From: Aureimonas sp. Leaf324
Lineage (GTDB): Bacteria > Pseudomonadota > Alphaproteobacteria > Rhizobiales > Rhizobiaceae
Length of the DNA stretch: 64,000 nucleotides
Reading direction: 5' to 3'
Assembly (NCBI RefSeq): GCF_001423245.1
Contig: NZ_LMOH01000004.1
Location: forward strand, 1-64,000
The translations under genes were made by a program, and so were the position numbers. Shown here one piece after another: positions 1 through 64,000 of the stretch. The notes beneath the pieces were generated by a model that did no database searches, was not told where the DNA came from, and saw only the letters and a program-made list of their open reading frames with translations. How positions within the stretch are numbered: position 1 is the first letter of the stretch; every line of letters begins with the position of its first letter.

Positions 1-368
1 CCGCCTCAGCCGTCCAGTCCGTCCGCCCCGGCGCCACCGCCGTCGTCGATGAACGCCTTATAGGGGGACCCACCGCAGAAGGTCAACAGGGAAATGCCGA
101 CCAAAGGGAAAAAATTGGAAACGACAGCCCGAACAACGGCTTGCAACGTCGCTCAACCGTTAGACGGACGTCACCGTCGCGTCTTTTGAGGCTCCCCGCC
201 TTGTCGGATCGGCAGAAATCAATCCCCGTTCCGTCCCCTTCGAGGCGTTGTGTGCGCCTGCGGCGCCGGCTCTCTCCTGATACGAACCCGCCGGGAACCC
301 TCAGGCGCGAGGGTCGCCTGCGTCCCCACGGTTTTCCCGCGCCCCGCGATCGGCTATGAACCCGCGCC
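1..368. other. Left-edge intergenic stretch, no convincing gene
   Basis: I see no credible coding sequence here. Short open frames on both strands have arginine/serine-rich composition typical of high-GC noise and no good ribosome-binding site. The notable content is a leftward promoter at 57-86 preceded by an A/T-rich tract near 105-120. The right half presumably carries the promoter of the Fur-like gene, but I cannot pick out its elements. Confidence 0.6.
57..86 (-). promoter_or_regulatory. Strong sigma70-type, rRNA-like promoter reading off the left edge
   Basis: On the minus strand TTGACC (86-81) is followed after 18 bases by TATAAG (62-57). The next bases are a GC-rich GGCG discriminator, and transcription would start near position 50. 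A run of T residues (plus-strand positions 110-116) lies just upstream of the -35 box, where an UP element would sit. The combination of near-consensus hexamers, an UP-like tract and a GC-rich discriminator is typical of rRNA promoters. The product lies outside the window, so an rrn operon is an inference. Confidence 0.55.
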
Positions 369-815
369 ATGACGACGCCCCGCCCCGCCCCGCACGGCCA
401 ACCGATGCCGGACTACGAGACGCTGCTGCGCGAGGCGGGCGTGCGCATCACGCGGCCGCGTCGCACGATCATCGCGATCCTGCGCGAACATCCCGATCAC
501 CCCGATGCGCTCGAGATCTTCCGCCGCGCGTCCGCGGTCGATCCCTCGATCTCGCTCTCCACCGTCTATCGGACGATGCGGCTTCTGGAGGAGAAGGGAG
601 CGATCCACCGGCATGCCTTTGGCAACGGACCCTCGCGTTTCGAGCAGGCCGACGGCGCACACCACGACCACCTGATCGACGTCGACACCGGCGACGTGAT
701 CGAGTTCTCGTCGGACCGGATCGAGGCGCTGCAGGACGAGGTCGCGCGCGCTCTCGGCTACGAGATCGTCTTCCACCGGCTGGAGCTCTACGGGCGCAAG
801 CGTCGGCGGGACTAA
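369..815 (+). CDS. Fur-family metalloregulator (Mur/Fur type)
   Basis: A 148-aa protein with the Fur layout. It has an N-terminal winged-helix domain (residues about 14-90, with the recognition-helix pattern [16 protein letters not shown]) and a C-terminal metal-binding and dimerisation domain. The His-rich motif [16 protein letters not shown] follows and the protein ends in LELYGRK. It lacks the C-terminal cysteine pairs of classical zinc-structured Fur and the HxH haem motif typical of Irr. This resembles rhizobial Mur, which represses manganese and sometimes iron uptake genes when metal-bound. No strong ribosome-binding site marks the start, and ATG at 405 (MPDYE) is an alternative. It converges on the OsmC-like gene across a shared hairpin. 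Fur versus Mur cannot be settled from sequence. Confidence 0.85.
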
Positions 816-821
816 CGAGAA

Positions 822-848
822 AGGGCCCGCCTCGATGAAGCGGGCCCT
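822..848. terminator. Bidirectional hairpin terminator between fur-like gene and osmC
   Basis: Perfect 9-bp inverted repeat AGGGCCCGC / GCGGGCCCT with a 9-base loop, seven bases after the regulator stop and 11 bases beyond the stop of the convergent OsmC gene. There is no long T run, so termination strength is uncertain. Confidence 0.7.
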
Positions 849-859
849 CTCTATGATCG

Positions 860-1294
860 TCAGACCAGCTTGGCGTCGAGGCTGACCTCGATGGCGCCGA
901 GCGCCTTGGAGATCGGGCAGCCGGCCTTGGCCTTGTCTGCGAGCTCCTGGAACTTGGCGTCCTCGATGCCGGGAACGCGCGCTTCCAGCGTGATCTTCGA
1001 CGACTGCACCTCGAAACCGCCGTTCGCCTGCTCGACGGCGACGACGGCGCGCGCCTTCAGCTCGTCTGCCGGCGTGCCGTTCTCGGCGAGGAAGTGCGAC
1101 AGCTGCATGGCGAAGCAGCCCGCGTGGGCGGCCGCCAGGAGCTCTTCCGGGTTAGTGCCCGACTTGCCGCTTTCGTCCTCGAAGCGGGCCTTGAACGAGT
1201 AGCCGTGATTGTCGAGCGCGCCCGACTGCGTGGTCAGCGACCCGCGACCGTCGGCGAGCGCGCCGTTCCAGATGGCGGTGGCATGGCGTTTCAT
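860..1294 (-). CDS. osmC: OsmC-like organic hydroperoxide reductase
   Basis: A 144-aa cytoplasmic OsmC/Ohr-fold protein of usual length. The two redox cysteines are visible in AAAHAGCFAMQLSHFL and KAKAGCPISKALG. A conserved glutamate follows the GTNPEELLAA motif. Family members reduce organic hydroperoxides using thiols. The AHAGCFAM context and the MKRHATAIWNG start favour the OsmC branch rather than Ohr. A GAAGG ribosome-binding site precedes the ATG. The gene is divergent from xerC with about 190 bases between them that must hold both promoters. Confidence 0.88.
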   Translation of the reverse strand: MKRHATAIWNGALADGRGSLTTQSGALDNHGYSFKARFEDESGKSGTNPEELLAAAHAGCFAMQLSHFLAENGTPADELKARAVVAVEQANGGFEVQSSKITLEARVPGIEDAKFQELADKAKAGCPISKALGAIEVSLDAKLV

Positions 1295-1487
1295 GGGTCT
1301 GTCTTCCCTTCAAGGCTAAGCCCGCGCGAGGCGGACGGGTGGCTCGTGGCGTGTCCGGCGCCGGCACGGGAGCCGGGCCGCTGGTTGGCGAAATGGGGGA
1401 AGGTTCGGCTTCGTCCAGCCGCAACGATCCCTTTACCAGACCGCGTTCAGGTGGTTCCCTGCCGTCCGCCGCGCGAGATGCCGTCCC

Positions 1488-2447
1488 ATGTCCGAGCCCC
1501 TTCTGGTTTCCGCCACCGCCCCGCTCCTCGCGCTGAAGGCCGCCTGGCTCGATCGGCTCGGCGTCGAGCGGCATGCGGGCCGCCTGACGATCGACGCCTA
1601 CGAGCGGGACGTGCGCCAGTTCATCGGCTTTCTCGCGCGCTACCACGGTCGCCCGGCCGAGCCCGGCGACCTCGCCGCCCTCTCGGCGACCGACCTGCGC
1701 GCCTTCCTTGCCGAACGTCGCCGCGAGGGATTGGGCCCGCGCAGCCTCAACCGCATCCTCTCGGGCATCCGCTCCTTCGTGCGGCATCTGGAGCGCGAGG
1801 GTCTTGCCTCCTCGGCCGGTCCCTCCGCCATGCGCGCGCCCAAGCAGCCGAAGTCGCTGCCCCGGCCGCTGCCGGTCGCCGACGCGCTGGCGGTGACCGA
1901 GGAGGCGGGGGCCATGGCCTCGAGCCCGTGGATCGCCGCGCGCAACGTCGCGGTTCTCACCCTCCTCTACGGCTGCGGCCTGCGCATCTCCGAGGCGCTG
2001 GGGCTGGAGGGCGATGCGCTCGCCGACGAGACCGCGCGCTCGATGACGATCCTCGGCAAGGGGCGGAAAGAACGCCTCGTGCCGCTCCTGCCGGCCGTCC
2101 TCGAGGCGGTGGCGGCCTATCGCCGGCTCTGTCCCTTCGATCTCTCAGTCGGTACGCCGCTCTTCCGGGGCGCGCGCGGCGGGCCGCTGCGGCCGCAGAT
2201 CGTGCAGGCCGAGATGGCGCGGCTGCGCGGGCTTCTCGGGCTTCCCGCCTCGGCGACGCCGCATGCGCTGCGCCATTCCTTCGCGACCCATCTCCTCGCC
2301 AAGGGCGGTGACCTGCGCACCATCCAGGACCTCCTCGGCCACGCCTCCCTGTCCTCGACGCAGATCTACACCGCCGTCGACGGCGGGCGCCTCCTGCAGG
2401 CGTTCGAAACCGCGCATCCGCGCGCGCGGCGCGCCCGCGCGGGATAG
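1488..2447 (+). CDS. xerC: Tyrosine recombinase XerC
   Basis: A 319-aa site-specific recombinase. The SAM-like N-terminal core-binding domain spans about residues 15-110 and the catalytic domain about 130-310. The complete active-site set is visible: R166 (GCGLRISE), K191 (GKGRKERLVP), H259 and R262 (HALRHSFATH), H285 (LLGHASLSST) and the nucleophile Y294 (TQIYTAVD). With XerD it resolves chromosome dimers at dif during division. XerC is preferred over XerD from the overall sequence pattern and the location next to the suc/lpd block, as in other Hyphomicrobiales. The start has a weak GAG upstream. Confidence 0.88.
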   Translation: MSEPLLVSATAPLLALKAAWLDRLGVERHAGRLTIDAYERDVRQFIGFLARYHGRPAEPGDLAALSATDLRAFLAERRREGLGPRSLNRILSGIRSFVRHLEREGLASSAGPSAMRAPKQPKSLPRPLPVADALAVTEEAGAMASSPWIAARNVAVLTLLYGCGLRISEALGLEGDALADETARSMTILGKGRKERLVPLLPAVLEAVAAYRRLCPFDLSVGTPLFRGARGGPLRPQIVQAEMARLRGLLGLPASATPHALRHSFATHLLAKGGDLRTIQDLLGHASLSSTQIYTAVDGGRLLQAFETAHPRARRARAG

Positions 2448-2488
2448 GGACCGGTCCGCTCGCGGCAGGCCTTTCAGCATTTCGTCGG

Positions 2489-2514
2489 ACTCTTCGGTTA
2501 GTACTCTTCGGTTA
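2489..2514. repeat. Two tandem copies of ACTCTTCGGTTA
   Basis: The 12-mer ACTCTTCGGTTA occurs at 2489-2500 and again at 2503-2514, separated by GT, in the gap between xerC and the TraB-like gene. The second copy runs into TTAATTAGG, an A/T-rich patch in very GC-rich surroundings. It may be a repeated operator or promoter element for the downstream gene, or a slippage product. Confidence 0.5.
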
Positions 2515-2615
2515 ATTAGGGGATCGGTCGGTCGGGGGAGGCCGTGGAGGCCTGTCGCCGCCACGGCAGCCTTCGGCCGGCCGATCCGCCCCACGCACAC
2601 GGGAAGCGAAGTTCG

Positions 2616-3695
2616 ATGACGAAACGCCCGCCCCGCGGCCTCCTGCCGGCGATCCTGTCGGCGCTGCCGCACCTCTTCCCGCTCCTCCTGTGCATCGCGC
2701 TCCTGATGGCGGCCGCCGTGTCGGAAGCGGACGCGGCCGAACCCGAAGCGACGGCCCCGGCCTGCCGGGCGGGTCGCAGCCTGGTGCCTGATCTCGTCGC
2801 GAGCGGCGAGATGGCCGGGCCGGAGCGGGAAGCCGCCGCGATCGCGAACGGCGAGGGCCGCCTCTTCCGGATCGAGCGCGAGGGCCTCAAGCCCTCGTTC
2901 CTCTTCGGCACCATGCACCTGTCCGATCCGCGCATCGTCGATCTGCCGGACGCGGCGGACCGGGCGCTCGACGGGGCCGACGGCGTCGTGATCGAGACCA
3001 CCGACGTCCTCGACCCCGCACGGATGGGCGCGACGCTCCTGTCGCGCGCCGATCTCACCACTCTGCCCGCCGGGCAGACGCTGGCCGGCGTCGTCGGCGA
3101 GGACGGCATGGCCCGCATCGTCCCGGTTCTGGAAGCGCGCGGCACGCCGCCGGCGGCGATCGCCCGCCTCCAGCCCTGGTTCGTCGCAGCCGGCCTCCTG
3201 ATGACCGATTGCGAGACGCAGCGCGCGGCGCAGGGCGCGAAGGTGCTCGATGTGGCGATCGCCGAGCGGGCGGCGGCCGCGGCCAAGCCGCTCGACGGGC
3301 TCGAGACCGCCGCCGAGCAGCTCGAGGCGCTGGCCTCGATGCCTCTCGACCTCCAGGCCGACAATCTCGTCGCCAGCGTGGCGCTGGTCGACCGAATGCC
3401 CGATCTCTTCGAGACGATGATCGACATCTACCTGAAGGGGCAGATCGCGCTGATCGGTCCCGCCACGGAAAAGGCCCTGCCGTCCGGGACCGATGCGGCG
3501 ACCGCGGTCGCCGTGACCCAGGCCTTCGAGGATCGCGTCGTCCACCGCCGTAATGCGCTGATGGCCGAACGGCTGCAGCCGCTCCTGGCAAAGGGCGGCC
3601 GTTTCGTCGCAGTCGGTGCGCTGCATTTGCCCGGCGAAACCGGCCTCGTGGCGGCGCTGCGGCGCGCCGGATGGACCGTCGCGCGCGCCGACTGA
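2616..3695 (+). CDS. TraB/GumN family protein, exported
   Basis: A 359-aa protein with an N-terminal hydrophobic segment (about residues 10-38) and then a TraB/GumN domain. The two hallmark metal-site motifs are present: FLFGTMHLSDPRI near the start of the domain and AVGALHLPGETGLV near the C-terminus. Families with this fold include TraB peptide-pheromone shutdown proteins and Tiki-type metalloproteases. The bacterial GumN-like members have no settled substrate. ATG at 2616 is chosen because it has GGGAAG upstream and directly precedes the signal sequence. Longer in-frame starts lack this. Likely periplasmic or membrane-anchored. Confidence 0.8.
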   Translation: MTKRPPRGLLPAILSALPHLFPLLLCIALLMAAAVSEADAAEPEATAPACRAGRSLVPDLVASGEMAGPEREAAAIANGEGRLFRIEREGLKPSFLFGTMHLSDPRIVDLPDAADRALDGADGVVIETTDVLDPARMGATLLSRADLTTLPAGQTLAGVVGEDGMARIVPVLEARGTPPAAIARLQPWFVAAGLLMTDCETQRAAQGAKVLDVAIAERAAAAAKPLDGLETAAEQLEALASMPLDLQADNLVASVALVDRMPDLFETMIDIYLKGQIALIGPATEKALPSGTDAATAVAVTQAFEDRVVHRRNALMAERLQPLLAKGGRFVAVGALHLPGETGLVAALRRAGWTVARAD

Positions 3696-3813
3696 CCCGC
3701 GCGGTCGCCGAGCCGGAGGAACGGGGCTCCGGCCCCGACGTTCTCCCATGCCGATGGATGCGCGCCGGCCGGCCTGATCCGGCCGCGGCGTGCCCCGGTT
3801 CCGGAGATCCGCC

Positions 3814-4110
3814 ATGCGCCTTGCCCTGCCCCTCCTTGCCGTCCTCGCCCTGTCCGGCTGCACCGCGGTCGATGGTCCCGCCTTCGACGGGCGACCCGCC
3901 GTGGCGCCGACGCTCGGGCTCGCGCCCGCGTCCTACCGCCCGCCGGTGCGGCGCGGCTGCGACAACTACGCCGACCAGACGGCCCGCAACACCTACGAGA
4001 ACCTCGCGGACAACGAGGACGGCTTCGGCGCCAATGCGTTCGCGCGCACGCAGGCCGAGCGCGACGGGGCGCGGGCCTACCGCCGCTGCGTCGAAGGGCG
4101 CCGTTCCTGA
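3814..4110 (+). CDS. Small predicted lipoprotein of unknown function
   Basis: A 98-aa protein whose first 18 residues form a lipoprotein signal ending in LALSGC (lipobox). The mature part is hydrophilic, with two later cysteines (RRGCDNY and YRRCVEG) that could form a disulphide. I do not recognise a family. The ATG at 3814 follows GGAG at suitable spacing and starts exactly at the signal peptide. It lies 118 bases after the TraB-like gene on the same strand. Confidence 0.65.
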   Translation: MRLALPLLAVLALSGCTAVDGPAFDGRPAVAPTLGLAPASYRPPVRRGCDNYADQTARNTYENLADNEDGFGANAFARTQAERDGARAYRRCVEGRRS

Positions 4111-4183
4111 CGATTTCGAAAGGTGACAGCCGCGCGCGATGGGTTCACACTCCCGTCGTCAACCATCTCGGGAGGATGAACGG

Positions 4184-4423
4184 ATGTCGCGATACCGGAT
4201 CGAAACGGGACGGGTGGACGGGTCGGCCTGGGTGCCGGGGCCCTTCCACGACGCTCTCAATGCGGTGACCGACGAACAGGCCGTGGGCGCGGTGCGCGAG
4301 GTGCTGACGCGCTCAGGCTTTGCGGACGAATGGGGCGATCATGCCCGCGTCCTCGACGGCGACCGGCGCGAGGTGGCCCGCCTGCCCCTCGACCGCGGCT
4401 TCTGGGCCGGCGGGAACGCCTGA
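4184..4423 (+). CDS. Small hypothetical protein
   Basis: A 79-aa cytoplasmic-looking protein beginning MSRYRIETGR, acidic overall, with no signal or membrane segment and no recognised motif. A good GGGAGGA ribosome-binding site sits 8 bases before the ATG. A strong terminator hairpin follows the stop within 15 bases, so it looks like a genuine final gene of a short unit. Function unknown. Confidence 0.6.
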   Translation: MSRYRIETGRVDGSAWVPGPFHDALNAVTDEQAVGAVREVLTRSGFADEWGDHARVLDGDRREVARLPLDRGFWAGGNA

Positions 4424-4437
4424 GGCCTCGAGACGAA

Positions 4438-4470
4438 AAAGGGGCGGCGCACCGGATGCCCCGCCCCTTT
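4438..4470. terminator. Hairpin terminator between small gene and lpd
   Basis: Perfect inverted repeat AAAGGGGCGG / CCGCCCCTTT with a 13-base loop. Runs of A on one side and T on the other make it usable in both directions, serving the small plus-strand gene and the end of the minus-strand suc-lpd operon. Confidence 0.8.
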
Positions 4471-4492
4471 CATCATTTACGAAGCCCGTCGA

Positions 4493-5908
4493 TCAGACGT
4501 GGATCGGCTTGGCGAAGGCTGCGAAGGCCGCCTCGCGCACGGCTTCCGACAGGGTCGGATGGGCGTGGCAGGTGCGCGCCAGGTCCTCGGCGGAGCCGCC
4601 GAACTCCATCAGGACGGAAATCTCGGCGATCATGTCGCCGGCGCCGAAGCCGACGATGTGCCCGCCGAGCACCTTGTCGGTGCGCGCGTCCGTCAGCACC
4701 TTCACGAACCCGTCGGTGTGGAGCATGGCGCGGGCGCGCCCGTTCGCCATCACCGGGAACTTGCCGACCTTGTAGTCCAGCCCTTCCGCCTTCAGCTCCT
4801 CCTCGGTCTTGCCGACGGAGGCGATCTCGGGCGAGGTGTAGACCACCGACGGGATGACGCCGTAGTTCACGTGGCCCTTCTGGCCGGCGAGGATCTCGGC
4901 CAGCGCGATGCCTTCGTCCTCGGCCTTGTGCGCCAGCATCGGGCCCTTCACCACGTCGCCGATCGCATAGATGCCCGGCACGTTGGTCTGGTAGTGCGCG
5001 TCGATCTCGATGCGGCCGGCCTTGTCGCGCGCAACGCCCGCCTCGTCGAGGCCGAGCCCTTCGGTGAAGGGGCGGCGGCCGGTCGCGACCAGCACCACCT
5101 CGGCCTCCAGCGTCTCGGCGGCGCCGCCCTTGGCGGGCTCGAACGTCACCGAGGCACCCGATCCCGTCTTCTCCACCGCCGTCACCTTGGCGCCGAGCTT
5201 GAAGGTGAAGCCCTGCTTGACGAGGAGCTTCTGGAACTGGGCGGACACCTCGCCGTCCATCGGTCCGAGGATCTTGTCGAGATACTCGACCACGGTCACG
5301 CGCGCCCCGAGGCGCGACCAGACCGAGCCGAGCTCGAGCCCGATCACGCCGCCGCCGACGACCACCATCGAAGCGGGCACCTTGGCGAGCGCGATCGCAT
5401 GGTCGGAGGAGACGATCGTCTCGCCGTCGAAGGCGACGCCGACGCCCGGGATCCCTGCGACCTCCGAGCCCGTGGCGATGCAGATCGCCTTGGTCTGGAG
5501 CGTGCGCTTGGCGCCGTCCGGCCCGGTCACCTCGACCTCGCCCGCCTTGACGATGCGGCCCGTCCCTGTGACGCCCTCGATCTTGTTCTTGCGGAACAGG
5601 AAGGCGACGCCGTCGACATTGGCCTTCACCGTCTTGTCCTTGTGGCCGAGCATGGTCGGCAGGTCGAGCTCGGGACTCACCTTGATGCCGAGGTCGGCGA
5701 AGGAGTGGTTGGCTTCGGCGAACATCTCGGAGGCGTGGAGGAGCGCCTTCGAGGGGATGCAGCCGACGTTGAGGCAGGTCCCGCCGTAGGTCTGGCGCTT
5801 CTCCACCACGGCGACCTTCAGGCCGAGCTGCGCGGCCTTGATGGCGCCGACATAGCCGCCCGGGCCGGAGCCGATGACGACGAGATCGAAGGAGGTGGTG
5901 TCGGACAT
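4493..5908 (-). CDS. lpd: Dihydrolipoyl dehydrogenase (E3)
   Basis: A 471-aa flavoprotein disulphide reductase of normal length. It has the FAD-binding motif VVIGSGPGGYVGA at the N-terminus and the redox-active pair C45/C50 in GGTCLNVGCIPSK. The NAD-binding GGGVIGLE motif is in the middle and the His-containing CHAHPTLSEA motif, which forms the dimer-interface catalytic dyad, is near the end. It reoxidises lipoamide on the E2 of 2-oxoglutarate dehydrogenase. It is the last gene of the suc operon, with sucA and sucB a few genes upstream, so it is most likely the OGDH-dedicated E3. Confidence 0.95.
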   Translation of the reverse strand: MSDTTSFDLVVIGSGPGGYVGAIKAAQLGLKVAVVEKRQTYGGTCLNVGCIPSKALLHASEMFAEANHSFADLGIKVSPELDLPTMLGHKDKTVKANVDGVAFLFRKNKIEGVTGTGRIVKAGEVEVTGPDGAKRTLQTKAICIATGSEVAGIPGVGVAFDGETIVSSDHAIALAKVPASMVVVGGGVIGLELGSVWSRLGARVTVVEYLDKILGPMDGEVSAQFQKLLVKQGFTFKLGAKVTAVEKTGSGASVTFEPAKGGAAETLEAEVVLVATGRRPFTEGLGLDEAGVARDKAGRIEIDAHYQTNVPGIYAIGDVVKGPMLAHKAEDEGIALAEILAGQKGHVNYGVIPSVVYTSPEIASVGKTEEELKAEGLDYKVGKFPVMANGRARAMLHTDGFVKVLTDARTDKVLGGHIVGFGAGDMIAEISVLMEFGGSAEDLARTCHAHPTLSEAVREAAFAAFAKPIHV

Positions 5909-5932
5909 GGGTTGGTTCCGGTCGTTGAATGT

Positions 5933-6331
5933 CTAGAGGAAGCGGATCAGCATCAGGAGGAGGCCGAGCATCGAGAGGGCCCACACCAGGCTGCGCACGT
6001 AGGGCACGCCCTTGAGGTAGAGCGGCACGTAGACGATGCGGGCAGCGAACCAAAGCCCGGCGCCCCATGCGCCGATGCCACCGGTGCGGCCCGTGACGGC
6101 GAGGCCGAGGGCGAGCGCCACGAAGGCGGGGTAGGTTTCCTGGAAGTTGGCGAGGTTGCGCGTCGCGCGCCCGGCCATGGTGCCGAGCGGCTTCGCCTCG
6201 CCGTCGCGGGGGCCGGCGTTCCAGTCGCAGCCGCGCTCGCGCGTCACGAAGTGCCCCTGCAGCATGATCTGCACGACGAGGAGCACGACGGACCAGCCGA
6301 GAAGGGTGAGTTCGAGGGGAAGCGACGTCAT
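5933..6331 (-). CDS. MAPEG family membrane protein
   Basis: A 132-aa integral membrane protein with four predicted helices, beginning LPLELTLLGWSVVLLVVQ. It has the MAPEG-type stretch RATRNLANFQETYPAFVALAL and a short C-terminal helix. MAPEG proteins in eukaryotes handle eicosanoids and glutathione, but the role of these bacterial versions is not established. The ATG at 6331 has AAAGG upstream. It lies 24 bases before lpd on the same strand. Confidence 0.8.
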   Translation of the reverse strand: MTSLPLELTLLGWSVVLLVVQIMLQGHFVTRERGCDWNAGPRDGEAKPLGTMAGRATRNLANFQETYPAFVALALGLAVTGRTGGIGAWGAGLWFAARIVYVPLYLKGVPYVRSLVWALSMLGLLLMLIRFL

Positions 6332-6416
6332 AGGGACCGGACCTTTGCTGGGAGGCGCCTTGCGCCTCTTTCGCCCGATGACTTGGGACGCGCACGCGCG
6401 AAGGAAACGGGGCGGG

Positions 6417-6908
6417 TCATGGCGTGGCCCCCGTGTCGCAGCGCCCCGTCGCGGCATCGAAGCTCTCGTCGACGGCGGCGAGCCGGGCGCCCGAGATGCC
6501 CATCGGCTGGAACGGCGGCTGCCCCTGCGCCGCCGGCTGGACGAGCCGCAACTCGTAGCAGCCCGCATAGACGCGCGTTCCCAACGCGGTCTCGGCCTCG
6601 ACGACGGCGGGAAGGCGATAATAGGTCGAACCCGCCGCCCCCTCGCCCGTCGCGGTTCCGAGCTTCAACCGAACATGGCGCGTGTCGGCATAGCCCGCGG
6701 CGAACGTCTCGAAGGGCCGCGCGGCCTCCTCGCGAAAATACGACCAGGCGCGCAGGTATTCCTGCCGCTCGATCGCGTTGTAGAGCGATCCGACCACCGC
6801 CTCGGGCGTCGAGCGGTCGTCGCGATAGGCCGGCGGCTCGGCACGCGCGTCGTTGGCGGCAAGGCCGGCGAGCGCCAGCACCAGGGCCCGGACCCCGGTC
6901 CCCGTCAC
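6417..6908 (-). CDS. Exported protein of unknown function
   Basis: A 163-aa protein with a cleavable signal peptide (cleavage likely after DARA, about residue 23). The mature part contains a helical segment AVVGSLYNAIERQEYLRAWSYF, reminiscent of NTF2-like domains, and two cysteines. It starts with GTG and overlaps the SDR stop by four bases (GTGA), so it is translationally coupled to the SDR gene. Function not recognised. Periplasmic location is inferred from the signal. Confidence 0.65.
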   Translation of the reverse strand: MTGTGVRALVLALAGLAANDARAEPPAYRDDRSTPEAVVGSLYNAIERQEYLRAWSYFREEAARPFETFAAGYADTRHVRLKLGTATGEGAAGSTYYRLPAVVEAETALGTRVYAGCYELRLVQPAAQGQPPFQPMGISGARLAAVDESFDAATGRCDTGATP

Positions 6909-7663
6909 GGCAGGATCGCCCGCGCGCCGGACACGTCGAGGATCGCGCCGGTGGAATAGCTCGCCTCGTCGGACGCCAGCCAGAGGATCGCGCGCGCGAC
7001 CTCTTCGGCGCTGCCCGGCCGGCGCATCGGAAGGTCGGGCGTCATCCGCGCCACCCGGTCCGGCTGGCCGCCGGAGGCATGGATGTCGGTCTCGATGATG
7101 CCGGGACGCACTGCGCAGACGCGCACGCCCTCGGCCGCGACCTCCTTGGCGAGGCCGACCGTGAACGTGTCGATCGCACCCTTGGCGCTGGCATAGTCGA
7201 CGAACTGGCCGGGCGAGCCGAGCTTGGCGGCGGCCGACGAGAGATTGACGATCACGCCCCCCTCACCGCCCCGCGCGGTCGACATACGCCGCACCGCCTC
7301 GCGGGCGCAGAGGAACGAGCCGATCGTGTTGATGCGGAACATGCGCTCGAGCCGCGCGAGGTCCATGTCGGCCACCGCTGATGGCTGGTCGACGACCCCG
7401 GCATTGTTGACCAGCACCGCGAGCCGACCCATCCGGTCGGCGGCCTCGAAGATGCCGAGGATATCGGCTTCCGAGCCGACGTCGCCGCGCACCGTCTCGG
7501 CCTGCCCGCCGGCGGCGCGGATCTCGGCGGCGACGGCCTCGGCCGCCTCGGCGTTGGCGGCGTAGTTCACCAACACCGCGTAGCCGGCAGCACCGGCAAG
7601 ACGCGCGGTCGCCGCGCCGATCCCGCGCGAGCCACCGGTGACGATCATCACGCGGTCAGACAT
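6905..7663 (-). CDS. SDR family NAD(P)-dependent oxidoreductase
   Basis: A 252-aa classical short-chain dehydrogenase. It has the cofactor motif TGGSRGIG (residues 9-16), NNAG (86-89), catalytic Ser142/143, and Y157 and K161 in YASAK. The C-terminal region resembles glucose-1-dehydrogenase and 3-oxoacyl reductase types. The substrate is not predictable. ATG at 7663 has GGAG upstream. A longer in-frame reading upstream would translate the parS palindrome and is rejected. It sits between sucB and lpd, as a similar SDR does in other Hyphomicrobiales. Confidence 0.85.
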   Translation of the reverse strand: MSDRVMIVTGGSRGIGAATARLAGAAGYAVLVNYAANAEAAEAVAAEIRAAGGQAETVRGDVGSEADILGIFEAADRMGRLAVLVNNAGVVDQPSAVADMDLARLERMFRINTIGSFLCAREAVRRMSTARGGEGGVIVNLSSAAAKLGSPGQFVDYASAKGAIDTFTVGLAKEVAAEGVRVCAVRPGIIETDIHASGGQPDRVARMTPDLPMRRPGSAEEVARAILWLASDEASYSTGAILDVSGARAILP

Positions 7664-7745
7664 CGGGTGCTCCTGGCTCGAGTTGGCGTTCGGGACGGAG
7701 ATCGGGAAAGGGCGGGCCGGTTCACCGGAGGGCGGCTCGCCAGGC

Positions 7746-7761
7746 TGTTCCACGTGAAACA
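7746..7761. other. parS: parS site 1 (one mismatch)
   Basis: TGTTCCACGTGAAACA differs by one base from the perfect palindrome TGTTTCACGTGAAACA recognised by ParB. It lies in the gap between the SDR gene and sucB, about 54 kb from the proposed origin. Confidence 0.8.
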
Positions 7762-7850
7762 TCGGCGTCACGCCCTGTCGCCGGCAGGCCTCCGCCTCGG
7801 TCGAACCGGCGCCGCCCCTTTCCGGGGGCGATGCCGGGTGTTCTCGTGTC

Positions 7851-9122
7851 TCAGAGGTCGAGGACGAGACGCTCCGGATCCTCCAGCGAGTCCTTGACCC
7901 GCACGAGGAAGGTCACGGCTTCCTTGCCGTCGACGATCCGGTGATCGTAGGACAGCGCGAGATACATCATCGGCCGGATCACGATCTGGCCGCCGACCAC
8001 CATCGGGCGCTCCTGGATCTTGTGCATGCCGAGGATACCCGACTGCGGCGCGTTCAGGATCGGCGTCGACATCAGCGAGCCGTAGACGCCGCCGTTGGTG
8101 ATCGTGAAGGTGCCGCCCTGCATGTCGGCCATGGTCAGCTGGTTGTCGCGCGCCGCCTTGGCGAGGCGCCCGAGCTCCTTCTCGATTTCGGCGATCGACA
8201 TCTGGTCGGCGTCGCGGATCACCGGGACGACGAGGCCCTTGTCGGTGCCCACCGCCATGCCGACATGGGCGTAGTTCTTGTAGATGATGTCGGTGCCGTC
8301 GATCTCGGCGTTCACCGCCGGGATCTCCTTCAGGGCATGCGTCACCGCCTTGGTGAAGAAGCCCATGAAGCCGAGCTTCACGCCGTGCTTCTTCTCGAAG
8401 ATGTCTTTGTACTTGGAGCGCAGCGACATCACCGCCGACATGTCCACCTCGTTGAAGGTGGTCAGCATCGCCGCCGTGTCCTGCGCGTCCTTGAGGCGGC
8501 GCGCGATGGTCTGGCGGAGCTTGGTCATCCGCACGCGCTCCTCGCGCGACGCGTCGTCGGCGGAGGAGGCCGGACGCGGGGCGGCCGGCGCCTTGGCCTG
8601 CGCCGGCGCGGCCGAGGGACCTCGAGCGATCGCGTCGATGACGTCGCCTTTCAGCACCTGGCCGCGCTTGCCCGAACCCTCGACGTCGGACGCCGAGAGG
8701 TTCTTCTCGGCCATCAGCTTGGCGGCCGAGGGGGCGGGCTGCGTGTCGCCCTGCGCGCCGCCCTGCGAGGGCGCGGCCGGCGCCGTGGAGGCGTTGCCGT
8801 AGCCCTGCGTCGCCGCGGGCTCGGGCGCCTTCGGCGCGTCGGCCTTGGGCGCCTCGGACTTCGGCGCCGACGCGCCGGCGGCACCCGCCTCGCCGATCAC
8901 CGCGATCAGCGCACCGACCTCGACCGTCTCGCCTTCCTTGACGAGGATTTCCGACAGGACGCCGGCGGCCGGCGCCGGAACCTCGACCGTGACCTTATCG
9001 GTTTCGAGCTCGGCGATCGTCTCGTCCTGCGCGACGGTGTCGCCCGCCTTCTTGAACCACTGGCCAATCGTGGCCTCGGTGACGGATTCGCCAAGGGTCG
9101 GGACTTTGACTTCGGTGCTCAT
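7851..9122 (-). CDS. sucB: Dihydrolipoyllysine succinyltransferase (OGDH E2)
   Basis: A 423-aa E2 subunit. The N-terminal lipoyl domain has the lipoylated K43 in ETDKVTVEV. It is followed by an Ala/Pro-rich linker, a peripheral subunit-binding domain around residues 140-175, a second flexible linker and the catalytic CAT-like domain. The active-site His394 and Asp398 lie in HRIVDG. The single lipoyl domain and the succinyltransferase-type N-terminus ([13 protein letters not shown]) mark the OGDH rather than the PDH E2. It transfers the succinyl group to CoA. It lies 55 bases after sucA. ATG at 9134 (MRSSK) is an alternative start. Confidence 0.95.
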
Positions 9123-9177
9123 CTTAGAAGATCTCATCGGAAAGGGTGTGGCGAGGGCGGGCGGGATACGGCGGCCC

Positions 9178-12100
9178 TCAGGCCGCCGTGGTTCCCAACG
9201 CTTCCTCCAGGAAGGCTTCGAGTTGGGCCATGTGCTTCGACATCGTGCCGACGGCCGGCGAGGCGGCCGCCTGACGGCCGGCATAGCGGGCGCGGCGCTT
9301 GGTCTCGCCGATGCGGTCGAGCACCCATTCGAGATAGGGCTCGATGAAGCTCCAGGCGCCCATGTTCTTGGGCTCCTCCTGGCACCAGACGATCTCGGCC
9401 TGTTTGAAGCGCGACAGCTCGTTGATCAGGGCCTTCGCCGGGAACGGATAGAGCTGCTCGACGCGCAGGAGGTAGATGTCGTCGATGCCCCGCTTCTCGC
9501 GCTCCTCCAGAAGGTCGTAATAGACCTTGCCGGTGCAGAGCACCACGCGGCGAATGTCCTTGTCCTTCTTCAGCTTCACCGTGACCGAGTTCGGCTTCAT
9601 CTCGGCGTCGTCCCACAGGAGGCGGTGGAACGTCGTGTCGCCCGCCAGCTCCGACAGGTCGGACGTCGCGCGCTTGTGGCGCAGGAGCGATTTGGGCGTC
9701 ATCAGGATCAGCGGCTTGCGGAAGTCGCGCTTCATCTGCCGGCGCAGGATGTGGAAGTAGTTCGCCGGCGTCGTGCAGTTGGCGACCTGCATGTTGTCCT
9801 GCGCGCAGGCCTGCAGGAAGCGCTCGAGGCGCGCCGAGGAGTGCTCCGGCCCCTGCCCCTCGTAGCCGTGCGGCAGCAGCATCACGAGGCCCGACATGCG
9901 CAGCCACTTGGCTTCTCCGCTCGAGATGAACTGGTCGATCACGACCTGCGCGCCGTTCACGAAGTCGCCGAACTGGGCCTCCCAGAGCGTCAGCGCGTTC
10001 GGCTCGGCGAGCGAGTAGCCGTATTCGAAGCCGAGCACGGCCTCTTCCGAGAGCATCGAGTTGATGACCTCGTAGTTCGCCTGGCCCTTCACGAGGTGGG
10101 ACAGCGGGATGTAGCGACTCTCGTCGCGCTGGTCGTAGAGGACCGAGTGGCGCTGCGAGAACGTGCCGCGCTCCGAATCCTGGCCCGACAGGCGGATCGG
10201 CGTGCCCTCGGCGAGCAGCGAGGCGAAGGCCAGCGCCTCGCCGGTCGCCCAGTCGAGGTTCTCGCCGGTCTCGATCGCCTTGGCGCGGTTGTCGAGGAAG
10301 CGGCCGATGGTCTTGTGGACCTCGAAGCCCTCGGGCACCTCGGTGAGCTTCTGACCGAGCTCCTTCAGCGTCTTCACCGGCACGCCGGTGACGCCGCGGC
10401 GCTGCTCGTCCTCGTCGTCGGCGCGGCGAAGGCCCGACCACGCGCCGTCCAGCCAGTCGGCCTTGTTCGGGTTGTAGCTCTGGCCCGCCTCGTACTCGCC
10501 TTCCAGCTGCGTGCGGAACTCGGCCTTGCGCGCCTCGACGTCGCCGTCCGACAGGACGCCGGCCTCGACGAGCTTCCGGGCGTAGATTTCGAGCGTCGTC
10601 TTATGCTCGCGGATCTTGCGATACATGATCGGCTGCGTGAAGCCGGGCTCGTCGCCCTCGTTGTGGCCGAAGCGGCGGTAGCAGAACATGTCGACCACCA
10701 CCGGCTTGTGGAAGGTCTGCCGGTACTCGATCGCGATCTTCGCCGCATAGGTCACGGCTTCCGGATCGTCGCCGTTGACGTGGAAGATCGGGGCCTCGAC
10801 CATCTTCGCCACATCGGACGGATAGGGCGAGGAGCGCGAGAAGCGCGGGTTGGTGGTGAAGCCGATCTGGTTGTTGATGATGAAGTGCAACGTGCCGCCG
10901 ACGCGGTGGCCCTTGAGGCCCGACAGGCCGAAGCACTCGGCGACGACGCCCTGGCCGGCGAAGGCCGCGTCGCCGTGGATGAGGAGCGGCAGCACCTGGT
11001 TGCGCACCTCCTGCGGCACCACCTCGGTGCGGGTGCGACCGCCGCCGAGCTGGTCCTGCTTGGCGCGCGCCTTGCCCATGACCACCGGGTTGACGATCTC
11101 GAGATGCGAGGGGTTGGCCGTCAGCGACAGGTGGACCGAGTTGTTGTCGAACTCGCGGTCCGCCGAGGCGCCCAGATGATACTTGACGTCGCCCGAGCCC
11201 TCGACGTCCTCGGGCTTGTAGGAGCCGCCCTTGAACTCGTGGAAGATCGCGCGGCGCGGCTTGCCCATGACCTGGGCGAGCACGTTGAGGCGACCGCGAT
11301 GGGCCATGCCCAGCACGATCTCCTTGAGGCCCATCTGGCCGCCGCGCTTGATGATCTGCTCGAGCGCGGGGATCAGCGCCTCGCCGCCGTCGAGGCCGAA
11401 GCGCTTGGTGCCCTTGTACTTGACGTCGATGAACTTCTCGAAGCCTTCCGCCTCGATCAGCTTGTTGAGGATGGCGCGCTTGCCCTGGTCGGTGAACTCG
11501 ACGCCCTTGTTGGCGCCCTCCATGCGCTCCTGGATCCACTGCTTCTCCAGCGGATTGGAAATGTGCATGAACTCGACGCCGACCGTGCCGCAGTAAGTGC
11601 GCTTCAGGATGTCGACCATCTGGCGGACGGTCGCGAACTCCATGCCGAGCACGTTGTCGATGAAGATGCGGCGGTCGAGATCGGCCTCGGTGAAGCCGTA
11701 GTTCTCAGGGGAGAGCTCGTGATAGTCGTCTTCCGGCGCGGCAAGGCCCAGCGGGTCGAGTTTGGCGTGGAGATGGCCGCGCACCCGGTAGGCGCGGATC
11801 AGCATCAGCGCGCGCACCGAATCGCGCGTCGCCTGCAGGATCGCGGCCTCGGAGGGCGCCTCGCCCTTCGGCGCCGCGGCGCTCGCCTTGTCGCGCAGCT
11901 TCTTCTCGACGCGGATCTCCGCCTCGCCCCAGTTGCCGTCGAGCGCGGCGACGAGCTCGCCGTTCGGCGTCACCGGCCAGTTGGCGCGCGTCCAGGACGG
12001 CCCTTCCGCATTCTTGACGACGGTCGCCTTGTCGTCGGCGACCTGGCCGAAGAACTCGCGCCATTCGGCGGCCACCGAGGACGGGTCGCGCTCGTAGGCG

Positions 12101-12186
12101 GCGGCCAGCGTCTCGATGTAGTCGGCATTGCCGCCATAGAGGAAGGAGGTCGCCGCGAAGGTCTCGTTCGCCGGATTGCGTGCCAT
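9178..12186 (-). CDS. sucA: 2-Oxoglutarate dehydrogenase E1
   Basis: A 1002-aa thiamine-diphosphate enzyme of usual length (family about 930-1000). The N-terminal E2-docking segment is followed by the ThDP-binding core with [13 protein letters not shown] and [12 protein letters not shown], and then by [12 protein letters not shown]. The C-terminal transketolase-like domain contains [18 protein letters not shown]. It decarboxylates 2-oxoglutarate and succinylates the E2 lipoyl group. It is the first gene of the sucA-sucB pair and lies 250 bases after sucD, with a hairpin in between that could modulate expression. Confidence 0.96.
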
Positions 12187-12388
12187 GATGATGACAAAGC
12201 GGCCCCCGCTTCTTCAGCGAACGCCGTCTCCCTGAAAGATGATCGGAGGCGGAAGGCCAAGGGCCCCCGCCGCTCACTCGAACGCGTTCGGCTGAAAGGT
12301 CGCCCGCCGGGTCAAGACCCGAGGAGCGGCCGCGCGGGCCGAAACGCCGCGCGGCTGGCTTCACGTATCATTCCGGCCAGATAGGGGC

Positions 12389-12414
12389 GCGATCGTTAAA
12401 AATCGAATGATCGC
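12389..12414. promoter_or_regulatory. A/T-looped hairpin between sucD and sucA
   Basis: Arms GCGATCGTT and AATGATCGC (one mismatch or wobble) flank the A/T-rich loop AAAAATCG. In the direction of transcription it sits 23 bases after the sucD stop and about 200 bases before sucA. It could be an attenuator, processing site or partial terminator separating sucCD from sucAB. Confidence 0.4.
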
Positions 12415-12436
12415 CCCCGTCCTGACCCTTCGGTCG

Positions 12437-13339
<903 letters not shown>

Positions 13340-13441
13340 GTGGTGCGCAGGGCTCCCAGCGAAGGTTCGGCACACTCGGGCGAGGTGCTGCCGAATTTCA
13401 AGTTGAAACCGAAGGCCAGACCCTTCGGCTCGATGACAAAT

Positions 13442-13780
13442 TCAGTTCCAGCTCCGACGAAGCTGGCGAGATCGATCGGGTCGGCGCTCCATCGTCGACC
13501 CTGCGAAGAACGCGAGGCTGAGAAGCGCTGTCGCCCAGATGAAGACCCACGCCATGAAGATCGCGAGCCCGGCCGGGCCATCTACATCCAAACTTTGTAT
13601 CCAAGCCTGAAAGCAGACCGGCCCTAGAATGTTGCCGGCGACAAAGGTGTCGCCGACCAAAGTTCTGCCGTGGGGAACGAAGCGACCAAGCACCATGAGG
13701 GCGCGACAGGTCAGGACGAGGACCATGGCTGCCAGCGCAGCGGCGAGAATGGACGGAACCGATAGGATCAGAAGTTCCAT
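13442..13780 (-). CDS. Small inner-membrane protein inserted between sucC and sucD
   Basis: A 112-aa protein with about three hydrophobic helices: residues 3-35, roughly 45-62, and 70-93 ([20 protein letters not shown]). It ends in a short basic tail, [12 protein letters not shown]. The ATG at 13780 is only 17 bases after the sucC stop, with a weak GGCGGA upstream, so it would be cotranscribed in the suc operon. Composition is typical of a real membrane protein. No family is recognised and its presence inside sucCD is unusual. It could be a recent insertion or an unannotated operon member. Confidence 0.6.
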
Positions 13781-13797
13781 TCCGCCGGCGCCTTCGG

Positions 13798-14988
<1,191 letters not shown>

Positions 14989-15381
14989 GAAAGCTTCCCG
15001 TTGCGGATGGCTGCGAGGGACGAGGGAGACGACGTCGGGGCGCCCGGACCGCCGTTCCACGTGCCCGGCATGGCGGCACGCCGCGCGGCGGTGGAGGACA
15101 GGGGAGGTCTCGTCATCGGACGCCCTTCGGGTTCCTGGATGCGGCCCGCATTCCCGGGGGCCGGGCAGGCCGGTCGATGCGACCGTCACGGCATCCGGGA
15201 CGGACGCGCCTCAAGGTCCTGCGTCGGGCAGGGGGATACTCCGTGCGGGCGGCGGGTGCAATGGCCGCAGCGCAGCGCAAGGGAATTCAACCGGTTAGGC
15301 TATGTGGGGCTTACGTAAGCGTCATTCGTTTCCCGGCATGATTCCAACGACGTGGCCGTTTGCGGCCTTGTCGGAAAATTT
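14989..15381. other. Gap between zapE and sucC (promoter region, no gene)
   Basis: I find no coding sequence. The stretch should hold the suc-operon promoter. It contains a perfect 12-bp palindrome GCTTACGTAAGC (15309-15320) and a small GGCCG/CGGCC hairpin (15354-15367) just past the zapE stop. Many Hyphomicrobiales have the malate dehydrogenase gene in this position, and I see no remnant of it. Confidence 0.6.
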
Positions 15382-16584
15382 TCATGCACGTTCGACGCTT
15401 TCCAGGCGTTCCACTCCGCTCCGCCGCCGTTCGGCCTCCGCGAGATAGGCGTCGGAGCGCATCTCGATCAGCCGCGACACCGTGCGGTCGAACTCGAACG
15501 CCTCCGTGCCGCTGGGGGCGCGGTAAAGCGCGTTGGCGGGCGCGGCGGCCGAGACCACCACCCGGCGATGGGCGTCGTAGAGCGTATCGACGAGAAGGAT
15601 GAAGCGCTTGGCCTCGTTGCGTTCCGCCGCGGCCATCACCGGCACGCCGTCGACCATCACCGTGTGGTAGCGCGCGGCGATCGCCAGGAAGTCGGCGGCG
15701 CCGAGCGGCCGGGAGCAGAGGTCGGCGAAGGCGAAGCGCGCGGCGCCCCCACCCGCCCGCGGCACGGCGATCGAGCGCCCGCGGAACGGCAGGGTTTCCG
15801 GGCCTTCCGGCGCGGGCCCGAGGATCGAGCGCCACAGCGCGTCCATCCGCCGGTCCGTCTCGGGGCCGAGCGGCGTGAGGTAGAGGTCGCCCGCCCCGAT
15901 CGTCTCCATCCGGTAGTCGGTCGGTGCGTCGAGGAAGAGGATGTCGGTGTGGCGTTTGAGCGTCTCGACGAAGGGCAGGAACAGCGGCCGGTTCAGCCCG
16001 TCGCGGTAGAGATCGTCCGGCGCGACGTTGGAGGTCGCGACCAGCGTCAGCCCGCGCGCGAAGAGCGCGTCGAAGAGGCGCGACAGGATCATCGCGTCGG
16101 CGATGTCGGTCACGGTGAACTCGTCGAAGCAGAGGAGCCGCGTCTCGGTCGCGACGGCGTCCGCCACCGGCGGGATCGGGTCATCGCCCTTCGCCTCCCC
16201 CGCCTTCACCGCCGCACGGTGCGCGTTGATGCGCCCGTGCATCTCGGCCATGAACTCGTGGAAGTGGAGGCGTCGCTTGCCGTCCACCGGTGCTGTCTGG
16301 AAGAACAGGTCCATCAGCATGGACTTGCCGCGCCCGACCGAGCCGTGGATGTAGACGCCGCGCGGCGCGGCCGGCCTCTCCCGTTTGCCGAACAGCCAGC
16401 CGAGCGCGCTGGACTTCACGGGAAGCGACGCGGCCTTCAGCTCGCGCCCCAACCGGTCGAGGCGGTCGGCGACGCCGGCTTGGACCGGGTCCTCGCGCAG
16501 GGATCCGGCCGCCACGCGCCGGGCGAGTTCGGCCCGCACGGGTCCGCGCTCGCCCCCGACGGAGCCGTAGCCTTGGTGCGGCAT
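15382..16584 (-). CDS. zapE: ZapE/AFG1-type ATPase
   Basis: A 400-aa P-loop ATPase of the AFG1/ZapE family. It has Walker A GSVGRGKS (residues 81-88), Walker B LLCFDEF, the sensor-like LVATSNVAPDDLY and the family-specific FLPFVETLKRH. In enterobacteria ZapE modulates the FtsZ ring, and mitochondrial AFG1 acts in respiratory-chain protein turnover. The ATG has GGAAGG at good spacing. The upstream position relative to the suc operon is conserved in the order. Confidence 0.9.
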   Translation of the reverse strand: MPHQGYGSVGGERGPVRAELARRVAAGSLREDPVQAGVADRLDRLGRELKAASLPVKSSALGWLFGKRERPAAPRGVYIHGSVGRGKSMLMDLFFQTAPVDGKRRLHFHEFMAEMHGRINAHRAAVKAGEAKGDDPIPPVADAVATETRLLCFDEFTVTDIADAMILSRLFDALFARGLTLVATSNVAPDDLYRDGLNRPLFLPFVETLKRHTDILFLDAPTDYRMETIGAGDLYLTPLGPETDRRMDALWRSILGPAPEGPETLPFRGRSIAVPRAGGGAARFAFADLCSRPLGAADFLAIAARYHTVMVDGVPVMAAAERNEAKRFILLVDTLYDAHRRVVVSAAAPANALYRAPSGTEAFEFDRTVSRLIEMRSDAYLAEAERRRSGVERLESVERA

Positions 16585-16680
16585 GGGTCATGACCTTCCG
16601 GGAAAGAGGCCCGGGCAGCTCGTTTCATCTGTGAAACGAAGGGCGGCGGAAGCGCGGCGCCGGGGCTTGAAGCGGTGCCG

Positions 16681-16713
16681 CGCCAGACGAAGGCGCAGCA
16701 CCGTCGTCTGGCG
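16681..16713. terminator. Hairpin after the Omp19-like gene
   Basis: Perfect 10-bp arms CGCCAGACGA / TCGTCTGGCG with a 13-base loop, starting a few bases past the stop of the minus-strand lipoprotein gene. There is no T run, so it may be a processing or weak termination structure. Confidence 0.55.
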
Positions 16714-16716
16714 CGA

Positions 16717-17268
16717 CTAGCGGTAGAGGCTGACCGACTGGCCGCCGCTGGTGGTGCCTTCGTAGCGCGTGCCGCCCGTGTTGTTGAGCGTCGCCACGGT
16801 GGAGCCGCCCGAATCCTTCAGCACCACCTGGTTGCCCGAGACGTCCCAGGCCGAGACGTCGGCCACCTGGCCGGGGCAGCCGCGCGAGGCGGCGCGGTAG
16901 CCGCCCGTCCACTGCGTCAGCGCCATGAAGATCTGGCAGTTGCCGCCGCCCGACGACACGCGCCAGGCGCCGACCAGCCCTTCGCGCGTCACCGGCGCGG
17001 CCGAAGCGGTCTGCGTCGGGGCGGGCGTCTGCGCAGGGGTCGAGGCGTCCGCCGTCGGGGTCACGGGCGCCGCGGTCACGGGCGCCGCCGGCGGCGGCGG
17101 CGGGGGCGGCAGCTGGTTGGAATAGACCTGGCCGGTCGGGGCCGCGCGCAGGGGAGCGGGACTGCGGACATTGCTGCCGCCGCCGCCGAAGCTCGGGCTC
17201 GCCGACTGGCAGCCGGCAAGAGCCAGCACGGCCGCAAGGCCGAAGCCCATCCTGATCATCTGGGTCAT
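16717..17268 (-). CDS. Omp19-like lipoprotein, AprI/Inh-type protease inhibitor
   Basis: A 183-aa lipoprotein. The signal peptide ends in LALAGC. A Gly/Pro-rich linker with a run of eight prolines (about residues 50-60) follows, and then a C-terminal beta-barrel inhibitor domain (about residues 90-183). The domain is GAWRVSSGGGNCQI ... CPGQVADVSAWDV ... YEGTTSGGQSVSLYR. Layout and motif order match Brucella Omp19, an outer-membrane lipoprotein that inhibits host and bacterial proteases. The two domain cysteines are retained. ATG at 17268 has GGGGAACGGGG upstream. Confidence 0.8.
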   Translation of the reverse strand: MTQMIRMGFGLAAVLALAGCQSASPSFGGGGSNVRSPAPLRAAPTGQVYSNQLPPPPPPPAAPVTAAPVTPTADASTPAQTPAPTQTASAAPVTREGLVGAWRVSSGGGNCQIFMALTQWTGGYRAASRGCPGQVADVSAWDVSGNQVVLKDSGGSTVATLNNTGGTRYEGTTSGGQSVSLYR

Positions 17269-17566
17269 CCCCGTTCCCCGTCGTTGGTTGCCGCGCGAGA
17301 TCGCGCCGTCCGCATCACCGGCTGTAGAAAGGGTGTTTACCATGTTCCGCAAGCAAAGCGCCCGCAAATCCGGCGGCCGTCCCCAGCGCTGTGTCCGCCG
17401 TGCAACGCCGGCCGCGACCTGCCCGAACGGGCGGGCGGGAAAGAATGTTTCCCTTATCAATCGCGTCGCAGCATGGACATGCTTCGGCCCGCGCGCCCTC
17501 ATGCCCTAGATAGGGATCCTTCCCGCACGCCCGTCCGAGGCGTGCGCTTCCTCTCGGAGTTTCCCG

Positions 17567-18928
17567 ATGGCCGCCCCCGCTGCCGCCGCCCCGTCCCGGC
17601 CGAAAAAGCCGCTCTGGACGAATTTCGGCTTTCAGATCCTCGTCGCCCTCGTGCTCGGCATCGTGCTCGGTCTTGTCGCCCGCTCCCTGGGGCCCGGGGC
17701 GGACGGGCCGAACTGGCTGACGCAGACGCTCGCAACCGTCGGCTCGTCCTTCGTCTCGCTTCTGCGCACCGTGGTGCCGGTTCTCGTTTTCACGGCGATC
17801 GTCGCCTCGATCGCCAACCTTCGCGCGCTGGACAACGCGGCGCGCCTCGTCTGGCAGACGCTTCTCTGGTTCGCGATCACCGCCTTCATCGCGGTCCTGA
17901 TCGGCATCGCGCTCGGGCTGATCTTCCAGCCGGGCCTCGGCACCTCGGTGGCGCGCGAGGCGGCCGCCGCGCCCGCCCGCTCCGGCTCCTGGCTCGATTT
18001 CCTCACCGGCCTGATCCCGTCCAACATCCTCGGCCTCCAGGCGTCCACCAGCCTTCGCGAGGGCGGCGCCTCGACCAGCCTCAACTTCAACGTCCTCCAG
18101 ATCCTCGTGATCTCGATCGCGGTCGGCGTCGCGGCGCTGAAGGTCGGCGAGGCCGCCGAGCCCTTCCTCGCCTTCAACCGCTCGTTCCTGAAGATCGTCC
18201 ACAAGGTGCTCTGGTGGATCATCCGTCTGACGCCGATCGCGACCGTCGGTCTCCTCGGCAACGCGGTGGCGGTCTACGGGTGGGAGACGCTCGCCCAGCT
18301 CGGCACCTTCGCCGCCGCGATCTATGTCGGCCTCGCGCTGGTGCTCTTCGTGGTCTATCCGACGCTTCTCCTCGCGCACGGCCTCAGCCCCTTGCGCTAC
18401 TTTCAGGGCGCCTGGCCCGCCATCCAGTTTGCCTTCGTGTCGCGCTCCTCGATCGGCACGATGCCGATCACCGAGCGGGTGACGGAAAAGAGCCTCGGCG
18501 TGCCGCGCGAGTATTCGAGCTTCGCGGTGCCGCTCGGCTCGACCACCAAGATGGACGGCTGCGCCTCGATCTACCCGGCGATCTCGGCGATCTTCGTCGC
18601 CCAGTTCTTCGGCGTGCCGCTCGGGATCGAGGACTATCTCCTGATCGTCTTCGTCGCGGTCGTCGGCTCGGCGGCGACCGCCGGCCTCACCGGCGCGACC
18701 GTGATGCTGACGCTGACGCTCTCGACGCTCGGCCTGCCGCTCGAGGGCGTCGGGCTCCTCCTGGCCATCGACCCGATCCTCGACATGGGCCGCACGGCCG
18801 TCAACGTCGCGGGACAGGCGCTGGTGCCGACCATCGTCGCCAAGCGCCAGGGCATCCTCGACGAGGCCGCCTTCAACCGCGCCGGATCGATCGAGGCCCT
18901 CGACGCCGGCCCGGTGCCGGCCGAGTAA
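17567..18928 (+). CDS. Dicarboxylate/amino acid:cation symporter (DAACS)
   Basis: A 453-aa transporter with about eight membrane helices plus two re-entrant loops. Signature regions are SRSSIGTMPIT (the serine-rich HP1 loop, normally SSSA/TLP), PLGSTTKMDG (helix 7, usually PLGATxNMDG) and ILDMGRTAVNVAG (helix 8). The substitutions, especially lysine in place of asparagine in TKMDG, make it divergent from DctA and GltP, so the substrate is unsure: C4-dicarboxylate, glutamate/aspartate or cystine. CGGAG lies 8 bases before the ATG. A strong terminator follows. Confidence 0.85.
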   Translation: MAAPAAAAPSRPKKPLWTNFGFQILVALVLGIVLGLVARSLGPGADGPNWLTQTLATVGSSFVSLLRTVVPVLVFTAIVASIANLRALDNAARLVWQTLLWFAITAFIAVLIGIALGLIFQPGLGTSVAREAAAAPARSGSWLDFLTGLIPSNILGLQASTSLREGGASTSLNFNVLQILVISIAVGVAALKVGEAAEPFLAFNRSFLKIVHKVLWWIIRLTPIATVGLLGNAVAVYGWETLAQLGTFAAAIYVGLALVLFVVYPTLLLAHGLSPLRYFQGAWPAIQFAFVSRSSIGTMPITERVTEKSLGVPREYSSFAVPLGSTTKMDGCASIYPAISAIFVAQFFGVPLGIEDYLLIVFVAVVGSAATAGLTGATVMLTLTLSTLGLPLEGVGLLLAIDPILDMGRTAVNVAGQALVPTIVAKRQGILDEAAFNRAGSIEALDAGPVPAE

Positions 18929-18934
18929 GGCTTC

Positions 18935-18965
18935 GGCCCCCGGCGGCCGGAGGCTGCCGGGGGCC
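18935..18965 (+). terminator. Terminator after the DAACS symporter gene
   Basis: Perfect 10-bp arms GGCCCCCGGC / GCCGGGGGCC with an 11-base loop, followed by TTCTATC, starting six bases after the stop. Confidence 0.8.
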
Positions 18966-18985
18966 TTCTATCATTGGAGCGCCGC

Positions 18986-19648
18986 TCAGATGACAGCGTC
19001 TTCCACGTCGACCAGCGGGCGCTGGAAGTCGCCGGTCTCGGCATCCATCGCCCACAGCTCGGCGGTCGAGATGTCGAACCACGCGCCGTAGAGGTTGAGC
19101 TCGCCCGCCCGCTCGCGTGCGGCGATGTAGGGGAAGGTACGAAGGTTGGCGATCGAGGTGCGGATCGAGATCCGCTCCAGCGCCGTCTGCCGCTCGCCCG
19201 ACGTCATCAGCTCGTTGGCCGCCACCGTCTCGGCGACGGGCTGCAGGATGCTCATCCACTTGCCGATGAAGTCGCCGGGCGACAGCGGCGCGGCGCCGGT
19301 GGTCAGCGCCGCCTTGATGCCGCCGCAGCGGCCGTGGCCCATCACCACGATGTTCTTCACCTTCAGCGCCTGCACCGCGAATTCCAGCGCGGCGGACGTG
19401 CCGTGGAACTCGCCGTCCGGGTTGTAGGGCGGCACGAGGTTGGCGACGTTGCGCACCACGAAGAGCTCGCCGGCGCCGGCACCGAAGATCGTCTCGGGCG
19501 CGGCGCGCGAGTCGCAGCAGGCGATGACCATGGTCTCCGGCGTCTGGCCGTCGCGCGCCAGCGCCCGATAGGTCTGCGTTTCCTGAAGATAGCGGCCCTG
19601 CACGAAACTGCGGTAGCCGGACACGAGGGCATCGGGGAGAAGGGTCAT
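18986..19648 (-). CDS. Beta-carbonic anhydrase (alternative internal start)
   Basis: From ATG 19648 the frame encodes a complete 220-aa beta-class carbonic anhydrase. The zinc ligands are C44 (CCDSR), H105 and C108 (GHGRCGG), with the Asp46/Arg48 dyad. GGAG precedes the ATG at about 6 bases, so internal initiation could yield the free enzyme in addition to the fusion described for 18986-20473. It interconverts CO2 and bicarbonate for carboxylases and pH balance. If only one start is used I cannot tell which from sequence. Confidence 0.75.
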   Translation of the reverse strand: MTLLPDALVSGYRSFVQGRYLQETQTYRALARDGQTPETMVIACCDSRAAPETIFGAGAGELFVVRNVANLVPPYNPDGEFHGTSAALEFAVQALKVKNIVVMGHGRCGGIKAALTTGAAPLSPGDFIGKWMSILQPVAETVAANELMTSGERQTALERISIRTSIANLRTFPYIAARERAGELNLYGAWFDISTAELWAMDAETGDFQRPLVDVEDAVI

Positions 19649-20473
19649 CGTCGCTCCGTCGCTGGTTCGGATCGCTTCTAGACCAGTTTCTTCCGCGCTG
19701 CACAGGGGGTCCCGTGGCAGCCAGATCGCAGCGGGAAGGCCGTGCGCGTCGCGCTCCGGCGGGTCCGGCGAGGGCCGCGCCCGGCCCGCCGCCACCGCGC
19801 GCGCCACCATCAGCATCGCGCAGGCGTCGATGCGGTCGTCCTCGCCGACGCCGCGCGGCCGCGGGGCGAGGAGAAGCGCCGGCGGAAGGCCCGAGCGTTC
19901 GAGGAGCGCGCGGCGCTCGTCGAGCCCCGGCTCGTTCGGCCGGCCGCCGCGCTTCTTCGGATGCGCCATCGCCGTGCCGCCGTTCAGGGCGGCGAAGGCC
20001 GCCTCGGGATGGCTCTCGAGAACGCGGTCCGCGAGCGCCGGCTCGGCGCGCAGGAGCCGGTCGATCTCGAGGATCTTCGGAAACAGCATGAAGCCCTGGC
20101 GCGAGACGCCGCGCGCCGGCTCGGAGCGCGCTCGTGCCAGCGCCGAGGCGCGGGCGTGCGCAGTGGCCCGCGCCGCCTCCGAGCCGTGCGGCCCGTCCCA
20201 GGCCTCGACCGCCGCGCGCGCGGGGATCGCAAAGAGGCTCGACCGGCGGGCCCCCAGCATCGGGCGCACCGCGGTCTCGGCCGCGCGCCCCAAGCCGCGG
20301 ATCGCCTCGGGCAGGCCGATCGGCATGTCGACGACGACGATCGCATCGCCCGGCAGGGCGCGGAGGAGGCTCTCGAAACTCGCGTGGACGGCGAGCGCCG
20401 TCGCGCCGTCCTCGTACTCCACCGCCGCGATCCAGCCGCCGGGGCAGCCATCCACACCGGCGAGCGTCTTCAC
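18986..20473 (-). CDS. DUF429 domain fused in frame to beta-carbonic anhydrase
   Basis: One uninterrupted 495-codon frame. Residues 1 to about 255 form a DUF429 protein with TLAGVDGCPGGWIAAV, VVVDMPIGLPE, SHPEAAFAAL and DDRIDACAMLMVARAV. That family has an RNase H-like fold, often called a predicted nuclease. After the usual DUF429 end (LPAAIWLPRD), some 20 linker residues lead without a stop codon into a complete beta-carbonic anhydrase whose Met is residue 276. The GTG start overlaps the pdxY stop as GTGA, indicating translational coupling. Either a true fusion or, less likely, two products from one frame. Confidence 0.7.
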   Translation of the reverse strand: MKTLAGVDGCPGGWIAAVEYEDGATALAVHASFESLLRALPGDAIVVVDMPIGLPEAIRGLGRAAETAVRPMLGARRSSLFAIPARAAVEAWDGPHGSEAARATAHARASALARARSEPARGVSRQGFMLFPKILEIDRLLRAEPALADRVLESHPEAAFAALNGGTAMAHPKKRGGRPNEPGLDERRALLERSGLPPALLLAPRPRGVGEDDRIDACAMLMVARAVAAGRARPSPDPPERDAHGLPAAIWLPRDPLCSAEETGLEAIRTSDGATMTLLPDALVSGYRSFVQGRYLQETQTYRALARDGQTPETMVIACCDSRAAPETIFGAGAGELFVVRNVANLVPPYNPDGEFHGTSAALEFAVQALKVKNIVVMGHGRCGGIKAALTTGAAPLSPGDFIGKWMSILQPVAETVAANELMTSGERQTALERISIRTSIANLRTFPYIAARERAGELNLYGAWFDISTAELWAMDAETGDFQRPLVDVEDAVI

Positions 20474-21375
20474 GCGCGCCGCCCGCCCCCCGCCGGCTGC
20501 AGCCGGCGCATCTGCACCATCGCCATCGGCGTCTTGAGGCTGTCGGCGTCGGTCTCGAGCGTCAGCTCGTCCTTGCCGCGCTTGGTGGTACGGGCGAGGA
20601 TCTCGAACACGGCGGCCGTCGTGCCCTGCAGCGCCTTCTCGCCCGTGGCGCCCGACAGGATGCGCGCCAGGAATACGGCACCGGTGAGGTCGCCGAGCCC
20701 ATTCGGCACGCCCTCGATGCGCCGGTGCTCGGCCAGCATCGCCGTCCCCTCCTCGACGAGGAGGTTGCCGATGCCGCCCCGCAGGAGCGGAAAGGCCGAG
20801 GTGACGACGACACGCGCCGGCCCGAGCGCGCTCGCCGCCTCCACGAGGTGGGCGTTGGTCGAGAACTCCAGCCCGGTGAGGAACTCGAGCTCGAACCGGT
20901 TGGGCGTCGCGATGTCGGCGCGCGGCACGAGGAGGTCGCGCACTGCCGCCACGGTCTCGGCCGGCTGGTAGAGCCGCCCGCCCCCGTCCCCGCCGTCGCC
21001 GAGCACGGGATCGCAGAGATAGAGCGCCTGGGGGTTGGCGCGGCGCACGGCGTCCACCAGCTTCGCCACCGGTTCGACCTGGTGCGCGGCGCCGAAATAG
21101 CCGGAGATCACCGCTCCGACCTCGCCGAGCCAGGGCGCGCGCACGAGGTCGTCGACGAAGGCGGCGAACGCCGCCTCCTCCGGCACGATGCGCGTCGCCG
21201 GTCCGTGGCCGGGATGCCAGGGCAGGGTGACGGTCGGCACCGACCAGACGGGAAAGCCGAGCGATTCCAGCGCGAACACCACGGCGCGGTTGCCCACGGT
21301 GCCGCGCGCGACATGGCTCGAGATCGACAGGACGGCCGGCTTGTCGCCGCTGGCGGCGGATGCGGAAAGGCTCAT
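20470..21375 (-). CDS. pdxY: Pyridoxal kinase PdxY
   Basis: A 301-aa ribokinase-fold kinase. It has the N-terminal SISSHVARGTVGNRA, the substrate/ATP region LCDPVLGDGG, the EFLTGLEF region TPNRFELEFLTG and the anion-hole/catalytic motif GLGDLTGAVF (usually GTGD). It phosphorylates pyridoxal in vitamin B6 salvage. It is translationally coupled to the downstream DUF429-carbonic anhydrase frame through a four-base overlap, and a small membrane-protein gene lies immediately upstream. Confidence 0.9.
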   Translation of the reverse strand: MSLSASAASGDKPAVLSISSHVARGTVGNRAVVFALESLGFPVWSVPTVTLPWHPGHGPATRIVPEEAAFAAFVDDLVRAPWLGEVGAVISGYFGAAHQVEPVAKLVDAVRRANPQALYLCDPVLGDGGDGGGRLYQPAETVAAVRDLLVPRADIATPNRFELEFLTGLEFSTNAHLVEAASALGPARVVVTSAFPLLRGGIGNLLVEEGTAMLAEHRRIEGVPNGLGDLTGAVFLARILSGATGEKALQGTTAAVFEILARTTKRGKDELTLETDADSLKTPMAMVQMRRLQPAGGGRRA

Positions 21376-21384
21376 CGGCGTCCT

Positions 21385-21642
21385 TCAGAGGGCGGAGAGC
21401 TGATAGGCGAGCCCGATGGCCAGCCCGATCACCGCGACGAGGCCGGCCAGCCGGCCGATCCGCGTGCCGACCACCTCCATCCGGTCGGCGGGATCGGCGT
21501 CCGCCGCCCAGAAGTGGCGGCGCAGGCCCCGCGTCATGCTCTCGGCGGCGGCCCCGGTCTGGGGCTCGGTTTCCTGGCGCACGCGCCGCAGGATGGCCTC
21601 GGCCTCCTGCTGCCGCGCCCGATCGTCGGACGGGTTCGTCAT
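21385..21642 (-). CDS. Small single-helix membrane protein
   Basis: An 85-aa protein with a hydrophilic, Glu/Arg-rich N-terminal 55 residues and one C-terminal transmembrane segment (IGRLAGLVAVIGLAIGLAY). It would be tail-anchored. The ATG at 21642 precedes MTNPSDDRARQQ. It ends nine bases before pdxY on the same strand, so it is probably the first gene of the pdxY operon. No family recognised. Confidence 0.6.
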   Translation of the reverse strand: MTNPSDDRARQQEAEAILRRVRQETEPQTGAAAESMTRGLRRHFWAADADPADRMEVVGTRIGRLAGLVAVIGLAIGLAYQLSAL

Positions 21643-21878
21643 GGCCCGGACCCTCGCGCAAAAGCATGACGAGAGCAATACGAGCGCCGCCACGGATCGG
21701 GGCATCGACCGACCGCAGACATGACGGCCTGCCGCCCTATAAGTCTCGCATGGTGGCGGCCCGATCCGAGAAGCACGGTTGCCCCGACCCGGCCCTCATG
21801 GTCCCGTCACGGGCCGATGAGATGATTCGTTTCCAGCCCGACAAGGGCCGAACCGACCGACTTCCCGAGGGGACACGC

Positions 21879-24800
21879 ATGGCGACCGAGCCGAACCCGA
21901 CCAAGAACCGGATCATCGCCGGGGCTCTGGCCCTCCTGCCCGAGGCGGGCCCCAGCCGGCGGCTGGCGCCGCTCCTCTTCGCCCGGCCGCCCGCCGACGA
22001 CCTCGCGGCCTTCGCGCCGGAGGCCCTCGCCAAGCTCACCGACGAGGCGGCGGGCGCCCTGGAGCGGCACCGGCCGGGCCGGGCCGTCGTCTCGGTGCGG
22101 CGGCTGCGCGGCGAGCTGCGCGCCGGCGAGCCGGTGACTGCGATCACCATCGCCCATGACGACATGCCCTTCCTGTTCGATTCGGTCATCGCCGAGATCG
22201 CCGACCGGGCGCCGGCGATTCACGAGATCTCGCATCCGATCCTCAGCGTCGAGCGCGGCGCCGACGGCGCGCCCTTGAGTTTTGCCGAGCGCCGGCCCGG
22301 CGCCGCGGGCGGCGAGCCCGTCAGCCTGATCCAGGTCGTGATCGAGCCGATGCCGGACCCGGCGGCCGAGGAGGCGCTGGCACGCAACCTCGAGGCGATC
22401 CTCGGCGAAGTCGCCGTCGCCAATGCCGATTTTGCCGCCATGCGCGCGCGCGTCGGCGAGGCGGCCCGCACCATCGAGGCGCGCGCCGGCCGCGAGGCGA
22501 ATGCGGAGCGCGCAGCGAGCGAGCGCGAGGGCGCCGCGCTTGTCGACTGGCTCGCCAACGGCAACTTCATCTTCCTCGGCCTCCGCGAGTTCGCCTATCA
22601 CCCGGAGGGCGAGGCGCTGCGGCGCGTCGAGGAGAGCGACCTCGGCATCCTGCGCGATCCCGCTGTCAGGGTCCTGCGCCGCGAGGGCGCGGCCGAGGCG
22701 CCGAGCCCCGAGCTGCGGGCCTTCCTCGAGGATCCCGAGCCGCTGATCGTGGCGAAGGCCAACTCGCGCTCGCGCGTCCACCGCCGCGCCTACATGGACT
22801 ATGTCGGCATCAAGCTGCGCGACGCCGACGGGAAGCTGACGGGCGAGTTGCGCGTCGTCGGCCTCTTCGCCTCCTCGGCCTACACCCAGCCGCTCGCCTC
22901 GATCCCCTACCTGCGCGCCAAGGCCGCCACCGTCACCGAGCGCCTCGGCTTCTCGCCGAACTCCCATTCCGGCAAGGCGCTGGCCGTCGCGCTCGAGACC
23001 TATTCACGCGACGAGATGTTCCAGATCGACGTCGATCTTCTGGAGCGCTTCGTGTCGATCGTCACGGAACTCGGCGAGCGGCCGCGCATCCGCGTCCTGC
23101 CGCGCATCGACCGGTTCGACCGCTTCGTCTCGGTGCTCGTCTTCGTGCCGCGCGAGCGCTACGACGCGCGCCTGCGCGACGAGATCGGCGTGCTTCTCGC
23201 CGAGCGCTACGACGGCCACGTCTCGGCCTATTACCCGAACTTTCCCGAAGGCGCGCTCGCCTCGATCCACTTCATCATCGGGCGCTCCGGCGGCCCGACG
23301 CCCGAACCCGACGAGGCCGAGCTCGAGGCGGAGATCGCCGCCATCGCGCGCGACTGGTCGCTCGCCTTCGAACGGGCGGCCGCGCGCGCCGGGCGGATCG
23401 GCGAACTGACGGCGCTCGCCCCCGGCCTTCCCGGCGGCTACCGCGATGCGGTCGACCCGCAGGAGGCGGTGGAGGACGCAGCGCGCATCCTCGACCTTCG
23501 CCCCGGCGCCCCGCTCGGCATCGACTTCTACCGCCGCGAGGGCGACGAGGACGCCTCGCTGCGGCTCAAGATCTTCCACCTCGCAGAGGCTTTGCCGCTG
23601 TCGCGCCGGGTGCCGATCCTGGAGAACATGGGCTTCTCGCCGCTCGCCGAGCAGACGCACGAGATCGCGCGCGCCGACGGCAGCCATGTCTGGCTCCACG
23701 ACATGGAGCTGATCCCGCGCTCGGGCAACATCGCCGCGCTCGCCGACAAGGGCTTGGCGCTGGAGGCGACGCTGCAGGCCGTGGTCGACGGGCGGATCGA
23801 GGACGACGCCTTCAACGCGCTGGTGTTCTCGGCCGGGCTCGACTGGCGCGAGGCGAACGTCCTGCGCGCCTATGCGCGGTATCTGCGCCAGACCGGCTTT
23901 GCGACGACGGCCGAATTCATGGCGCAGGTGCTGGAGCGCCAGCCGGGCGTCGCGCGCGCGCTGATCGAGCTGTTCGCGGGCGCCTTCGATCCGGCGCGGG
24001 AGCACCGGCCGGACGCGCTGCCGGAGGAGTTGGCCGGCGACGCGGAGGCGGCGCAAGCGGCCGCGCGCGGCGCGCTGTTGCCGCTCCTCACCCTCCGCCA
24101 GGCGCTCGACGCGATCACCAGCCTCGACGAGGACCGCGTGGTGCGCCGGCTGATGGGCGCGGTGCTGGCGACCCTTCGCACCAACTTCTACGCCGTGCCC
24201 GACGTCTCGGCCGACCCGAACTCGGTGCCGACCGCGGTGAAGCCCGCGCTTGCCTTCAAGATCGATCCGCACCGCATCGAGGGCATGCCCGCGCCCGTGC
24301 CCTACCGCGAGATCTTCGTGTTCGACGCGCGCGTCGAGGGCGTCCACCTGCGCTTCGGCCCGGTGGCGCGCGGCGGCCTGCGCTGGTCCGACCGCTCCCA
24401 GGACTACCGCACCGAGATCCTCGGCCTCGTGAAGGCGCAGCAGGTCAAGAACGCCGTCATCGTGCCGGTCGGCTCCAAGGGCGGCTTCTACCCCAAGCGC
24501 CTCGCCGACGCCTCCAACCGCGAGGCCTGGTTCGAGAGCGGGCGCGCCGCCTATGTCGTCTTCATCGCCTCGCTTCTGTCGGTCACCGACAATATCGAGC
24601 CGTCCGGCGAGACGGTGACGCCGACCGGCGTCATCGCCTATGACGACCTCGATCCCTATTTCGTGGTGGCGGCCGACAAGGGCACGGCGACCTTCTCCGA
24701 CACCGCCAATGCGGTGGCGCGGGCGCGCGGCTTCTGGCTGGACGACGCCTTCGCCTCCGGCGGATCGGCCGGCTACGACCACAAGGCGATGGGCATCACC

Positions 24801-26762
24801 GCGCGCGGCGCCTGGGAGGCGGTCAAGCGCCACTTCCGCGAGATGGGCCGCGACGGCCGCGCGTGGGACATCCAGTCCGAGCCCTTCACGGTGGCCGGCT
24901 GCGGCGACATGTCGGGCGACGTCTTCGGCAACGGCATGCTCCTGTCGCGCAAGATCCGCTTGGTCGCGGCCTTCGACCACCGCGACATCTTCATCGACCC
25001 GAACCCGGACGAGGAGCGCTCGTTCAACGAACGCCAGCGCCTCTTCGCCCTGCCCCGCTCGTCCTGGGCCGACTTCGACCGTTCGGTGATCTCCACGGGG
25101 GGCGGCGTCTTCTCGCGGCGCGACAAGCTGATCCGCCTGTCGCCGGAGGCCGCCGCCGCGATCGGCCTCGACAAGACCTCGGGCACGCCCGCCGAGATCA
25201 TCACGGCGATCCTGAAGGCCCCGGTCGACCTTCTCTGGTTCGGCGGCATCGGCACCTATATCCGCGCCTCCACCGAGACCAACCTCGACGTCGGCGACCG
25301 CGCCAACGACCCGGTCCGCATCGCCGGCCGCGAGGTGCGCGCCAAGGTGATCGGCGAGGGCGCCAATCTCGGGCTGACTCAAGGAGGCCGCATCGAGGCG
25401 GCGCGCTCGGGCGTCCGGCTCAACACCGACGCGATCGACAACTCGGCCGGCGTCAACACGTCGGACGTCGAGGTCAACTTCAAGATCGCGCTGCGCCAGC
25501 CGCTCGCCGAAGGGCGCCTGTCGCGCGAGGAGCGCGACCGGCTGCTCGGCTCGATGACCGACGAGGTGGCGCGGCTTGTGCTCGCCAACAACTATGCGCA
25601 GACGCTGGCGATCTCGCTGGAGGAGCGGGCGGGCGTCTCGCGACTTGCCCTGCAGGCGCGGCTGATGGCGGCGCTGGAGGAGACCGGGGCGCTCGACCGG
25701 CAGGTCGAGACCCTACCCTCGCCCGGCGCGATCGCCGACCTTCGCGCGCGGGGCCAGAGCCTGTCCCGGCCCGAGCTCGCCGTTCTCCTCGCCTATGCCA
25801 AGATCGATCTCTTCAACACGCTGGTCTCGGGTTCGCTGCCGGACGACCCCTACCTCGCCAGCCGCCTCATGGCCTATTTCCCGACGGCGCTGCGCGAGAA
25901 GTTCGAGGCCGACATCTCGGCTCACCGTCTGCGCCGGGAGATCGTCGCGACGGGGCTCGCCAACGCCTTCGTCAATCATCTCGGCGTGTCCTTCGCGACG
26001 GTGCTGCGCGACGCGACGGGCCGCTCGGGCTCCCATCTCGCCAGCGCCTATGTCGCCATCCACGACGGGTTCGCGATCGACGATCTCCTGCGCGAGATCG
26101 ACGCGCTCGACGCCCGGCTGCCGGGCGCGGTGCAGAATGATCTCTACGCCGCGGTGTCGTTCTTCCTCCAGGTCGGCGTCGTCGGCCTCGTCCGCTCTGG
26201 CGCCTTTGATCTCGGCGAGACGGTCGCCGCGCTCCGGCGCCTGTCGGCGGAGTTCGGGCCGGCCCTCGTCGAGATGGCGAGCGAGCACGCCCGCGCCGAT
26301 TTCGCCGCCCGGCAGTCGGCATGGGTCTCGGCCGGCGTGCCGGAGGAACTAGCGACCCGCATCGCCCGCCTGCCGCTTCTGGCGCTGGTGCCGGACGTCG
26401 AGCGTGTTTCACGTGAAACCGGCCGGTCCTTCGGCGAGGCGATGCGTGCGACCTTCGCGCTGACGCAGGCCCTCCACATCGGCCAGCTCGAAGAGGCGCT
26501 CGTGACGCTGCGCCCGACCGACTACTACGAGACGCTGGCGCTGGAGCGCGCCGGCAGCCAGATCGCCCGCGAGCGCAAGCGCCTGACGATCCTCGCGCTG
26601 AACGAGGGGAAGGGCGAGGACCCGGTCGCGGACTGGGCGGCGGCGGAGGGCGACACGCTGCGCGCGGCGGCCGAGCAGCTGCAGCGCCTCGCCGGCACCG
26701 GCGAGACCTCGGTCTCGCGCCTGACGCTGGCCGCGGGCCTCCTGCAGGATGTCGGGCTCTGA
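21879..26762 (+). CDS. gdhB: NAD-specific glutamate dehydrogenase, 180-kDa class
   Basis: A 1627-aa enzyme, the expected size for the large L_GDH-180 class. The long N-terminal part contains ACT-like regulatory segments (for example AITIAHDDMPFLFDSVI near residue 90). The catalytic region, near residues 830-1300, has GPVARGGLRWSDR, KAQQVKNAVIVPVGSKGGF and NAD-domain sequences. A long helical C-terminal domain follows. It deaminates glutamate to 2-oxoglutarate, feeding the TCA cycle. ATG at 21879 has GAGGGG upstream. A parS palindrome is embedded in the coding sequence at 26405-26420. Confidence 0.93.
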   Translation: MATEPNPTKNRIIAGALALLPEAGPSRRLAPLLFARPPADDLAAFAPEALAKLTDEAAGALERHRPGRAVVSVRRLRGELRAGEPVTAITIAHDDMPFLFDSVIAEIADRAPAIHEISHPILSVERGADGAPLSFAERRPGAAGGEPVSLIQVVIEPMPDPAAEEALARNLEAILGEVAVANADFAAMRARVGEAARTIEARAGREANAERAASEREGAALVDWLANGNFIFLGLREFAYHPEGEALRRVEESDLGILRDPAVRVLRREGAAEAPSPELRAFLEDPEPLIVAKANSRSRVHRRAYMDYVGIKLRDADGKLTGELRVVGLFASSAYTQPLASIPYLRAKAATVTERLGFSPNSHSGKALAVALETYSRDEMFQIDVDLLERFVSIVTELGERPRIRVLPRIDRFDRFVSVLVFVPRERYDARLRDEIGVLLAERYDGHVSAYYPNFPEGALASIHFIIGRSGGPTPEPDEAELEAEIAAIARDWSLAFERAAARAGRIGELTALAPGLPGGYRDAVDPQEAVEDAARILDLRPGAPLGIDFYRREGDEDASLRLKIFHLAEALPLSRRVPILENMGFSPLAEQTHEIARADGSHVWLHDMELIPRSGNIAALADKGLALEATLQAVVDGRIEDDAFNALVFSAGLDWREANVLRAYARYLRQTGFATTAEFMAQVLERQPGVARALIELFAGAFDPAREHRPDALPEELAGDAEAAQAAARGALLPLLTLRQALDAITSLDEDRVVRRLMGAVLATLRTNFYAVPDVSADPNSVPTAVKPALAFKIDPHRIEGMPAPVPYREIFVFDARVEGVHLRFGPVARGGLRWSDRSQDYRTEILGLVKAQQVKNAVIVPVGSKGGFYPKRLADASNREAWFESGRAAYVVFIASLLSVTDNIEPSGETVTPTGVIAYDDLDPYFVVAADKGTATFSDTANAVARARGFWLDDAFASGGSAGYDHKAMGITARGAWEAVKRHFREMGRDGRAWDIQSEPFTVAGCGDMSGDVFGNGMLLSRKIRLVAAFDHRDIFIDPNPDEERSFNERQRLFALPRSSWADFDRSVISTGGGVFSRRDKLIRLSPEAAAAIGLDKTSGTPAEIITAILKAPVDLLWFGGIGTYIRASTETNLDVGDRANDPVRIAGREVRAKVIGEGANLGLTQGGRIEAARSGVRLNTDAIDNSAGVNTSDVEVNFKIALRQPLAEGRLSREERDRLLGSMTDEVARLVLANNYAQTLAISLEERAGVSRLALQARLMAALEETGALDRQVETLPSPGAIADLRARGQSLSRPELAVLLAYAKIDLFNTLVSGSLPDDPYLASRLMAYFPTALREKFEADISAHRLRREIVATGLANAFVNHLGVSFATVLRDATGRSGSHLASAYVAIHDGFAIDDLLREIDALDARLPGAVQNDLYAAVSFFLQVGVVGLVRSGAFDLGETVAALRRLSAEFGPALVEMASEHARADFAARQSAWVSAGVPEELATRIARLPLLALVPDVERVSRETGRSFGEAMRATFALTQALHIGQLEEALVTLRPTDYYETLALERAGSQIARERKRLTILALNEGKGEDPVADWAAAEGDTLRAAAEQLQRLAGTGETSVSRLTLAAGLLQDVGL
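26405..26420. other. parS: parS site 2, inside gdhB
   Basis: TGTTTCACGTGAAACC carries the perfect 14-bp core GTTTCACGTGAAAC. It is read in the gdhB frame as VSRET, the same peptide produced by the parS copy inside rsmG. Confidence 0.9.
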
Positions 26763-26875
26763 CGACCGACAACACACCTCGTCCAGCGACCTGATGATGG
26801 CTGGCCGAGTGTCCTGAAAAAGGTGGGCGCGCCCCCGTCCGGCCCGGTGCGGCCGGCGGAGCATCGCTCCGGCGG

Positions 26876-27223
26876 TCAGGTCGGGTTGGCGCTTCCCGTC
26901 GCGTTCGGCTCATCGGGCACCGTGCCCGGCGGGATCACCGGCGTCGTGCCCGGATCGGGAGCCGGCACCGGCGCCTCGACACTGGGCATGCCGGTATCGG
27001 GCGGCGTCAGCACACCGCCGCAATCGGCCAGCTGGCCGCTCAGCGTCTGGCCGTCGGCAGCCCCGGGCTGGGCCGCGCAGGGGTCGGTCGAGGGCGGGAT
27101 CGCCTGCGCGCCCGTATCGGGAACGCTCGGCGCGGGCGCGGGCGGGCTCGTGGTCTGCGCGCCGGCCGGCACGGCGCTCCAGAGAAGCGCGGCGCAAAGG
27201 GCGGTCGTCATGCGATGGGTCAT
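26876..27223 (-). CDS. Small exported Pro-rich protein
   Basis: A 115-aa protein with a signal peptide ([22 protein letters not shown], cleavage near residue 22). The mature region is Pro/Thr/Gly-rich and largely disordered, with two cysteines (DPCAAQ and LADCGG). AGGAG precedes the ATG at 27223. The opposite strand also has an open frame over this region, but it lacks such a start and a sensible protein profile. Function unknown. Confidence 0.6.
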
Positions 27224-27337
27224 CGGAGCACTCCTGTTCGTCCCGAACAACGCCGACCGGCGGCGATCGCTCCCGCCCCGCGGTCCCGCGACGAGCCGCA
27301 GGTGGCGGGCGGACGGGCGGCTTGCTAAGCCGGAGGG

Positions 27338-27793
27338 ATGGACCTGCTCGCCCCCGCCGCCCCTCTCCTGCCCCGCCTGACGCTCGGGCAGGTCTCCGAC
27401 TTCCTGGAGGCCGCCTTTCCGCCCGAGGCACGGCCCGCGCTCGGCACGCCTGTCGACCTTCGGCCCGGACGCCTGCGGATGCGCCTCGACCCCGTTCCCG
27501 CGATGCTGCGGCCGGGCGCGATCGTGTCCGGCCCGACGCTGATGGCGCTTGCCGATGTCGCCGCCTACGCGGTGATCGCCGCCCATCACGGACCGGAGGC
27601 GATGGCGCTCACCAACACCCTGTCGATCGCCTTCCTGCGCCCCGGCCGCCCCGAGCCGGTCTTTGCGGACGCCGATCTCCTGAAGCTCGGCCGCCGCACC
27701 GCGACGGTCGACGTCCGCCTGTGGCAGGGCGACGCGCACCGGCTCGTCGCGCAGGCGACGGTCGGTTACATCCTGCCGGACGCAGCCGCCTGA
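27338..27793 (+). CDS. PaaI-family hotdog thioesterase
   Basis: A 151-aa hotdog-fold protein. The [21 protein letters not shown] segment is the central helix of PaaI/4HBT thioesterases, followed by [14 protein letters not shown] and the strand VDVRLWQGD. Such enzymes hydrolyse acyl- or aryl-CoA thioesters, but the substrate is not predictable. The GGAGGG ribosome-binding site is unusually close to the ATG. It converges on purH with a 10-base gap. Confidence 0.75.
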
Positions 27794-27803
27794 CCCATGT
27801 CCG

Positions 27804-29417
27804 TCAGTGCCGGAAGTGGCGCATGCCGGTGAAGACCATGGCGATGTCGTTGTCGTCGGCCGCCTGGATCACCTCGGCGTCGCGCATCGAGCCGCCCGGC
27901 TGGATCACCGCGCGCGCGCCGGCGGCAACCGCCGAAAGAAGGCCGTCGGCGAAGGGGAAGAAGGCGTCGGAGGCGACCACCGAGCCCTGCGTCAGCACCG
28001 GGCCGCCGGCGCCTCTCGCGGCGTCCTCGGCCTTGCGGGCGGCGATGCGGGCGGAGTCGACACGGCTCATCTGGCCGGCGCCGATGCCGACGGTGGCGAT
28101 ATTCCTGGCATAGACGATGGCATTCGATTTCACGTGCTTGGCGACGCGGAAGGCAAAGCGCAGGTCGGCCATCTCGGCCTCGCTCGGCGCGCGCTTCGTC
28201 ACCACCTTGAGGTCGAGCGCGTCCACCGTGCCGGAATCGCGCGACTGGACGAGGAGGCCGCCCGCCACCGACTTCACCAGAAGCCCCGCCGCGCGCGGGT
28301 CGGGCAGGCCGCCGGTGAGGAGGAGGCGCAGGTTCTTCTTGGCCGCCACCAGCGCGATCGCCTCCTCGTCGGCGTCGGGCGCGATGATGACCTCGGTGAA
28401 GACCTTGACGATCTCGGCGGCCGACGCCGCGTCGAGCCGCCGGTTCAGCGCCACGATGCCGCCGAAGGCCGAGACCGGGTCGCAAGCAAGCGCGCGTTCG
28501 TAGGCGTCGAGGATCGAGGCGCCTTCCGCGACGCCGCAGGGGTTGGCGTGCTTGATGATCGCGACGGCCGCCGTGCGGGCGGCGTCGAACTCGGCGACGA
28601 GCTCGAACGCGGCGTCGGTGTCGTTGATGTTGTTGTAGGACAGTTCCTTGCCCTGCACCTGCCGCGCGGTGGCGACGCCCGGGCGCTGCGAGCCGTCGAG
28701 ATAGAAGGCGGCCGACTGGTGCGGGTTCTCGCCGTAGCGCAGGCTGGAGGCGAGCGTGCCGGCAAAGGCGCGCCGCGCCGGGGCCGCGTCGCCGGTCTCG
28801 GCCGCGAACCAGGTGGAGACCGCCGCATCGTAGGCCGCCGTCATGCCGTAGGCCTTGGCGGCGAGGCGCCGGCGGCGCTCGAGGCCGATCGCGCCCCCGT
28901 TCTCGCGAAGCTCCTCAAGGAACGCCGTGTAGTCGGCCGGGTCGGTAAGGACCGAAACATAGGCGTGGTTCTTGGCGCCGGCTCGGATCATCGCGGGACC
29001 GCCGATGTCGATGTTCTCGATGATCGAGGCGCGGTCGGCGCCCGACGCCACGGTCTCGGCAAACGGGTAGAGGTTGACGACGAGAAGGTCGATGCCGTGG
29101 ATGCCGTGCGTCTCCATCGCGCCGGCATGCGCCGGGTCGGCGCGGATGCCGAGCAGCCCGCCATGGACGTTCGGATGCAGCGTCTTGACGCGGCCGTCCA
29201 TGATCTCGGGAAAGCCGGTCAGCTCCGAGACGTCGCGCACCGGCAGCCCGGCGGCTTCCAGCGCCGCGCGCGAGCCGCCGGTCGAGACGAGTTCGACGCC
29301 GAGCTCGACGAGCCCGCGCGCCAGATCCACCATGCCGGCCTTGTCGAACACCGACAGGAGGGCGCGGGCGACCGTGTGCCGGTCGGGAGCGGGGGTGCGG
29401 TTGGCGGCGACGGCCAT
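27804..29417 (-). CDS. purH: Bifunctional AICAR transformylase/IMP cyclohydrolase
   Basis: A 537-aa enzyme catalysing the last two steps of IMP synthesis. The N-terminal MGS-like IMP cyclohydrolase domain (about 1-200) has [11 protein letters not shown] and [15 protein letters not shown]. The C-terminal AICAR transformylase has [24 protein letters not shown] and [11 protein letters not shown] at 29417 is preferred because AAAGGA lies about 8 bases upstream. ATG at 29426 sits directly on that motif. The heparinase/rsmB genes upstream are the usual Hyphomicrobiales neighbours. Confidence 0.95.
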
Positions 29418-29534
29418 GGGGAGCATCCTTTTCGAAGGCGGCATGGGGCGCCGCCTCCGGCCGAAGGCGCGCCGTTCGTGCCGCCCCCATAGGACGGGCG
29501 CGCGCGCCGCACAACCGCCCGGCGGGACGGAAGG

Positions 29535-30326
29535 TCAGGCCATGACGCGGCGATAGAGATGCCAGGTCGCGTGGCCGAGCACCGGCAGCACCACCGCGAG
29601 GCCGACGAGGAGCGGCAGGGAGCCGAGGATCACGAGCCCCGCGACGATCGTCGCCCAGACCGCCATGACAAGCGGATTGGCCCGCACGGCGGCGACCGAG
29701 GCTGCCATCGCCTCGCCCGCCCCAAAGCCCCGGTCGAGGACGAGCGGCAGCGACAGGGCGCCGATCGAGAAGGCGACCGCCGCGAACAGGAACCCGACGA
29801 GATGGCCGACCGCGAGGAGCGCCCAGCCGGCGGGCGTCGCCATCAGCGCCTCGAGAAACGCCGGGTAGCTCCCGGCCTCGATGTCCGGCACGAGAAGCGC
29901 GAAGAGGCCGCGCGCGCTGAGGAGCCAGAGCGCGAAGAGGGCGAGCAACGTCAAGGCGACGCGAGCGATGGCGCCCCGCGCCGGGCTCCGGAGGACGCCG
30001 AAGGCCTCGCGCCACGTCGGATGCTCGCCGCGCTCCTCGCGCCGGCTGATCTCGTAGAAGCCGAGCGCGGCGACGGGGCCGATCAGCGCGAATCCGGCCA
30101 CCAGCGGAAACAGGATCGGAAAGGCGTTGGCGTTGGTCGCGGCGAGCGCGATCGCGATGCCGGCAAGTGGATAGATCGCCGCCAGGAACACGAGATGCGT
30201 CGGGCGGCGGCGGAAGTCGTCGAGACCGCGAGCGAGGCTGAGGGTCAGGTCGGCGGTGGTGATGCGGCGGATGACGGGCAGGCGATGGCCGGTCAGCCGC
30301 GAGGCATCGAGCGGCAGAGCTCTCAT
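29535..30326 (-). CDS. DUF2189 family integral membrane protein
   Basis: A 263-aa protein with about six hydrophobic helices. It has the N-terminal pattern ITTADLTLSLARGLDDFRRRPTH before the first helix and SLPLVLDRGFGAGEAM...SVAAVRANP in the second half, both typical of DUF2189 proteins. Role unknown; some members lie next to cytochrome oxidase genes, but not here. It lies between purH and a small lipoprotein gene on the same strand. Confidence 0.75.
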   Translation of the reverse strand: MRALPLDASRLTGHRLPVIRRITTADLTLSLARGLDDFRRRPTHLVFLAAIYPLAGIAIALAATNANAFPILFPLVAGFALIGPVAALGFYEISRREERGEHPTWREAFGVLRSPARGAIARVALTLLALFALWLLSARGLFALLVPDIEAGSYPAFLEALMATPAGWALLAVGHLVGFLFAAVAFSIGALSLPLVLDRGFGAGEAMAASVAAVRANPLVMAVWATIVAGLVILGSLPLLVGLAVVLPVLGHATWHLYRRVMA

Positions 30327-30511
30327 GGATCCGTTCTCCTCTGGCCGAGGAAAAGCCGGTCGGATCGTTCAAGGCGGGTCGGACCGGCGGGAGCGGGCGG
30401 CCAGGAGCCGAACTCCCGTGCATGCGATCCGGAGAAATCTAGTCCGCCCAGGCGCGCTTGGCGAGCGCCGATCCGTCGAGCCGCCTCACGACCTCGCGAC
30501 CGGCACCCCGG

Positions 30512-30715
30512 TCAGGGGCGTGCGGCGAGCGCCGCATCGCCCGGCTGAGCGGGACGGGCCGGGTTTCCGGCGCTCGGCGTCTCGGGCGCGGCCGCCGGCG
30601 GGGTGCGGCCGCCGAGGCCGTCCAGCGTGTTGGGCAGCACCGCGACCGCGCGGTTCATCCCCCCGCAGCCGGACAGGAGGAGGACAATGCCGAGGCCGAG
30701 ATAGAGGCGGTGCAT
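30512..30715 (-). CDS. Tiny predicted lipoprotein
   Basis: A 67-aa protein with a lipoprotein signal, MHRLYLGLGIVLLLSGCGG (lipobox LLSGC). A short Pro/Ala-rich mature part of about 50 residues follows. GGAG precedes the ATG at 30715 by about 9 bases; an ATG two codons earlier is closer to it. No family recognised. Confidence 0.55.
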   Translation of the reverse strand: MHRLYLGLGIVLLLSGCGGMNRAVAVLPNTLDGLGGRTPPAAAPETPSAGNPARPAQPGDAALAARP

Positions 30716-30771
30716 GAGCATTTCTCCGGATCGTTGCCGGAGGAGATAGGGCAAAAGCCTCCCGCGTCGCT

Positions 30772-32463
30772 TCAGGCCTGGCGTTCGAAGCGCCAGTTGA
30801 GGTCGGTGCGGTCGAGGCAGTCGAGCGGCAGGACGATCTGCCGCGTGCGGCGGGGACCGGCGGCATCGGCGAAGAAGATCGATTCTTCCAGCTGCGGCGC
30901 GCCGTCGGAGGAGAACCACCAGACCTCCTCACCGTGGACGAGGCGAAGCCCCTCGCCGGCCGTCTCGACCTCGACGTCGGGATGGAGGTGGAAGCGGAGC
31001 GTGCCCATCGGCTCGTCGCAGGCCATGCGGTGGGGGCGACCGGCCGCCTGGAAGAGGCGGTCGATCCCCTCGATGCGCCGCCCGTCGCGCGACAGGAAGA
31101 GCTGGCGCTCGTGGACGAAGCCGAAGGGCTGGCGGTAGCCGTCGTGGGCGGCGGTAAGGACCTGGCCCTCGTGCGATTCCTCGCGGTTCACCGGCACGCG
31201 GGTCGGGCCCGGCAGGAGCGGGCCGCCAAGGAAGCGGTCGACGGCCTCGGAGCGCGAGAAGCGCGAGGAGGACTGGTCGTTGAGGGTGAGCGTCGAATGG
31301 GCGGCGGTGGTGCGCGACAGGCGGCGCCAGCCGCCCTCGATGCGCACCGGCGCACCGCAGTTGACGACGAAGCGGCGACCGCCGGAGGAGAACTCGAGCG
31401 CGAGCGTGCCGGCATGGGCGTCGTGCGAGACGTCGGGGGCGGGCGGCACGCCGGTGTCGGCGAGCATCACGGTGCGGCCGGCGGCGAGGCGATGGTAGCC
31501 GGACTGGCGCATCTGGCTGATCGGCTCGCCGAGCGTCTCGTCGTGTTCGAGGAGGGCGGCGGAGAGGTGATGGTCCGGCGCGCCGGCCCCGTTGAAGAGG
31601 GCGAGCGAGCCGTCGCCGTGGCGGAAGAAGCGCAGCGCCGGCAGCATGCGGTCCACCGCGCCGAAGACGGCGCGCGGGGCCGGCACGCCGCGCTCGTCGA
31701 AGAGCGCACGCAGCGGCACCAGTTCGGCGAGGATCTGCGAGACGGCGGCGGGATTTCGCGAGACGTGGCCGCCGTCGGCATGGACCTGCGCGTCGAGCTC
31801 CTCGCCGAGCACCCGCGCCGCCTGACGCACGGCGTTGGCGGCGCCCGGCTGGACGAGCCCGGCGGCGACCAGCGCGATGCGCACGCGCAGCCGCGCCATG
31901 CCGGCGGGCGCCGAGCCCGCCATGCGGCGCAGATGGCGCGTCTCGGCGGCAAGGCCCCGCGCGAAGCGTTCGGCGAAGGCGGCGTCGGCGCCCGACAGGA
32001 TGGTCGGGGCATGGGCGATCCAGGCGAGCACCCGGCCGGCCGCGATCTCGTGCTCGTAGGCGAGCGCGGTGCGCTGGCGGCGGCCGAGGCGCAGCCAGTC
32101 GCCGACCAGCGAGCGGGCGTGCTCGCAGGACAGGGCGTCGCCGGCTCGGGCGAAATGGCGCAGCCAGCCGAACCCGTGCAGCTCGGCGCGCCAGGGACGC
32201 GCCTCGTCCTTGAGTGCGAAGGGCGAGCGGCCGTTGAGCTCGACGAGCTGGCCCGCCAGCCAGACATGGCCGACATAGAAACCCCGCGCGATCGAGGGAT
32301 CGCCGCGGCGAAGGTCGTGGAGCGCGGCGGCGGGAAGCTGTGCGCCGCCGGCGAACGGCAGGGGATGGCGCAGGAGGGCGCCGAGACGCGACAGGGCTCG
32401 GCGCCCGATTTCGCGCGCCATCAGGCCGGCCAGGCGAGGCTCGTCGACGAAGCCCGTCGTCAT
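30772..32463 (-). CDS. Heparinase II/III-like protein
   Basis: A 563-aa protein. The N-terminal alpha/alpha toroid domain (about residues 30-330) is followed by a C-terminal heparinase II/III beta-sandwich (about 370-560) that has HDAHAGTLALEFSSGGRRFVVNCG and STLTLNDQSSSRF. No signal peptide is obvious. It is widely conserved next to rsmB and purH in Hyphomicrobiales, where its substrate is unknown. A lytic activity on an acidic polysaccharide is only an analogy. ATG at 32463 is favoured by GGGGGA spacing, and 32469 is an alternative. A perfect CtrA-type site lies about 90 bases upstream. Confidence 0.8.
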   Translation of the reverse strand: MTTGFVDEPRLAGLMAREIGRRALSRLGALLRHPLPFAGGAQLPAAALHDLRRGDPSIARGFYVGHVWLAGQLVELNGRSPFALKDEARPWRAELHGFGWLRHFARAGDALSCEHARSLVGDWLRLGRRQRTALAYEHEIAAGRVLAWIAHAPTILSGADAAFAERFARGLAAETRHLRRMAGSAPAGMARLRVRIALVAAGLVQPGAANAVRQAARVLGEELDAQVHADGGHVSRNPAAVSQILAELVPLRALFDERGVPAPRAVFGAVDRMLPALRFFRHGDGSLALFNGAGAPDHHLSAALLEHDETLGEPISQMRQSGYHRLAAGRTVMLADTGVPPAPDVSHDAHAGTLALEFSSGGRRFVVNCGAPVRIEGGWRRLSRTTAAHSTLTLNDQSSSRFSRSEAVDRFLGGPLLPGPTRVPVNREESHEGQVLTAAHDGYRQPFGFVHERQLFLSRDGRRIEGIDRLFQAAGRPHRMACDEPMGTLRFHLHPDVEVETAGEGLRLVHGEEVWWFSSDGAPQLEESIFFADAAGPRRTRQIVLPLDCLDRTDLNWRFERQA

Positions 32464-32550
32464 CCGCATTCCCCCGCCCAAAGACGCCCCCGGTGATCCG
32501 CGACCCGGTCGGGGCGCGGGATGTTCCAGGGCCAATTTCGGCCAACAGGG

Positions 32551-32565
32551 TTAACGGAAGCTTAA
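32551..32565. promoter_or_regulatory. CtrA-type site TTAA-N7-TTAA
   Basis: TTAACGGAAGCTTAA exactly matches the full CtrA recognition motif (two TTAA half-sites, seven bases apart). It lies in the gap between the rsmB start-distal region and the heparinase-like gene, 88-102 bases upstream of the latter. It suggests cell-cycle control of the heparinase-like gene. Confidence 0.6.
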
Positions 32566-32631
32566 AGCGCTGCAACCGGAAGGCGGCAGGCTGACGCGGA
32601 CCTTGCGGGCAAGGCCTTGTTCGTCAACGGA

Positions 32632-34044
32632 TCACGCCCGGCGGCGCAACCTTGCGGCGAAGAACCCGTCGAGCCCGGAGGCGTCCGGCGTCTCGCACGC
32701 GAGCATGGCGGGCGTTGTGCGCAGGAAGCCCTCCCGGGTGACGGCGGCTTCAAGGCCCGGCACCTCGTCCGGCCGCACCGGCTCCAGCGTAAATTCCGGA
32801 TGCTCGACGAGGAAGGCGCGGGCGACGGCCTCGCCCTCGACCGGATCGAGCGAGCAGTTCGAGAAGACGAGGAGCCCGCCCGGCGCGACGAGGCCGGCCG
32901 CCTGGCGCAGCATGCGGGCCTGGACGCCGGCAAGCTTCTCCACCTCTTCGGCGGTCTTCGTCCAGGCGACATCGGGGTGGCGACGGATCGTGCCGGTGGA
33001 CGAGCACGGTGCGTCAAGAAGCACGGCGTCGAAGGGCTCGGCGGGCCGGAAGGTGGCGAGATCGCCGACTTCCATCTCGGCTTCGAGCCCGAGACGGGCG
33101 AAGTTCTCCTTCAGGCGGCGCAGGCGCGAGGCCGAGATGTCGAGCGCGGTGACGCGGGCGCCGGCCGCCGCCAGTTGCGCCGTCTTGCCGCCCGGCGCGG
33201 CGCAGAGATCCGCGGCGCGGGCCCCGGCAAGGTCGCCGAAGAGGCGCGCGGGCAGCGCGGCCGCCGCGTCCTGCACCCACCAGTCGCCGGCCGCATAGCC
33301 CGGCAGGTCGCCGACGAGCCCCTCGCCGCCCGACAGGCGCACGGTGCCGGTCGGCAGCACCTCGCCGCCGATCGCAGCGGCGACCGCCGCGGGGTCGCGC
33401 CGCGCGGTGAAATCGAGCGGCGCCGGCACGCGGTGGATCGCCGCGATCCGTTCCGCCTCCGCCTCGCCATAGGCGGCGGCCCAGCGCTGGAACAGCCAGG
33501 CCGGCGTGTCGAGCCGGGGATCGTCGACGGCGGCCAGAAGCGTGTCGCGCTCGCGCGCGATGCGGCGCAGCACGGCGTTCACCAATTTGGCGAAGCGCTG
33601 CGAGCGCGGGTCGGCGTCGGCCTGGCTGACGGCAAGATCGACGGCCGCCGCGTCCGGCACGTCGAGAAACAGGATCTGCGCCGCGCCGACATGGAGGATG
33701 TGGCGGAGCGACGCCGCGCCGCCCGGCAGCGGTTTCTCGATGCAGGCCGCGATCACCGCCTCGATCGTGCCGCGACGGCGCAGCGCCACGGTGAGGATCG
33801 CCTTCACCAGGGCCTGGTCGCGCGGCTCCAGCGCGCGGAACTCGGGATGCCCGTGGCCGCGGTCGGTCAGCCCGTCGAGCGAGGTGCGCGTGTCGACCAC
33901 CGCCGAGAGGAGGCGCGCGGCGACACGCCGGCTGGCGAGGCCCGGGCGTTCCGGCGGCTGGGGCCTTGCCGGCCGAGGAGGCTTTCCCGCCTTTTCAGGC
34001 TTGGCGGTCTTGAACGGGCGCTTGGGGCTGGGCGGCTTTGTCAT
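32632..34044 (-). CDS. rsmB: 16S rRNA (cytosine-C5) methyltransferase RsmB
   Basis: A 470-aa methyltransferase. The N-terminal Lys/Pro-rich extension (about 35 residues) is followed by a NusB-like domain (about 40-170) and a SAM-dependent RsmB/NOP2 domain. The latter has ADLCAAPGGKTAQLAA, LLDAPCSSTGTIRRHPD (Cys for product release) and FSNCSLDPVEGE (catalytic Cys). It methylates C967 of 16S rRNA. ATG at 34044 begins the Lys-rich tail MTKPPSPKRP. It is divergent from the ankyrin gene. Confidence 0.92.
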   Translation of the reverse strand: MTKPPSPKRPFKTAKPEKAGKPPRPARPQPPERPGLASRRVAARLLSAVVDTRTSLDGLTDRGHGHPEFRALEPRDQALVKAILTVALRRRGTIEAVIAACIEKPLPGGAASLRHILHVGAAQILFLDVPDAAAVDLAVSQADADPRSQRFAKLVNAVLRRIARERDTLLAAVDDPRLDTPAWLFQRWAAAYGEAEAERIAAIHRVPAPLDFTARRDPAAVAAAIGGEVLPTGTVRLSGGEGLVGDLPGYAAGDWWVQDAAAALPARLFGDLAGARAADLCAAPGGKTAQLAAAGARVTALDISASRLRRLKENFARLGLEAEMEVGDLATFRPAEPFDAVLLDAPCSSTGTIRRHPDVAWTKTAEEVEKLAGVQARMLRQAAGLVAPGGLLVFSNCSLDPVEGEAVARAFLVEHPEFTLEPVRPDEVPGLEAAVTREGFLRTTPAMLACETPDASGLDGFFAARLRRRA

Positions 34045-34154
34045 CGCCGATGCTATGGGCTGGCCGGGCCGCCGGGGCAAGCCCGCCGCGCGCCGGGTTG
34101 CGCACGGCCTTCTCGCGCGGCAGAGGAGGGGTGATCCCAGACGGAGCCCATGCG

Positions 34155-34667
34155 ATGACCGATGCCCCGCCCGACGATGCGACGCTCGCCTTTGCCGCAC
34201 GCGTGTTCCAGGCGGCGCGCGACGGCCACGTGGAGACGCTCGAGCCGCTTCTCGCCGGCGGCCTGCCCGCCAACCTTGCCAACGATCGGGGCGACACGCT
34301 CGTGATGCTGGCGAGCTACCATGGGCACTCCGAGGCCGTGCGCCTGCTTCTGGCTCACGGCGCCGATCCCGACCGGCCGAACGACCGCGGCCAGACGCCG
34401 CTCGCCGGCACCGCCTTCAAGGGCGAGACCGAGGCGGCGCGTGCGCTTCTGGACGGGGGCGCGCGCGTCGATGCGGCGGGGCCCGACGGGCGCACGGCGC
34501 TGATGATGGCGGCGATGTTCGATCGCGCGGAGATGGTGGCGCTGCTTCTCGCCCACGGCGCCGACCCGGCGCGGCGCACGCCCGAGGGACTGGATGCATT
34601 GGGCGCCGCCCGGATGACGGGTGCCCGCACGACGCAGCCGCTTCTCGAGCCTCAGCGCGAGGGCTAG
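34155..34667 (+). CDS. Ankyrin-repeat protein
   Basis: A 170-aa soluble protein with about four ankyrin repeats. They are recognisable by GDTLVMLASYHGHSEAVRLLL, RGQTPLAGTAFKGETEAARALL and GRTALMMAAMFDRAEMVALLL, each followed by a GADP-type turn. Ankyrin proteins mediate protein contacts. No signal peptide or second domain is present, so the partner is unknown. Its TAG stop forms the first bases of a 188-bp inverted-repeat element. Confidence 0.85.
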   Translation: MTDAPPDDATLAFAARVFQAARDGHVETLEPLLAGGLPANLANDRGDTLVMLASYHGHSEAVRLLLAHGADPDRPNDRGQTPLAGTAFKGETEAARALLDGGARVDAAGPDGRTALMMAAMFDRAEMVALLLAHGADPARRTPEGLDALGAARMTGARTTQPLLEPQREG

Positions 34668-34852
34668 AGCGCGTTCCGACCGGCTCGAACGGTCGTCATC
34701 GCCCGACGGACGCCCGCTGCGAGGCGGGGCCTTTGCTCCGCTTCGGCCTCGCTCGTCGGTCACGATGCGCCGGCATCGCTCCCGCCTCGCGCCTTGCCGC
34801 GAGGCGACATCACCTGCGTGCCAACCATCCCACCCGGTCGGACAACGCTCTA
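34665..34852. repeat. 188-bp element bounded by 19-bp inverted repeats
   Basis: The left end TAGAGCGCGTTCCGACCGG (34665-34683) and the reverse complement of the right end (34834-34852) match at 16 of 19 positions, with mismatches only in the middle three. The interior is non-coding with smaller internal dyads. It fills the space between the ankyrin gene and htpX and provides the ankyrin stop codon. It resembles the short dispersed palindromic elements, or MITEs, found in many alphaproteobacteria. Confidence 0.55.
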
Positions 34853-34861
34853 GCCTCTTCC

Positions 34862-35809
34862 TCAGCCCCAGGGCCCCTTGCGCGGCTTCGCCGTGCGGCC
34901 GGCGCGGCTCCAGGGGCCCGGGCGGGCCGGCGTGGCGGCGGGTGCCGTCGTCAAGGCACTCGCGCTCATCTCGCCGGCCATCGCAGCCAGCGCGTCGATG
35001 CGGTTCTGCGTGTCGGGATGGGTCGAGAACAGCCCGTCCATGCGCTGGCCGTTCAGCGGGTTGATGATGAACATGTGGGCCGTCGCCGGATTGCGCTCGG
35101 CGTCGAGGTTTACCGTGCGGCCGGCGGCATTGGCGATCTTGGCGAGCGCGGAGGCGAGCCACATCGGGTTGCCGCAGATCTCGGCGCCGCGCCGGTCGGC
35201 CGAATATTCGCGGGTGCGCGAGATCGCCATCTGCACGATCATCGCGGCAAAGGGCGCGACGATCATCGCGAGCAGCACGCCGATCCCGCCGAGCGGGTTG
35301 TTGTTGTCGCGGCTGCCGCCGAGAAAGAAGGCGAAGTTGCCGAGCATCGAGATCGCACCGGCCAGCGTCGCCGTGACGGTCATCGTCAAGGTGTCGCGGT
35401 TCTGGACGTGGGCGAGTTCGTGCGCCATCACGCCGGCGACCTCCTCGGGCGTCAGGCGCTGCAGGAGGCCGGTGGTGGCCACGACGGCGGCGTTCTGCGG
35501 GTTGCGGCCGGTGGCAAAGGCGTTCGGCTGGTCGTTCTCGATGACGTAGACGCGCGGCATCGGCAGGCCGGCGCGCGCGGCGAGCTCAGTGACGATGCGA
35601 TGGTATTCGGGGGCGCTCGCCCCATCCACCTCCCGCGCATGGTGCATGCGCAGCACCATCTTGTCGGCGTTCCAGTAGGAGAAGAGGTTCATCGCCGCCG
35701 CGATCACGAAGGCGACCACCATGCCGCGCCCGCCCCCGATGAGGAACCCGACCCCCATGAAGAGGGCCGTCATCCCGGCGATTAGCATGGCGGTCTTCAC
35801 GTGGTTCAT
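34862..35809 (-). CDS. htpX: Protease HtpX
   Basis: A 315-aa M48 membrane metalloprotease. It has two N-terminal transmembrane helices (about 5-45), the zinc motif HELAH (residues 130-134), two further hydrophobic segments (about 145-200) and the third-ligand region [11 protein letters not shown]. It degrades misfolded inner-membrane proteins. The C-terminal 40 residues form an extra Ala/Pro/Arg-rich tail. Adjacency to rsmB is a common alphaproteobacterial arrangement. Confidence 0.93.
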
Positions 35810-35970
35810 GGGTCGCGGGCCTCCGATACTCGGGACGGACGGCCGCACTTGCCAAGCGGGGTCCGGTCGCCGATCTGTTGCGAAATCAACTGGGGACCCG
35901 CCCCTGCCCGGTCAACGCCGGCGGGGCTGCTGTCTCGCCCCCATCCGATCCCGTTGCCGTGAGCCCGACC

Positions 35971-36186
35971 ATGTCCGACACCTCAGCCCCCACCCCGGCG
36001 CCCGAGCCTTCGCCGAGGCGCCGCGAGGACCTTCCCCCCGCCGCCCGCCGCGCGCTGGAGGAGGCCGAGGCGCGCCGCGCCGCCGAGGAGAAGGAGCGGC
36101 GGCCGGAGGAGGTGAACGGTCGCGGCGGCGCCGAGCCGACGCGCTTCGGCGACTGGGAAAAGAACGGCATCATCTCCGACTTTTGA
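35971..36186 (+). CDS. SDHAF4/DUF1674 succinate dehydrogenase assembly factor
   Basis: A 71-aa protein whose C-terminal RFGDWEKNGIISDF is the invariant signature of the DUF1674/SDHAF4 family. These proteins bind flavinylated SdhA and assist complex II assembly. The N-terminal half is Pro/Glu/Arg-rich and low in complexity. ATG at 35971 (MSDTSAP) is chosen as the compact start. Longer in-frame starts give implausible sequence. Confidence 0.85.
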   Translation: MSDTSAPTPAPEPSPRRREDLPPAARRALEEAEARRAAEEKERRPEEVNGRGGAEPTRFGDWEKNGIISDF

Positions 36187-36290
36187 AGGTCTTAGGATAG
36201 AGGTCCTGCGCGGACGTCGAACCGCGCCGGGAACATTCGAGAAGCGGGCCGGTTATGGGAATTTAACCCTAGCCGTGCCAGACTGGATCG

Positions 36291-36770
36291 ATGAGACTCG
36301 CCCTCCCCCTGCTTCTCGCCCTGTCGGGCATCTCGCCGAGCCTTGCGCAGGAGCTTCCGCGCGAGGTCGGCGGCCCGGTGCTCGCCCATGTGGTGAAGGT
36401 GCGCGACGGCGACACGATCGAGGTCGAGGCGCTGATCTGGCCGATGCAGACGGTGCAGGTCGCCGTGCGCCTGCGCGGTGTCGACGCGCCGGAACTGAAG
36501 GGCGCCTGCGCGGCCGAGACGGCGGCGGCCCGCGACGCGCGCGACCGCCTCGCCACGCTCGTCGGCGCGGGGCCGGTCTGGCTGACGCGGGTGTCGGGCG
36601 ACAAGTATTTCGGACGCGTGCTCGCCGACGTCGCGACCTCGGGCGAGAGCGATCTCGGCGCCCGGCTGCTGCGCGAGGGGCTCGTCGACGCCTATGACGG
36701 CGGACGCCGCCGCGACTGGTGCGCGACGGTCGGCGCGCGGCGCGAGGGCGCGGGCGCCGGGCGCGGCTGA
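36291..36770 (+). CDS. Exported thermonuclease (SNase)-like protein
   Basis: A 159-aa protein with a signal peptide ending SPSLAQ (about residue 20) and an OB-fold SNase domain. Key motifs are KVRDGDTIEVEA, VRLRGVDAPELKG (Arg, Asp and Glu of the staphylococcal nuclease active site) and KYFGRVLADV (second Arg). The domain is short and C-terminally reduced compared with Nuc. Nuclease activity in the periplasm is plausible but unproven. ATG at 36291 begins the signal peptide. Confidence 0.8.
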   Translation: MRLALPLLLALSGISPSLAQELPREVGGPVLAHVVKVRDGDTIEVEALIWPMQTVQVAVRLRGVDAPELKGACAAETAAARDARDRLATLVGAGPVWLTRVSGDKYFGRVLADVATSGESDLGARLLREGLVDAYDGGRRRDWCATVGARREGAGAGRG

Positions 36771-36798
36771 CGGGTCTCGCGTGCCTTGAACCCGGCGG

Positions 36799-36824
36799 CC
36801 CCGGTCCCATCTGCAGGACCGGGG
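36799..36824 (+). terminator. Perfect 9-bp hairpin overlapping the riboswitch 5' edge
   Basis: CCCCGGTCC / GGACCGGGG with an 8-base loop, 28 bases after the thermonuclease stop. Its 3' arm shares GGGG (36821-36824) with the left side of the first riboswitch hairpin, so the two structures compete. It may terminate the upstream gene or act as an additional switch. Confidence 0.5.
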
Positions 36825-36878
36825 CGGCGGACGACCGCGCCCCGGCGCATCGAGCGCCCTTCCTTTCGGGACGACCCG
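36821..36878 (+). promoter_or_regulatory. Guanidine-II (mini-ykkC) riboswitch
   Basis: Two short hairpins, each capped by an ACGA tetraloop, lie in tandem upstream of a Gdx/SugE gene. The first is GCGG-ACGA-CCGC (36827-36838), extended below by GGGGC/GCCCC with a bulged G. The second is CGGG-ACGA-CCCG (36867-36878). Paired stem-loops with ACGR loops define the mini-ykkC class, which senses guanidinium. The second hairpin ends 23 bases before the ATG, so ligand binding would expose or mask the initiation region. Confidence 0.88.
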
Positions 36879-36901
36879 GTTCGCACAACGCGGGACACAT
36901 C

Positions 36902-37222
36902 ATGCCCTGGGTCTATCTGGTCGTCGCCGGCCTTCTCGAAATCGGCTGGGCGTCGGCAATGAAGCAGTCCGCCGGCTTCACCAAGCTCGTGCCGACCGTC
37001 CTCACCATCGTGTTGATGCTCGGCAGCTTCGGGCTTCTCGCCGCCGCCATGCGCACCCTGCCGCTCGGCACGGCCTATGCCGTGTGGACCGGCATCGGCG
37101 CGCTCGGCGCGTTTCTCGTCGGCCTCGTCTGGTTCGGCGACAGCGCCCATCCGATGCGCCTTCTGGCCGCCGCGCTGATCCTGTCGGGCATCGTCCTGAT
37201 GAAGGCGGCGCCCTCGTCCTGA
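36902..37222 (+). CDS. gdx: Guanidinium exporter Gdx (SMR family)
   Basis: A 106-aa four-helix small multidrug resistance protein. It has the membrane-embedded glutamate in VVAGLLEIGWASAMK and the Gdx-type sequence WASAMKQSAGFTKLVPT, followed by LPLGTAYAVWTGIGALGAFL. Gdx (formerly SugE) exports guanidinium in exchange for protons as an antiparallel dimer. The guanidine-II riboswitch immediately upstream independently supports guanidinium rather than quaternary ammonium as substrate. Confidence 0.92.
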   Translation: MPWVYLVVAGLLEIGWASAMKQSAGFTKLVPTVLTIVLMLGSFGLLAAAMRTLPLGTAYAVWTGIGALGAFLVGLVWFGDSAHPMRLLAAALILSGIVLMKAAPSS

Positions 37223-37268
37223 AACCGGCGATGGCGGGTGGCAGGGCGACGGCCGGCGGTCTAGAAGG

Positions 37269-37282
37269 GTTTCACGTGAAAC
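37269..37282. other. parS: parS site 3
   Basis: Perfect 14-bp palindrome GTTTCACGTGAAAC in the gap between gdx and cfa, ending 16 bases before the cfa start. Confidence 0.88.
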
Positions 37283-37298
37283 GCAGACGCCGGTGCGC

Positions 37299-38591
37299 AT
37301 GACCCCCTCCCCTGCCCCCTCCGCCGACGAGGCGCGCGTCGCCGCCGCGATCGGCGACCTCGTGCGCACGCTCGATCCCGGCTTTCCCGTCGTCCTGTGG
37401 ACCGGCGAGCGGATCGGCGCCCCGGACGGGCCGGCGCTTCTCGTGCGCCGCGCCGACGCGGTGGCACGCCTCGCCTTCAGCCCGCGCGTCGAGACGCTGC
37501 TCGGCTTCTGGATGGACGGGACGATCGACGTGGTCGGCGGCTCGTTCCTGGATCTTGCCGGACAACGCGGCGCGAGAGCCAAGGCGAAGGGCGCCTGGAA
37601 GAAGCTCGACAAGCGCCGGCTCGTCACGCTCCTTCCCGCGCTCTGGCGGCTGCGCAAGTCGGGACCCGCCGCCGTCGCGGAAGCCGGCGCCGATGCCGGC
37701 GCCAGCGGCTCCACCAAGCAGGCGATCCAGTACCACTACGACGTCTCGAACCGCTTCTACGAGCTCTTCCTCGACCGGCGCATGGTCTACTCCTGCGCCT
37801 ATTTCGACGGCTGGCACGACGACATCGACAAGGCGCAGGAAGACAAGCTGGAGATGATCTGCCGCAAGCTGCGGCTCCAGCCCGGCGAGCGCTTCCTCGA
37901 CATCGGCTGCGGCTGGGGGGCGCTCCTGATCCACGCCGCCTCGCGCCATGGCGTGACGGGGCACGGCGTCACCCTGTCCAAGGCCCAGTTCGATCTGGCC
38001 ACGCGCCGCGTGCGCGAGTCGGGGCTGGAGGACCGGATCACGATCGAGCTGAAGCCTTACCAGGAGCTGACCGGCACGTTCGACAAGATCGCCTCGATCG
38101 GCATGTTCGAGCATGTCGGCTTCCGGAACCACGACGCCTATTTCGGCGCCGTGCGCAAGCTCCTGCGCCCGCGCGGGCTCTACCTGCACCACACGATCGC
38201 CCGGCCCGCCAAGCGGGACCTCAAGACCTTCCACAAGGGCTCGCGCGAGTATCGCGCGATCACCCGCTTCATCTTCCCCGGCGGCGAGCTCGACTATATC
38301 GGCCACTCGCTGCAGAAGCTCGAGGCGCACCGGTTCGAGGTCCACGACGTCGAGAACTGGCGCGAGCACTACGGGCGCACCTGCCGGATCTGGGCGGAGC
38401 GGCTGGAGGCGAACTTCGAGGCTGCGGCCGCGGAAGCGGGCGCACCCGTCACCCGCCTCTGGCTCCTGTATCTTGCCGGCTGCGCCCTCGCCTTCGAGCG
38501 CGGCACGGTGATGATCAACCAGACCCTCGTCTCGAAGCGCGACAAGGGCCCATCGGGACTGCCCCCGACGCGGGCCGACCTCTACGCCTGA
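37299..38591 (+). CDS. cfa: Cyclopropane-fatty-acyl-phospholipid synthase
   Basis: A 430-aa SAM-dependent methyltransferase of the CFA/mycolic-acid synthase family. The N-terminal lipid-facing domain (about 1-130) has ETLLGFWMDGTIDVVGGSF. It is followed by AIQYHYDVSNRFYELFLD, the SAM motif FLDIGCGWGALLIHAA and the active-site stretch ASIGMFEHVGFRNHDAYF. It methylenates unsaturated acyl chains of membrane phospholipids. ATG 37299 is taken as start, and an in-frame GTG at 37293 is possible. Its end overlaps the convergent DUF1003 gene by ten bases. Confidence 0.92.
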   Translation: MTPSPAPSADEARVAAAIGDLVRTLDPGFPVVLWTGERIGAPDGPALLVRRADAVARLAFSPRVETLLGFWMDGTIDVVGGSFLDLAGQRGARAKAKGAWKKLDKRRLVTLLPALWRLRKSGPAAVAEAGADAGASGSTKQAIQYHYDVSNRFYELFLDRRMVYSCAYFDGWHDDIDKAQEDKLEMICRKLRLQPGERFLDIGCGWGALLIHAASRHGVTGHGVTLSKAQFDLATRRVRESGLEDRITIELKPYQELTGTFDKIASIGMFEHVGFRNHDAYFGAVRKLLRPRGLYLHHTIARPAKRDLKTFHKGSREYRAITRFIFPGGELDYIGHSLQKLEAHRFEVHDVENWREHYGRTCRIWAERLEANFEAAAAEAGAPVTRLWLLYLAGCALAFERGTVMINQTLVSKRDKGPSGLPPTRADLYA

Positions 38592-39058
38592 ATGCGGGGC
38601 GCGGGCTCCGCGCCCGTCGCCCCGACGGCCGCCATGAGGAGGCGCATGTCCTCGCGCATGGCCGACAGCTCGTCCGACAAGGCCAGGATCTGCGTCTCGG
38701 CGCGGATGTTGGTCTCGTAGTCGAGCCGCGCCTCGAGCCGGTCCTTCGCCGCCTGCCGGTTCTGGCTCATCATGATGATCGGCGCCTGGAGCGCCGCCAG
38801 CATGGAGAGCATCAGGTTCAGGAAGATGAAGGGAAACGGATCGAAGGCGTTGGCCGCCAGGATCACGGTGTTGACCACCGCCCAGGCGACCAGGAACACC
38901 CCGAAGCCGATGATGAAGCTCCACGAGCCGCCGACGGCGGCGACGCGGTCGGCCAGGCGCTCCCCGAAGGTCATGCCCTCGGCGAACACCTCGTGGGGAT
39001 CACGGGTGGCGGTGGTCCGGCGCAGACGGCCGGCGACGTAACGGATTGCCGCGTTCAT
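38582..39058 (-). CDS. DUF1003 family membrane protein
   Basis: A 158-aa protein with two transmembrane helices flanked by family-typical sequences: LADRVAAVGGSWSFIIGF, then FDPFPFIFLNLMLSMLAALQAPIIMMSQNRQ, then a coiled-coil C-terminus with DYETNIRAE. Function is unknown across the family. The ribosome-binding site AAAGGTGAG is predicted to be paired in a leader hairpin. A 25-codon ORF with its own promoter and terminator lies upstream on the same strand. Confidence 0.85.
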   Translation of the reverse strand: MNAAIRYVAGRLRRTTATRDPHEVFAEGMTFGERLADRVAAVGGSWSFIIGFGVFLVAWAVVNTVILAANAFDPFPFIFLNLMLSMLAALQAPIIMMSQNRQAAKDRLEARLDYETNIRAETQILALSDELSAMREDMRLLMAAVGATGAEPAPRIQA

Positions 39059-39059
39059 G

Positions 39060-39111
39060 GGCTCACCTTTGAGACGACCGGCCGCTCGCCGCGGACGTCG
39101 TCCGGTGAGCC
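39060..39111 (-). promoter_or_regulatory. Leader hairpin covering the DUF1003 ribosome-binding site
   Basis: In the minus-strand RNA, GGCTCACC (39111-39104) can pair perfectly with GGTGAGCC (39067-39060), which contains the Shine-Dalgarno sequence of the DUF1003 gene. A second helix (ACGAC/GTCGT) lies inside. Such sequestration suggests translational regulation, for example by temperature or a trans-acting factor. No known riboswitch class is recognised. Confidence 0.5.
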
Positions 39112-39336
39112 GACGGATCAGCTCCGGCGCGACCGCGAAAGCGGCTCGGTCGATCGACTGAGATCGTTGCTGGACATGATCCTCTCGGGATCGGCTGATG
39201 ACTGGGATGAGCCCCTGCGGCTCGGGAGGGGATATGCGCTTCGGGGGTGTCTTGGTCAAGTCCCCGTGAGCGGAGCGGCACCGACGCGGCTGCAGGCCTG
39301 CCATGCAGGGACCGCGGGCCGTCTTCCGCCCATGAA

Positions 39337-39366
39337 AAAGGCCGCTCTTCGAGAAGAGCGGCCTTT
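39337..39366 (-). terminator. Strong intrinsic terminator of the 25-codon unit
   Basis: Perfect 13-bp inverted repeat AAAGGCCGCTCTT / AAGAGCGGCCTTT with the tetraloop CGAG. Read on the minus strand it ends in CTTTTTCATG, giving a U tract. On the plus strand there is no continuing T run, so it belongs to the leftward transcript. Confidence 0.85.
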
Positions 39367-39427
39367 CCGTGATCAAAGCCACGCCGGCAGGTCCGATGCG
39401 GACCCTGAGGCAGGGCACATCAGATCG

Positions 39428-39505
39428 TCAGATGCGAGAAGAAGGCTGCCCCTTCACCATCGTCGAACCCACGGACCCGGCCGGCATAGGAAAACCACTC
39501 GACAT
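39428..39505 (-). CDS. 25-aa small ORF with a near-perfect Shine-Dalgarno
   Basis: ATG at 39505 is preceded by AAAGGAGGTGATC (39520-39508), complementary over 13 bases to the 3' end of 16S rRNA, an exceptional match. The encoded peptide has 25 residues, starting MSSGFPMPAGSVG and ending GQPSSRI. A promoter lies at 39542-39570 and an intrinsic terminator at 39337-39366, making a compact independent unit. It could encode a small protein, act as a leader peptide for the DUF1003 gene, or be an sRNA that also binds ribosomes. The peptide resembles nothing I know. Confidence 0.5.
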   Translation of the reverse strand: MSSGFPMPAGSVGSTMVKGQPSSRI

Positions 39506-39541
39506 CGGATCACCTCCTTTCGCTTCGTTAAACACGGAGGA

Positions 39542-39570
39542 AGTATGGGATCGTGCGGCGACAGGCGCAA
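39542..39570 (-). promoter_or_regulatory. Sigma70-type promoter of the 25-codon unit
   Basis: On the minus strand TTGCGC (39570-39565) is followed after exactly 17 bases by CATACT (39547-39542). The start would be about 30 bases before the strong ribosome-binding site of the small ORF. Confidence 0.5.
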
Positions 39571-39685
39571 GGGGCTGGCTGCGGCAAATCGTCGAGCCCG
39601 ACGACCGGTCGAGCTGCGAGAAAATCGCAAACCAGCCTTTAAACCTTCCCCGGTCAATGTACCCTTGAGGCAGGGGGACTTTCGG

Positions 39686-40648
39686 ATGCTGTTGCGGATC
39701 GACCGGCGTCAGGCAAGGATCGGCATGTTCGTCGATCATGTCGAAGGCGCCTGGATCGACGTGCCGATCTGGTTCCGGAGCCATCGCATCGACGACGACG
39801 CGGCGCTAGCCCGCATCCGCGACAGCCGCATCTCGGCCGTCGTGATCGATCTCGACAAGGGCGTCGGCCCGACCCAGGCCCCCGTCGCCCCCCATGCGCC
39901 CGCGAATGCGCCCGCCCCACAGGCGCCGGACCCCGAGACGGCGAAGGCCAAGGAGACGCTGCGCCGGACCCATTCGGCGATGCGCCAGATTTTCGCCGCG
40001 ATCCGCGACGGGGCCTCGATCGATCCCGGCCAGGCCAGGGCCGTGGTCGACGAAGTCGCGGTCGCGATGCGCCATCGCCCCCGCGCCCTTCTCGGCATCA
40101 CCCGCCTGAAGTCCAAGGACGAGTACAGCTTTCTCCATTCCGTCGCGGTCTGCGCGCTGATGACGCATTTCGGGCGCTTCCTGCACCTCGATGAGGGCAT
40201 GGTGCAGCAGCTGGGCGTCGCCGGTCTCCTCCACGACGTCGGCAAGGTGACGCTGCCGAGCGAGATCCTCGGCAAGCCCGGTTCGCTTACCGAGGAGGAA
40301 CTCGAGATCGTGAGGACCCACCCCAGGCAAGGGTTCCGGATCCTGCAGAGCCAGGACGTGTCGGACATGGTGCGGGACGTCTGCCTGCACCACCACGAGC
40401 GCATCGACGGCCGCGGCTACCCCGACGGACTGGAGGGCGACCAGCTGTCCCAGGCGGTGCGCATCGCCGCGATCTGCGACGTCTACGACGCCGTCACCTC
40501 GATCCGTCCCTACAAGGAGGCGTGGTCGGCCAAGACCGCCTACCGCCGGATGTGGGAGTGGGACGGCCATTTCGACCGCGTGCTGCTCGGCCAGTTCTTC
40601 GTCAGCATCGGCGTGACCGGCGAGACCGCCCGCCGGCCGGAGCTTTGA
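39686..40648 (+). CDS. HD-GYP domain c-di-GMP phosphodiesterase
   Basis: A 320-aa protein. The N-terminal DUF3391-like segment (about 1-90) has LLRIDRRQARIGMFVDHVEG and a Pro/Ala-rich linker. It is followed by an HD-GYP domain (about 130-300) with H151, H183-D184 (LLHDVGK), HHHERIDGRGYPDGL (GYP 244-246) and DVYDAVTSIRPYKEA. All metal ligands appear intact, so it should hydrolyse cyclic di-GMP. No receiver or membrane domain is attached. A purine-rich GAGGCAGGGGG precedes the ATG. Confidence 0.9.
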   Translation: MLLRIDRRQARIGMFVDHVEGAWIDVPIWFRSHRIDDDAALARIRDSRISAVVIDLDKGVGPTQAPVAPHAPANAPAPQAPDPETAKAKETLRRTHSAMRQIFAAIRDGASIDPGQARAVVDEVAVAMRHRPRALLGITRLKSKDEYSFLHSVAVCALMTHFGRFLHLDEGMVQQLGVAGLLHDVGKVTLPSEILGKPGSLTEEELEIVRTHPRQGFRILQSQDVSDMVRDVCLHHHERIDGRGYPDGLEGDQLSQAVRIAAICDVYDAVTSIRPYKEAWSAKTAYRRMWEWDGHFDRVLLGQFFVSIGVTGETARRPEL

Positions 40649-40682
40649 GCCGGCACGCCGCGCGTTCGGGCGGCGTGCCGGC
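40649..40682. terminator. Bidirectional hairpin between HD-GYP gene and acsA
   Basis: Perfect 13-bp arms GCCGGCACGCCGC / GCGGCGTGCCGGC with an 8-base loop, starting directly after the HD-GYP stop and ending 10 bases from the acsA stop. There is no T tract; stability comes from GC content. Confidence 0.7.
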
Positions 40683-40691
40683 GATGCGCCG

Positions 40692-42641
<1,950 letters not shown>

Positions 42642-42759
42642 GTCAGAGGTCTCCCTACCCTCGGCACGCCTTCGTGCCGGCCCCGCTCCCGACGGCGCGA
42701 GGGAGAACCTAGAACGGGTCGCGCGCCGAGAAAACCGCCGCACGCCAGAAAACCCGCCG

Positions 42760-43767
42760 TCAGTCCGCCTCCCCCGCCTCCACCGGACCGCCGAGAACGT
42801 CGCGCACGTAGAGTTCCTGCACCAGCGTCATCAGGACGGCGACCACGGGCACGGCGAGCACGAAACCGAGAAGGCCGAACAGGAGACCGAAGATCACCTG
42901 CGCCGACATGGTGAGCGCGGGCGGCAGCGAGGTCGTGTAGCGCTGGGCGATCGGCTGGGCGATGTTGCTCTCGATGCCCTGCAGGACGATGTAGAGGCCG
43001 AGCGCCCAGAGCGCCATGTCGACGCCCTGCGCGAGCGCCGCGAGCACGATGATCACGCCGGCGACGAAGGCGCCGAGCGTCGGGATGAAGGCGAAGAGCC
43101 CCGCCTGCAGCGCGAGCAGGAAGGCGTTGTTGACGCCGATCGCCCAGAGCCCTGCCCAGGAGACCGAGAAGATCAGCGCCATCGAGACCGCGTCGCCCGC
43201 CACCCACATCAGGAGCGAGTGGGCGCTCCGGTCGAGCACCTCGCCGATGCGCGCGCGCTTTTCCTTCGGGAACAGCGAGACCAGCCCGTCGCGATAGAGG
43301 CTCGGCTGCCACGACACGAAGATCGCGAGGAACAGGACGATGAAGAAGTTGCCAAGGCCCCCCAGCGCCCCGAAGAGCGCGCGGCCGGCCGAGGACACGA
43401 CGCCGGACGGATCGGGCAGGAGCGACTGGAGATCGCCCGACGTGATCTCCTTCTCGACCGGCAGGCCGAGAGCGCTCAGCTGGCTCATTAGCTGGTCGGC
43501 CTGGTTGCGCACGCCGGCCAGGAGATCGTTGAACTGCTGAACGATCGTCACCCCGCCCCAGGCGACGGGGGCGATGATGAGGGCGAAGGTCAGGAGATAG
43601 ACGAGACCGAGCGCCACCATGCGCGGCAGTCCGAGCCGCTGCAGGAGCCGCGCGAGGCCGCAGAAGATCGCGGCGATCAGCAGCCCGGCGAAGATCAGGA
43701 AGAAGGCCGAGGCCGCAAAGGCGAAGACGACGACGAGAAGCAGCATCCCGAGGACGATCGCCGCCAT
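42760..43767 (-). CDS. AI-2E family transporter/permease
   Basis: About 335 aa with eight predicted helices. It begins with the paired hydrophobic segments [16 protein letters not shown] and [16 protein letters not shown] and has a long loop in the middle with [15 protein letters not shown]. The conserved C-terminal region is [16 protein letters not shown] and [21 protein letters not shown]. The family includes TqsA, but most members have no proven substrate. The start is uncertain: the frame is open 69 codons further upstream and a TTG near 43830 is possible. Confidence 0.8.
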
Positions 43768-44047
43768 GGTCACCGTGCGGTAGGCGAGGCGTGGCGGGAC
43801 GGAGGCGAGGTGGGGGGCGAGGTCGCTCAACGCGGAGATCCAATGCTGCCGGGGCGCGCCGGCGCGAAGGCCGACCCGCCGAGCCTCGTCGGGCAATCGT
43901 CCCGGAGGCTGGACGCCGGGATATAAGGCGGGCGGTACCTTCGGGAACCGACAGGCGCTCGAGGCGGGTCGCACGGCCCCCCGCGGGATCGTCCAGCCCT
44001 GTGCCTCGGGGACGGCAGCGATGAGCCGCCTCCCCCGCCCTGCGCCC

Positions 44048-44716
44048 CTAGCCGCGCGTGCCGAAGATCGCCGAGCCGACGCGCACGCTCGTCGCCCCGA
44101 ACGGGATCGCCCGCTCGAAATCGCCGGACATGCCCATGGACAGCTTCTCCACCCCCGCCTCGCCGGCGAGCTTCTGAAGGAGTGCGAAGTAGGGACCGGG
44201 ATGCTCGTCGACCGGGGGAATGCACATCAGGCCCTCGATCGCGAGGCCGAATTCCTCGCGGCACCGGCGCACGAAATCGACCGCCTCGCGCGGCGCGACG
44301 CCCGCCTTCTGTTCCTCCTCGCCGATGTCGACCTGGACGTAGAGCCGAGGGGTGCGGCCCTGGCGCGCGCTCTCCTTGGCGATCTCGCGGGCGATCTTCT
44401 CGCGGTCCACCGTCTCGATCACGTCGAAGAGGGCCACGGCCTCGGCGGTCTTGTTGGACTGGAGGGGCCCGATGAGGTGCAGCTCGACGCCGGCGAACTC
44501 CTGGCGCAGCGCCGGCCATTTGCCGGCCGCCTCCTGCACCCGGTTCTCGCCGAAGACGCGCTGGCCGGTCTGGAGGACCGGCCGGATCGCGTCGGCGTCG
44601 AAGGTCTTCGACACGGCGACGAGCTCGACCGAGCCCGGCGCACGACCCGCCTCGTCCTCGGCCGCGCGGATGCGGGCCTTGATATCTTGGATGCGGAAGG
44701 CGGCGGTGTCGCTCAT
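44048..44716 (-). CDS. yggS: YggS-type PLP homeostasis protein
   Basis: A 222-aa single-domain alanine-racemase-fold protein. The PLP-binding lysine is in LVAVSKTFDADAIR, followed by VFGENRVQEA, LHLIGPLQSNK and SMGMSGDFERAI. It binds and buffers pyridoxal phosphate and has no catalytic activity known. AAGGA lies six bases before the ATG at 44716. A putative small ORF with a following hairpin lies directly upstream on the same strand. Confidence 0.92.
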   Translation of the reverse strand: MSDTAAFRIQDIKARIRAAEDEAGRAPGSVELVAVSKTFDADAIRPVLQTGQRVFGENRVQEAAGKWPALRQEFAGVELHLIGPLQSNKTAEAVALFDVIETVDREKIAREIAKESARQGRTPRLYVQVDIGEEEQKAGVAPREAVDFVRRCREEFGLAIEGLMCIPPVDEHPGPYFALLQKLAGEAGVEKLSMGMSGDFERAIPFGATSVRVGSAIFGTRG

Positions 44717-44760
44717 GGCATTCCTTGAAGGCACGGGGGTTTCCGGCTATTTTGAGGAGT

Positions 44761-44788
44761 GGGTGCCGGAGCGCGAACTCCGACACCC
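44761..44788 (-). terminator. Hairpin between 29-codon ORF and yggS
   Basis: Arms GGGTGCCGGAG / CTCCGACACCC form an 11-bp helix in the minus-strand RNA with one G-U pair, which would be a C-A mismatch in the plus-strand RNA. This indicates it works on the leftward transcript. No T run follows, so attenuation or processing is as likely as termination. Confidence 0.5.
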
Positions 44789-44794
44789 GTCGCC

Positions 44795-44884
44795 TTAGAT
44801 GAAGAGTTGGACCCGGAGGATAGCTTGCCAGCCTCTCCGGGTCCTTTTCACCTCAAGCGTGACGCTTAGCGGAATCATCCACAT
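44795..44884 (-). CDS. Candidate 29-aa small protein or leader peptide
   Basis: ATG at 44884 is preceded by GGAGTGAAGCG. The 29-residue peptide begins MWMIPLSVTLEVKRTRR, has three tryptophans and ends RVQLFI, an amphipathic beta-strand-like pattern. It is followed by a hairpin and then yggS on the same strand, so it could be a leader peptide or an independent small protein. No homologue comes to mind with certainty. The evidence is the ribosome-binding site and position only. Confidence 0.35.
   Translation of the reverse strand: MWMIPLSVTLEVKRTRRGWQAILRVQLFI
44809..44848 (+). terminator. Terminator-like hairpin on the plus strand
   Basis: Perfect 10-bp arms GGACCCGGAG / CTCCGGGTCC with a 16-base loop, followed by TTTT on the plus strand. 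No plus-strand gene precedes it, so it could end an antisense RNA or simply be a dyad inside the minus-strand small ORF. Confidence 0.4.
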
Positions 44885-45106
44885 CGCTTCACTCCTTCGG
44901 ACGGCAAAGCCGATGCCTCGGCCGCGGTGGCTCATCCTCCGCGGCGGCGTGGGCTGGCTTCACGCGTCTGCTTCTGCCGCCGAAGCCCGTTTATGCAGGG
45001 CGGCCCCAAGCTTGTGAAGGCGGGCATAAGTCAATATTGACTGTGGCTCCCGGCGCTTCGCGCGCCCCCGCCCGCCCGCATCCTTGCCGTGAGAATTCCG
45101 TCCGCG

Positions 45107-47719
45107 ATGGCCATCGAACGTTACAATCCCCGCGCCTCCGAACCCCGCTGGCAGGACGCCTGGAACGAGGCCAAGCTGTTCGAGACGGACACGGACGGCG
45201 ACGGCGAGGCCTACTACGTCCTCGAGATGTTCCCCTACCCGTCCGGGCGCATCCACATGGGCCACGTGCGCAACTACGCGATGGGCGATGTCGTGGCGCG
45301 CTACAAGCGCGCCATGGGCTACAACGTCCTCCATCCGATGGGCTGGGACGCCTTCGGCATGCCGGCCGAGAATGCGGCCATGCAGAACAAGGTGCATCCG
45401 CGCGACTGGACCTACCAGAACATCGCGACCATGCGCGGCCAGCTGAAGTCGATGGGCCTGTCGCTCGACTGGAGCAGAGAGTTCGCGACCTGCGACGTCG
45501 AGTACTACCACCGCCAGCAGATGCTCTTCCTCGACATGCTGGACAAGGGCCTCGCCTATCGCCGCAAGTCCAAGGTCAACTGGGACCCGGTCGACAACAC
45601 CGTGCTCGCCAACGAGCAGGTGATCGACGGGCGCGGCTGGCGCTCGGGCGCCGAAGTCGAGCAGCGCGAACTGACGCAGTGGTTCTTCCGCATCACGCAC
45701 TATGCCGACGACCTCCTCAAGGCGCTGGACGACCTGCCCGGCTGGCCGGAAAAGGTGCGCCTGATGCAGCGCAACTGGATCGGCAAGTCGGAAGGGCTGT
45801 CGTTGCGCTGGGCGCTGGCGGAGCCTGTGGGCGGGCTCGGGGAGGTCGAGGTCTTCACGACGCGGCCGGACACCCTCTTCGGCGCGAGTTTCCTGGCGAT
45901 CGCGGCCGACCATCCGCTCGCCCGTTCCGCCGCCGAAACGAACCCGGAGCTTGCAGCCTTCGTCGACGAGCTGAAGCGCGGCGGCACGTCGGCGGCCGAG
46001 ATCGAGACGGCGGAAAAGCGCGGCATGGACACGGGCCTGCGCGCCGTGCATCCGCTCGACCCGAACTGGACCGTGCCGGTCTATGTCGCCAACTTCGTGC
46101 TGATGGACTACGGCACCGGCGCCATCTTCGGCTGCCCGGCGCACGACCAGCGCGACCTCGACTTCGCCCGCAAGTACGGCCTGCCGGTCACCCCCGTCGT
46201 CCTGCCCGAGGGCACGGACGCCGCCGACTTCTCCGTGGGCGACACCGCGCATGACGGCGACGGTCGCCTCTTCAACTCCCGCTTCCTCGACGGCATGACG
46301 CCGGACGAGGGCTTCGAGGCGGTGTCGGCGAAACTGACCGCCGAGACGCTCGGCAACCGGCCGGTGGCGGAGCGCCGCGTCAATTTCCGCCTGCGCGACT
46401 GGGGCGTCTCGCGCCAGCGCTATTGGGGCTGCCCGATCCCGGTGCTCCACTGCGAGAGCTGCGGCACGGTGCCGGAGCGCCGCGAGAACCTCCCCGTCCG
46501 CCTGCCCGACGACATCGACTTCGACAAGCCCGGCAACCCGCTCGACCGCCATCCGACCTGGCGCCACGCCACCTGCCCCCAGTGCGGCGGGCCAGCGCTG
46601 CGCGAGACCGACACGATGGACACGTTCGTCGATAGTTCCTGGTACTTCGCGCGCTTCACCAGCCCTCGCGCCGACGAGCCGACCGTGCCGGCCGTTGCCG
46701 ACCGCTGGCTGCCGGTGGATCAGTATATCGGCGGCATCGAGCACGCGATCCTGCATCTCCTCTACTCCCGCTTCTTCACGCGGGCGATGCGCGCGACCGG
46801 CCATCTCAACCTCGACGAGCCGTTCCGGGGCCTCTTCACGCAAGGCATGGTGGTCCACGAGACCTACCGTGACGGGCGCGAGTGGGTGCCGCCCGCCGAC
46901 GTCGCGATCGAGGAGGTGGACGGCACGCGCACCGCGCGGCGCCTTTCCACCGGCGCGCCGATCGAGATCGGCGGCATCGAGAAGATGTCGAAGTCGAAGA
47001 AGAACGTCGTCGACCCCGACGACATCATCGGCTCGCTCGGTGCCGACACCGCGCGCTGGTTCATGCTGTCAGACTCGCCCCCCGAACGCGACGTCATCTG
47101 GACCGAGGCCGGCGCCGAGGGTGCGCACCGCTTCGTGCAGCGCGTCTGGCGTCTCGTCGCCGAGACCGCCGAGGTGCTGAACGGGCTCGGCACGGGCCTC
47201 GGCGAGACGAGCGCGGCGGCGACCGCCGTGCGCCGCGCCGCCCATCGCACGGCCGCGGGCGTCGGCGACGACATCGAGCGCCTCGCCTTCAACAAGGCCG
47301 TCGCGCGCCTCTACGAACTCGTCAACGCGCTCTCGTCCGCCCTGCAGGAGGCCGCCCTGCGCGAGGACGCGAGCCTGCGCGAAGCGGCCCGCGAGAGCCT
47401 GTCGATCCTCGTGCGCCTCGTCGCGCCGATGATGCCGCATCTGGCCGAGGAATGCTGGCGGGCGCTCGGCCAAGGGGGTCTGTGCGCCGCCGCGCCCTGG
47501 CCGAAGGCCGATCCTTCGCTCCTCGTGCAGGACGAGATCACTCTGCCCGTCCAGATCAACGGCAAGAAGCGCGGCGACATCACCGTGTCCGCCAAGGCGG
47601 GCAAGGACGAGGTGGAAGCCGCCGTCCTCGCCCTGCCCTTCGTCGCCGAGGCGCTGGGCGGCGCCGCCCCGAAGCGTCTCGTCGTGGTTCCCGGAAGGAT
47701 CGTCAATGTCGTCGCCTAA
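45107..47719 (+). CDS. leuS: Leucyl-tRNA synthetase
   Basis: An 870-aa class I aminoacyl-tRNA synthetase. It has the HIGH-type motif HMGH (residues 50-53), the inserted CP1 editing domain in the middle third, a zinc-like CxxC pair (CPQCGG), and KMSKS beginning at residue 626. The anticodon-binding and C-terminal domains follow, ending [12 protein letters not shown]. It charges tRNA-Leu and edits mischarged products. ATG at 45107 starts MAIERYNPR. The 3' end overlaps lptE by 14 bases. Confidence 0.97.
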
Positions 47720-48266
47720 ACGCCTCGCACTGGTCGTCGCCGCCCTGGCCCTGTCGGGCTGCACCTCCGGTCCGCTCTACGGCACGACGGCGGTCGATCC
47801 GGCGACCGGCGCGCGCTCCTCGGTGCTGACCGACCTTCGCGGCCGCATCGCGCTGGCGCCGGCCTCGACGCGCACGGCGCAGGTCTTCCGCAACGCCATG
47901 CTCTACAAGCTGAACGGGGCAACGCCGGTCTCCGCGCCGCTCTACGAGCTGCGCTACACCGCGGCGGCCACCGACCAGGTCTCGGCCGTCGAGGCCGGCA
48001 CGGGCACGCCGAGCGCCGCGCTCTACCGCATGACGGTGAACTACGAGCTCGTGCGCACTGCCGACGTCAAGGTGCTCACCACCGGACAGCGCTTCGCCAT
48101 GGTGCCGTACGATCGCACCAACCAGCTCTTCGCCGCCAGCCGCGCGGTGATCGACGCGCGCGACCAGGCGGGCGAGGCGGTGGCCGAGCGGATTCTCGGC
48201 GCCATCGCGCCGGTGCTCCAGCGCGAGGTCTTCACCGACGAGCCGGCGATCACGGCCAAGAACTGA
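47706..48266 (+). CDS. lptE: LPS assembly lipoprotein LptE
   Basis: A 186-aa lipoprotein with the signal ending LALSGC and the LptE pattern SGPLYG after the cysteine. The mature domain alternates strands and helices, with ELRYTAA and [20 protein letters not shown]. LptE plugs LptD in the outer membrane for LPS insertion. The start lies within leuS and holA follows 12 bases later, the classical alphaproteobacterial leuS-lptE-holA operon. Confidence 0.88.
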
Positions 48267-48278
48267 CGGGGCGGGGGC

Positions 48279-49325
48279 TTGGCACAAAAGAAGGCGCACG
48301 AGGTCGACGCCTTCCTGTCGCGGCCCGACACGTCGTTTCCCGTTCTCCTCCTCTACGGCCCCGATCCCGGCCTCGTGTCGGAGCGGGCCGAGACGGTGGT
48401 GAAGCACTCCGGCGTGCCCGCGAGCGACCCGTTCTCGCATGTCGTCCTGCAGGCCGAGGATCTCGAGCGCGACATCGGCCGCCTGTTCGACGAGGCGCGC
48501 ACGGTCTCGCTCTTCGGCGGCCGCCGCCTCCTGCGCGTCAAGGGCGCGGGCAACGGCCGGAACCTCGCCGACGCGGTGGCGGACCTTGCCGCCGATCCGC
48601 CGGCCGACTGCACCATCCTGATCGAGGCGGGGGACCTCAAGAAAAGTGCGCCCCTGCGCACGCAGGTGGAGCGTGGGCGCGCCGCCATGGCGTTGCCCTG
48701 CTACCAGGACGAGGACAAGGCGCTCGACCGGATGATCGACGAGGAGCTGGCGGCAGCCGGCCTGTCGATGGACCGCGCGACGCGCGAGATGCTGCGCGCC
48801 CGGCTCGGCGCCGACCGGCTGGCCTCGCGCGGCGAGGTGCGCAAGCTCTGCCTCTACGCGCTCGGCAAGGGCCAGATCGCGGAGGAGGACATTGAGGCGA
48901 TTGTCGGCGACGTGTCGGCGGAGACCGTCGACGAAGCGGTGGATGCGGCGGCCAGCGGCGAGGTCCGACGGCTGCCCGAACTCATCGGCCGCCTCGTCTC
49001 GTCGGGCACCTCGACCTTCCAGCTGCACGGCGCGCTCCTGCGCTTCTTCCAGGGGCTGCAGGTGATGCGCGGCGAGGTGGAGACGAAGGGCACCCCGATC
49101 TCGGCGGTGGTCGAGCGCCGCCGCCCGCATTTTCGCCGTCGCCCCGCGATGGAGGCCGCGCTCGGCGCCTGGGACGGGGCGGGGATCGCCGCGGTCCTCA
49201 GCCGTCTCGAGCACGACATCCTCCTGTCGCGGCGGGAAGCGGCGCTCGCCGTGACCGTGATGCGTCGCAGCCTGATCGAGATCGGCGTCGAGGCCGCGCG
49301 GCGACGCGCCCGCGCGCGCCGCTGA
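48279..49325 (+). CDS. holA: DNA polymerase III subunit delta
   Basis: A 348-aa clamp-loader subunit. The N-terminal AAA-like domain (LLLYGPDPGLVSERAETV) lacks a true Walker A motif, as expected for delta. Middle and C-terminal helical domains follow, with SVDEAVDAAASG-type helices (ETVDEAVDAAASGEV) and LLRFFQGLQVM. It opens the beta clamp during loading. It starts with TTG at 48279 after GGGGCGGGGG. It is cotranscribed with leuS and lptE. Confidence 0.9.
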   Translation: MAQKKAHEVDAFLSRPDTSFPVLLLYGPDPGLVSERAETVVKHSGVPASDPFSHVVLQAEDLERDIGRLFDEARTVSLFGGRRLLRVKGAGNGRNLADAVADLAADPPADCTILIEAGDLKKSAPLRTQVERGRAAMALPCYQDEDKALDRMIDEELAAAGLSMDRATREMLRARLGADRLASRGEVRKLCLYALGKGQIAEEDIEAIVGDVSAETVDEAVDAAASGEVRRLPELIGRLVSSGTSTFQLHGALLRFFQGLQVMRGEVETKGTPISAVVERRRPHFRRRPAMEAALGAWDGAGIAAVLSRLEHDILLSRREAALAVTVMRRSLIEIGVEAARRRARARR

Positions 49326-49481
49326 GAGGCTGTCGGTCGCTTATCGGCCCATTCAAGCACGTTTACGCGCAAAAGATTTCATCGGACCGCAAATCCGACG
49401 ATCTCACGCGCCGCGAATATGCTTTAACAGGCGGACGAACGGGCCGGGAGGATCGGCTCGGGACTTTGGGGGAGGATGACA

Positions 49482-50525
49482 ATGGAATACCGCACGCTCG
49501 GGCGATCGGGACTGAAGGTCTCGGCGCTCACCATGGGCACCATGACGTTCGGCGGCGCCGGCGTCTTCGGCAGCGTCGGCTCGACCGGCACCGACGAGGC
49601 GAGGGGGCTGATCCATCTGTGCCTCGACGCCGGCATCAATCTCATCGACACCGCCAACATGTATTCCAACGGCCTGTCGGAGGAGATCATCGGCGATGTC
49701 CTCGGGGCTAAGCGCCCGAACGACGTGCTTCTCGCCTCCAAGGTCCGCATGCGCATCGGCGAGGGACCGAACGACGAGGGCCTGTCGCGCCATCACGTGA
49801 TCCGCGAGTGCGAGCGCTCGCTGAAGCGCCTGAAGACCGACGTCATCGACATCTACTACTGCCACGAATGGGACGGCACGACGCCGCTCGAAGAGACGAT
49901 CGCCGCGCTCGACACGCTCGTCAGCCAAGGCAAGATCCGCTACATCGGCTGCTCCAACTATTCGGCCTGGCAGGTGATGAAGGGGCTCGGCATCTCCGAC
50001 CTCCACCATCATCCGCGCTACATCACCCAGCAGATTCACTACACGCTGGAAGCGCGCGAGGCCGAGTACGAGCTTCTGCCGCTCTCGGTCGACCAGGGCC
50101 TCGGCGTCCTCGTCTGGAGCCCGCTCGCCGGCGGCCTCCTGTCGGGCAAGCATCGCCGCGGCGCCTCGGCGGAAGGCTCGCGCCTCACCGCCGGCTGGAC
50201 CGAGCCGCCGATCCGCGACGAGGATCGCCTGTGGCGTATCGTCGACGTCCTCGTCGAGATCGGGGAGGGCAGGGGGGTCTCGGCCGCGCAGGTCGCGCTG
50301 GCATGGCTGCTCGGCCGCCCGGCCGTCGCCTCGCTGGTGATCGGTGGTCGCCGCGAGGACCAGTTCCGCGACAACATCGCCGCCGCCTCGCTAAAGCTCA
50401 CCGACGACGAGCGCCAGCGCCTCGATGCGGTGAGCCGCCCGCCCGTGCTCTATCCCTACTGGCACCAGTACAACACGGCGCGCGACCGCTTCGGCCCCGC
50501 CGACCGGGTGATCGACCACGGCTGA
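49482..50525 (+). CDS. Aldo/keto reductase
   Basis: A 347-aa TIM-barrel oxidoreductase. It has the AKR tetrad: Asp and Tyr in LIDTANMYSNGLSEEIIG, Lys in DVLLASKVRM and His in IDIYYCHEWDG. NADPH-binding segments WSPLAGGLLSGKHRRG and ASLVIGGRREDQFRDNI are near the end. The class is AKR11/12-like (general stress or sugar-aldehyde reductases); the substrate is unknown. The ATG at 49482 fits the GGGGGAGG ribosome-binding site better than the ATG at 49476, which sits on it. Confidence 0.88.
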   Translation: MEYRTLGRSGLKVSALTMGTMTFGGAGVFGSVGSTGTDEARGLIHLCLDAGINLIDTANMYSNGLSEEIIGDVLGAKRPNDVLLASKVRMRIGEGPNDEGLSRHHVIRECERSLKRLKTDVIDIYYCHEWDGTTPLEETIAALDTLVSQGKIRYIGCSNYSAWQVMKGLGISDLHHHPRYITQQIHYTLEAREAEYELLPLSVDQGLGVLVWSPLAGGLLSGKHRRGASAEGSRLTAGWTEPPIRDEDRLWRIVDVLVEIGEGRGVSAAQVALAWLLGRPAVASLVIGGRREDQFRDNIAAASLKLTDDERQRLDAVSRPPVLYPYWHQYNTARDRFGPADRVIDHG

Positions 50526-50532
50526 CGCGACG

Positions 50533-50555
50533 GGGCGCCGGCTCGACCGGCGCCC
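50533..50555 (+). terminator. Terminator after the aldo/keto reductase gene
   Basis: Perfect 9-bp arms GGGCGCCGG / CCGGCGCCC with a 5-base loop, eight bases after the stop. Confidence 0.65.
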
Positions 50556-50685
50556 ACCCTCCGTCAGGTCGGTCCTGCCGGGGAACCGCGTTGCTCAGAA
50601 CGGTCGCGGATAGCAATCGCAACGACTTGCCCGCGCGGCGCCGTCGCGGCATCGTCACGTCCGCCTCATTCGATACGGGACAACG

Positions 50686-51090
50686 ATGCGACTCGCCCTG
50701 ACCGCCGCCACGCTCCTCGCCCTCGCGCTTCCCGCCATAGCCGAGGAGATCGACTGCACCGACCCGCAGACCCAGACGGACATGACGCTGTGCGCGCAGG
50801 CCGATCTCGACACGGCCGACGAGACGCTGAACGCGCTCTACGCCAAGGTGCGCGAGCGGCTGAAGGGCGAGGACGAGAGGCTGACGGCCCTGCGTGACGC
50901 GCAGCGGGCCTGGATCGCTTACCGCGACAGCGAATGCGCCTTCCGCTCCTCCGCGGTGGATGGCGGCAGCGCGCAGCCGATGGTCGAGGCCCAGTGCAAG
51001 AGCGAGAAGACCGCGCGCCGCAGCGCCGATCTTCAGGACTATCTCGACTGCGAAGAGGGCGACATGGCCTGCCCGCTTCCGGCCGAGTAA
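50686..51090 (+). CDS. LprI-type (DUF1311) exported protein
   Basis: A 134-aa protein with a signal peptide (cleavage after PAIA, about residue 19). The mature domain is helical with conserved cysteines: EIDCTDPQTQTDMTLCA, ALYAKVRERL, LRDAQRAWIAYRDSECAF and QCKSEKTARRSADL. The family includes mycobacterial LprI, an inhibitor of lysozyme. In proteobacteria the role is mostly untested. It converges on parB with a 6-base gap. Confidence 0.85.
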   Translation: MRLALTAATLLALALPAIAEEIDCTDPQTQTDMTLCAQADLDTADETLNALYAKVRERLKGEDERLTALRDAQRAWIAYRDSECAFRSSAVDGGSAQPMVEAQCKSEKTARRSADLQDYLDCEEGDMACPLPAE

Positions 51091-51096
51091 GCCGGC

Positions 51097-52071
51097 TTAC
51101 AGACTGCGGATACGCGGGCCGCCGTCGCCGTCCTTCCGTTCGCCCGCCTGAAGCAGGCGACAGACCGCGTCGAGCTGGTCGAGGTCGCGGAAGGCAAGCT
51201 GCAGCGTGCCGCCTTGGCCCGCCATTTCGATCGACACCGGCAAGCCGAGCGTCTCGGACAGAAGGTCGGCGAGTGCCCGCGCATCCGAGGCCTGCGGCGC
51301 AGCGGGGGCCACCGGCGTGCGGCGGCGCGGGGCGGGCTTCGGGGCAGGGGGCGCATCCGGCCCGCGCGCCAGACTTTCGGCCTCGCGCACGCTCAATCCC
51401 TCGTCGACGATGCGCCGGGCAAAGGCTTCCGGGTCATCCTGCGCCACCGCGGTGCGCGCGGCCCCTGCCGTGAGTTCGCCCCGCTGCACCATGTCCTTGA
51501 CGCTGTCGGGCAGTTTCAGGAGGCGCAGCGTGTTGGCGACGTGGCTGCGGCTTTTGCCCACGACGTCGGCAAGATCGGCCTGCGTGTAGCCGTGTTCGGC
51601 GATCAGCATCTCGTAGCCGAGCGCCTCTTCGATCGGGTCGAGGTCGGCGCGTTGGACGTTCTCGATGATCGCGATCTCGAGCGACTGGCGGTCGGAAATC
51701 TCGCGCAGGACGACCGGGACGTCCTTCAGCGCCGCAGCCTTGGCAGCGCGCCAGCGACGCTCGCCGGCCACGATCTCGAAGCCGCCGGCGCCCTCGACCC
51801 GCCGCACCAGGATCGGCTGCACCACGCCGTGCTGGCGGACCGATGCCGTCAGTTCCTCGAGTTCGGTCTCGTCGAAGTGGCGGCGCGGGTTCTTCGGGTT
51901 CGGCCGGAGCTCTGAGGGCGCGACGCGCCGCTCGCCGACCTGGGCTTCGCGCGCCATCGCGGGGCCCGGAAACGCACTACCCGCCCGCGAGGGCAGGGTC
52001 GAGGAGGCCGAACCGCCGATCAGCGACGCGAGCCCGCGTCCCAGCCTTTGGCGTCCCTTGTCCTCGGTCAT
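51097..52071 (-). CDS. parB: Chromosome partition protein ParB
   Basis: A 324-aa DNA-sliding CTPase. The N-terminal RLGRGLASLIG motif stimulates ParA. The CTP-binding domain has GERRWRA (residues 103-109) and ENVQRADLDPIEEA. The helix-turn-helix is in TQADLADVVGKSRSHVANTLRLL. A Pro-rich linker and a C-terminal dimerisation domain follow. It loads at the parS sites described in this window and spreads to form the partition complex that segregates origins. It lies 67 bases downstream of parA. Confidence 0.96.
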   Translation of the reverse strand: MTEDKGRQRLGRGLASLIGGSASSTLPSRAGSAFPGPAMAREAQVGERRVAPSELRPNPKNPRRHFDETELEELTASVRQHGVVQPILVRRVEGAGGFEIVAGERRWRAAKAAALKDVPVVLREISDRQSLEIAIIENVQRADLDPIEEALGYEMLIAEHGYTQADLADVVGKSRSHVANTLRLLKLPDSVKDMVQRGELTAGAARTAVAQDDPEAFARRIVDEGLSVREAESLARGPDAPPAPKPAPRRRTPVAPAAPQASDARALADLLSETLGLPVSIEMAGQGGTLQLAFRDLDQLDAVCRLLQAGERKDGDGGPRIRSL

Positions 52072-52138
52072 GCGGGGTCTCCTGGTTCAGATGCGGGGGC
52101 GTCTTGCCCGAAATCGATGGGTCGGCGAACCGGACGGG

Positions 52139-52948
52139 TCAGGCGGCGGCGAGATCGCGCTCGCGCTGGATGACCTCGGACGCCAGCCGGATATAGGCCT
52201 GACTGCCCGAACACTTCATGTCGTAGAGGATCGCCGGCTTGCCGAAGCTCGGCGCTTCCGAAACGCGCACGTTGCGCGGGATGATCGTCTCGTAGACGTG
52301 GTCGCCCATGTAGGAACGAACGTCGCGCACCACCTGGCTTGCGAGATTGTTGCGCCCGTCGAACATCGTCAGCACGATCCCGTGCAGGGACAGCGCAGGG
52401 TTCAAGGTGTCGCGCACCTGCTCCACCGTTTCCAGAAGCTGGCTGAGACCTTCCAGCGCGAAAAACTCGCACTGGAGCGGCACCAGGATCGCATCGGCCG
52501 CGGCCATGGCGTTGACGGTGAGAAGGTTCAGCGACGGCGGGCAGTCGACCAGCACGAAATCGAAGCGCGCGGTCTCCTCGACATGGAAATGCAGCGCGTC
52601 GCGCAGGCGATAGGCGCGGCTGGCCGCGGTCGAGATCTCCATCTCGACGCCCAGAAGATCGAGCGTCGAGGGGATGACCCAGAGGTTCGGGACGGCCGTC
52701 TCCATCGCCGCATCGGTGACCGACGCGCTTTCGACCAGCACGTCGTAGGACGACACCGCGCGGTCCTCGCGATCGATGCCGAGGCCCGTCGAGGCGTTGC
52801 CCTGCGGATCGAGGTCGATCAGCAGCGTGCGCTTGCCGATGGCGGCCAGCGCCGTCGCGAGGTTGATGGCGGTCGTCGTCTTGCCGACGCCGCCCTTCTG
52901 GTTCGCAACCGTGATGACCCGCATGCGCGGGACGGAAAGCGTGTCCAT
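52139..52948 (-). CDS. parA: Chromosome partition ATPase ParA
   Basis: A 269-aa deviant-Walker ATPase. It has KGGVGKTT (residues 18-25, with signature lysine K18), the switch region LIDLDPQGNASTGLG and VDCPPSLNLLTVNA. It forms the nucleoid-bound gradient that moves ParB-parS complexes. ATG at 52948 (MDTLSVP) is preferred because GGAG lies nine bases upstream. ATG at 52924 is internal. It is followed by parB and preceded by rsmG and mnmG, the standard origin-proximal cluster. Confidence 0.95.
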   Translation of the reverse strand: MDTLSVPRMRVITVANQKGGVGKTTTAINLATALAAIGKRTLLIDLDPQGNASTGLGIDREDRAVSSYDVLVESASVTDAAMETAVPNLWVIPSTLDLLGVEMEISTAASRAYRLRDALHFHVEETARFDFVLVDCPPSLNLLTVNAMAAADAILVPLQCEFFALEGLSQLLETVEQVRDTLNPALSLHGIVLTMFDGRNNLASQVVRDVRSYMGDHVYETIIPRNVRVSEAPSFGKPAILYDMKCSGSQAYIRLASEVIQRERDLAAA

Positions 52949-53011
52949 CGTGTCAACTCCACCCGGGTCTGGCCAGGCCGGATCCATGCCTTCGGTTGCG
53001 GGTCGCGATCC

Positions 53012-53674
53012 CTAGCGGGCCGCCAGGCGCTCGAGGCGACGGATCTCCAGGAGCACCGAGCCGTCTTCGACCGGCGAGGCATGCTTTACCATGTCGAAAC
53101 GCCAATGGGCAGCGGCTTGCGCGATCTCGCTCTCGTGAGTGCGTCCCTTGAGGAACCAGTAGACGGTGTCCGGCCGCGTATGAGGCGCGACGAGCGCGAA
53201 GAGATCGTCGAGCGAGGCGAGCGCACGCGCGCTGATCGCCTCGACGGCGGACAGGACCGAACCGCAGTCCTCGATCCGTTCGGCGTGGACCGTCGCGGGA
53301 AGCGCAAGCTCGCGCGCCACCGTGCGCAGGAACGCCGCCTTCTTGGCGTTGCTCTCGACGAGATGCACCTCGCCGCCCTCGCGCTCGGCCATGAGGATCG
53401 CGAGGATCAGCCCCGGCAGTCCGGCGCCCGAACCGAGATCCGCCCAGCGCGAGATGCCCCTGGCGCGTTCGCCGAGCACCAGCCCGTCCTCGACATGCCG
53501 GGTCCAGATTTCCGGGATCGTCGCCGGCGAGACGAGGTTGATGCTCTTCTGCCAGGTCCGCAGCAGGGCGACATAGGCGTCGAGCCGTTCCCCTGTTTCA
53601 CGTGAAACAGCGTGCCGCGACAGGACGAGCGCGCGCTCCTCGGCGAGCTTCGCCTCCGTCGCGGCCTTGCCCAT
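53012..53674 (-). CDS. rsmG: 16S rRNA (guanine-N7) methyltransferase RsmG
   Basis: A 220-aa SAM methyltransferase (GidB). It has LLRTWQKSINLVSPATIPEIW, the SAM site WADLGSGAGLPGLILAI and VHLVESNAKKAAFLRTVA. It methylates G527 of 16S rRNA, and its loss gives streptomycin resistance in many bacteria. ATG at 53674 is adopted. An open reading upstream (TTG 53788) would overlap the mnmG end. A perfect parS site encodes its VSRET peptide. Confidence 0.92.
   Translation of the reverse strand: MGKAATEAKLAEERALVLSRHAVSRETGERLDAYVALLRTWQKSINLVSPATIPEIWTRHVEDGLVLGERARGISRWADLGSGAGLPGLILAILMAEREGGEVHLVESNAKKAAFLRTVARELALPATVHAERIEDCGSVLSAVEAISARALASLDDLFALVAPHTRPDTVYWFLKGRTHESEIAQAAAHWRFDMVKHASPVEDGSVLLEIRRLERLAAR
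53594..53609. other. parS: parS site 4, inside rsmG
   Basis: Perfect 16-bp palindrome TGTTTCACGTGAAACA within rsmG, 0.65 kb from parA and about 8 kb from the proposed oriC. It is the only one of the four sites with a full 16-bp match, and is likely the primary nucleation site. Confidence 0.95.
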
Positions 53675-53735
53675 CTTCGGCTTGGGCGCGGGGCGCTGTA
53701 CGTCGGTCGGCTTGCGGGGCGGTGGGCCCCGGCGG

Positions 53736-55619
53736 TCACGCGGCGCGGGCAAGGTCTTGCTTTCGAAGAGCGACAAGAAGGAGCGCAAGCGCCGTCGGGG
53801 TCATGCCGTCGATGCGCTCGGCCTCGGCAAGGCTCGCCGGTCGGCGCTCGACCAGCTTCTGACGAAGCTCGTTGGACAGGCCCTTGATCCCGGCGAAGTC
53901 GAACCCCGCCGGAAAGACCTTCGCCTCGTCGCGCTTCAGCTGCATCTGGTCGCGGCGCTGGCGATCGAGATAGACATCGTAGCCCGCCTCGATCTCGATC
54001 CGTTCCCGAACCGATCCCTGGATCGCCTCGAGTTCCGGCCAGACTTCGGTCAGGTCGTCGAAGCCGATATCGGCGTGCGAGAGGAGCACCCAGGCCGAAC
54101 GGGTGCGCCCGTCCTGATTCACCGGCAGACCCTTGCGGGCCGCCTCGCTGCTCGTCAGGGTCAGGGCTTCCAGCGTGGCGCGCGCGGCGCCAAGCGCCGC
54201 CTCGCTGGCCTCGAACGCCGCACGGCGTTCGCTGTCGGCCAGTCCCCATTCCATGCCGAGCGGGGTCAGGCGGCGGTCGGCATTGTCGGCGCGCAGGCTC
54301 AGGCGGAACTCGGCGCGGCTCGTGAACATGCGATAGGGCTCGGTGACGCCGGTGCGCGTCAGGTCGTCCACCATCACGCCGAGATAGGCATCGGCACGAT
54401 CGATCACGACGGGCTCGGCCCCGCCGGCACGCCGCGCCGCGTTGAGGCCGGCGAGCAACCCTTGCGCCGCCGCCTCCTCGTAGCCGGTGGTGCCGTTGAT
54501 CTGCCCCGCCAGGAACAGGCCGGGCACGGCTCGAACCTCCAGCGCCCGCGTCAGCTCGCGCGGGTCGACATGGTCGTATTCGATGGCATAGCCGGGTTTC
54601 AACACCTCGACCTTTTCGAGGCCCGGCAGCGAGCGCAGGAACGCCTCCTGCACATCTGCTGGCAGCGAGGTCGACAGGCCGTTGGGATAGACGGTCGCAT
54701 CGTCGAGGCCTTCCGGCTCGAGGAACACCTGATGGCCGTCGCGGTCGCCGAACTTGACGATCTTGTCCTCGATCGACGGGCAGTAGCGCGGGCCGACCCC
54801 TTCGATCTCGCCGGAATAGAGCGCCGAGCGATGGAGGTTGTCGCGGATGATGCGGTGCGTCTCCGGTGTCGTGCGGGTGATGCCGCAGTCGATCTGCGGG
54901 TTCGCGATCTCGGTCGTCAGGTAGGAGAACGGGTAGGGCTCGGCGTCGGGACCCTGCCGGTCGAGCGAGGCCCAGTCGATCGTCGTGCCGTCGAGCCGCG
55001 CGGGCGTGCCCGTCTTCAGGCGGCCGAGGCGGAGCCCCAGGCGGCGCAGCGTGGCGGAGAGGCCGAGCGACGGCTTCTCACCGACGCGCCCCGCCGGGAT
55101 CTTCTCCGTGCCGATATGGATGAGCCCGTTGAGAAACGTGCCGGTGGTCAGCACCGCCGCGCCGCAGGCGATCCGGCGGCCATCGTCGAGGACCACGGCC
55201 GCAACGCGCCCGGCTGCATCGAACTCAAGATGGAAGGCGTCGCCCTCGACGACGGACAGCCCGTCCTGCGCGCGCACCGCGGCCTGGACGGCCGCCTTGT
55301 AGAGCTTGCGGTCGGCCTGCGTGCGCGGGCCCCGGACGGCGGGTCCCTTGCGCCGGTTGAGAAGGCGAAACTGGATGCCGCCGCGATCGGCCGCCCGGCC
55401 CATCACACCGCCGAGCGCATCGATCTCGCGCACGAGATGGCCCTTGCCGATCCCGCCGATCGCCGGATTGCAGCTCATCGCGCCCACAGTCTCAAAGGCA
55501 TGCGTCAGAAGGATCGTCGCCGCGCCCGTACGCGCGGAGGCGCAGGCCGCCTCGACGCCCGCATGGCCGCCGCCGATCACCACGACGTCGGCGGAAACAT
55601 CCATTGGTTTCTGTGTCAT
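53736..55619 (-). CDS. mnmG: tRNA uridine-5-carboxymethylaminomethyl modification enzyme MnmG
   Basis: A 627-aa FAD protein (GidA). It has the N-terminal dinucleotide motif [51 protein letters not shown], the [14 protein letters not shown] motif and a helical C-terminal domain that ends [13 protein letters not shown]. With MnmE it installs cmnm5U34 in tRNAs. It lies between mnmE upstream and rsmG downstream on the same strand. The start at 55619 (MTQKPMD) lacks a clear ribosome-binding site, and 55604 is possible. Confidence 0.95.
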
Positions 55620-55733
55620 GGGACGGGTTAAGCCGCAGCGGACCGAGACTGTCAATCGAGGCCGATCAGGCCGCACCTGCAAGCCGAGCCGCAAGTCGCT
55701 CGGCCTGCCCGTTCTCCACCCGCACCTCCGGCC

Positions 55734-57044
55734 TCACTTCCCGATGCAGAACTCGCCGAAGATCACGCCGAGAAGGTCCTCGACCCCGGTGCGGCCGGTG
55801 AGGCTTCCCAAGCGGTCGGCGGCAAGGCGCAGCGTTTCGGCGGCGACCTCGGGCGGCTGGTGCTCGGGATCGTAGGCCTCCAGCCATTCCAACGTGCCGG
55901 CGATGATTTCGCGGTGGCGCAGGCGCGTCGGCACGATCTGGCTGGGATCGCCGGCCTTGTCACGCGCGGCGGCGGTGATCCGATCGAGAAGCTTGCCGAT
56001 CCCGTGGCCATCACGCGCGGAAACCGCGAGGTCGAAGTTTGCCGGCAAACCTTGCGGAGCGAGATCGGACTTGGTGCGAACGTGAAATACCGGCGCGTGG
56101 GTCTCCAGCGTTGCCGTTTCCCCCTCCGGCGCGACGAGATGGAGCACGAGATCGGCCGCGTCGAGCGCCCGGCGCGCGCGCTCGACGCCGATCGCCTCGA
56201 CGACGTCGCCGGTCTCGCGCAGTCCCGCGGTGTCCGACAGGCGCACGGGGATGCCAGTGAGGTCGAGCCGCACTTCGATGACGTCGCGCGTCGTGCCGGG
56301 GATCGCCGAGACGATCGCGACGTCCCGCTCGGCCAGCGCGTTGAGGAGGCTGGACTTACCGGCATTCGGCGCTCCCGCGATCACGACGTGGAAGCCGTCG
56401 CGCCAGATCTCGCCACGCCGTGCGCCAGAGAGGCTCTCGCGCATCTCGGCGGCGAGGCGCCGCACCTCGGCCGAGACGCCCGCCGACACGTCGTCCGCAA
56501 CGTCGCCCTCGTCGGAGAAGTCGAACGCCGCTTCGATCAGTGCCCGCGCCCTGAGGAGCCGCCGCATCCATCCGTCTGCGAGCTGGCGCATGCCGCCCTC
56601 GGCCTGGGCGAGCGCCTGCGCGCGCTGGCCCTCGGTCTCGGCGGCAAGGAGATCGGCAAGCCCTTCCGCTTCCGTCAGATCGATCCGGCCGTTCTCGAAA
56701 GCGCGGCGGGTGAACTCGCCGGCCTCGGCAAGGCGGATGCCGGGCAGGGCGCAGAGCGCGGCCAGCATCGCGCCGGCGACCGCCCGTCCGCCATGGACGT
56801 GAAACTCGGCGAGATCCTCGCCCGAGACCGAACCCGGCGCCGGAAAGAACAGGAGCAGCCCGCGATCGATCGGCGCGCCCGTGCCGTCGCGAAAGGTCCG
56901 GAGGGACGCGCGGCGCGGCTCCGGCACGCCGCCGGCGATCCGCTCCATCGCCAGACGCGCCTGCGAGCCGCTGACCCGCAGAACCGCGATGCCCGCCGGC
57001 AGCGCGCCGGAGGACAGGGCGGCGATCGTGTCCTCAAAGCTCAC
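55734..57044 (-). CDS. mnmE: tRNA modification GTPase MnmE
   Basis: A 436-aa protein. It has an N-terminal folate-binding domain (SSGALPAGIAVLRVSG), a helical middle domain and an inserted G domain with GAPNAGKSSLLNAL, IPGTTRDVIEV and DTAGLRET. The C-terminal CIGK carries the conserved CxGK motif. It is the partner of MnmG in wobble-uridine modification. GTG start at 57044 overlaps the stop of the YbaK-like gene as GTGA, so translation of the two is coupled. Confidence 0.95.
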   Translation of the reverse strand: MSFEDTIAALSSGALPAGIAVLRVSGSQARLAMERIAGGVPEPRRASLRTFRDGTGAPIDRGLLLFFPAPGSVSGEDLAEFHVHGGRAVAGAMLAALCALPGIRLAEAGEFTRRAFENGRIDLTEAEGLADLLAAETEGQRAQALAQAEGGMRQLADGWMRRLLRARALIEAAFDFSDEGDVADDVSAGVSAEVRRLAAEMRESLSGARRGEIWRDGFHVVIAGAPNAGKSSLLNALAERDVAIVSAIPGTTRDVIEVRLDLTGIPVRLSDTAGLRETGDVVEAIGVERARRALDAADLVLHLVAPEGETATLETHAPVFHVRTKSDLAPQGLPANFDLAVSARDGHGIGKLLDRITAAARDKAGDPSQIVPTRLRHREIIAGTLEWLEAYDPEHQPPEVAAETLRLAADRLGSLTGRTGVEDLLGVIFGEFCIGK

Positions 57045-57526
57045 CGGACGGCGATCACGTCGGCGTCGCACGCGATGCGAAGCGCGTCCGGCACGGTCTC
57101 GAAGACGTGGAACGGCGTGCCCGCCGCCGCCCAGACGAAGGGGAAAGCCAGGAGGTCGCGGTCCATGAAGGTGCGCAAGGGGCGCGGGGCGCCGAGCGGC
57201 GCGACGCCGCCGATCGCAAAGCCGGTCACGTCCCGCACGAAGTCGGCGTCCGCCCGGCCGAGCGCCTCGCCGACCACGGTCGCGACCGCCTTCTCGTCCA
57301 CGCGGTTGGCGCCGGACACGAGGAGGAGATAGGGCTCGCCCGTCTCCTTGCCGCGGAACACGAGGCTTTTCACGATCTGGCCGACCGCGACCGAGACGGC
57401 GCGCGCCGCTTCTTCCGCGGTGCGCGCGATGGTTTCCGTTTCCACGACGCGGATGGGCAGGCTTTTCGCGAGCGCCGCGATCTCCACGCGCCGCACGGCA
57501 TCGGGTCGGGTCGGACGATCGGACAT
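57041..57526 (-). CDS. YbaK/EbsC-family aminoacyl-tRNA deacylase-like protein
   Basis: A 161-aa INS-domain protein. It has VAVGQIVKSLVFRGKETGEPYLLLVSGANRVD, FAIGGVAPLGAPRPLRTFMDRDL (family GGVxPxG motif) and PFVWAAAGTPFHVFE. Relatives (YbaK, ProX-type) hydrolyse mischarged Cys- or Ala-tRNA-Pro. The strict four-base overlap with mnmE places two tRNA-quality functions in one unit. Specificity is not predictable. Confidence 0.85.
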   Translation of the reverse strand: MSDRPTRPDAVRRVEIAALAKSLPIRVVETETIARTAEEAARAVSVAVGQIVKSLVFRGKETGEPYLLLVSGANRVDEKAVATVVGEALGRADADFVRDVTGFAIGGVAPLGAPRPLRTFMDRDLLAFPFVWAAAGTPFHVFETVPDALRIACDADVIAVR

Positions 57527-57592
57527 GGCGGCGCGGCCTCGGGCTGGTGGCGTCGCCTCCGGCTCTAGCGCATCGCGGCGCGCGATCCCACG

Positions 57593-57622
57593 AAAAAGGC
57601 CGCCGTGTCGCCACGGCGGCCC
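57593..57622 (-). terminator. Terminator of rho
   Basis: 10-bp arms GGCCGCCGTG / CACGGCGGCC with a TCGC loop. On the minus strand it is followed by TTTTTCG, giving a clear U tract, 26 bases beyond the rho stop. Confidence 0.85.
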
Positions 57623-57647
57623 TTCGATGCGCGCTCGGCCTGCGGCC

Positions 57648-58913
<1,266 letters not shown>

Positions 58914-59077
58914 GTCAAAAGGGCTCCAACCCCATCCGGACCTTCGAAGGGTCGCGCGGCACGGGGGCGTCAACGATCGGGGGATGGGTCAGGCCGGAAC
59001 GAGGATGGACATGTTCGGCTGAACGGGCGGGATCGCAGGCATGGCTGCGTCGCGCCGGAGGCGGGTTACGCGTTCAG

Positions 59078-59106
59078 TCTATAAGGCCGCAGGCGGGCCA
59101 GCGCAA
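59078..59106 (-). promoter_or_regulatory. Sigma70-type promoter of rho
   Basis: On the minus strand TTGCGC (59106-59101), a 17-base spacer and TATAGA (59083-59078), about 165 bases before the rho ATG. The -35 overlaps the 3' side of the gluconokinase intergenic region. Confidence 0.6.
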
Positions 59107-59117
59107 GCGGGCTTCGC

Positions 59118-59666
59118 TCAGCCGCCGATCGGCGCCACGGGTCCGAGGGAAAGCTGGTGCAGCGCGTCGTCCACCACGGCCTCCGGCGACGCCTCGACCG
59201 ACACGCGCACGCCGTCCTCGTCCGGCTGCAACGGCTCGAAGTCGGCATATTGCGAGGCGAGCAGCGAGGGCGGCATGTAGTGTCCCTTGCGCTTCTCCAT
59301 GCGCTCGCGGATCAGCGCCTCGTCGCCCTTCAACTCCACGAAGCGCACCCGCGCCGCCGCCCCGCGCAACACATCGCGATAGCGCCGCTTCAGCGCCGAG
59401 CAGGTGATCACGGTGGAACGCCCGGCCGCCGCCTCGCCCGACACCCAGTCGCGGATCGCGACCAGCCAGGGCGCCCGGTCTTCGTCGTTCAGCGGGATGC
59501 CGGCCGACATCTTGTCGATATTGGCCTTCGGGTGAAACTCGTCGGCCTCGGCGAAGCGCCAGCCGAGCCCCGTCGCCAGCCCCTTCGCCGTGGTCGTCTT
59601 GCCGGTGCCGGACGGGCCCATGACGACGAGGCAGACGGGGCGGTCGGAGGCTGGGGCTACGGACAA
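59118..59666 (-). CDS. gntK: Gluconokinase
   Basis: A 182-aa P-loop kinase. It has Walker A in VVMGPSGTGKTT, the substrate region ADEFHPKANIDKMSAGIPLNDEDRAPWL (typical of GntK) and ITCSALKRRYRDVLRG. It phosphorylates gluconate to 6-phosphogluconate. It starts with TTG at 59666, preceded by GAGG at six bases. Its place between hemJ and rho is unusual compared with the core genes around it. Confidence 0.9.
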   Translation of the reverse strand: MSVAPASDRPVCLVVMGPSGTGKTTTAKGLATGLGWRFAEADEFHPKANIDKMSAGIPLNDEDRAPWLVAIRDWVSGEAAAGRSTVITCSALKRRYRDVLRGAAARVRFVELKGDEALIRERMEKRKGHYMPPSLLASQYADFEPLQPDEDGVRVSVEASPEAVVDDALHQLSLGPVAPIGG

Positions 59667-59737
59667 GGGGAACCTCGGCTCCGGGGGATTTCAGGTCCGC
59701 GTTAGATCGCACCGGCGGGGCGAAAGGCAAGCCGCGA

Positions 59738-60265
59738 TCAGAAGGGCTTCACCACCACGAGGATCACGATCACCACCATGAGGAGCGCCGGCACCTCGTT
59801 CATGATCCGCCAATGCCGGCTCGACTTGGTGATCTCGTCGCGCTCCAGCCGCTTGCGCGAAGCCGACAGGTAGCCGTGGACGCCCGACAAGAGCACCACG
59901 AAGAGGAGCTTGGCATGCAGCCAGCCGCCCCGGAACTGGAACACCTCGATCGCGAGCCACAGGCCCGCCACCCAGGTCACGACCATCGCCGGGTTGATGA
60001 TGCCGCGCATCAGGCGCCGCTCCATCACCTTGAACGTCTCGGCCTCGCGCGACCCCGCCCCCGCCTCCGTGTGGTAGACGAAGAGGCGCGGCAGATAGAG
60101 CATCCCCGCCATCCACGAGATCACCGCGAGGATGTGAAGGCTCTTCACCCACGCTTGCGCCTCGAGCGGCACCAGCCCGAACAGGACGATTGCCAGCACC
60201 ACGCCGCCGGCCAGCGCATAGAGCAGCGAACGGTCCTTCGCGACGGGCTTGGGCAAAACGGTCAT
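59738..60265 (-). CDS. hemJ: Protoporphyrinogen oxidase HemJ
   Basis: A 175-aa four- to five-helix membrane protein. It has the family motifs VKSLHILAVISWMAGMLYLPRLFVYH (conserved His residues), RRLMRGIINPAMVVTW and LHAKLLFVVLLSGVHGYLS (conserved Lys). HemJ oxidises protoporphyrinogen IX in bacteria lacking HemG/HemY. GGAGG precedes the ATG. Downstream of hemE, so two haem-pathway genes are adjacent next to the origin, as in other alphaproteobacteria. Confidence 0.9.
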   Translation of the reverse strand: MTVLPKPVAKDRSLLYALAGGVVLAIVLFGLVPLEAQAWVKSLHILAVISWMAGMLYLPRLFVYHTEAGAGSREAETFKVMERRLMRGIINPAMVVTWVAGLWLAIEVFQFRGGWLHAKLLFVVLLSGVHGYLSASRKRLERDEITKSSRHWRIMNEVPALLMVVIVILVVVKPF

Positions 60266-60347
60266 GGCATCCTCCGGCAGGGCTCCCCGCCTGCCTAGTC
60301 GAGAACCGCACCGAACGGAAGCGGTGGGGTGAAGACGGGGGCGCCGC

Positions 60348-60392
60348 CCCCGACCCCGCCAGGGGAAATGATTTCCCCTGGCGGGGTCGGGG
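60348..60392. repeat. Very large perfect inverted repeat between hemJ and hemE
   Basis: Two 22-base arms (60348-60369 and 60371-60392), separated by one G, are perfect reverse complements, starting CCCCGACCCCGCCAGGGG. Pairing continues outward with GCCGCC/GGCGGC after a single bulged C. It lies 11 bases beyond the hemE stop and could terminate hemE, but no T run follows. Similar long GC palindromes occur as dispersed elements in alphaproteobacteria. Confidence 0.75.
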
Positions 60393-60403
60393 CGGCAGCC
60401 CCG

Positions 60404-61429
60404 CTATCCCCCCCGCCGCACCCGCTCGACGAGGTGCTCGACATGGGCGATCGGCGCGTCAGGCGTGATGCCGTGGCCGAGGTTGAAGATCAGCGGGCCG
60501 TGGCCGAGGCTCCGGAGGATGGCGTCGATGCCCTCGTCCAGCGCGCGGCCGCCGGCGATGAGGCGGAGCGGGTCGAGGTTGCCCTGGACCGGGCCCTGCC
60601 GCTGGAGATCGGCGGCGAAGGAGAAGGGGACGGACCAGTCGAGGCCGACGGCATCGACGCCCGTGCCCTCGCGATAGGCGGGCAGGAGCGGTCCGGCGCC
60701 CTTGGGGAAGCCGATGATGCGGGCCTGGGGCACGGCGGCGCGCACGCGCTCGACGATGCGCCGGGTGGGGCCGATCGAGAAGCGATGGAAGGACAGTTCG
60801 TCGAGGACGCCCGCCCAGGAATCGAAGATCTGGACGCAGTCGGCCCCCGCCTGCAGCTGGCGGATCAGGTACTCGGCGCTCATCTCGGCGAGGAGCTCCA
60901 GAAGTTCGTCCATGGCCTCCGGGTGCTGGTAGGCGAAGCGCCGCGCCGGACCCTGGTCGGGTGTGCCGTGGCCGGCGATCATGTAGGTCGCCACCGTCCA
61001 GGGCGCGCCGCAGAAGCCGATGAGGGTGGTCTCCTCGGGGAGTTCGGCGCGCAGGCGCGTGACGGTTGCGATCACGGGCGCGAGGTGGGTCTCGGCGTTG
61101 GTGGGGTCGAGGCCGGCGATCTCGTGCGGCGCGATCGGATCCATCTGCGGACCCTCGCCTTGCACGAAACGAACGTTGCGCCGCAGGGCATCGGGGATCA
61201 CGAGAATGTCGGAAAAGAGGATCGCCGCGTCGAAGCCGAAGCGGCGGATCGGCTGCAGCGTCACCTCGGTCGCAAGATCCGGATTGTAGCAGAGGTCGAG
61301 GAAGCCGCCGGCCCGCGCCCGCGTCTCGCGGTATTCGGGGAGGTAGCGCCCGGCCTGGCGCATCAGCCAGATGGGGGGCGGGAACACGGTCTCGCCGGCG
61401 AGAACGCGCAGGAGCTTGCGCTCTGGCAT
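60404..61429 (-). CDS. hemE: Uroporphyrinogen decarboxylase
   Basis: A 341-aa TIM-barrel enzyme. It has the signature [14 protein letters not shown] near residue 25, the invariant catalytic aspartate in [39 protein letters not shown] and [11 protein letters not shown] at the C-terminus. It decarboxylates uroporphyrinogen III to coproporphyrinogen III. AAAGGTG precedes the ATG at 61429. In Caulobacter and many relatives the replication origin abuts hemE, matching the gap upstream here. Confidence 0.95.
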
Positions 61430-61614
61430 GGGACACCTTTCGGGAAGCGGCACGGGCGAGGCGAGGGATGCCCGGCGCGAGACCCCGCGTCCAGTCTCTT
61501 TCGAGACGGCCGGAGGGCTGAGCGCCGACCGCTCGTCAGATAGCCCGGAGGGTTTTCCCGTCCGCCCCTCTTAGAAAAGAAATCCATGAATCTGAGATTC
61601 TGATTCTATGAGTC

Positions 61615-61623
61615 GGTGGATCA
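61615..61623 (-). other. Candidate DnaA box TGATCCACC
   Basis: GGTGGATCA on the plus strand reads TGATCCACC on the minus, 8 of 9 bases matching the Caulobacter-type box. It is next to an A/T-rich segment. Confidence 0.45.
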
Positions 61624-61800
61624 TGGGAATTCACAGGGGCGAAACGATGGGCCGCAAACCGGGGTCCGATGCGGCAGGCGGCGCGATGGGGCGAAGTGGC
61701 TGCGGCATCAGGCGGTTGGCCGCGATCGCGGCTCGGGGGTCAGCGGGCGCGTCCCCGAAATTCACAAGCGCACGCCCACAGCCTCCCGGCGCTCGTGAAC

Positions 61801-61809
61801 TGTGGATGA
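61801..61809 (-). other. Candidate DnaA box TCATCCACA
   Basis: TGTGGATGA on the plus strand reads TCATCCACA on the minus, 8 of 9 bases matching TTATCCACA. Confidence 0.5.
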
Positions 61810-62044
61810 CGGCGGAGTTTTCAAACGGGGCGAAATCGCTTGCCAGCCGGCCGCGCCGCCGGTCCCCTGATTCCCACAGAGGGCCGACAATTGCGGGGGG
61901 CGCTTCAGCTTTCGCTGGACGGGCGGGGGAGAATCGAGTCCCGCTTCGTCCGGCGGCTTCCCGCATTTCGCGGGCTCAAATAAACAAGCGCTGTTTGAAC
62001 AAAGATTTAAGGACGCGCGGCAACGCGCGGGAAAGGATGCCGGC

Positions 62045-62644
62045 ATGAATCGCGATCTCGTCCTGGCCTCGGGAAGCCGCCACCGGCAGGCGCTGCTCAC
62101 GCAAGCCGGCATCCGGGCCGAGGCCGATCCCTCGACGCTGGACGAGCGACTGGTCGAGGCGCCGCTGAAGGATTCCGGCGCGACGCCCGACGAGGTGGCG
62201 CTGGTGCTGGCCGAGGCGAAGGCGGTCGACGTGTCCGAGCGGCGCCCCGGGGCGCTGGTGATCGGGGCCGACCAGGTCCTGTCGGTCGGCGACGAGATCC
62301 TGCACAAGCCGGCCGACATGGAGGCCGCGCGTCGCACGCTCCTGAAACTGTCGGGCCGCACGCACGATCTCGACAGCGCCGTGGTGCTGGCCGAAGGGGG
62401 GGCGGCGGTCTGGCGGCATGTCTCGCGCGCCTCGATCACCTTCCGCGACCTCACGCCGGCCGAGATCGGGCGCTACCTCGCCGCGGCCGGAGACGGGGTG
62501 CTGACGAGCGTCGGCGCCTATCAGGTGGAGGGGCGCGGCCTGCAGCTGATGGAGCGGATCGAGGGCGACCTCTTCACCATCATCGGCCTGCCCATGCTGC
62601 CGCTGATCCGGGAACTCCGGGCGCGGGGCGCGCTCGATGCGTGA
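62045..62644 (+). CDS. maf: Maf-family nucleotide pyrophosphatase
   Basis: A 199-aa Maf protein. It has [17 protein letters not shown] at the N-terminus, [27 protein letters not shown] and [20 protein letters not shown]. These house-cleaning enzymes hydrolyse modified nucleotides (YceF-like proteins act on m7GTP). AAAGGA precedes the ATG. It is the first rightward gene after the proposed origin and overlaps aroE by eight bases. In Agrobacterium-type genomes a PPDK regulatory protein gene lies between origin and maf, and none is seen here. Confidence 0.9.
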
Positions 62645-63473
62645 GGCCCCCCGCGCCTTCGTCACCGGCTGGCCGATCTCCCATTCCCGCTCGCCGCTGA
62701 TCCACGGGACGTGGCTTCGCGACCTGCGGATCCCGGGCTCGTATGAGCGGATCGCCGTACCGCCGGAGGATTTCTCGAGGTTTCTCGACCGGCTGCAGGG
62801 CGAGGGCTTTGCCGGCGGCAACGTCACCATCCCGCACAAGGAAGCCGCGTTCGCGGCCGCCGCCCGGCTCGACGCGGCGGCCGAGGCGATCGGCGCGGTC
62901 AATACGCTCTGGTTCGAGGACGGCCTGCTGACCGGCGGCAACACCGACGCCTACGGCTTCTCCGCCAATCTCGACGAGCGGCTGGCGGGCTGGCGCGAGG
63001 CGCGAACTGCGGTGGTGCTGGGCGCGGGCGGTGCGGCCCGCGCCGTGGTGCATGCGCTGCGAGAAGCCGGGATCGCCCGCATCACCATCCTCAACCGGAC
63101 GCGCGCACGCGCCGAGCGTCTGGCGGACGCCTTCGGGGCCGAGGCGGGCGGCGAGGACGACTTTTCCGCGCTCGCCCGGTCCTGCGACCTCGTGGTCAAC
63201 ACGCGGCCCGCCGACCCGGAGGGCCTCCGCGAGGCCGACACGCGCGCGATCGAGGCCCTGCCGGAGGGTGCCCTCGTCACCGACATCGTCTATGTCCCGC
63301 TGGCAACGCCGATCCTTCAGGCCGCCTCCGCGCGCGGCCTTCGCACCGCCGACGGGCTCGGCATGCTCCTGCATCAGGCGGTGCCGGGCTTCGAGCGCTG
63401 GTTCGGGCAGCGGCCCACCGTCGACGAGGCGCTGCGTCGGGCCGTGATCGCCGACATCGAGGCGCACGCGTGA
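62637..63473 (+). CDS. aroE: Shikimate dehydrogenase
   Basis: A 278-aa enzyme. It has the shikimate-binding [16 protein letters not shown], the catalytic lysine in [13 protein letters not shown], the aspartate in GGNTDAYGF and the NADP site [15 protein letters not shown] followed by [11 protein letters not shown]. It reduces 3-dehydroshikimate in aromatic amino acid synthesis. The start overlaps maf and the stop overlaps coaE as GTGA, so maf-aroE-coaE is one tightly coupled operon. Confidence 0.95.
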
Positions 63474-64000
63474 AGGTCCTCGGCCTCACCGGCTCGATCG
63501 GCATGGGCAAGTCGACGACGGCCGAGATGTTCGAAGCGCTCGGCGTGCCCGTCCATTCCGCCGACGCCGCCGTGCACCGCCTCTATGCCGGGCGCGCCGC
63601 GCCGCTGGTGGAGGCGCGCTTTCCCGGCACGGTGCGGGACGGCGTCGTCGATCGTGCGGCGCTCGGCGCGCGTGTCCTCGGCGACGCCGAAGCGCTTGCC
63701 GCGCTGGAAGCCATCGTCCACCCGCTGGTGCGCGAGGAGGAGCGGGCGTTCCTTGAGGCCGCGCGCGAGGCCGGGGCGCCGCTGGCAGTCCTCGACATTC
63801 CCCTTCTCTTCGAGACCGGCGGCGAGGGGCGGGTCGATGCCGTCCTCGTCGTCACCGCGCCGCCGGATGTCCAGCGCGCGCGCGTCCTCGCGCGCCCCGG
63901 CATGACGGCCGAGCGGTTCGAAAAGATCCTCACGAGCCAGATGCCGGACGCCGAGAAGCGACGCCGCGCCGACTTCGTGATCGACACGGGCGAGGGACTG
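63470..64000 (+). CDS. coaE: Dephospho-CoA kinase, 3' end beyond the window
   Basis: 177 codons are visible before the window ends. P-loop [16 protein letters not shown] at the N-terminus, [13 protein letters not shown] (substrate Asp), [22 protein letters not shown] and [24 protein letters not shown] are all typical of CoaE. It phosphorylates dephospho-CoA in the last step of CoA synthesis. GTG start at 63470 overlaps the aroE stop. The missing part should be only about 20 residues. Confidence 0.94.

Follow-up and report, generated by a model that had tools for sequence, protein, structure and literature searches.

Does the open reading frame at 18986..20473 encode a two-domain enzyme, or two neighbouring genes that have come to share one frame? 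The frame lies on the minus strand of the 64,000 nucleotides of Aureimonas sp. Leaf324 DNA analysed here (the window) and joins a DUF429 domain to a beta-carbonic anhydrase (CA). We found that the fusion is real, young and local. It is probably a recent genomic accident and not a purpose-built two-part enzyme. The features of the locus are:

20470..21375, minus strand: pdxY, pyridoxal kinase (NF004398, 318.7 bits against a cut-off of 292); its stop overlaps the GTG of DUF429
18986..20473, minus strand: DUF429-linker-beta-CA open frame, 495 aa, GTG start, TGA stop; same architecture in genomes G018, G009, G016 and G004
19751..20458, minus strand: DUF429 domain (PF04250), Pfam match over residues 6-241; RNase H-like by published prediction, as given in the available part of PMC3985635
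19649..19717, minus strand: linker, residues 253-275; starts where DUF429 stops in unfused relatives outside G014 and G017
19677..19704, minus strand: TGTG-N-TAGA block in the linker, candidate CA promoter, in 18/21 Aureimonas genomes
19654..19657, minus strand: GGAG, ribosome-binding-site-like, five bases 5' of the ATG at 19648
18986..19648, minus strand: predicted free beta-carbonic anhydrase from the internal ATG at 19648; homologues align from this Met

The frame runs without a stop from the GTG at 20473 to the TGA at 18986 and corresponds to a protein of 52.5 kDa. The DUF429 domain is complete in this frame, matching the whole PF04250 profile (1-214 of 214; E 2.3e-46; 158.7 bits against a cut-off of 23; Pfam). 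Pro_CA (PF00484) covers residues 314-472 (profile 1-155 of 156; E 2e-45; 155.3 bits against a cut-off of 25.7; Pfam). The putative zinc-site residues, in fusion numbering, are C319-C-D321-S-R323 and H380-G-R-C383. CxDxR and HxxC, which we take to be the zinc-site motif of beta-CAs, are therefore both present. Based on the profile match and these residues, the domain is predicted to be a beta-carbonic anhydrase that hydrates CO2. A product started at the ATG at 19648, whose Met is residue 276 of the fusion and in frame, would have 220 aa and 23.7 kDa. An earlier note, made from the letters of this DNA alone, had described one stop-free frame joining a full DUF429 to a full beta-CA with its zinc residues, and a GTG start coupled to pdxY. 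The frame and the Pfam matches confirmed the first point, and the overlap of the pdxY stop and the DUF429 GTG as GTGA bore out the second.

DUF429 carries the conserved stretches VDMPIGLP and DD..D, and its acidic (Asp) positions are conserved across 15 Aureimonas sequences. A PDB sequence search found no solved relative of the domain; the best match was gelsolin (E 0.034). DUF429 (PF04250) is also catalogued as COG2410, COG4328 and COG4923. The family has been placed in the RNase H-like superfamily and is regarded as a likely nuclease, and the rare partner domains named in the available part of that report are NUDIX and RelA/SpoT (PMC3985635). The window protein has the whole domain and the conserved stretches of the family, but its partner is CA. 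For the CA domain, the best chains in a PDB sequence search were 1ekj (pea) and 1ddz. Compared with the beta-CA family (Pro_CA), the domain is whole, has the expected zinc-site residues and has its start codon as in relatives. Unlike in those relatives, the frame in five Aureimonas species extends upstream into another gene.

CA is present in 21/21 Aureimonas genomes, and the open fused frame is found in five of them: the window's own genome (G000) and the relatives G018, G009, G016 and G004. The linker is of equal length in all five, and several substitutions set G016 and G004 apart from the other three. The earlier note had pointed out that a sequencing error might mask a frameshift or stop codon where the two domains join. 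We rejected an error in sequencing or assembly, to which we give a negligible probability, because the open frame recurs in the assemblies of five species and the more distant two have different linker substitutions. The note had also considered that relatives might all have separate proteins. This holds for part of the genus: 16 of the 21 genomes are unfused (separate genes in ten, no DUF429 match in six), but five are fused. A fusion kept across many lineages would mark an established fusion family, and 5/21 within one genus falls short of this.

No fusion outside Aureimonas was found among the matches listed, which came from 560 relatives (80 loci kept), 297 genomes of the family and 297 genomes of the order. 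Three of the 80 listed loci read through (L030, L031 and L054), all from Aureimonas genomes already in the count, and in ten others the stretch examined gave no DUF429 match. We counted a match as spanning both domains if it began by residue 5 and reached residue 484 or more. Among the matches listed for the family sample, 21 span both domains, and the two of these without a stop are G000 and G016, both Aureimonas. Among those listed for the order sample, which overlaps the family sample, two span both domains: the window (open) and G427 (with a stop). We found no report of a DUF429-CA fusion in the literature on DUF429/PF04250, on Aureimonas carbonic anhydrase or on beta-CA fusions (subscription papers lie mostly outside this coverage). 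Among the genomes searched, the fusion is limited to one species group.

The gene neighbourhood is conserved. pdxY lies 5' of CA on the same strand in 21/21 Aureimonas genomes, and DUF429 lies between them in 15 (five of them fused). The six genomes with no DUF429 match at E 0.001 are G001, G002, G003, G005, G006 and G010 (loci L015-L020), and in these the gap between pdxY and CA is 65-261 bp. The earlier note had proposed a four-function operon of pdxY, DUF429, CA and a small protein. We did not retain this proposal: pdxY and CA adjoin with or without DUF429, and the linker has an apparent CA promoter and ribosome site. The small protein, 5' of pdxY at 21388-21705 (minus strand), has a hydrophobic stretch at its C-terminus and had no Pfam or NCBIfam match at E 0.001. 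Elsewhere in the window, 16717-17502 (minus strand) encodes a protein with a C-terminal Inh protease-inhibitor domain (PF02974).

How did the two frames become one? With G014 and G017 set aside, the alignment holds eight separate Aureimonas DUF429 proteins, and each has a single residue after I-W, I-H or I-R before it ends, which is where the linker starts in the fused species. This agrees with the suggestion of the earlier note that the DUF429 stop was lost; the loss is in frame and lies between genes that are conserved neighbours. Two unfused genomes have related endings. In G017, the usual stop is lost too, and the TAG of the TAGA block closes the frame, which leaves 30 bp to the CA start. 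The G014 frame is closed by a TGA within the block, with 50 bp left before CA begins; the block there has one base fewer than in the fused species. Four states together give a snapshot of the birth of a fusion: separate genes, an extended C-terminus that stays unfused (G017), an early closure (G014) and the open frame. Gene overlap or fusion through mutation of an upstream stop codon has been described; the overlaps in the available part of that report are out of phase, whereas the Aureimonas extension enters the downstream gene in phase (PMC2542354).

The five fused species and G014 form one group with support of 100/100, with G017 beside it, in trees of GDH protein and DNA. A multiple alignment of about 12 kb also gave the six-species group, in agreement with GDH. 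A branch setting the five fused species apart was present in 14% (GDH protein) and 18% (GDH DNA) of 200 bootstrap trees, and in 1% with the ~12-kb alignment. In AU tests, the five as one clade were not rejected (p-AU 0.403 and 0.405 for the two GDH trees, 0.122 for the ~12-kb alignment). We lean towards reading the low bootstrap values as G014 lying inside the group, with one later closure of the frame. A reference-anchored DNA tree disagreed with the GDH trees by grouping G017 with the fused species, and we judged it unreliable (five fused as a clade 0%, p-AU 0.022).

That a frame of such length is open is not improbable for this sequence. Of letter shuffles of a 72-nt stretch with the composition of the linker, 56% lacked an in-frame stop. 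We kept 68 DUF429-CA pairs from 109 loci, allowing one locus per genome and leaving out loci that lacked either gene, gaps >250 bp, opposite strands and partial DUF429 matches. Five of the pairs are fused; of the rest, 32 have a stop but are in phase, and 31 are out of phase. In-phase pairs are probably over-represented, since the ranking of loci used how well they matched the complete fused query. Among the 63 unfused pairs, 12 would open into CA on losing their single stop. Two genes can resemble one protein in a high-GC genome, so that a DUF429-CA architecture alone is no proof of a functional link.

We found that the linker has the marks of an upstream region of a CA gene. TGTG-N16-21-TAGA occurs within 120 nt 5' of CA in 18 of the 21 Aureimonas genomes, compared with 0.065 expected in all from dinucleotide-block shuffles of the same regions. 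The block is kept in 5/5 fused species and also in species with a stop inside or before it. It is present where DUF429 lies as far off as 399 bp (G020) and 549 bp (G012), and in four of the six Aureimonas genomes without DUF429 (G001, G002, G003 and G006). It was absent 5' of CA in three Aureimonas genomes (G010, G005 and G008) and in all 73 non-Aureimonas loci. In the fused species, CTGTGC and TCTAGA are 17 bases apart, the spacing of a -35/-10 pair. A sigma-70 consensus scan gave no match. The bare block pattern is not rare, with one match in the 64 kb of the window against 0.69 expected; the block owes its weight to being conserved at a single position in related species. In 20/21 Aureimonas genomes, including all five fused species, a GGAG is found no more than 18 nt from the CA start. 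The linker is best read as the CA gene's own leader and, as we infer, its promoter. In G004 (L005), the codon directly before the CA ATG is also ATG, giving two adjacent in-frame starts.

Codon-level comparisons were made with NG86 counts on ten fused pairs (five sequences, 23 linker codons); the pairs are not independent and the numbers are small. In the seven distant pairs, omega was 0.51-1.68 for the linker, 0.27-0.35 for DUF429 and 0.09-0.15 for CA, and dS was 0.06-0.23 for the linker, 0.53-0.73 for DUF429 and 0.27-0.36 for CA. Protein-level selection on the linker was not found in these seven pairs. The three close pairs each have one or two linker changes, all synonymous and too few to judge. 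The low dS and high omega of the linker fit DNA that is conserved as DNA and not as codons.

These comparisons bear on the reading in which the fusion is a functional two-domain protein and the main CA product, tying a predicted nuclease-like domain to CO2/bicarbonate chemistry. Both domains are complete, but the linker between them, judged from the distant pairs, is not constrained as protein, and it retains a ribosome site and DNA that resembles a promoter. Omega values of 0.20-0.35 across the ten fused pairs show purifying selection on DUF429, whose Asp positions are conserved in 15 sequences; however, omega is much alike when G014 or G017, both unfused, is one of the pair (0.27-0.40), so the fusion brings no visible change in the constraint on DUF429. 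In a well supported group of six species, five have the open frame although DUF429 identity has fallen to 72%, so there is some room for weak selection, but G014, of the same group, is unfused. In addition, DUF429 is unmatched in 6/21 genomes, whereas CA is found in every one. No selection for the fusion was seen in the present comparisons, and we consider a functional two-domain enzyme unlikely.

Our results are most consistent with a stop-loss fusion in which free CA from the ATG at 19648 would be the main functional product and the 52.5-kDa DUF429-CA protein a tolerated side product, and we hold this to be the probable course of events. The DUF429 stop codon would have been lost in an ancestor within Aureimonas, and the DUF429 frame would then have run through the promoter/leader region of the next gene and, by chance, into CA in phase. 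The candidate promoter in the linker and the ribosome site would drive free CA. DUF429 translated from the pdxY transcript would unavoidably yield the fusion, at DUF429's own level of translation. The fusion may be tolerated, with a floppy linker and both domains still able to fold. Most likely, then, free CA is still made from the ATG at 19648, and ribosomes on the DUF429 frame would also make the fusion. Of the two outcomes that the earlier note had offered, a lone two-domain protein or an additional start at the internal ATG, the internal start is thus the one that the sequence favours (the GGAG and the kept block), and the lone protein less so.

An AlphaFold2 model of the window protein was used in outline only, since separate DUF429 rows were poorly placed at the C-terminal end of its 37-row alignment. 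DUF429 was modelled with confidence (10-residue pLDDT means of 86-98 up to residue 250) and CA moderately (54-93 over residues 281-490). Linker residues 256-280 had pLDDT <50 and the pTM was 0.55, indicating no defined packing of the domains. In a PDB fold search with the two-domain model, the best 50 of 1106 matches were all beta-CAs, with CcaA 5swc and pea 1ekj at the top.

Beta-CAs work as oligomers. Free CA from an internal promoter and start, and fusion from the whole frame, might therefore form mixed oligomers that have their own role, a dual output that selection keeps. The anatomy of the locus is the same as for a tolerated side product, but we saw no sign of a role for the fusion, and the open frame could persist passively with its DNA constrained as a regulatory region. 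We regard a kept dual product as very doubtful. It is also improbable, though conceivable, that the promoter and ribosome site in the coding linker lead to co-assembly of free CA and fusion into a CA oligomer bearing a few RNase H-like domains. If true, such co-assembly would be a young natural test of the birth of a multidomain enzyme with the old product kept.

The region 5' of CA looks different outside the genus. In the 60 nt 5' of CA in the 73 non-Aureimonas loci (L033-L109, mostly Mesorhizobium), TGCCGC-N12-22-[CT]TAG occurs in 19, compared with 0.08 expected, a pattern that was drawn by eye after ten of these loci. Its end lies 6 nt 5' of the ATG in 18 of these. GGAG, AGGA or GAGG lies within 18 nt in 2/73 of the same loci, and AAGG within 25 nt in 60/73. 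That CA might be made there from a leaderless transcript is only a thought.
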